From a virus: 24,517 bases of DNA. The notes under the pieces were generated by a model that saw only the letters and a program-made list of their open reading frames with translations, did no database searches and was not told the DNA's origin. The DNA is taken from positions 1 through 24,517 of IMG/VR virus record IMGVR_UViG_3300031787_000802. One strand, 5' to 3'. Of this stretch, positions 1 through 24,517 are shown piece after piece. Numbering within the stretch: position 1 is the stretch's first letter; each line of letters opens with the position of its first letter. Both the position numbers and the translations under genes were made by a program.

Positions 1-1027
1 CTGCCGGAGTAGCCCCGAGTCCCATACCGGAAACGCCCGTGTGGTTCGTGGAGAAGTCGGGCGTCAGGTTCGTCGTGACTGGCGTGTACTGGCCCGACAT
101 CGTGGCGTGCCTGGACGCATTGACGAGCTGCAGCACCTCGCGCCGCCAGCCATTGCCATCGACTGGCCCTGATGCGCGCCCGAGCGTGATGGAGTCACCC
201 ATCGCCTCAATGCTGCCTAGTCCCGACGCGGCGCGGCTGTACGTCTTGAGCGTGGGCGAGCCCGTCGCCGTATACGTGCCGCCGCCCGTCCTCGGCGGAA
301 TCGTCGTGCCGTTGAAGTCGGCCGCCACCAGCACGTTCGTCTCGCCGCCGGCGGGGCAGACGGTGCCAACGGGCGATGCCGACCATGACGCAATCTGAGC
401 GTCAGTCAGCGCGGCTGTGGTCGCGCGAATCTCAACCAGCGCAAAGTTGCCGTATCCCAGCGTCGCCGACGACACGCGGCGATTGATCGCCAGAGCGTTC
501 GTGCTGCCGAGCGACGTCGCGGCAGTCGTGCCCTGTCGGCCCACCTGTCGGCCATCTCGCCAATGCTGAATGCTGGAACCGCTGACGAGGCGCACGACGT
601 CAGTCCGCATCAAGCCGAGGCGGCCTGCCTGCGTGATGTCGCAGCCGTTGCCGATGCCAGCGCCCGGCGCGCTCGCATACGCGCCATTGAACGCGGTTTC
701 GGGCGCGTAGGTGAATCCCGTGTTGGCGTAGGTGATCAGGTTGAAGTTGGCGGCGAAGTCGCCGACCATGGCGATTGACAGCGTGCTATTCGCCGGCCGA
801 GTCAGCGGCACCCAGCGCACCAGCACCGACAGAATGGCGCTGTTCCACGAGCCCGCACCACCGAGGATGGATTGCGAGCCCGAGGTGAACTCGAGTCCCT
901 GCACGCTCGCGGGAGCTCCGCCAAAGTCAGCGACGCCGAAGTCGGGGAAGTTCCGCGCGGTGGTCGGGATGACGGCGTGGGCCAGCGCTCCCGGCGCGAT
1001 GGGCCCTTTGAGGATCGGCAGGCCCAC
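1..1027 (-). CDS. Tail protein with lectin-like domain and SGNH hydrolase domain (partial, 3' end outside window)
   Basis: An open frame of 342 codons reads from a GTG at 1027 to the window edge without a stop. GTG is chosen because GAGG lies 5 bases upstream and no better start is in frame; the preceding gene stops 7 bases before it. Residues about 40-215 are beta-rich and resemble a LamG/concanavalin-like jelly roll (GLEFTSGS, HWRDGRQVG, LVEIRATTAALTDAQIASW). Residues 273-283 read SIEAMGDSITL, the block I GDS motif of SGNH/GDSL esterases with the nucleophile Ser279. The blocks carrying the catalytic Asp and His would lie beyond the window. As the last gene of the tail module it is likely a receptor-binding protein or spike that binds a surface glycan and removes acyl groups. 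Binding and enzyme assignments are by family resemblance; the order of domains is read directly. Codon use is less GC-biased than in the head genes. Confidence 0.8.
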   Translation of the reverse strand, partial: MGLPILKGPIAPGALAHAVIPTTARNFPDFGVADFGGAPASVQGLEFTSGSQSILGGAGSWNSAILSVLVRWVPLTRPANSTLSIAMVGDFAANFNLITYANTGFTYAPETAFNGAYASAPGAGIGNGCDITQAGRLGLMRTDVVRLVSGSSIQHWRDGRQVGRQGTTAATSLGSTNALAINRRVSSATLGYGNFALVEIRATTAALTDAQIASWSASPVGTVCPAGGETNVLVAADFNGTTIPPRTGGGTYTATGSPTLKTYSRAASGLGSIEAMGDSITLGRASGPVDGNGWRREVLQLVNASRHATMSGQYTPVTTNLTPDFSTNHTGVSGMGLGATPA

Positions 1028-1034
1028 GGCTGCC

Positions 1035-1538
1035 TCAGACGTAGAACCGGCAGCGGATCCAGGCCGTCCCGGCGTTCGCCGAAACTTCCTTGATCTGGAA
1101 GCCGAGCCACGTTCCGTCTTCGACGTTGATCGAGAACCGGATTCTGACCTTGTCGCTCGCGCCCGTGGTCGTCGGGGTGCGCAGCGCCATCTGGCTGTGC
1201 ACGACCTGCCCGAAGTTGGGCGTCGTCGTCCAGTCCACCCCCGTCGCGATGGCGACTCCTGCGCCAGGAGTCACGGTCCCGTCCCAGACTCCGGGGACCG
1301 TCCAGACGTCGTCGGTCAGGACCGGGGTCTTGATCTGGTCGGTGATCATCGGGACGAGCTCGATGATGCCGCCGGGGGTGGCGTTGGCGTTGTATGAGAC
1401 CGCGATGGCGAGGCGGCGGCACCCGTCGGGGATGCGGTACGGGCCGAGCAGCGCCGAGGTGACGCTGACAGCCGCGAACGAGGTCTCGCTGCCGACGATG
1501 TTGAACGCGGTTCCGCGCTCTGCCTGATAGCCCATCAT
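1035..1538 (-). CDS. Beta-rich phage structural protein, function unknown
   Basis: 167 residues. The start overlaps the stop of the preceding gene (ATGA); a second ATG lies immediately after the first at 1535, so either could be used. The protein has no signal peptide or membrane segment. It is rich in short beta-type stretches and Thr/Val (ALLGPYRIPDGCRRLAIAVS, GTWLGFQIKEVSANAGTAW), which resembles a small jelly-roll virion protein such as a head or tail decoration or fibre-associated protein. It lies between the largest ejection-like protein and the SGNH tail protein, so a tail role is more likely than a head role. I do not recognise a named family. The gene ends 7 bases before the GTG of the next gene. 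Confidence 0.75.
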   Translation of the reverse strand: MMGYQAERGTAFNIVGSETSFAAVSVTSALLGPYRIPDGCRRLAIAVSYNANATPGGIIELVPMITDQIKTPVLTDDVWTVPGVWDGTVTPGAGVAIATGVDWTTTPNFGQVVHSQMALRTPTTTGASDKVRIRFSINVEDGTWLGFQIKEVSANAGTAWIRCRFYV

Positions 1539-4270
1539 GCCCTCCGGGCGGAGAGTGAGTCCATGCCAGAGAAGCTCGCTCCGGCCACGTTCGGCGCAGG
1601 AGACGTCCCGCGTCGAGGGGGTGCTGGCGCTGTCTGGGCCGCGTAGAGGGACTGATTGAGCGCGAGGGCCGCAGGCGTCAGCGCCGGGTCCGTCGGAGCC
1701 GAGAATAGCACGCCGAGGGTGACGCGCCGGTCATACGGAATGCTACTCCCGCTGGCCGCGAGTTCGCGGACCACCGCATTCCGGATCTCCTCATAAAGCC
1801 GCGGGTGCACGTTGCGGACGGCCTCGACAGCCTCGGGAGTCAAGTCGCCGTCGCGCAGGTCCGCGAGGACAGTCAGCGGGTCGTCGACCGCGCGAGCGAT
1901 GCGGAGGAAGCGGGCCATTTCCTCCGCGCTCGGGGCGGCATCGCTCGCGGGGCGGATCTGGCCGTCGATGGTGCGCGGGCGAGGCCGCGCCCGGTCGAGG
2001 TAGGCGCGGGCGCGGGTCGCCGTCGCGAGGATCTCCGCCCGGACCGCAGGAGCGGCCTCGAGCCCGTCGACGCGGGCGGCGAGTCGCTCTGCCATCACGC
2101 GCGGGTCGCGCTCGCTCTCGAGCTGCCGGACGCGGGCCTGAAAGTTGGTGGCGCCCATCGTCGCGGCGAGGCGGGCTCGGCGCGCGGCCTCGCGCGCGGC
2201 GCGCCCAGCGGTCGGCACGGCCGACCGGACGAATGAGCGGACCGAGGAGACAATCTCGCCGCCTGTGCCGGCGGCGAGGCGCTCGATGGTCCCGAGGGCG
2301 CGGACGGCCACGCCAGGCGAAGCGACGGCCGTCGCGATGGCTGCGCCCACCGGCCCCGCGGCGAAGGTGCCCAGCGCTCCCGCGGTGACGGTGCGGGCCA
2401 CGCTTTCGTTCGCCTCCATCACCCGCCGGAACTGGTTGAGATCGGTCGCATCACGACGGACCGACCCGAATGTCCCGATCGCGCCATCGGCGGCGGTGAG
2501 ACCAGCCGCGACGTCTGCCCGGATGTTTGCCGGGAGGTCGAGGTTGTCGTGCATCACGCGGAGCAGGTTTCGCGTGCTGTCGAGCGTCTCCTCGAACGTG
2601 CTTTCTGCCGTCTCGTTCGCGACGGTGCCTGCCTGCCGGAGGAAGCTGTTGATCACCCGCGTGTCGCTGGTCGACAAGGCCCGGAACGGGTCGACGTCAT
2701 CGCGGAGACCATCCCCACCGAGGAACCGGCGGACGAACGCCCGCCGCGTGCCGAGCTCGCGTGTGTAGGCGGCATTGACCGCGGCCTGCAGTTCCGCTGC
2801 CTCACCCCAGAGGTCCGTCCGCTCGAGCGTCTGCCGGAGCCCCTCATAGAGCTCGTCGAGTGGCTGCGCTGCCGCGCTGCCGACGATATTGCGGTTCGTG
2901 CGGAGCCGGCCGGTCTCGCGCTTGAGCTCGTCGAGGGCCGAGAAAATGTCGGCGGCGACCTCGGGCGAGTCCCCGGTCGAGAGCGCTCGAGCAATCGACG
3001 ACTCTCGCGCCTCGAGGACCTGGTCGAGGCGTCGCATGAGTCCCGGGGTGCCGGGGGCGTAGTCCCCAGGCAGGTCGAACACGCGGCGAGTGAGCTCGCG
3101 CGCCCGCCCGATCGCGTCCATGCCCGCGGCCGACTGGTCGAGGAGGCGCCCGGTGGAGACGCGCGAGACGACCTGCTCTCGCTTGAGGCCGCGCGACCAG
3201 AAGTCCGAGGCGTGAGCGCGCGCGCGCTCGACCGCGTCGAGGGAGCGAGACACTTCGCGCGTCCCCTCGTCGAAGACGTCGTCGCCCCGTGCCCCGAGCT
3301 CGCGCAGCCGGCGCCCGTCGGCCGTGAGCGAGAGCGCTCGCTCGATCTCGCCAGCATCAGCGCCGGTGACGCGGCTCGAGACGTCCGCCCAGACGCGCGC
3401 AACAGTCGGCGAGAGGTCCGTGCCGACCGACCGACGCCAGGAGTCGCGGAGGAGGTCGGCGGCGCCTCCTGCCGCCCTCCGGGCAGCCCGCACGCCCTCC
3501 CCGATGACAGCGCCGCCAGCGCCCAACACGCCACCAGTGCCGGCGCCGAGGAGGGCGCCCGAGCCAAGACGCGCCAGGACGGCTTCTGCCGTCAGTCCGG
3601 GGTCGCCGAGCGACTCCTCCGAGATCATGCGCCCGGCCTCGCCCAGGGCGCCCTCGACCGCGCCCTCGGTCGCGAGCCGAGCGACCGTCCCGCCGGCCCG
3701 ACGCAGCGCCGACGTACCGGCCCCGCGCGCGAGCCTGCCGGCCGCCGCTCCTGCGGCCTCCGCGGCGGTGGCGACGGCTCGAGCAGGCGCGGTCACCGCC
3801 CGCGCCCCGCGCGCCAGCAACCCCGCTCCCTCGGCGGCCCCTCCAAGGCCGCCAGTCGCCAGGACGGGGGCCACGCTGCCCACCACCTCGCCGAGGATCG
3901 TCGCCTCGGGGTTGTACTCGCGCAGCCCGGCAAGCTCGTCGCCGAACCCGAGGGCCGAGCCGGCCGCGTCGGACAGGCCGAGGGTCGCCCCAGACGCGGC
4001 GCCAGCGAGGCCGGCGGCCACCGCTCGATCCCCGAACTCGCGCCGACGAACGCGTTCGGCACGAGCCTCGGGAGAGTCGGCCTCGAACAGCGACCGGCCC
4101 CGCGCATCGGTCCGCGACAGCAGCGCAGCAGCCTCCTCGGGGGTGTCGACCTCGAAGACCTCGCCGCGCCGCGAGACAACGCGGCGAGCGAAGTCCGGCT
4201 CGCCGGTCGGCGTCGCGGGAGCCGGCGAGGGTGTTGCTCCCGCGAGCTCGGGGACGATGGGCTCGGGCAT
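1535..4270 (-). CDS. Large Ala/Arg-rich internal virion (ejection-type) protein
   Basis: 911 residues. The start shares one base with the stop of the preceding gene (TGATG). The N-terminal 75 residues are charged and proline-rich. Four Gly/Ala hydrophobic stretches follow, at about 83-108, 124-150, 234-260 (LLGAGTGGVLGAGGAVIG) and 626-658 (GALGTFAAGPVGAAIATAVA). Long charged helical regions lie between them (about 270-620 and 660-860), and the tail is Pro/Ala-rich. Large helical proteins with membrane-active Gly/Ala segments, last in a series of three after the nozzle gene, fit the place of T7 gp16-like ejection proteins that leave the head with the DNA and cross the envelope. I see no lysozyme or transglycosylase motif, unlike T7 gp16. 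The role is inferred from position and composition. Confidence 0.7.
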   Translation of the reverse strand: MPEPIVPELAGATPSPAPATPTGEPDFARRVVSRRGEVFEVDTPEEAAALLSRTDARGRSLFEADSPEARAERVRRREFGDRAVAAGLAGAASGATLGLSDAAGSALGFGDELAGLREYNPEATILGEVVGSVAPVLATGGLGGAAEGAGLLARGARAVTAPARAVATAAEAAGAAAGRLARGAGTSALRRAGGTVARLATEGAVEGALGEAGRMISEESLGDPGLTAEAVLARLGSGALLGAGTGGVLGAGGAVIGEGVRAARRAAGGAADLLRDSWRRSVGTDLSPTVARVWADVSSRVTGADAGEIERALSLTADGRRLRELGARGDDVFDEGTREVSRSLDAVERARAHASDFWSRGLKREQVVSRVSTGRLLDQSAAGMDAIGRARELTRRVFDLPGDYAPGTPGLMRRLDQVLEARESSIARALSTGDSPEVAADIFSALDELKRETGRLRTNRNIVGSAAAQPLDELYEGLRQTLERTDLWGEAAELQAAVNAAYTRELGTRRAFVRRFLGGDGLRDDVDPFRALSTSDTRVINSFLRQAGTVANETAESTFEETLDSTRNLLRVMHDNLDLPANIRADVAAGLTAADGAIGTFGSVRRDATDLNQFRRVMEANESVARTVTAGALGTFAAGPVGAAIATAVASPGVAVRALGTIERLAAGTGGEIVSSVRSFVRSAVPTAGRAAREAARRARLAATMGATNFQARVRQLESERDPRVMAERLAARVDGLEAAPAVRAEILATATRARAYLDRARPRPRTIDGQIRPASDAAPSAEEMARFLRIARAVDDPLTVLADLRDGDLTPEAVEAVRNVHPRLYEEIRNAVVRELAASGSSIPYDRRVTLGVLFSAPTDPALTPAALALNQSLYAAQTAPAPPRRGTSPAPNVAGASFSGMDSLSARRA

Positions 4271-6195
4271 CAGTCCACCACCCGGCGAGCGGAGGTGCCC
4301 GCGATGGCAGCCGCCTCCACCTCAGCAGCCGGCCTGCCTTCGCGGACACGCGACGTCCGCGACTCGATCTCGGACCGCACCCGCTCGATGCCGCGACGCA
4401 GCGCCTCGTCGGTGCCGGCGCCGGTAAGAATGCGGGTGAACCGCTCTTCCTCGGTTGCGGAGATCGCGGCGCCGGACCGCAGGCGCCCAAGGAGGTCCGT
4501 CGCATTCAGCAGCGCTTCGCGCATCTGTCGGCCCTCGTCGGACAGGAGGAAGTCGGGCAGCATGCCAGTCATGCCCACACCCGGGGCATCTTCGCCGCTG
4601 GCCCTGGACGGGATGAGCCCCTCGATCTCGTCGAGAGTCGAACTCAACGCCGCCAGAGCTCCGGCCGAGTCCGCGGTGCTCGCCTCGGCGAAGCGCCCAG
4701 CCCCGCCGACCAACGCCGGATCGATGCCGACCGACGCGGCCGCCGCCGAGGGAGCGACGCCGGTGTCGATGAGTCGGTTCGCGGCGTTCAGCCGGGCCTC
4801 GGTAGGCTCGTCGTATCGAGGCCCACCTGCGCCACCCATCGCGCGCCGTTCTGCGCGCTGGGCCGCGGCCTCGCGCTCGCGAGCTCGCGCCTCGAGCAGG
4901 CGCATCCGGAGCTGCCACTCGGTCTCGCTGCGGTCGGCCTCCGCGCGCGACGCTGCCGCTGCGTCGCGGAGCTGGGCGGCGAGCGCTTCGGCGTTGACCC
5001 GAGCCTCCTCGCTCCCAAGGCTAGCCTCGCGCTCGGCGACTTGAGCCGCCACGTTCTCGAGCGCCAGGGCGCGCGCCGCGTCCATGGCGGCGTTGCGGTC
5101 GGCGTACTCCTGCCGCGTCATGTCGTAGAGCGTTCCCTCGGCCTCGGCCCGCCGGAACGCTGAGTCGATGCGCTGCTGCTGCGCGGCCAGGTCGCGCTCG
5201 ATCTCATCGTTGATCATCGAGTAGACGACATTCGGGCCGCCGCTGACCGCGGAGCTCAAGCCGCCCAGGCCGATCGCGATGGCGCTCGCGATGGTTCCTC
5301 CGACGCCCCGCGAATGGTAGAAACCGTCGGGGTCGATGGAGAGGGCGGCTGCCCTGTCCGCCGCCCGTCGATAGGAGTCGCGGGCCGCATTCGTCGCCCC
5401 GCGCCGCTCATTTTCGACCTGCTGCCGTGCGCCGATCTCAGCCTCGACGCGGTCGCGCTCCTCGGCCGCAGCGATAGCGGCGAGCTCGGCCCGGCGCTGC
5501 TCGATGCGGCGCTGCTCGTCGGCCAGCCGCAGGTCCCGGTCCAGCGGCGACTCCGTGCGGCTGTCGTACTCGCCGAACAGGCTCGGCGCGTCTCGGGGGC
5601 GGTTGGTGAGCGCGTCGATCAGCGTCGCGTTGAGATCCTCCTCCGTCGGCGGCGCCGGAGGCGTGGCGGGACCACGCCCGCGGGCCGCTACGCCCCCTCG
5701 GCGGGCCGCAGCGGGGCTCGGCGCCGTGCCAGCCGCCGCGGGCTCCTCGGCGGGCGTGACGAGCGACGTCCGCGGCCGGGCAGCCGCGGCGAAGGCAGGG
5801 ACAGGAGTGCCCGGGAGGTCCACGGTGCCGCCCGACCCGAGCGCAGGCATGGCCGCGGCAGCCCGCCACAAGGCGGCCTCGGCAGGAGTCATGGGCTCCG
5901 GGGACTCAGCAGCGGCGGGCGCTGCGTCGGGCCTGTAGCCGGGCAGGGACAGCGCGCCGGTCGGGCCGCTGCGCGCCTCGAGCTCGCGGGCGAATGCCGC
6001 GGCGGCGTCCTCGGCGGGAGCGGACGGCAGCGCCGCCGGCTCCGCGGGGGCAGGCGTCACCAGCGGCACGCGAGCGCGAGCCGGGCCTGCGTAGGACGGC
6101 GCGACGGGCGCCCCCGGCAGGCTGATCGGGCCGGGCGCACCCAGCGCTGGCACTCCGCTCAGAGCGCGGGCGAGGTCGTCTGCCGGGTCGCTCAC
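4270..6195 (-). CDS. Coiled-coil internal virion-type protein with duplicated Pro-rich N-terminus
   Basis: 641 residues, with a GTG start in a GTGA overlap with the preceding stop. Residues 14-55 and 115-155 are diverged copies of the same Pro/Ala-rich segment (PALGAPGPISLPGAPV against PALGSGGTVDLPGTPV, each ending LVTP.E). A shorter third copy lies at 78-91. Residues about 216-290 and 328-460 are strongly charged heptad-like helices. Between them lies a glycine-rich hydrophobic segment (about 296-325, GVGGTIASAIAIGLGGLSSA) followed by GGPNVV and an IERDLAAQQ helix. I recall this combination from uncharacterised phage structural proteins, but no function is established. Its place between two other Gly/Ala-rich proteins suggests an internal core or ejection protein (T7 gp15-like position). 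Confidence 0.7.
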   Translation of the reverse strand: MSDPADDLARALSGVPALGAPGPISLPGAPVAPSYAGPARARVPLVTPAPAEPAALPSAPAEDAAAAFARELEARSGPTGALSLPGYRPDAAPAAAESPEPMTPAEAALWRAAAAMPALGSGGTVDLPGTPVPAFAAAARPRTSLVTPAEEPAAAGTAPSPAAARRGGVAARGRGPATPPAPPTEEDLNATLIDALTNRPRDAPSLFGEYDSRTESPLDRDLRLADEQRRIEQRRAELAAIAAAEERDRVEAEIGARQQVENERRGATNAARDSYRRAADRAAALSIDPDGFYHSRGVGGTIASAIAIGLGGLSSAVSGGPNVVYSMINDEIERDLAAQQQRIDSAFRRAEAEGTLYDMTRQEYADRNAAMDAARALALENVAAQVAEREASLGSEEARVNAEALAAQLRDAAAASRAEADRSETEWQLRMRLLEARAREREAAAQRAERRAMGGAGGPRYDEPTEARLNAANRLIDTGVAPSAAAASVGIDPALVGGAGRFAEASTADSAGALAALSSTLDEIEGLIPSRASGEDAPGVGMTGMLPDFLLSDEGRQMREALLNATDLLGRLRSGAAISATEEERFTRILTGAGTDEALRRGIERVRSEIESRTSRVREGRPAAEVEAAAIAGTSARRVVD

Positions 6196-6839
6196 CGGAA
6201 GAACCCCCCGGCCGCGTTCAGCGCGAGACCGGCGAACGGATTCGCCATGCCCGCGAACGGGGCAGCGGTTCGGAGAACGCCGCCCAGCCCAGCCGCCTCT
6301 CGCCGCCGCCGCTCCTCCTCGGCCTCTTCCTCGGGAAGCGTCGAGGAGCCCAGCGCGAATGGCCCGGTGGACGCGGGCGTGGCCGCTGTCGCCGTCGGCG
6401 TTGGGGTGCTGGCTGGCGCTCGGGCGGGCCTCGAGGTCCCGGTGGGCGTCGAGGCGGGCGCTCCGCCTCCACCGAGACCGCCGATCAGCGGCACCAGCAC
6501 CTGGCCCGCGACTCCGGTCAGGCCGCCGAACAAGTTGTTCGCGAAGTCGGCCTGCCGCTCTCGCTCAAGGCGCTGCTCCTCGGCGAGGCGCGCCCTGGTC
6601 TCCTCCATCGCGGCGGCCTGCGACACGCGCATGTCAGCGACGGCCGGAGCGAGCGCCTGCATGGCTGCGCGCGAGCCGGCCGCGCCAGAGCCGACGCCTG
6701 CAGTCGACCGCGCGAGACCGAGCGCATCCCTGCGCGTGTTGCGGATCGCGTTCTCGTATCCGGCAGCGGTGGTGCCGAGCCGACGCCGAGACTCGGCGGT
6801 CCAGTCTGTCGTCGGGGGGCCAAAGATGGAGAAGGGCAT
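6192..6839 (-). CDS. Small internal virion-type protein (T7 gp14-like position)
   Basis: 215 residues, starting at an ATG 3 bases after the stop of the nozzle-type gene. The N-terminus (MPFSIFGPPTTDW) is followed by a charged helical region to about residue 100. A hydrophobic segment follows at about 103-126 (LFGGLTGVAGQVLVPLIG), then a Gly/Ala/Pro/Thr-rich linker and a short C-terminal hydrophobic end (NPFAGLALNAAGGFF). A small helical protein with one long Gly-rich hydrophobic stretch, directly after the nozzle gene and before two larger helical proteins, matches the position and style of short-tailed phage internal core proteins that enter the outer membrane during DNA ejection. This is an inference from context; no named domain is visible. 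Confidence 0.68.
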   Translation of the reverse strand: MPFSIFGPPTTDWTAESRRRLGTTAAGYENAIRNTRRDALGLARSTAGVGSGAAGSRAAMQALAPAVADMRVSQAAAMEETRARLAEEQRLERERQADFANNLFGGLTGVAGQVLVPLIGGLGGGGAPASTPTGTSRPARAPASTPTPTATAATPASTGPFALGSSTLPEEEAEEERRRREAAGLGGVLRTAAPFAGMANPFAGLALNAAGGFFR

Positions 6840-6842
6840 GGG

Positions 6843-9800
6843 TCACTTCCTCGCTGCTGCGGTCATGTTGCGGCGGTAACTGCCGCGCTTGACTCCCGCC
6901 TCGAGCGTCAAGCCGACGAGCTCGAAGCCGCGTCCCGGGGAGTTCACTGCGTCCTCGGTGATGCGAAAGCGGATCGCCTCGCATTTCTGGACTGGCAGGT
7001 GAACCGAGACCTGGACGCGAGACCCGGACCCGGAAACCGCGAGTGAGGATAGCGCAGCAGACCCGAACACGCGAGAGAAGGAGCCGGTCCAGCTTTCGTT
7101 GTAGTCCGTCTGGCCCTCGATCGTGATGCCGCCGGAGTACCACTTGAACAGGAAGGTCGCAGTCCAGAGCCGCTGAAATCCCTGCAGGCCCGCCAGCTTG
7201 AGCCAGCTTGTCACCACCTGAGTCTGGTGGGACGAGAATGTCGTCACCGCATCGTGCGCCCATCCGTTCTGGTCTGCCGAGACGACGGTCGTGTTGGTCA
7301 GACTCGCGAATCGGCCCCTCCGCAGGCAGCTCGAGAACCGAGCGCGGAGCGTCTGCACGTGCCACCGGTTCAGATCGTAACTCCACACCAGTACGTTCGT
7401 GCTTGGCATCACCCAGCGGACTTCCTTTTCCGCCGGCACGAGTGTCGCGGACTCGAATGTCACGCCCGCAGTGGTGTCCTTAGCTGGGAACCCGACGAAC
7501 GTCACCGCGAGTCCGCGGTCGATCTGGTGGATGCCGCCGCGCGCGTTGTTGCTGTCCGAACTGGCCTGAAAGACGATCCCGAAGGGGCCCTCGACGACGC
7601 TGCGAGGGTTGCTGCACCCGACGTCGCCCGACACGAGCCGCGCCGTCTGCAGGGTCGCGCGCTGGCCGGTGTTCGTCCCGGGGTCACCGAAGAGGACGAA
7701 GATCGCTCGCTCTTTGAAGACCACGATCTTGTCGTCGAGCGCTGCGATCGCGGTGCACTCGCCTCCCTCGGCCGGAATGCGCGTCACGAGATCGGGCGTG
7801 AACTCCGGAGCGAACCCCTCGACGAGCAGCTTGCTCGGCCACACCTCGAGGCGCCCCTTCTCTGCCGAGAGCCCCCAGACGCGCTCCTGCGTCGAGCAGA
7901 GGTCGATCATCGGCGGAGGCGGAATGTGGACATACTCGCTCGGCGAGGTGTCCTGCCAACACTGCAAGTAGGTGCTCGGAATGTTGTTCACGATCGGGAG
8001 CTCGTGCGGCGCCCCAGTCGCCGGGAGGAGCCCCACCGGCAGCACGGGGACGACGTAGTCGCACCCGGCAAGCGTCGGATGCACTTTCGGAGTCGCCTCC
8101 GCCACGAGGTAGCGGGTACCTCCGGCCGACGCACCGTCGCCGCCGGACTGGTAGACCTCGATCTGGTACTGCTGCGGGGACGTCCCCTGGGTGAGCGCCA
8201 GGGGCCAGGGCCGCGGGATGATCCACCGCCGTGCGTACCAACGGCCGCCGGAGAAGCTAACCCAGCTGGTGATCTGCTCGTTCGCCACGAACGACCGGTG
8301 CACGTTGCCGGCGGCGTCGCGCCACTTGAGCGCGAAGGAACACGGCATCGAGCCCCCACCGACGCCGAACGGGCGCGGATCGACGTTCCCGTAATCGTAG
8401 GCCGTGTCGACGGTGCTTGCGTCGACGTAGACCGGCGGCGGCGGCGTGAGCTCAGTCCCGACCACGCCATCGACCACGTTGACGATACCCCCCGACGAGA
8501 GCCGCACGCCCTGGGCCGACACCGTGCGCAGCGACGGGGACCCTACGGTGTCCAGTCGCAGGAGGTCGACGTGGCGCTTGTAGATGGGGATCGACGCCTG
8601 GGTGTAGACCACGAACGGCATCACGAACCGGCCAGCGCTGACCGCGCGCATGCTCGGCAGGTGGTTGCGGAAGATGCCCGAAGATGGCTGAGTCGTGCCG
8701 AAATTGGCCTGGTACAGGTCCGCCGTGTCGATGCCATAGGAGCACACCGGCGCCAGACGCAGGAATGCGCTGCCGGCGGCGTCGGTGTAGACGGGGCGCC
8801 CAACGTATCCCGAGAAGAACTGCGTCAGCGACGGCGATGCGAGGTCGCTGCCCGCGAAGTTGCTCTGCCTGTTGATGAGCGGGAACAGGGGGGAGGCCGT
8901 GGAGTTGTCCCAGCACGCGCGCCCGCCCAGGCGCACGCCGCCGAGCGTGGTCTGGGAAATCCCCGCCCAGGTGTTCGAGAAGAACACCACGTCGAGCCCA
9001 AAGTTGCCGATCCCTCCTGCGTCAGGGACTGAGCATCCATCGCCCGACCACGCGACGAGGAAGCGCCCCGTGCTGTCTGCCTGCACCACGGTCGCGACGT
9101 GCACTGCAGTCGTGGCAGAGGGCGTCAAGAACGGTCCAGCCGTCGTGCCAGCCGCGCTCAGGTCCTGGATGATGCGCGACACCGTTCCGTCGCGGTGCGC
9201 GATGACGACGTGACCGTTCGCGAGCCCCGCTCCGACTGGTCCGGCCTTGCTGATCGTAGCGTTCGCGGAAGCTGTGAAGTCGTCCTTCCGACGGTAGACG
9301 TACGTCAGCGAGTTGTGCCCGTTCACGATCCAGTACGCAGCCGACGCTCCTGTGCCGTCGGCAAAGAACTCGAGCGTCGTGGTCGACACTTGGTTCGCGA
9401 ACGTGTGAATGCTCGTCGCCGAGGGCATCGTGTAGCTCGACGTGACCACGACGCTCGTGCCGAAGACCGCGCTCTGCGTGCTGTTGGTCCCCACGATGGC
9501 GAACCGGTTGCCCGCGACCGCGCACTTCGGGAAGCGAGTCAGTCCGCCGGTAACTTCGACGGGCGGACGCAGGGGCACCGCTGGCCTTCCGTCGGAGGGG
9601 AGCTCCCACCACGCGTAGTAGACCTTGTCCTCCTCGAGGTCGTGCCAGACACAGAGGGCGATGGTCTTGCCCGAAATGGTCGCGACGGCCATGTCGGCAT
9701 GGCGCAGGCTGTTGTTGCCGCGTACCAGCGGGTCGGTCCGGACTTGGCTCGGACGCGGTCCGATGCGTCCGAGCGGCGACCAGGTGTTGTAGACCTCGTC

Positions 9801-10070
9801 GTGCGCGAACGGGCCGTCGTGCGTGAGCGCCGCGACCCGGCCGCCGCTCTCGAGGATCGTGTGAGCGCCGCCCTCGCCCGAAAGCGCGGCCGACTTGCCC
9901 GCCAGGTCGGGAAGGAGCTCGGTGCCGAACCGCTTCGCGATGGATCCGTCCTCCTGGAACCGCGCGTCCTTCACCTCGGCATTCGACGGGCCGACGGCGA
10001 CGTATTCGTGCACTTGGTCGCTGGTACCAGCGTGGATCGGAACCTCGACGACCTGTTTCTGTAGGCTCAT
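6843..10070 (-). CDS. Large tail nozzle / stabilisation-type protein
   Basis: 1075 residues. The ATG overlaps the stop of the 73-residue gene (ATGA), with only a weak ribosome binding site, so translational coupling is likely. The N-terminus includes NAEVKDARFQEDGSIAKRFG, the residue pattern by which nozzle and stabilisation proteins of short-tailed phages open their propeller region. The whole chain is beta-rich with repeated Trp/Tyr/Gly-containing strands. Around residues 770-800 it reads IAALDDKIVVFKERAIFVLF, the typical 'is the plot parameter on' propeller blade of this family, and it ends with beta strands (FRITEDAVNSPGRGFELVGL). Position between connector/fibre genes and ejection-type proteins agrees with T7 gp12 or P22 gp10. 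It probably forms the distal tail tube to which fibres attach. The length is greater than T7 gp12 (about 794). Confidence 0.75.
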   Translation of the reverse strand: MSLQKQVVEVPIHAGTSDQVHEYVAVGPSNAEVKDARFQEDGSIAKRFGTELLPDLAGKSAALSGEGGAHTILESGGRVAALTHDGPFAHDEVYNTWSPLGRIGPRPSQVRTDPLVRGNNSLRHADMAVATISGKTIALCVWHDLEEDKVYYAWWELPSDGRPAVPLRPPVEVTGGLTRFPKCAVAGNRFAIVGTNSTQSAVFGTSVVVTSSYTMPSATSIHTFANQVSTTTLEFFADGTGASAAYWIVNGHNSLTYVYRRKDDFTASANATISKAGPVGAGLANGHVVIAHRDGTVSRIIQDLSAAGTTAGPFLTPSATTAVHVATVVQADSTGRFLVAWSGDGCSVPDAGGIGNFGLDVVFFSNTWAGISQTTLGGVRLGGRACWDNSTASPLFPLINRQSNFAGSDLASPSLTQFFSGYVGRPVYTDAAGSAFLRLAPVCSYGIDTADLYQANFGTTQPSSGIFRNHLPSMRAVSAGRFVMPFVVYTQASIPIYKRHVDLLRLDTVGSPSLRTVSAQGVRLSSGGIVNVVDGVVGTELTPPPPVYVDASTVDTAYDYGNVDPRPFGVGGGSMPCSFALKWRDAAGNVHRSFVANEQITSWVSFSGGRWYARRWIIPRPWPLALTQGTSPQQYQIEVYQSGGDGASAGGTRYLVAEATPKVHPTLAGCDYVVPVLPVGLLPATGAPHELPIVNNIPSTYLQCWQDTSPSEYVHIPPPPMIDLCSTQERVWGLSAEKGRLEVWPSKLLVEGFAPEFTPDLVTRIPAEGGECTAIAALDDKIVVFKERAIFVLFGDPGTNTGQRATLQTARLVSGDVGCSNPRSVVEGPFGIVFQASSDSNNARGGIHQIDRGLAVTFVGFPAKDTTAGVTFESATLVPAEKEVRWVMPSTNVLVWSYDLNRWHVQTLRARFSSCLRRGRFASLTNTTVVSADQNGWAHDAVTTFSSHQTQVVTSWLKLAGLQGFQRLWTATFLFKWYSGGITIEGQTDYNESWTGSFSRVFGSAALSSLAVSGSGSRVQVSVHLPVQKCEAIRFRITEDAVNSPGRGFELVGLTLEAGVKRGSYRRNMTAAARK

Positions 10071-10288
10071 GGGATGGGTCCGATCGCAGCGGCGATGCGG
10101 TCGAGCGCCGCCTGCAAGTTGGCCGGCGGAGTGCCCGACCAGTCCGAGGGGTTTCCGGGGGAGTAGGGGACGGAGGCGAGGCTGCTTGTGAGCTCGTCGA
10201 CGTCGAGCGACACCGAGTCGAAGGCCCGCTGCACGGACTCCCTCGAGGCGCTTGCCTCCACGGGGTATCGCGGGGCCTGCCGGGGCAT
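10067..10288 (-). CDS. Small phage protein, function unknown
   Basis: 73 residues. The ATG follows the methyltransferase stop by one base and the stop overlaps the nozzle-type gene's ATG (ATGA), so it is translated within the operon. The N-terminus is Ser-rich and charged. The C-terminal half contains SPGNPSDWSGTPPANLQAAL, a turn-rich segment followed by an amphipathic helix (QAALDRIAAAIGPIP). I recall similar 'DW...PP...EALDRIA' tails from phage structural proteins, where they precede coiled coils, so a small virion or chaperone role near the tail is possible. No function can be assigned. Confidence 0.65.
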   Translation of the reverse strand: MPRQAPRYPVEASASRESVQRAFDSVSLDVDELTSSLASVPYSPGNPSDWSGTPPANLQAALDRIAAAIGPIP

Positions 10289-10289
10289 G

Positions 10290-10871
10290 TCAGCGAGCCC
10301 CCGGCTTGGCGAGGACAGCGTGCCAGTCGACCGTGCGGTCCCAGAGTCCGGCCACCATCCACGCCTGTGCGTCGGCGCTGCGCAGCGCGGTATCCTGGTG
10401 AATCGTCGGCACCACGGACCGGATCTCGAAGTCGCACGTCACGCGGTAGTGGTCCAGCCCGTTCGCCTTGCGCCATTCGGCGTTCAGGTACCCCATGGCC
10501 TCGCCGGGGATGAACCGGCGATGGGTCGGATCCTGGAATGCGCGCACGGACTTGAGCGACGGCCAGACGACCGTCATCGTGCCGCCCGGCTTGAGGATGC
10601 GGAACGCCTCGTCGAAGAAGGCGAACAGCAGGTCCTGACCATCGGCGGTCTCGGCCATCGGGATATGCTCGATGAAGTGCGAGCAGTGCAGCTCGTCGAC
10701 GGACGCCGACTCGGCAGGCCATGGGAACTGGAGAAGGTCCAGGCGGCGCACGCGGTCGGTGAGAGGCGCGTGCAGGTCGTAGCCGACGAACCCCTCTCGA
10801 GGCCGCTGCCCGCACGCCAGATCGATGCGGACCGGTGCGGTGTCTTGGATGATCTCGATCTCGCCGTCCAT
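10290..10871 (-). CDS. Class I SAM-dependent methyltransferase
   Basis: 193 residues; AGGAG lies 4 bases before the ATG and the gene begins 7 bases after the glycosyltransferase stop. Motif I is RIDLACGQRPREGFVGYDL (residues 15-33): a DxxCG SAM-binding loop followed by the acidic pair YD at 31-32 at the end of strand 2. Next come DELHCSHFIEHI (59-70), the usual HxxEH segment of small-molecule and glycan-type methyltransferases, and EAFRILKPGGTMTVVWP (88-104), the strand after the LKPGG turn. This is the methyltransferase type often paired with glycosyltransferases in surface-polysaccharide loci; it lacks the catalytic motifs of DNA adenine or cytosine methylases. The substrate is unknown. Given its neighbour, O-methylation of a glycan on the virion or host surface is the favoured guess. 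Confidence 0.88.
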   Translation of the reverse strand: MDGEIEIIQDTAPVRIDLACGQRPREGFVGYDLHAPLTDRVRRLDLLQFPWPAESASVDELHCSHFIEHIPMAETADGQDLLFAFFDEAFRILKPGGTMTVVWPSLKSVRAFQDPTHRRFIPGEAMGYLNAEWRKANGLDHYRVTCDFEIRSVVPTIHQDTALRSADAQAWMVAGLWDRTVDWHAVLAKPGAR

Positions 10872-10878
10872 GGGTCTC

Positions 10879-11619
10879 CTACCAGACGATCCCGGTGTTC
10901 ACGTCGAGGTGCCCGACCTTCACTCGGCAATCGGTCGCGAATCGCTTGCCCTTGCGCTTGGCGCGCTCGCAGAAGTACAGGTCCTGCGTCATGGCCGCGG
11001 CTCCACCGCCGGGCACGACGTCTGCCACGGTCACGAACCAGGGCGCCTCGAGCTCGCGGAAAAGGTCCATGCGATACAGCGTGCAGCCCTGCGCGATGCC
11101 GTTGCATTCGACGACCGCGTCACGCTGGATGGCGCCGCGGACGTCACGCGGGCGGAAGTCGAGCACGCCGGTCCGCGCGTACTCCACCGGGTCTCCATAA
11201 CACATGGGCATTCCTCCCTCGCCCTTGGTGAAGTACAGCGCGCCAACGCCGTCGAAGGGGCCCGCTTCGATGCTTTCGATGAGCCGCACGTGGGCATCCG
11301 GCGGCGGGATGTTGTCGTCCTCGACGGTGAGAATGTACTTCCACCGAGAGAGCTCCGGATGGTCGAGCACCCACCGGATCATCCGGTTGTACGCGTGCCC
11401 CACCTCGTCGCCCTCGCAATACAGCAGCGCGCGCTTGGCGTTCATGGGCGCGATCATGGTGTGGATCGCGTTCGCGCATCGGTGGTGGATCATGCCGCGC
11501 GTGGGCACGAGCACGACCGTCGAGACGTCGCGGTACGTCGTCCCGCGAAGGTGCTCGACCAGGTCGAAGCCGCGGCCGACGGACTGCGCCTTGACGGCGT
11601 CCATGGCGAGCATCGTCAC
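10879..11619 (-). CDS. GT-A-type glycosyltransferase
   Basis: 246 residues, with a GTG start in a GTGA overlap with the preceding stop; GAGG lies 5 bases upstream. An in-frame ATG at 11613 would shorten it by two residues. VVLVPTRGMIHHRCANAI (residues 35-52) is the first strand and nucleotide-sugar loop of GT-A enzymes. KYILTVEDDNIPPPDAHVR (94-112) carries the acidic DxD-equivalent EDDN at 100-103. TQDLYFCERAKRKGKRFATD near the C-terminus is the acceptor-side acidic helix, and KVGHLDVNTGIVW is the end seen in many phage and capsule glycosyltransferases. No membrane segment is present, so it is soluble. Sugar and acceptor are not visible. Clustering with the fibre gene and a methyltransferase suggests decoration of a virion protein or a surface glycan. 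Confidence 0.87.
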   Translation of the reverse strand: MTMLAMDAVKAQSVGRGFDLVEHLRGTTYRDVSTVVLVPTRGMIHHRCANAIHTMIAPMNAKRALLYCEGDEVGHAYNRMIRWVLDHPELSRWKYILTVEDDNIPPPDAHVRLIESIEAGPFDGVGALYFTKGEGGMPMCYGDPVEYARTGVLDFRPRDVRGAIQRDAVVECNGIAQGCTLYRMDLFRELEAPWFVTVADVVPGGGAAAMTQDLYFCERAKRKGKRFATDCRVKVGHLDVNTGIVW

Positions 11620-11867
11620 CGCAGCCTCGTTAGCATCCGAACCGCGTGGTCCGCATCGACCGGGATGCCAAGCTCGTCGCGGCAGATAGCTTCGATGCGC
11701 GCGAGCACCGCGGCCTCGAGGTCCGCCGCCGACGCGTCTACGTCGAAGCCGTGCATTTCCTTGGATGTCACCTCAGGGCCGAGCCGCGAGTGGATGTCCG
11801 CATAGACGGTCAGCCCGTCGTCGTCGATGCGCACCGAGCGCACCCATGCAATCGTGGCAGTCGTCAT
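11616..11867 (-). CDS. 83-residue phage protein, function unknown
   Basis: 83 residues. The ATG at 11867 overlaps the fibre stop (ATGA) and the stop overlaps the glycosyltransferase GTG (GTGA). A longer frame extends upstream but only across the fibre gene in another frame, so the short start is chosen. The N-terminal half reads as beta strands (TIAWVRSVRIDDDGLTVYAD). The C-terminal half is an acidic helix (ASAADLEAAVLARIEAICRDE) ending in a basic stretch. No motif is recognised. Placed directly after the fibre gene, it could be a fibre chaperone or assembly factor, but this is only a guess from position. Confidence 0.68.
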   Translation of the reverse strand: MTTATIAWVRSVRIDDDGLTVYADIHSRLGPEVTSKEMHGFDVDASAADLEAAVLARIEAICRDELGIPVDADHAVRMLTRLR

Positions 11868-13447
11868 CAGGTCACCCGCGTCGAGAACCGCAGATACGGC
11901 CGAAAGTTGATGCCCGCTTGCGTCACTTGAGACAGGCTGATGGTCGCCGGCAGCGAGGTCAATGCCGCCACCGAATAGCTGCCGAGTCCGAGGTACAGAT
12001 TGCCGCCGAGACCACCCGCGACGTTGGTGCCAGTCGAGAACGCCGACGAGAACGAACCCATCGGCGCAAGCCCGGTCAGCGTATGCGCGCTGCCGTAGAA
12101 GCTCATGCGGATGCCGCTGTTGAAGCTCGAGGAGCTGTTGATGTGCTGGATGCCGAGCCAGTATTGACCCGCCGTCAGCGTCGTGCCGATGTCCAGATTC
12201 AGCAGTTTCAGCCCCGTATATCCGCTGCTGATGTTTAGTCCTGCGCTGGTTGTCTGCCCGTATCCGTAGGTCGGTCCCACGTTGGTCGTCGTGACCTGGG
12301 AGATGCTGATCGTGCTGTTGTTGTACGTCACCGCGTATGACAGCGAGTCGCTCTGCAGCAGATTGAGCTGCGTCGAGGACGCGCCTGTGGGCCGCGTGTA
12401 GAGCCCCCATTTCAGCGTGGCGCTCTGCCGGTAGCTTGATGCGCCGCCCGTCACGAAGGACATGGATACAACCACGCCCATCAGCTCGGCGGCTACGGGC
12501 GCATCGATCTGTACCGGAAACAGGCCAATCGGCGCGCTGGTGGCAGTAGTGGCAGACCAGACCGCCGTGCCCGTATTGGCAACGAACGGCATCGGCTCAT
12601 AGCTCGACAGCGTGACCCCGCCGCCGCCACCGCCGCTCGGAGCAGACGCGGTAATGGTCGAGCCGTCGAGTCCAAAAGTGACGTTGCCACCATTCGAGAA
12701 CACGAACGCGCTGGCGTTCTGCGAGGTGGTGCCGGCCGACAGGTTGACCGCCGACAGCAGCCCGGCCGTGCTCGGGACGGTGTACGACCCGGTGATGGTC
12801 GAGCCGTTTGCGCCGAAGCTCAGGCCGTTGCTGTTAGCGAGCGACAGGCCCGGGCCGAGCGCGTGAGTCGTGCCCGCCGAGACAGAGCGGAGACCATCGT
12901 GCGAACCCGTGATCTGCGAGCTGCCAGACAGGCCGAAGGACAGGCCGTTGCTGGCGGCGTACGCCACCGTGCCGCTCGTCGCGGTCTGCGTGCCGGCTCC
13001 GAGCCCGGCGATGCCCGCCGAGGGTCCCGCTGCCACGCTGGCGGTCACGGTAGAGCCGCTCAGCCCGAACGAGACGCCGTTGCTGTTCGAAAAGACCACC
13101 GTGCCGCTCGACACGCTGACGGTCCCGGCGCTGACCGCGACGCCCCCGCCTCCGCCGCCGACCGAGGCCGTGATGGTCTGCCCGCTCAGGCCGAACGAGA
13201 CGTTGTTGCTGTTGGCGAATGCGACCGTGCCCGAGCTCGCCATGGTCGTGCCGGCGCTGATTGCGCTCGGCGTGGTCGGGACAGCTGGCCCCAGGCTCGT
13301 CCACGCCCCGGTCCACTCGTAAACGATGCCGGTGCTCTTGAGGACGACCTTCTCGCCTATGGTGCCGGACACCGGCAGCGCATCGACGCGGCGGAGGAGC
13401 TCGATGCCCGCGCCGGTAACCGCGCGGAGGCCGGTGTAGACCGGCAT
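11867..13447 (-). CDS. Tail fibre with five shaft repeats and a C-terminal head domain
   Basis: 526 residues. GGAG lies 8 bases before the ATG. Residues 1-60 form an N-terminal attachment region (GEKVVLKSTGIVYEWTGAW, a pattern seen at the base of many phage fibres). Five repeats follow at about 64-95, 106-137, 150-182, 190-221 and 237-268, each close to SAGT....SGTV.FSNSNG then VSFGLSGSTITAS. They are joined by Gly-rich or Ser/Gly linkers, two of which are runs of six glycines. Residues 281-526 form a Ser/Thr/Tyr-rich globular domain ending INFRPYLRFSTRVT, presumably the receptor-binding head. The repeats look like beta-stranded trimeric shaft segments. The head domain uses a more relaxed codon set than the head genes, as expected of exchangeable receptor-binding modules. 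Fibre identity rests on architecture and position, not on a recognised homolog. Confidence 0.82.
   Translation of the reverse strand: MPVYTGLRAVTGAGIELLRRVDALPVSGTIGEKVVLKSTGIVYEWTGAWTSLGPAVPTTPSAISAGTTMASSGTVAFANSNNVSFGLSGQTITASVGGGGGGVAVSAGTVSVSSGTVVFSNSNGVSFGLSGSTVTASVAAGPSAGIAGLGAGTQTATSGTVAYAASNGLSFGLSGSSQITGSHDGLRSVSAGTTHALGPGLSLANSNGLSFGANGSTITGSYTVPSTAGLLSAVNLSAGTTSQNASAFVFSNGGNVTFGLDGSTITASAPSGGGGGGVTLSSYEPMPFVANTGTAVWSATTATSAPIGLFPVQIDAPVAAELMGVVVSMSFVTGGASSYRQSATLKWGLYTRPTGASSTQLNLLQSDSLSYAVTYNNSTISISQVTTTNVGPTYGYGQTTSAGLNISSGYTGLKLLNLDIGTTLTAGQYWLGIQHINSSSSFNSGIRMSFYGSAHTLTGLAPMGSFSSAFSTGTNVAGGLGGNLYLGLGSYSVAALTSLPATISLSQVTQAGINFRPYLRFSTRVT
12644..13258 (-). repeat. Five diverged tandem repeats encoding the fibre shaft
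   Basis: Five copies of a 32-33 residue unit, spaced by 40-47 residues, are visible in the protein. The core NSNGVSFGLSGSTxTAS is nearly identical in the first two and recognisable in the other three. At DNA level the best conserved stretch encodes SFGLSGS. Copies three to five have drifted most at the SGTV.F step. Such arrays can change copy number by recombination, altering fibre length. Confidence 0.85.
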
Positions 13448-13476
13448 CAGCCCGCTCCGGAGGTATGCTCGAGCTC

Positions 13477-13755
13477 ATGCGTACGACCGCCGTGCTCTGC
13501 CTGCTCCTCCACGGGTGCATCTACCGCGTCGACACGCCCCGCGACGCGCCGCCCGACGTGACCGTGTGCGGCTGCCCCATGGGCGCGACCGACACGACGT
13601 GCTGCCCGACGGCCGAGAACCCGTACGTCTACGAGTGCAGGATCCTCAGTGACGAGTTCAGTTGCGGCGGGTGTGGGATTCGCTGCCCGGCGGGCGAGGT
13701 ATGCCGTGGCAGTGGCGTGATCGGCGCCTACGGGTGCCGTCCACCACCGCGGTGA
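13477..13755 (+). CDS. Cysteine-rich lipoprotein, myxobacterial type (plus-strand accessory gene)
   Basis: 92 residues from the ATG at 13477; an upstream in-frame ATG at 13465 would add four residues. GGAGG at 13459-13463 lies 13 bases before 13477 but only one base before 13465, so 13477 is preferred, which also gives the cleaner signal peptide. MRTTAVLCLLLHGC is a lipoprotein signal with lipobox LHGC and lipidated Cys14; His at -2 is unusual. The mature part has 11 cysteines in the pattern VCGC, TCC, EC, SCGGCGIRC, EVC and GC. The CGGCGxxC...GEVC block is common in secreted or outer-membrane proteins of myxobacteria. This is the only gene opposing the operon. Third codon positions are very GC-rich while second positions are not, the signature of real coding on this strand. 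Possible roles are superinfection exclusion (as with T5 Llp) or host-surface change. The function is not demonstrated. Confidence 0.72.
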   Translation: MRTTAVLCLLLHGCIYRVDTPRDAPPDVTVCGCPMGATDTTCCPTAENPYVYECRILSDEFSCGGCGIRCPAGEVCRGSGVIGAYGCRPPPR

Positions 13756-13787
13756 CACCAGGAGCCGGCCAACGACTGGCGACAGCA

Positions 13788-14477
13788 TCACCACCGCTCG
13801 CCGCCGGACACGTCGCGGATTCGCTTAGGCTGCGCCCGGTCGCGGGCGGTGATCTGCCGTAGGATGCGCGCTTCGACCGCGGCTCGCTCTCGGGCAAAGT
13901 CCGAGACGTCGGACTCCTCCTTGAGCATCACGCGGATCGATGCGTCCAGCGTGACCCATTCCTCCCAGCCGGCGCGCCCGTCGTACGCGTCGGTCCCGAC
14001 CGAGAGGTCTACAGGGCTCGGGATGTACGTCACCCGGATGAGCACCGAGCTCTCCCACGGCGGCGACCAGTACAGCGTGTCCGTCCCGCGCCACTGGTAG
14101 TGTGTGCGCTGCAGGACGCCCCAGGTGCCGTCTTGCGTGTCGAGGTAGCCTCGCTCGCCGAGCATGAAGCGGGGGACCGGGTAGGAGAGCCCGTTGTTGT
14201 CGACGACGTCGACGGCGAGGAGCTTGTACGGCTGGACCGGAACGCCCTCGAGCGGGGCCGAGAGGATCTGCGAAGTCTCTGCCCCCGCGGTGGTGTTGAA
14301 CGAACACTGCGCGGCGAAGTCGTTCTCGTCCTGCTCTACGATCAGCGCGTAGAGTGCAGCGATCGACTGGTTGATGTACCGAGTGACCTGCGCGTCGGTG
14401 ACGTGCTGGCTGTTCTCGGTGTCGGTCAGATCGCGCACGTCGGCGATGAGCTGCGTCAACGTGCGCGTCCGGGCCAT
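13788..14477 (-). CDS. Head-tail connector (adaptor) protein
   Basis: 229 residues. GGAGG lies 8 bases before the ATG. The N-terminus TLTQLIADVRDLTDTENSQH, followed by VTDAQVTRYINQSIAALYAL, is the helical start common to head-to-tail adaptors of short-tailed phages and related prophages. A beta-rich middle follows (YKLLAVDVVDNNGLSYPVPR, WRGTDTLYWSPPWE, VLIRVTYIPSP), then a C-terminal helical region (WVTLDASIRVMLKEESDVSD) with a basic end. Size and layout agree with gp11-like or gp4-like ring proteins that bind the portal after packaging. It lies between the head genes and the fibre, as expected. The connector assignment is by architecture and position. Confidence 0.72.
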   Translation of the reverse strand: MARTRTLTQLIADVRDLTDTENSQHVTDAQVTRYINQSIAALYALIVEQDENDFAAQCSFNTTAGAETSQILSAPLEGVPVQPYKLLAVDVVDNNGLSYPVPRFMLGERGYLDTQDGTWGVLQRTHYQWRGTDTLYWSPPWESSVLIRVTYIPSPVDLSVGTDAYDGRAGWEEWVTLDASIRVMLKEESDVSDFARERAAVEARILRQITARDRAQPKRIRDVSGGERW

Positions 14478-14480
14478 GTC

Positions 14481-14660
14481 TCAGTCCTCCATGCGGAGCG
14501 AGCGGAGGATCCCCGCCAGCGCCTTCGCGTCCTTGTTCTCGACCGCGAGGAGGAGCTCCTCAGCGAGTGCCTCCGAGTCGTCCATGGCGTCGGTCTCTCC
14601 CGACTCCGTGTCCGACTCGGAGGGCTCGTCGAAGATCGAACCGAGCTCGATCTTCGCCAT
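14481..14660 (-). CDS. Small acidic phage protein
   Basis: 59 residues, from an ATG at 14660 that begins one base after the stop of the preceding gene, to a TGA 3 bases before the connector's ATG. GAGG lies 8 bases upstream. The N-terminal half is strongly acidic and Ser-rich (FDEPSESDTESGETDAMDD). The C-terminal half is a leucine/alanine helix (ALAEELLLAVENKDAKALAG) ending LRSLRMED. It fits without a gap between two genes of the head module and has high third-position GC, which argues it is real despite its size. It may be a small head-assembly or completion factor; no family is recognised. Confidence 0.72.
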   Translation of the reverse strand: MAKIELGSIFDEPSESDTESGETDAMDDSEALAEELLLAVENKDAKALAGILRSLRMED

Positions 14661-14661
14661 G

Positions 14662-15057
14662 TCAGGTGCCTCGACGCGGCGTGCCGCTGTTGCGCAGCGT
14701 CACTTCGATGAAGAGGCTCGTGCCGGAGACCGGCGCCGCCGCAGCGCCCGCGGGGGCGTTGCGGAGACTGAACGTGCCGTCCGTGGCGATGGTCTGCTCG
14801 ATGACCTGCCAGCCGGTGTCCGTCGCCGCGGCGGCGAGCGGGGTCAGCGAGATCGACAGGAGCGTCGGGTACGTGTCCCGCGCCGCCGCCGAGCCGAGCT
14901 GCACGTCGATCGTGCCGGTGCCGAGCGCCGACACGACGAGGCCGTTGCTGTCCTGCGAGGCGATCGACGTCGAAGCGCCGAAGGTGACGCGCGAGAACAG
15001 CTTCACGACGTTGTTGTCGAGGGACGCCAGGTCCCTCGAGAAGAGACGAGAAGCCAT
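14662..15057 (-). CDS. Beta-rich phage protein downstream of capsid, probable head decoration or completion
   Basis: 131 residues. The ATG at 15057 lies two bases after the capsid stop; a longer frame upstream is only the antisense-free shift of the capsid gene, so it is rejected. The sequence is a short charged N-terminus (MASRLFSRDLASLDNNVVKL) followed by alternating Ser/Thr/Val strands (VVSALGTGTIDVQLGSAAAR, YPTLLSISLTPL, TSLFIEVTLRNSGTP). No cysteine and no membrane segment. A small beta protein directly after the major capsid gene is often a decoration or stabilising protein of the head, which is the favoured reading here; no homolog is recognised. Confidence 0.75.
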   Translation of the reverse strand: MASRLFSRDLASLDNNVVKLFSRVTFGASTSIASQDSNGLVVSALGTGTIDVQLGSAAARDTYPTLLSISLTPLAAAATDTGWQVIEQTIATDGTFSLRNAPAGAAAAPVSGTSLFIEVTLRNSGTPRRGT

Positions 15058-15059
15058 GC

Positions 15060-16286
15060 TCAGGTGGTCCCGACGAGGAAGTTGCCGTTCTTGCCCGGCG
15101 CGTAGCAGACGAGGTTCCCGCGGCTCACGACGCGGAGCTCGACGGCATCGGAGGCCGCGACCCGGAGGTACGGCATCCCGTCGTCGTCGAGGAAGTCGAC
15201 CAGGTCGCCCATGGTGCAGAGCTTCCAGGTGTCGATCTGCCCGGCGAGGAAGCGCCCCTTCGGAGCGTTCGGATCGCCGATGATCTTGCAGATCCCGCCG
15301 GGGCCGCCGACCTTGATCGCCTCGATGCCGACGCCGACTTCGGTCTCGACGCGCTCGGTCATCAGCGTGCCGCGAGCCTGCAGGGCGAAGGACAGGTTCA
15401 GCCAGTCCTCGAGGTTGAGCACGCCGAAGTCGCCGTCCGACTCTTCGACCGCGAGCACCTTGAGCGCCTTCTGGATGCCCTCGACGATGGGGAGCGCCGA
15501 GTAGTCGCCGCGCATGCCGCCGAGGCGGCTGTCGAGCGACCGGTTGACCCCGTAGAAGGTGGTCGCGCTGGGAGCGCTGTCGGGCACCCAGGAGCGGAAG
15601 CCGTCCCACACCAGGCCGAAGTCGCCGTCGCGGAAGATGTAGTCGTTCACCGCCACGGTGGCGATGCCGGCCGACCAGTTGCCCGACGCGGTCAGCGTGC
15701 CCGCCGAGCGGTCGACTGCCGTCAGCGTCACGGAGCCTGCGCGCGCAGAGCCCGACGTGCCGTCGGTCGCCGAGGTCTTGAGAACCATCCCCGGCTCGAA
15801 GTAGACGACGTCGAAGGGGTTCGCGAGGGTGATGGTGGCCGAGCCGACGGTCGAGCCCGCGCTGATCTGCCCGAGCGCGCCGCCGGAGTTGCCGAACAGG
15901 TAGCGCAGCAGCGACCGGCGGACGGTCGTCATCGCGCCCTGGATCTGGAAGTCGAGCGTGTCGATGAACGAGCCGGCGTCGCGGCTGCCCTTCTTGATCG
16001 CCTCGCCGGTGATCTGGCCGAAGCCGTAGTAGTTCTTGGTGGTGACCTTGAACGCGCTCTGGCGGGTGCCGTCGACGTTGCCCTGCGCGGTCGCGAACGT
16101 CGCGCCGACCGACTGCGGGTTGCCGTAGACGACCGGGACCTTGATCGCCTCGCCGAACGCGAGATCCTGGTCCTTGGGGATGAGGGCGAGGAAGGGGGCC
16201 TTCTTGTAGAAGGTGTCGACGGGGAGGCCGGAGGGGTACCGCTCCTTGAGAACGGCCTGGATTCCTGCGAAGTCCAACACGGGCAT
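15060..16286 (-). CDS. Major capsid protein (HK97-fold type)
   Basis: 408 residues. The ATG at 16286 follows a perfect hairpin, and its only Shine-Dalgarno-like sequence, AAGGA, sits in the hairpin's loop and 3' arm. The N-terminal region (FAGIQAVLKERYPSGLPVDT) and the YYGFGQITGEAIKKGS segment (residues 86-101) are typical of this capsid group. Residues about 145-222 (FDVVYFEPGMVLKTS, VTLTAVDRSAGTLTASGNW, YIFRDGDF) look like an inserted beta domain, as in P22-like I-domains. The C-terminal part (ALKVLAVEESDGDFGVLNLE, GKNGNFLVGT) is the P- and A-domain region. It is preceded by a scaffold-type gene and followed by small head proteins. Shell formation is family knowledge; the insertion domain is inferred from strand patterns. 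Confidence 0.88.
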   Translation of the reverse strand: MPVLDFAGIQAVLKERYPSGLPVDTFYKKAPFLALIPKDQDLAFGEAIKVPVVYGNPQSVGATFATAQGNVDGTRQSAFKVTTKNYYGFGQITGEAIKKGSRDAGSFIDTLDFQIQGAMTTVRRSLLRYLFGNSGGALGQISAGSTVGSATITLANPFDVVYFEPGMVLKTSATDGTSGSARAGSVTLTAVDRSAGTLTASGNWSAGIATVAVNDYIFRDGDFGLVWDGFRSWVPDSAPSATTFYGVNRSLDSRLGGMRGDYSALPIVEGIQKALKVLAVEESDGDFGVLNLEDWLNLSFALQARGTLMTERVETEVGVGIEAIKVGGPGGICKIIGDPNAPKGRFLAGQIDTWKLCTMGDLVDFLDDDGMPYLRVAASDAVELRVVSRGNLVCYAPGKNGNFLVGTT

Positions 16287-16287
16287 G

Positions 16288-16314
16288 GTGAGTCAGTCCT
16301 TGGGACTGACTCAC
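16288..16314 (-). promoter_or_regulatory. Perfect 12-bp-stem hairpin in the capsid leader
   Basis: Plus-strand GTGAGTCAGTCC (16288-16299), TTG, GGACTGACTCAC (16303-16314) is a perfect inverted repeat with a 3-base loop. It fills most of the 38-base gap between the scaffold stop and the capsid ATG, the longest minus-strand gap except the one holding the lipoprotein. In the mRNA the loop is CAA. AAGGA spans loop and 3' arm, so the likely ribosome binding site is partly paired. The stem ends one base before AUG. No U-tract follows on either strand, so a terminator is unlikely. Translational control, RNA processing, mRNA stabilisation or a protein-binding dyad (TGAGTCA core) are possible. Confidence 0.85.
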
Positions 16315-16324
16315 GAGCTCGCGA

Positions 16325-17260
16325 TCAGCCCCGTGTGCGTGCGGGCTTCGTCGACAACTCCTGCAGCTTGGAAATCGCGGCCAGTCGTGCGGCCCGATCG
16401 CGCTGTGCCGGAGTCATCGGCTTGTCCCCGCTCGCGGTTGTGGCGGGAGCCGCGGACCTCGAGCCAGCGACAGCGCTGGTGATGGTGCGCGGCGGCGGGT
16501 TGCCCGGACTCGCTGGGGGCTCGGTGGACTGGACTGCCCCGAAGCCGAGACGCTTCGCGACCCTCTCATTCTGTCGGAGCTTCTCCCAGCGAGCAAGCAC
16601 CATGCGATCGATCTCGGCCGCTGCCTCGCGCGCGCACGCCGCAGGGTCGTTGACGTCGAGGCCCTTTTCCCGAGCCACAGACGGCCACTCCGAGCCTGCC
16701 CAGGACATGATCCATCGCTGGGCAGCCTTGGGGTCGCGCCGCAGTTCCTCGGCCGCCAGAGCGGCCTCTTCGCTGGCCTCCGCCGCCTTGAGGACCTCGC
16801 GATACGCCGCGGCGCTCGTAGCCTCCTCCCGAGTGACTCGCTCGGACTTCTGCGCTTCCTCGAAGCGCTGCTGCTGCGCGGCCAGCGTCTGGCGGAGCTC
16901 GAGAATCTGCCGCTCGAGCTGCGACTCCTTCGTGTCCCCGGCGATGCGCCGCGCGAACTGCTCCGGCGGTTCGCCTGCTGCCCGAGACAGCCACGCTCGC
17001 GGGTCCTTGGCCTTGAGGTCGTCGAGCTCGCGCTGTGCGGCTTCGCGGGCCTCGCGGTCCTTCGCCAGGTCGGCCTCCCGCCGCTGGAACGCGGTGAGCT
17101 GAGCCTTCACCTCGCGGAGCTCGCGGGCGGCCTTGAGCGCCTCGGCCTTGAGAGACCGGATCTCCGGCGTCTCCTCGGCAGCCTTGGCTTCCTGCGGCTT
17201 CTGGTCGGGCGCGGGCTGCGCGTCGGTCTGCTGCGCAGTGGACTGGGTCTCTTCGGTCAT
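16325..17260 (-). CDS. Capsid scaffolding-type protein
   Basis: 311 residues from the ATG at 17260. GAGGGA lies 3-5 bases upstream, and the longer frame beyond it crosses the portal gene's end, so it is rejected. The N-terminus is Gln/Glu/Pro-rich (MTEETQSTAQQTDAQPAPDQ). Residues about 25-190 are one long charged helical region (IRSLKAEALKAARELREVKA, LERQILELRQTLAAQQQRFE) of coiled-coil character. The C-terminus is Pro/Ser/Ala-rich and ends in a basic helix (TPAQRDRAARLAAISKLQEL). A coiled-coil acidic protein with a basic C-terminal helix between portal and capsid genes is the classical scaffold layout, the basic end contacting the capsid. No protease motif is seen. Function is inferred from layout and position. 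Confidence 0.82.
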   Translation of the reverse strand: MTEETQSTAQQTDAQPAPDQKPQEAKAAEETPEIRSLKAEALKAARELREVKAQLTAFQRREADLAKDREAREAAQRELDDLKAKDPRAWLSRAAGEPPEQFARRIAGDTKESQLERQILELRQTLAAQQQRFEEAQKSERVTREEATSAAAYREVLKAAEASEEAALAAEELRRDPKAAQRWIMSWAGSEWPSVAREKGLDVNDPAACAREAAAEIDRMVLARWEKLRQNERVAKRLGFGAVQSTEPPASPGNPPPRTITSAVAGSRSAAPATTASGDKPMTPAQRDRAARLAAISKLQELSTKPARTRG

Positions 17261-17267
17261 CGGTCCC

Positions 17268-19076
17268 TCATGCGGTCGCCACGGCGGGCCCCGTGCCCGG
17301 TGGCGCCATCGGCGGTTGCGCGGCCTCTTGGGCGCGGCGGAGCATGTCCATCCCCTGGTCGATGTAGCGGCGAAGCGACTCGAGGACCGTGTCCGGAGCT
17401 CCATCGGCCCGTTCGCGCAGGTAGACCGCCTGCGCATAGGCAACGGCGGGCGCGAGGTTCACCCGCGGCTCCATCGGCTCGAAGCCCTCCTCGTCGAGGA
17501 TGAGTTCGACCTGCTTGCGGACGTAGTCGAGGCTCGCGGACGCGAGCGTGGCGTCCTCCTCGAGGTCCGGCATGTCGAGCAGGTCTCGGGCCTTCTCGGG
17601 CGTGATGAGACCCGCCGCCATGTACTCCTGCACAGCCTGTTTCCGCGCGGCGGGCGTCTGCGGCAGCATCGAGACCGGGAAGCACTGCAGCGTGAAATCG
17701 TCCTCCTGCAGCTTGAGGTCACTCCACTTCACGCGGCGATTGCCTCGCCGCTCCATGGTGTCGACCTCATAGCCGGGGATCTCGTTCGCCAGGTCGATGC
17801 AGACGCGGGCAGCCTGGATCGCGAAGTCCTCGACGCGCCGCCCGGGGATGATGAACCGCTCGGACTCGATGTCGTGGTACTCGCGCAGGGCCACCGCAGC
17901 GTCCAGTCCGGCCGGCTTCATGCTCGAGGCGGACAGTTGCGAGACGTTCATCAGCTCGTACCCCCACCGGATGCGCTCCTGCACCTGGGAGTAGACCTCC
18001 TGCGGCATGATCGGGGCGACCAACCGCGTCGGCGGCTGCGTCCCGCCCATGTACCGCACGGTCGCGCCGGGCATGTTCGTCAGGTGCTCCTCGATCACGG
18101 TCGACTGAGAGTCGACATACGTGATCGGCGTCGCGTGCAGCTTCGTGTTCGCCTGGATGCACTGCAGGAGCGAGTTGATCTCGTACTGCAGCCCGTAGAG
18201 CCTCAGAGCTCCACCGCGCCCCCAGAACCCGGTGGGCGGAACCTCCCATCGGAAGAACGCGAACGGGAACCGCCTCGAGGCCCACTCCTCGTCCAGCAGC
18301 GTTCCGCCATCGACGCAGATCACGTGCCGTCCCGGCTCGCCGTCGCACCCCAGGTGCCACGCCTCGATCACCTGCACGACGTCGGCGCCCTCCATGTCGC
18401 GGTCGTAGCGGCCGATCGACGGATCCGGGGCGGTGTCCCCGTTCGCCTTCGTTGCCTGGATCGCGCGCGTACGCTCGGACGCCCCGGTCCCGTGCCCGAA
18501 GCGGTCGAGCAGCGCCTGGCGGTCGACCTGGCAGCGCTGAAACAGCGTGGTGGGCTGCCCCCGCTCGGCCTCCCACGGCGGCACGTGGAGCTCCCAGAGC
18601 AGCGCTCGCTCGCACCGGATGCGCTTGTCGTCGACGACGAACTTCACCGCGCTGGTGCCGCAGTTGACGCCCTCCTTCACGGCCTCGGCGAACTGACCAT
18701 AGAAGCCCGAGGCGTGCAGCACGCCCTTGGCGAACTTGTTCCGCCGCTTCGTTGCGCGACGAACCTTGTAGTCCGCACCGTTCGTCACGAACTCGGGAGC
18801 CGGCAGCGACTTCACGAGCTTGGCCGTGATGGTGTCGACGACGGACTGCACGACGTTGTAGCGCATGAGCTCGTCGGCAGCCTCGACCCATCGGCGCTGG
18901 CGGCCCATCCGGCGCAGGGAGTGCCACTTGCGGCCGTCGTACAGTCGCCAGGACGTCAACAGGTCCGAGAACCGCCACCCCTCGCGCTCTGCGACGAACG
19001 TCGCCGAGGCCACGACGTCCTTGTGCGCCTGGTTCTTCGGCGCGAGCCACCACCGGTGTTCGATCTTCACGGGCAT
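17268..19076 (-). CDS. Portal protein
   Basis: 602 residues from the ATG at 19076. An ATG at 19082 adds two residues, but GGAGG at 19084-19088 sits one base from it and 7 from 19076, so the second is preferred. The N-terminal part is basic and Trp-rich (WRFSDLLTSWRLYDGRKWHS). The middle carries VVQSVVDTITAKLVKSLPAP and GVNCGTSAVKFVVDD, the wing/stem strands of podovirus portals. The segment WGYELMNVSQLSASSMKPAG (near residue 400) resembles the loop before the long portal helix, and REYHDIESERFIIPGRRVED follows. It ends in a Pro/Ala-rich tail. The position between the terminase and scaffold genes supports the call. It forms the dodecameric ring through which DNA enters and leaves the head (family knowledge). 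Confidence 0.85.
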   Translation of the reverse strand: MPVKIEHRWWLAPKNQAHKDVVASATFVAEREGWRFSDLLTSWRLYDGRKWHSLRRMGRQRRWVEAADELMRYNVVQSVVDTITAKLVKSLPAPEFVTNGADYKVRRATKRRNKFAKGVLHASGFYGQFAEAVKEGVNCGTSAVKFVVDDKRIRCERALLWELHVPPWEAERGQPTTLFQRCQVDRQALLDRFGHGTGASERTRAIQATKANGDTAPDPSIGRYDRDMEGADVVQVIEAWHLGCDGEPGRHVICVDGGTLLDEEWASRRFPFAFFRWEVPPTGFWGRGGALRLYGLQYEINSLLQCIQANTKLHATPITYVDSQSTVIEEHLTNMPGATVRYMGGTQPPTRLVAPIMPQEVYSQVQERIRWGYELMNVSQLSASSMKPAGLDAAVALREYHDIESERFIIPGRRVEDFAIQAARVCIDLANEIPGYEVDTMERRGNRRVKWSDLKLQEDDFTLQCFPVSMLPQTPAARKQAVQEYMAAGLITPEKARDLLDMPDLEEDATLASASLDYVRKQVELILDEEGFEPMEPRVNLAPAVAYAQAVYLRERADGAPDTVLESLRRYIDQGMDMLRRAQEAAQPPMAPPGTGPAVATA

Positions 19077-19078
19077 CG

Positions 19079-19342
19079 TCATTCCTCCGGAGGCTCGGGC
19101 GCGAACAGCACGCGCTCGACGTCGCTCGCTCCGACGAGCTCGAACGGAGCGCTGGCCGCGCTCGTGGCCATCGGAGCAGGGCCCATCACGACCGAGGCCG
19201 AGAGGTCCACCCCGCCCGCCGATACGCGAACCTGGATCTGCCGCGCTCCGCGAGAGTGCATGTCGTCGACGAAGTCCGTTACCAGTTGGCGAACGGATCG
19301 CGCTTCCTGGACTCGTGCTTCGCTCTCACTCGCTGCTCCCAT
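19079..19342 (-). CDS. 87-residue phage protein overlapping the large terminase gene, unknown function
   Basis: 87 residues from the ATG at 19342, overlapping the large terminase end by 64 bases in another frame. The start is chosen because GAGGAG at 19348-19353 lies 5 bases upstream; a longer frame only shadows the terminase. An inner ATG at 19258 has no good ribosome binding site. The N-terminus is charged and helical (ESEARVQEARSVRQLVTDFV). The remainder is beta-like (ARQIQVRVSAGGVDLSASVV) and ends in an acidic LFAPEPPEE. It lies between terminase and portal genes, where many phages carry small packaging or portal-associated proteins. No family is recognised. Confidence 0.68.
   Translation of the reverse strand: MGAASESEARVQEARSVRQLVTDFVDDMHSRGARQIQVRVSAGGVDLSASVVMGPAPMATSAASAPFELVGASDVERVLFAPEPPEE
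19084..19088 (-). promoter_or_regulatory. Ribosome binding site GGAGG that selects the portal start
   Basis: GGAGG on the minus strand lies inside the last codons of the 87-residue gene. It is 7 bases from the ATG at 19076 but only one base from the ATG at 19082, so it favours the inner start. Confidence 0.7.
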
Positions 19343-20664
19343 GCTTGCTCCTCGGTCGGCGGCTCGGCCGCTTTGCGGTGCGCGGCCCGCCACGACTGAG
19401 TCGCACGCCACCCGTACAGGAGCGCGTCGGTGCAGTGGTTGGGCTGCGTCTTGTCGTTGTCCAGGCCGCCCGGAGCCCACTGCAGGGCTTCCAGTTCCTC
19501 GACGAGCATAGCGCACTCGTCGTCGAGTAGCACCACCTCTCCCCGCTCGAGCGCGCCATTGAGGAGCTTCCGAAATCCGAGCTTGTTCGCTTTCTCGGCG
19601 GGCTCGACTGGAATCAGATACCTCGACCGCATCTCGTTGGCGTATCCCGAACCCAGGGCGCCGACGTCCATCACCACGCGGCACTCCGGATAGAGGCTGA
19701 GCACCGACCGGATCCGCTCGGCAATGGTGGATGGGATGAGCCCGGCCTCCGCCCACCCCTTCACCACCACCGACCGGGTGTCGTGCTGAGACCAGAACAA
19801 CAGGCAGAACGCCGTCGTGGGCTTGATCTCGCTGCTGCCCAAGTCGACCGCGAGCACCGGATACCAACCGTCGAGGCGCGGGAGCTCCTCGAGGAGGTTC
19901 CGGCCACGCTCGAACCGGTACACGAGCCCTTCGCCGGAGTCGATCCACTGGCCGTCCCGGAGCTGCTGCCGCGTGACGTCGTCGAGCAGCGACAGGTTCC
20001 GCTCGTACTCCTCGCGGTTCAAGTGCGGGTTGTCGTCGAGGCGCGCCGGCACGAATGCCCGCGACGGGTCGCCAGGCGCCACGAAGCGACGCTTGACCCA
20101 GCCGTGGCCGATGCCGCCCGGATTCGTCGCGGCGCGCATCCCGAGCGGGGTCGTGTCGCCAGTGCGACGTCGGAGCCGGCTCAAGAGGTACCGATACGGC
20201 TGCTCGGGCCACTGCGTGAGCTCGTCGATCGCAATGCGGTGGAACTCGGCGCCCTGGTAGCGGTAGACGTCGGCAGGGGTCTCGCAAAACCCGAACTGCA
20301 GCCGAGCCCCGCTACCGAAGGTGAAGACCTTGCCGACCTCGGACCAGCGAACGTCCTGCCGACCCGCCAGCCACGACTTCGCTCGGTCCATGATCGCGCC
20401 GGGCAACGCGAGGTCGGGGAGCGTTCGGCGCAGCACGAGCCCGTGGAAGCCCGGGCGGTCGCACCAGCGGAGCATGTCCATCAGCAGGCAGTCGGACTTC
20501 CCTCCGCCGGCAGCCCCGCCGTACAGCGCCTCCAGCGTGTCGAGCTCGAGGAACCGAGCCTGGGGCGGCGTCGGGCGGTGCGGGCAGTACGGGATCCCGT
20601 CGCCGGCTTGCTTGGCACGCTGGGCCTCGATGCGAGCTCGCAACGATGTGAGCGGGTCGCTCAC
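19279..20664 (-). CDS. terL: Terminase large subunit (packaging ATPase and nuclease)
   Basis: 461 residues from a GTG at 20664, in a GTGA overlap with the acetyltransferase stop. The frame upstream only runs antisense-free through that gene and is not used. Walker A is YGGAAGGGKS (residues 48-57) and Walker B is HRIAIDELTQWP. The coupling motif region reads MRAATNPGGIGHGWVKRRFV, the usual TNPGG of this family. The RNase H-like nuclease has three acidic sites: VLAVDLGSSEIKPTTAF, CRVVMDVGALGSGYA and NHCTDALLYGW. Together these are a complete motor plus nuclease, so the gene is intact. The enzyme pumps DNA into the prohead and cuts concatemers, with the small subunit two genes upstream. The TerL assignment is firm; the packaging mode (cos, pac or terminal repeat) cannot be read here. 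Confidence 0.95.
   Translation of the reverse strand: MSDPLTSLRARIEAQRAKQAGDGIPYCPHRPTPPQARFLELDTLEALYGGAAGGGKSDCLLMDMLRWCDRPGFHGLVLRRTLPDLALPGAIMDRAKSWLAGRQDVRWSEVGKVFTFGSGARLQFGFCETPADVYRYQGAEFHRIAIDELTQWPEQPYRYLLSRLRRRTGDTTPLGMRAATNPGGIGHGWVKRRFVAPGDPSRAFVPARLDDNPHLNREEYERNLSLLDDVTRQQLRDGQWIDSGEGLVYRFERGRNLLEELPRLDGWYPVLAVDLGSSEIKPTTAFCLLFWSQHDTRSVVVKGWAEAGLIPSTIAERIRSVLSLYPECRVVMDVGALGSGYANEMRSRYLIPVEPAEKANKLGFRKLLNGALERGEVVLLDDECAMLVEELEALQWAPGGLDNDKTQPNHCTDALLYGWRATQSWRAAHRKAAEPPTEEQAWEQRVRAKHESRKRDPFANW
19348..19353 (-). promoter_or_regulatory. Ribosome binding site GAGGAG for the 87-residue gene
   Basis: GAGGAG on the minus strand, 5 bases before the ATG at 19342 and inside the large terminase coding sequence (Glu-Glu codons near its C-terminus). 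It decides the start of the overlapping gene. Confidence 0.65.
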
Positions 20665-21086
20665 GGGCGCCACTCGACGTGATGCCGGAGCGCCAGGACC
20701 TGCACGCTCGGCGTGAGCCACACGCACCGCTTCGGCACGCCGCCGCACACCTCGAGGACGAGGGCCCGGCCGATGCCCTGCCGCCGCCGCGTGTCGCGCA
20801 CGTAGACGTAGGCCAGCACCCCGGGCGAGCCGCACGCCCAGCCGTACAGGCGGTCCTCGTCGTCGACGTCGCAGGCCACCGCGATCCGATGCCGGCGCAT
20901 GTCCGACGCCACACGGCCGCGCAGGAGGTCCTTCCACTCGCGAGGCTTGGCGCCGGTCATGTCCCCGAGCTGCGAGCCCGACGACTCGGCCCACGAGCTC
21001 GCGATGTAGCCAGCGTCGCGGTCGACGCCGTCCCGGGCGAGCACGCCAGCCCGCAGCACCACCCCAGGCGCAACCTCGCGGGTCAC
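20661..21086 (-). CDS. GNAT-family N-acetyltransferase
   Basis: 141 residues from a GTG at 21086. It is joined to both neighbours by GTGA overlaps: its start overlaps the small terminase stop and its stop overlaps the large terminase start. The acetyl-CoA-binding motif A is AYVYVRDTRRRQGIGRAL (residues 92-109), with the R-x-x-G-I-G-R loop that holds the pyrophosphate. The earlier YIASSWAESS (27-36) is an N-terminal signature I recall from small phage-encoded GNAT proteins. The C-terminus is shorter than in full-length GNATs, so motif B (VWLTPSVQVLALRHH) is compact. The acceptor is unknown. It is cotranslated with the packaging enzymes, but a direct role in packaging is not implied. Confidence 0.85.
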   Translation of the reverse strand: MTREVAPGVVLRAGVLARDGVDRDAGYIASSWAESSGSQLGDMTGAKPREWKDLLRGRVASDMRRHRIAVACDVDDEDRLYGWACGSPGVLAYVYVRDTRRRQGIGRALVLEVCGGVPKRCVWLTPSVQVLALRHHVEWRP

Positions 21087-21592
21087 GAGCCGCCCCCAAG
21101 GCGGCGCACCATCGCCTCCCGCTGCTCTGGCGTCAGGAGCGCGATCGCGTCGTCGACGATGGACTCGGGCGAGTCGTCCGCCGGAGGCTTGAGCTCCACC
21201 GTCTGCTCCACCCGCCTCGCGTCCCCGTACTGGTCGCGGTCCCACTTGCTCAGCAGCCACTGCAGCGTCGAGGCCCGCACCTTCGCCACCGACGGGTCCT
21301 CGACCGTCTCGCCCAGGGCAATGGCGCGCAGGTCCGCCTCGAGGCGCTCCACCTTGGCCGCGTGCGCCGCCGCCAGGGCCTTGCCCCAGCCATCCGGGTC
21401 GTAGCGGCACCAGCCCACGAGCTGCCCGTGCGAGAAGCCGTACTCCGCCGTGATCGCTACCGCTGCCCCGCGCTCGGTGACGCCGGATGCGATGGCGTCG
21501 ACCCACTGCGCCAGAGCCCTCTCTCGAGGCGTCTCTGTTGTCGCGCCTGCGCGCGCGTTTGATGCGAGCTTCTGAGTCTTTTTCGCCCCCAT
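21083..21592 (-). CDS. terS: Terminase small subunit
   Basis: 169 residues from the ATG at 21592, which overlaps the stop of the 54-residue gene (ATGA); the longer frame is a shadow of upstream genes. The N-terminus is basic and Ala/Thr-rich. Residues about 24-62 form a helix-turn-helix-like region (ALAQWVDAIASGVTERGAAV, YGFSHGQLVGWCRYD), expected to bind packaging-site DNA. A coiled-coil stretch follows (LAAAHAAKVERLEADLRAIA). The segment STLQWLLSKWDRDQYGDARR, followed by VEQTVELKP, is a strong signature of the small terminase oligomerisation region in many phages. A short acidic C-terminus with LTPEQREAMVRRLGG ends it. It precedes terL with one gene between them. It recognises the genome end or pac site (family knowledge). 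Confidence 0.85.
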   Translation of the reverse strand: MGAKKTQKLASNARAGATTETPRERALAQWVDAIASGVTERGAAVAITAEYGFSHGQLVGWCRYDPDGWGKALAAAHAAKVERLEADLRAIALGETVEDPSVAKVRASTLQWLLSKWDRDQYGDARRVEQTVELKPPADDSPESIVDDAIALLTPEQREAMVRRLGGGS

Positions 21593-21756
21593 CACGACCT
21601 CTTCGGGCGCGTGAGCGTAAGTCGCACGTACCGACCGCCATCGCCGATCTCGACCACCGCCACGCGAGCTTTCAACCACTCGGGATAGCCTTCGAGCTCG
21701 CGCCGTGTCGCCTGCTCTCCGAGGGTCTGCACGGGCCCGTTGTAGAGCCACTCCAT
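21592..21756 (-). CDS. 54-residue protein between helicase loader and terminase, unknown function
   Basis: 54 residues. The ATG at 21756 overlaps the helicase loader stop and its own stop overlaps the small terminase ATG (both ATGA), which supports expression. It starts MEWLYNGPVQTLGEQATRRE and ends in a beta hairpin-like stretch (VAVVEIGDGGRYVRLTLTR) with a basic tail. The small size, basic end and paired strands would suit a nucleic-acid-binding or regulatory protein. I recognise no family. Confidence 0.65.
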   Translation of the reverse strand: MEWLYNGPVQTLGEQATRRELEGYPEWLKARVAVVEIGDGGRYVRLTLTRPKRS

Positions 21757-22451
21757 CAGACGCCGTCCCCGCGGAGGTCGACTCCGCCCACGTCGTGCAG
21801 CCCCTTGCCGTCCTGGTCCTTCCAGAGGACCTGCCCGAGGCGGCTCATGGTGCGCTTGTCGTAGTAGGCCGCCGCGAAGCGCGCGCGGATGGCCTCGGAG
21901 CGCTTGTTCGTCAGCGCGATGGTCGGAGTCGAGCGGCGCCTCCGCTGCTCGACGAACTCGTGCAGCGCCACACGAGCGTGCTCCGCCTGCCCCTTCTCCT
22001 CGAGGCCGACCTCGTCCAAGACCACCAGGTACTGCCCGCCCAACCGCGCCCACGCCGCAGCCGCGGACCGCACCGAGCGCTCCCTCTCGCGATAGATGCG
22101 GATCACGTCGAGGAAGCTCACGTACCGGCCGCCGAGCTCCGCGAGCGCGTGGGCCGCCGCGATGGTCTTGCCGACGCCTACCGGCCCACCGATCCAGACC
22201 CACGGAGCTCCGCCGGACTGCCACAGCGCCATCCATCGGCGCACCAAGCGCAGCGACTCGGTCTGCTTCGCGGTGCCGTCCAGAACGAGGGACTCGTCGC
22301 CCTCGGCGAGGTGACTCGTGATGCCGCTCGAACGCAGGTTCGCCCGCCGCGATTCGCGGTGCACTCGAGCCTCGTAGCGCTGGATCTCCTCATCGGACTT
22401 CGGGGTCGGGATGGTGCCGAGAACGTCAATCAGGGCCTGCGACAAGAACAT
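21756..22451 (-). CDS. DnaC-like helicase loader (AAA+ ATPase)
   Basis: 231 residues from the ATG at 22451; GGAGG lies 6 bases upstream, and an in-frame upstream ATG lies inside the preceding gene and is rejected. Walker A is GGPVGVGKT (residues 88-96). Walker B is YLVVLDEVGLEEK, with Asp146-Glu147. Sensor 1 is PTIALTNKR, Asn182. A basic RTMSRL segment near 200-205 is in the position of the arginine finger/sensor 2 motif. The N-terminal 70 residues are charged and helical, the part that binds the replicative helicase in DnaC/lambda P-like loaders. It lies directly after a lambda O-like initiator, as loaders often do. It would load the host DnaB helicase at the phage origin. The ATPase class is firm, the loader role is inferred. 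Confidence 0.85.
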   Translation of the reverse strand: MFLSQALIDVLGTIPTPKSDEEIQRYEARVHRESRRANLRSSGITSHLAEGDESLVLDGTAKQTESLRLVRRWMALWQSGGAPWVWIGGPVGVGKTIAAAHALAELGGRYVSFLDVIRIYRERERSVRSAAAAWARLGGQYLVVLDEVGLEEKGQAEHARVALHEFVEQRRRRSTPTIALTNKRSEAIRARFAAAYYDKRTMSRLGQVLWKDQDGKGLHDVGGVDLRGDGV

Positions 22452-22452
22452 A

Positions 22453-23397
22453 TCACACCTCCGGTCCGAAGCGAGACTCGATGCTGGGAACATCCGAAAA
22501 GTCATCTGGCACGTGATTCGGCTGCACGGCCGACCGGGCCGCGAACTCACCAGCTCGGGCGGCGAACAGTGCGAACGGATGGCCGCTCGATGCGGCGTAG
22601 TCGTCGAGGCGGAACGCCGCGACTGCCCGCTTGGTCCACGAAAGAACCTCGCCGTTGCTCGGCGCCTGGTCCATCAGGGCCCGGCACCGGTCGGCAGTGC
22701 GGCGCTCCTCGTGCGTCGGAGTGCCCGCCCGGCCGAGCAGGATGGCGCTGACGGCCTGCACCGAGCCGGCCGCTGGCACACGCCCGAACACCCGCCGCCA
22801 TTCGGCCCACGTGGCCTCGACCACCGGGACCAACACATCACCCGACGGCGGGGGTCGCGCGGGCGCGGGCGCGCGCGTCTCAGACCCCGAACGATGTATG
22901 TGAGGGGTACTGGATCGGGACGGGTCGGGACGGGTCGGGACGGAAGGGGCGGGACTCCCCATGGGACTCCCCGGGGGACTCCCCGGGGGACAAGCTGCAG
23001 GTTTACCCGGGGACGTCCCAGACTTGTCCCCTGGGGACAAAGGTACTCTTTGCCCGCGCTTCTTGGCTTTTTCGGCATCTCGCTTCGCGATGACGGACTC
23101 TCGGGAGGGCTGGTGGTCGTGCCAGTCGTGGAACCGCCAGCCGTTCTGGCTGCCGTTCTGGCCCTCCTCCCACAACCCCACTCTTACCAGTGCGGCGACC
23201 CCTCGGGCGCGGGTCGCCGGGCCCAGGCTCGCGCATGCACGGACGAGCATGGCCTGGGTCACGAACCCGTCCGAGAGGGTCCGAGCGCATGCGGTCCCGC
23301 ATAGCAACCAGACCGAAAGGGCGGCGCCCTGGTCCGCTCCGAGGGCGTCCACCTTCGGATGCTCGCCGAACCCATCGTCCACCCGGAACCAAGTCAT
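22453..23397 (-). CDS. Replication initiator-like protein with embedded repeat cluster
   Basis: 314 residues from the ATG at 23397, which overlaps the preceding stop (ATGA). The N-terminal region (MTWFRVDDGFGEHPKVDALG) and the helical residues 20-105 look like the winged-helix DNA-binding domain of phage replisome organisers; TWFRVDDGF..HPKV is the usual opening. Residues about 106-185 are a Pro/Ser/Gly/Arg linker with low complexity (CPPGSPPGSPMGSPAP). Residues 186-314 form a second helical domain (VVEATWAEWRRVFGRVPAAG, WTKRAVAAFRLDDYA), likely the part that contacts the loader. Gene order (initiator, then DnaC-like loader) matches lambda O-P. The linker DNA holds a GGGAC iteron/palindrome cluster, a candidate origin. 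Function is inferred from fold pattern and context. Confidence 0.75.
   Translation of the reverse strand: MTWFRVDDGFGEHPKVDALGADQGAALSVWLLCGTACARTLSDGFVTQAMLVRACASLGPATRARGVAALVRVGLWEEGQNGSQNGWRFHDWHDHQPSRESVIAKRDAEKAKKRGQRVPLSPGDKSGTSPGKPAACPPGSPPGSPMGSPAPSVPTRPDPSRSSTPHIHRSGSETRAPAPARPPPSGDVLVPVVEATWAEWRRVFGRVPAAGSVQAVSAILLGRAGTPTHEERRTADRCRALMDQAPSNGEVLSWTKRAVAAFRLDDYAASSGHPFALFAARAGEFAARSAVQPNHVPDDFSDVPSIESRFGPEV
22458..22462 (-). promoter_or_regulatory. Ribosome binding site GGAGG for the helicase loader
   Basis: GGAGG on the minus strand, 6 bases before the ATG at 22451. It overlaps the last codons of the initiator gene and decides the start over an earlier in-frame ATG. Confidence 0.7.
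22915..23040. repeat. GGGAC direct repeats and palindromes inside the initiator gene (candidate origin iterons)
   Basis: On the plus strand there are 2.9 tandem copies of TCGGGACGGG (22915-22943, 10-bp period). Three copies of GGGACTCCCC start at 22951, 22963 and 22975 (12-bp period), with a degenerate fourth at 22987. A perfect palindrome GGGACGTCCC spans 23010-23019, and an 8-bp-arm dyad TTGTCCCC-T-GGGGACAA spans 23024-23040. In all, GGGAC occurs nine times in about 120 bases and its complement twice. It falls in all three codon phases of the gene, so a protein repeat alone does not explain it. GGTACT flanks the cluster at 22906-22911 and 23042-23047. The lambda O gene carries its origin iterons in the same way; the origin role here is inference. 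Confidence 0.7.
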
Positions 23398-23561
23398 CGA
23401 GTCGCCTCCTGCGGCCGGTGCCGCACCGTCAAGTTCCGCATCAGGCACGGCGTCTTCGCAGCCGGCCACGTCGAGAGCACCGCGCAGAGCGAGCAGCGCC
23501 ACACAGCCGGCCGCGGCCCCGCCCGCCATACGTGCCCACACTTCGGGAGCGCGGGCTTCAC
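23394..23561 (-). CDS. Small zinc-knuckle-like protein (second of two paralogs)
   Basis: 55 residues from a GTG at 23561 that overlaps the stop of the preceding gene (GTGA); its stop overlaps the initiator ATG (ATGA). The frame upstream of the GTG is a shadow. Potential metal ligands are Cys8, His10, Cys23, Cys26 and Cys39, in KCGHVW...WRCSLC....WPAAKTPC. The RC-x2-C...WP-x-A-x-x-PC block matches the preceding protein with the same 16-residue spacing from first to last cysteine. A basic C-terminus (RNLTVRHRPQEATR) follows. Zinc binding and nucleic-acid contact are inferred; no function is known to me. Confidence 0.65.
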   Translation of the reverse strand: MKPALPKCGHVWRAGPRPAVWRCSLCAVLSTWPAAKTPCLMRNLTVRHRPQEATR

Positions 23562-23845
23562 GCGGCCTCCTTGGCCGCGAGTTCGCGTCGGTACCGGCCC
23601 AGGCACGCCCGCGCCTCGAGGAGGAGCGCGCGCCGCCATCGGACGAGCTCGCGCTCGTACCGCCGGAGCGACCTGCGCGCCCCGGAGAGCTGCTCGCGTG
23701 CCTCGGCGAGCTCGAGGCCGTGCGCCGCCCTGCCGGGGCACGGGAGCCTCGCGCCTGGCCAGGCAGCCAGCATGCCGCACATGGCGCAACGCAGCCGCGC
23801 TTCGCCCGTGTCGTGCCGCCCCTCGCGCTCCCACCGGTGGTTCAT
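23558..23845 (-). CDS. Zinc-knuckle-like protein with coiled-coil tail (first of two paralogs)
   Basis: 95 residues from the ATG at 23845, overlapping the RusA stop (ATGA); the stop overlaps the next gene's GTG (GTGA). Residues 1-36 hold the ligands His3, Cys20, Cys23 and Cys36 in RLRCAMCGMLAAWPGARLPC, closely similar to the following gene. Residues 43-95 are an Arg/Glu/Leu-rich helix (LELAEAREQLSGARRSLRRY, WRRALLLEARACLGRYRREL), likely a coiled coil. The pairing of knuckle and basic helix suggests a DNA- or RNA-binding protein of the recombination/replication region. A named family is not recognised. Confidence 0.7.
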   Translation of the reverse strand: MNHRWEREGRHDTGEARLRCAMCGMLAAWPGARLPCPGRAAHGLELAEAREQLSGARRSLRRYERELVRWRRALLLEARACLGRYRRELAAKEAA

Positions 23846-24318
23846 GCCCCGCCCCGGTAGCCTTTGGCCGGCAACGCGGCGCGACCCCGCCACGGATGGT
23901 CCGCCTTTGGGGCGCGGGCGGCGGGCCGCTTGCGGGGCGCTGGCGAGCCGCCGGGGGCAGGCACCTCCGTCACCGTCACCCAGGCGCCGACCTGGCCCTC
24001 GTACAGGCGCTCGACGACCAGGGACACGACGCGGGCGTCGTCGAGGTACAGCACGCCGCACAGCCCGTCGAGGATGGACTTGGCCACGTTGTCCAGGTCT
24101 CCCCGCGCCTCTTCCCGACAAAATCGGATCTCGACTCGATACCACCCCAGCATCGACCAGGGCTTCGACTGCTGGTGCTCGCTGCGGGCCTGCAGCGCGT
24201 ACACGCCGACTCGGCGCTCGTACTCGCGCGTCTTGGCCGGCGTGACTCCGCGCCCGCCTACCACGCGCGCTCGCGCCTTGGGCACCGGGTCCCCGGGGAC
24301 GTGGACGAGCAGGCTCAT
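23842..24318 (-). CDS. rusA: RusA-type Holliday-junction endonuclease
   Basis: 158 residues from the ATG at 24318, in an ATGA overlap with the preceding stop; the frame upstream belongs to other coding. The N-terminus (LLVHVPGDPVPKARARVV) is the first strand of RusA with its basic PxPKxRxR. The catalytic segment is ARGDLDNVAKSILDGLCGVL followed by YLDDARVV: Asp74, Asp76, Asn77, Lys80 and Asp93/94 match the conserved acidic and lysine sites of RusA dimers. RusA proteins are about 120 residues; this one has an extra Pro/Arg/Lys-rich tail of about 38 residues (PAPRKRPAARAPKADHPWRG) of unknown role. It resolves branched DNA made by phage replication and recombination before packaging. The gene looks intact. 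Confidence 0.92.
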   Translation of the reverse strand: MSLLVHVPGDPVPKARARVVGGRGVTPAKTREYERRVGVYALQARSEHQQSKPWSMLGWYRVEIRFCREEARGDLDNVAKSILDGLCGVLYLDDARVVSLVVERLYEGQVGAWVTVTEVPAPGGSPAPRKRPAARAPKADHPWRGRAALPAKGYRGGA

Positions 24319-24517
24319 CGGACGAACCCCACGACCGTCCCCCGTTCGCCGCGGACCCTGGACAGCTTCAACGCGCAGAACGCGGTCTTGCCCCCGCACG
24401 CCCTCGAGGAGGGCGCAGCGAACACGGGCCGCTGGACGAATGGCCGCAGCTCGATCAGGCGCCACTCGCCGTCGAGACGAGACCACACCCGCTCGTAGCT
24501 CCGCTGGCTCTCGAGCA
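24315..24517 (-). CDS. C-terminal part of an unrecognised phage protein (5' end outside window)
   Basis: The last 66 codons of a frame that enters from the window's right edge and stops at 24315, overlapping the RusA ATG (ATGA). It reads SYERVWSRLDGEWRLIELRP, then a Cys-containing stretch (SSRACGGKTAFCALKLS) and a basic end with GTVVGFVR. The tight overlap with rusA and high third-position GC support a real gene. With the N-terminus missing I cannot name it. Confidence 0.6.
   Translation of the reverse strand, partial: LESQRSYERVWSRLDGEWRLIELRPFVQRPVFAAPSSRACGGKTAFCALKLSRVRGERGTVVGFVR

Follow-up and report, generated by a model that had tools for sequence, protein, structure and literature searches.

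A segment inside the initiator gene of a soil phage is, with a probability that we put at roughly 0.86 from sequence comparison, the core of a theta-type replication origin, where replication would start. The segment lies in a 24,517-nt stretch of viral DNA (hereafter the window), in a gene for a 314-aa initiator (22,453–23,397, minus strand; likely start ATG at 23,397). Clustered repeats are found within the initiator coding region, they vary together with residues of the protein that probably binds them, and an AT-richer stretch adjoins them. The order of these parts, the spacing of the words and the helicase or loader genes nearby are in keeping with a theta-type origin such as those of lambda O or pSK41. 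Beyond this single phage, we lean toward the view that one undescribed origin type is common to several hundred phages and prophages of Actinobacteria: a swappable cassette of helix and words, governed by a three-position code, would lie upstream of a common opening and loading module made of a (CCCGN)n array and a hairpin.

The initiator matches the PHROG 2447 replication initiation protein (E 1.9e-34, residues 49–232 of the extended ORF). The window protein matched no family in Pfam at E ≤ 0.1 and none in NCBIfam, a profile search against solved structures gave only weak and implausible hits, and Foldseek returned generic winged helices, none at E ≤ 0.001. AlphaFold2 predicts with confidence a winged-helix domain (about residues 14–95) and a basic helix (99–115), and with low confidence a disordered linker (about 118–188), which includes the region encoded by the repeats, and a helical C-terminal region. 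The winged-helix domain scores Z 8.0 against 4pql, the structure used for comparison with the RepA_N fold, a value equalled by unrelated winged helices. A model made without an alignment was of poor quality and was discarded. The next gene downstream, in the same direction (21,756–22,454, minus strand), encodes the DnaC-like helicase loader that the first-pass annotation had named (PHROG 50, E 8.8e-17), and in several loci genes for a helicase loader or a DnaB-like helicase are found near the initiator. Also on the minus strand of the window are a head-to-tail connector or portal-like protein (17,271–19,082; PF12236, PHROG 332), a 326-aa ORF with a weak GNAT acetyltransferase match in its C-terminal part (20,664–21,641) and, upstream of the initiator, an ORF without a PHROG match that by eye may encode a RusA-like resolvase (23,845–24,316).

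A recount on the plus strand at 22,917–23,038 returned the nine GGGAC words and two GTCCC complements previously reported within about 120 bases. The palindrome GGGACGTCCC (23,010–23,019, two abutting half-sites), the 17-bp dyad TTGTCCCCTGGGGACAA (23,024–23,040, proposed paired half-sites), both without an assigned strand, and the 10-bp and 12-bp tandems were likewise all located in the sequence. GGGAC is not enriched across the contig (84 copies against 90.8 expected from shuffling), and the 142-nt segment is the densest in the contig for any 5-mer when all 142-nt stretches are compared. In 5000 within-gene synonymous-codon shuffles, the segment's 11 words compare with a mean of 2.4 and a maximum of 7, and in 2000 synonymous-codon shuffles of the window gene a count of 11 was reached by no 5-mer.

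An alternative possibility is that the repeats are a by-product of a low-complexity Pro/Ser/Gly/Arg linker in the protein. The 12-bp tandem reads in frame as PGSP/MGSP, so that codon phase alone leaves a protein repeat possible there, and in many homologs the array encodes PDPTR-like peptides. The original argument from codon phase therefore stands insofar as the GGGAC words in the window occupy all three phases, and falls short for this tandem. Across homologs, however, the peptide encoded by the array shifts (PDPTR, PSRPV, QPNPTQ, PIPSRP) while the C-rich period stays constant, and synonymous shuffles are exceeded at p ≤ 0.05 by the tandem array in 153 of 188 homologs and by the top word in 84 of the 188. 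In 10 homologs the initiator ORF ends after its DNA-binding part and the array lies past the stop codon, in non-coding DNA, where a protein-level cause therefore fails; the word cluster, too, lies past the initiator stop codon in Anatole, G4 and Sarge. The linker explanation is thus largely refuted already, and we regard it as improbable in the extreme. The earlier proposal of selection at the DNA level is borne out by the excess over synonymous shuffles, by persistence in the non-coding DNA of truncated genes and by the covariation of helix and word described below.

The initiator protein has 177 matching records in the phage collection, 100% of them from phages of Actinobacteria. Homologs drawn from viral-contig scans, one genome-contig scan and 28 annotated phage regions amounted to 275 gene copies, or 203 once near-duplicates were dropped, and in nearly all 203 the linker DNA has the same order: a word cluster, then a (CCCGN)n array, then an AT-richer stretch that often contains a hairpin. 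The first part consists of 3–11 copies of a lineage-specific 5-bp word (GTTCG, GTGAC, GTCCC, GTTAC, GTCCG and others), with spacings that peak at 11–12 and 7–8 bp. The second is a C-rich tandem, mostly CCCGA, with variants that include CCCGT, CCCAA, CCCAT, CCCGTA and CCAAGA. An automatic detector of 5–6-bp C-rich arrays passes 171 of the 203 homologs, with a median distance of 417 nt between start codon and array, and an array is visible by eye in several of the remaining 32, the window among them. Of 143 strong arrays, 139 carry the C-rich sequence on the coding strand. Immediately 3′ of the array, the AT fraction rises from a surrounding level of about 0.38 to 0.62 in the first 10-nt bin and 0.50 in the second, and 83 of the 171 arrays are followed within 45 nt by a perfect hairpin, where 5.1 are expected. 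Hairpin loops of CTAAAG, CTAACG or CTGACG directly 3′ of the array (L007, L019, L062, L091 and others) occur far above chance. A pattern of three CCCGW units matches 51 of 52 phage records, and a reversed control pattern matches none of the 52; the matches listed form one cluster per record, which coincides with the initiator gene wherever positions were compared. Scans of seven phage genomes put the highest density of the genome's own word in the linker in six, with a tie in the seventh.

At least four CCC runs on one strand are present in 146 of the 171 detected arrays, and it could be proposed that the G-rich strand forms a G-quadruplex or R-loop that starts replication, with the words in a secondary role. 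Some arrays, such as those of the CCAAGA and CCATTA types, nevertheless lack such runs, and the word cluster is under a constraint of its own that is linked to the protein, so we consider this proposal quite unlikely. Cumulative GC skew, which had been suggested as a check, was uninformative: its extremes lie away from the array in seven nearly complete actinophage genomes and in the window, and it lends no support to an origin there.

The homolog comparison also revises how the repeats of the window are to be divided. The 10-bp tandem that the first-pass annotation took for origin iterons is instead the (CCCGW)n block conserved family-wide, C-rich on the coding strand, which forms the separate second part of the linker (22,915–22,943, minus strand); the alternation of CCCGT and CCCGA units is the sole reason why GTCCC occurs inside it. 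This leaves as the likely iteron set eight words at 22,951–23,038 (minus strand), a candidate cluster that exceeds the synonymous-codon null and has six words in one orientation and two in the other (23,034–23,038, 23,026–23,030, 23,015–23,019, 23,010–23,014, 22,987–22,991, 22,975–22,979, 22,963–22,967 and 22,951–22,955). Directly 3′ of the array, 20 nt with 50% AT against 30% for the gene make a candidate unwinding site (22,895–22,914, minus strand), and a short hairpin ACCCC...GGGGT (22,884–22,908, minus strand) occupies the site of a stronger hairpin in many relatives. Most arrays are longer and more regular than that of the window, whose 3′ stretch is only moderately AT-rich and whose hairpin is weak; in L005, the closest relative, the hairpin stem is 9 bp long. 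L005 (63% identical) keeps the array block and has a word cluster of GTGAC instead of GTCCC. GGGAC itself is thus not kept when the linkers of homologs are compared, but a lineage-specific word cluster is, and it is tied to the helix: GGGAC is replaced by another word when the basic helix changes and is not conserved across the family. With this amendment, the comparison supports the idea of an origin whose iterons lie in the initiator gene and are probably bound by its product.

The link between protein and word is concentrated in three residues of the basic helix R106–R117 (codons at 23,047–23,082, minus strand), identified by mutual information and leave-one-out prediction. Words were counted strictly 3′ of the helix codons, since circularity was to be avoided, and the helix was aligned without gaps; 168 homologs fall into 12 word classes that were defined post hoc from the same data, and 35 of the 203 are unclassed. 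Positions +17, +21 and +24 from a conserved tryptophan, which are residues 109, 113 and 116 in the window, share 1.11, 1.36 and 1.06 bits of excess mutual information with the word, against 0.33 bits for the next best of 107 columns; the helix neighbors +16 and +18 reach at most 0.33 bits. These three residues predict the word in 139 of the 168 homologs (83%) when each is left out in turn, and still in 122 of 168 (73%) when prediction may draw only on homologs of at most 50% identity in the winged-helix domain, all closer relatives being barred. In the same barred test, the nearest winged-helix domain scores 0.15 and random helix triples average 0.22, with a maximum of 0.41. Lysine at 113 accompanies GTCC words in 42 of 43 cases (p 2.9e-30, a value that ignores kinship), methionine accompanies GTTCG or GTTGC in 41 of 44, and glutamine accompanies GTGAC in 20 of 29. 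The window, with E109, K113, Q116 and the word GTCCC, is consistent with the family trend. Among named phages of the family, Schmidt carries GTCCC and Bauer GTTCG, and the pair L232 and L233 points to a shift from GTCCC to GTCCG when residue 116 goes from Y to A. The i, i+4, i+7 spacing would make the three residues point to the same side of the helix, and the covariation suggests that they are the word-reading positions.

Because the helix codons and the words are contiguous, a single exchange of about 100–200 bp swaps both, and together they may form a swappable cassette of reader helix and word address at the phage origin. For pairs that share at least 65% identity in the winged-helix domain, 76% of the three positions differ when the words differ and 11% when the word is the same; L097 and L098 are 90% identical in this domain, yet their helices and words differ. 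A tree from which the helix was left out implies 78 changes of word. The tests listed, restricted to well-supported branches, contain 3–5 independent word changes each, almost all in the expected direction, and none of these sign tests reaches p < 0.05 singly, 3–5 changes being too few. It might be argued that helix and words, as neighboring stretches of DNA, simply stay linked through recombination and that no functional recognition is involved. Cassette exchange predicts differences at other helix positions too, and close pairs with different words do show them (0.64), but linkage would act equally along the helix, whereas the signal is limited to i, i+4 and i+7 on one face, so that mere neighborhood is insufficient. 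The same residue-word pairs also recur with all relatives above 50% identity barred, and linkage without recognition is very unlikely. Many of the phages (L015, L019, L040, L042, L044, L045, L050, L054) have, immediately upstream of the initiator, a gene annotated as an HNH endonuclease or "endonuclease," which might favor exchange of the cassette.

A mechanism may be proposed from these features. The N-terminal winged-helix domain and the basic helix would bind the word cluster that follows a few bases after their codons, with residues 109, 113 and 116, to judge from their covariation, reading the word from one helix face. Initiators assembled over words about one helical turn apart would place strain on the adjacent (CCCGN)n array, and the AT-richer stretch beyond it would open. 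The replicative helicase could then be placed at the opened stretch by the C-terminal region together with the DnaC-like loader from the next gene, and the frequent hairpin 3′ of the array might, more tentatively, aid priming or loading. Exchange of the helix and its words would give a new origin specificity. It is also conceivable that the initiator binds the words as an operator or roadblock on its own transcription, for repression or timing, and that replication starts elsewhere. The element does lie within a transcribed gene, and covariation, which points to a binding relationship, is silent on its purpose. An operator role is nonetheless unlikely given the distance of the element from the 5′ end of the gene, the origin-like order of words, conserved C-rich array, AT-rich jump and hairpins, and the helicase loader or DnaB-like helicase gene close by in several loci.

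Origins nested in initiator genes are already known, as is modular covariation of initiator domains with their origins. Lambda O has its iterons mid-gene beside an AT-rich stretch (PMC7466680), two features that are shared here. The family described here differs in its short 5-bp words, present in both orientations, and in its additional CCCGN array and hairpin, and sequence kinship to lambda O is not detectable, since the window protein has no Pfam match. In pSK41 Rep, the N-terminal domain binds Rep boxes in the center of rep, the ori-encoded linker is dispensable in trans, and a pPR9 chimera exchanged about 500 bp covering the N-terminal domain plus ori (PMC5703833). The RepA_N domain is absent from the Pfam matches (E ≤ 0.1) of 28 family members, and in contrast to RepA_N proteins, word specificity in the present family appears to lie in a helix that follows the winged helix, next to the extra CCCGN array. 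The RepA_N initiator of PLE satellites of Vibrio cholerae has a DNA-binding domain that co-varies and swaps with its origin as a module (PMC8263062), but that origin is intergenic and whole domains are exchanged, whereas here three residues beside the words co-vary in a large phage family. A few residues of the iteron-related domain of geminivirus Rep also co-vary with the iteron, and recombination exchanges both (PMC2974675), although geminivirus Rep is a rolling-circle initiator and its biology is unrelated. The actinophage initiator RepA of cluster A mycobacteriophages is similar in that its ori is thought to lie in or beside repA, where the paper reports no repeated motifs (PMC7157519). 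In the literature searched, which comprised work outside subscription, the array, the three-residue code and the origins of the PHROG 2447 phage family are undescribed; the array sequence led only to a paper on avian rDNA, and papers on actinophage origins do not describe the array. As far as searched, the new elements are the three-residue code, the array-plus-hairpin module and the family-wide scope.

If this reading is correct, largely unnamed genes, annotated in many records as "hypothetical protein," would become one origin family with a readable specificity. The origin word could be predicted from the initiator sequence alone and the origin placed in hundreds of genomes. Cassette exchange would decide which co-resident phages can use each other's initiator, and replication cross-reaction between phages would become testable. 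The helix-word pairs also constitute a natural data set for following how a DNA-reading protein changes in step with its address, and attention is drawn to the conserved C-rich array and hairpin. The initiator ORFs of L018, L040, L049, L050, L084, L096, L189, L193, L206 and L207 are short, about 111–150 aa; they stop after the DNA-binding part and leave the array in non-coding DNA, and their C-terminal function may be encoded by a separate gene or be absent. Finally, a second helix type, RAEAGRKGG, accompanies AAGC-type words (L018, L084, L097, L100, L134, L197), and a third, GNHRRWH, accompanies ATCGG words (L124, L190, L202, L204).
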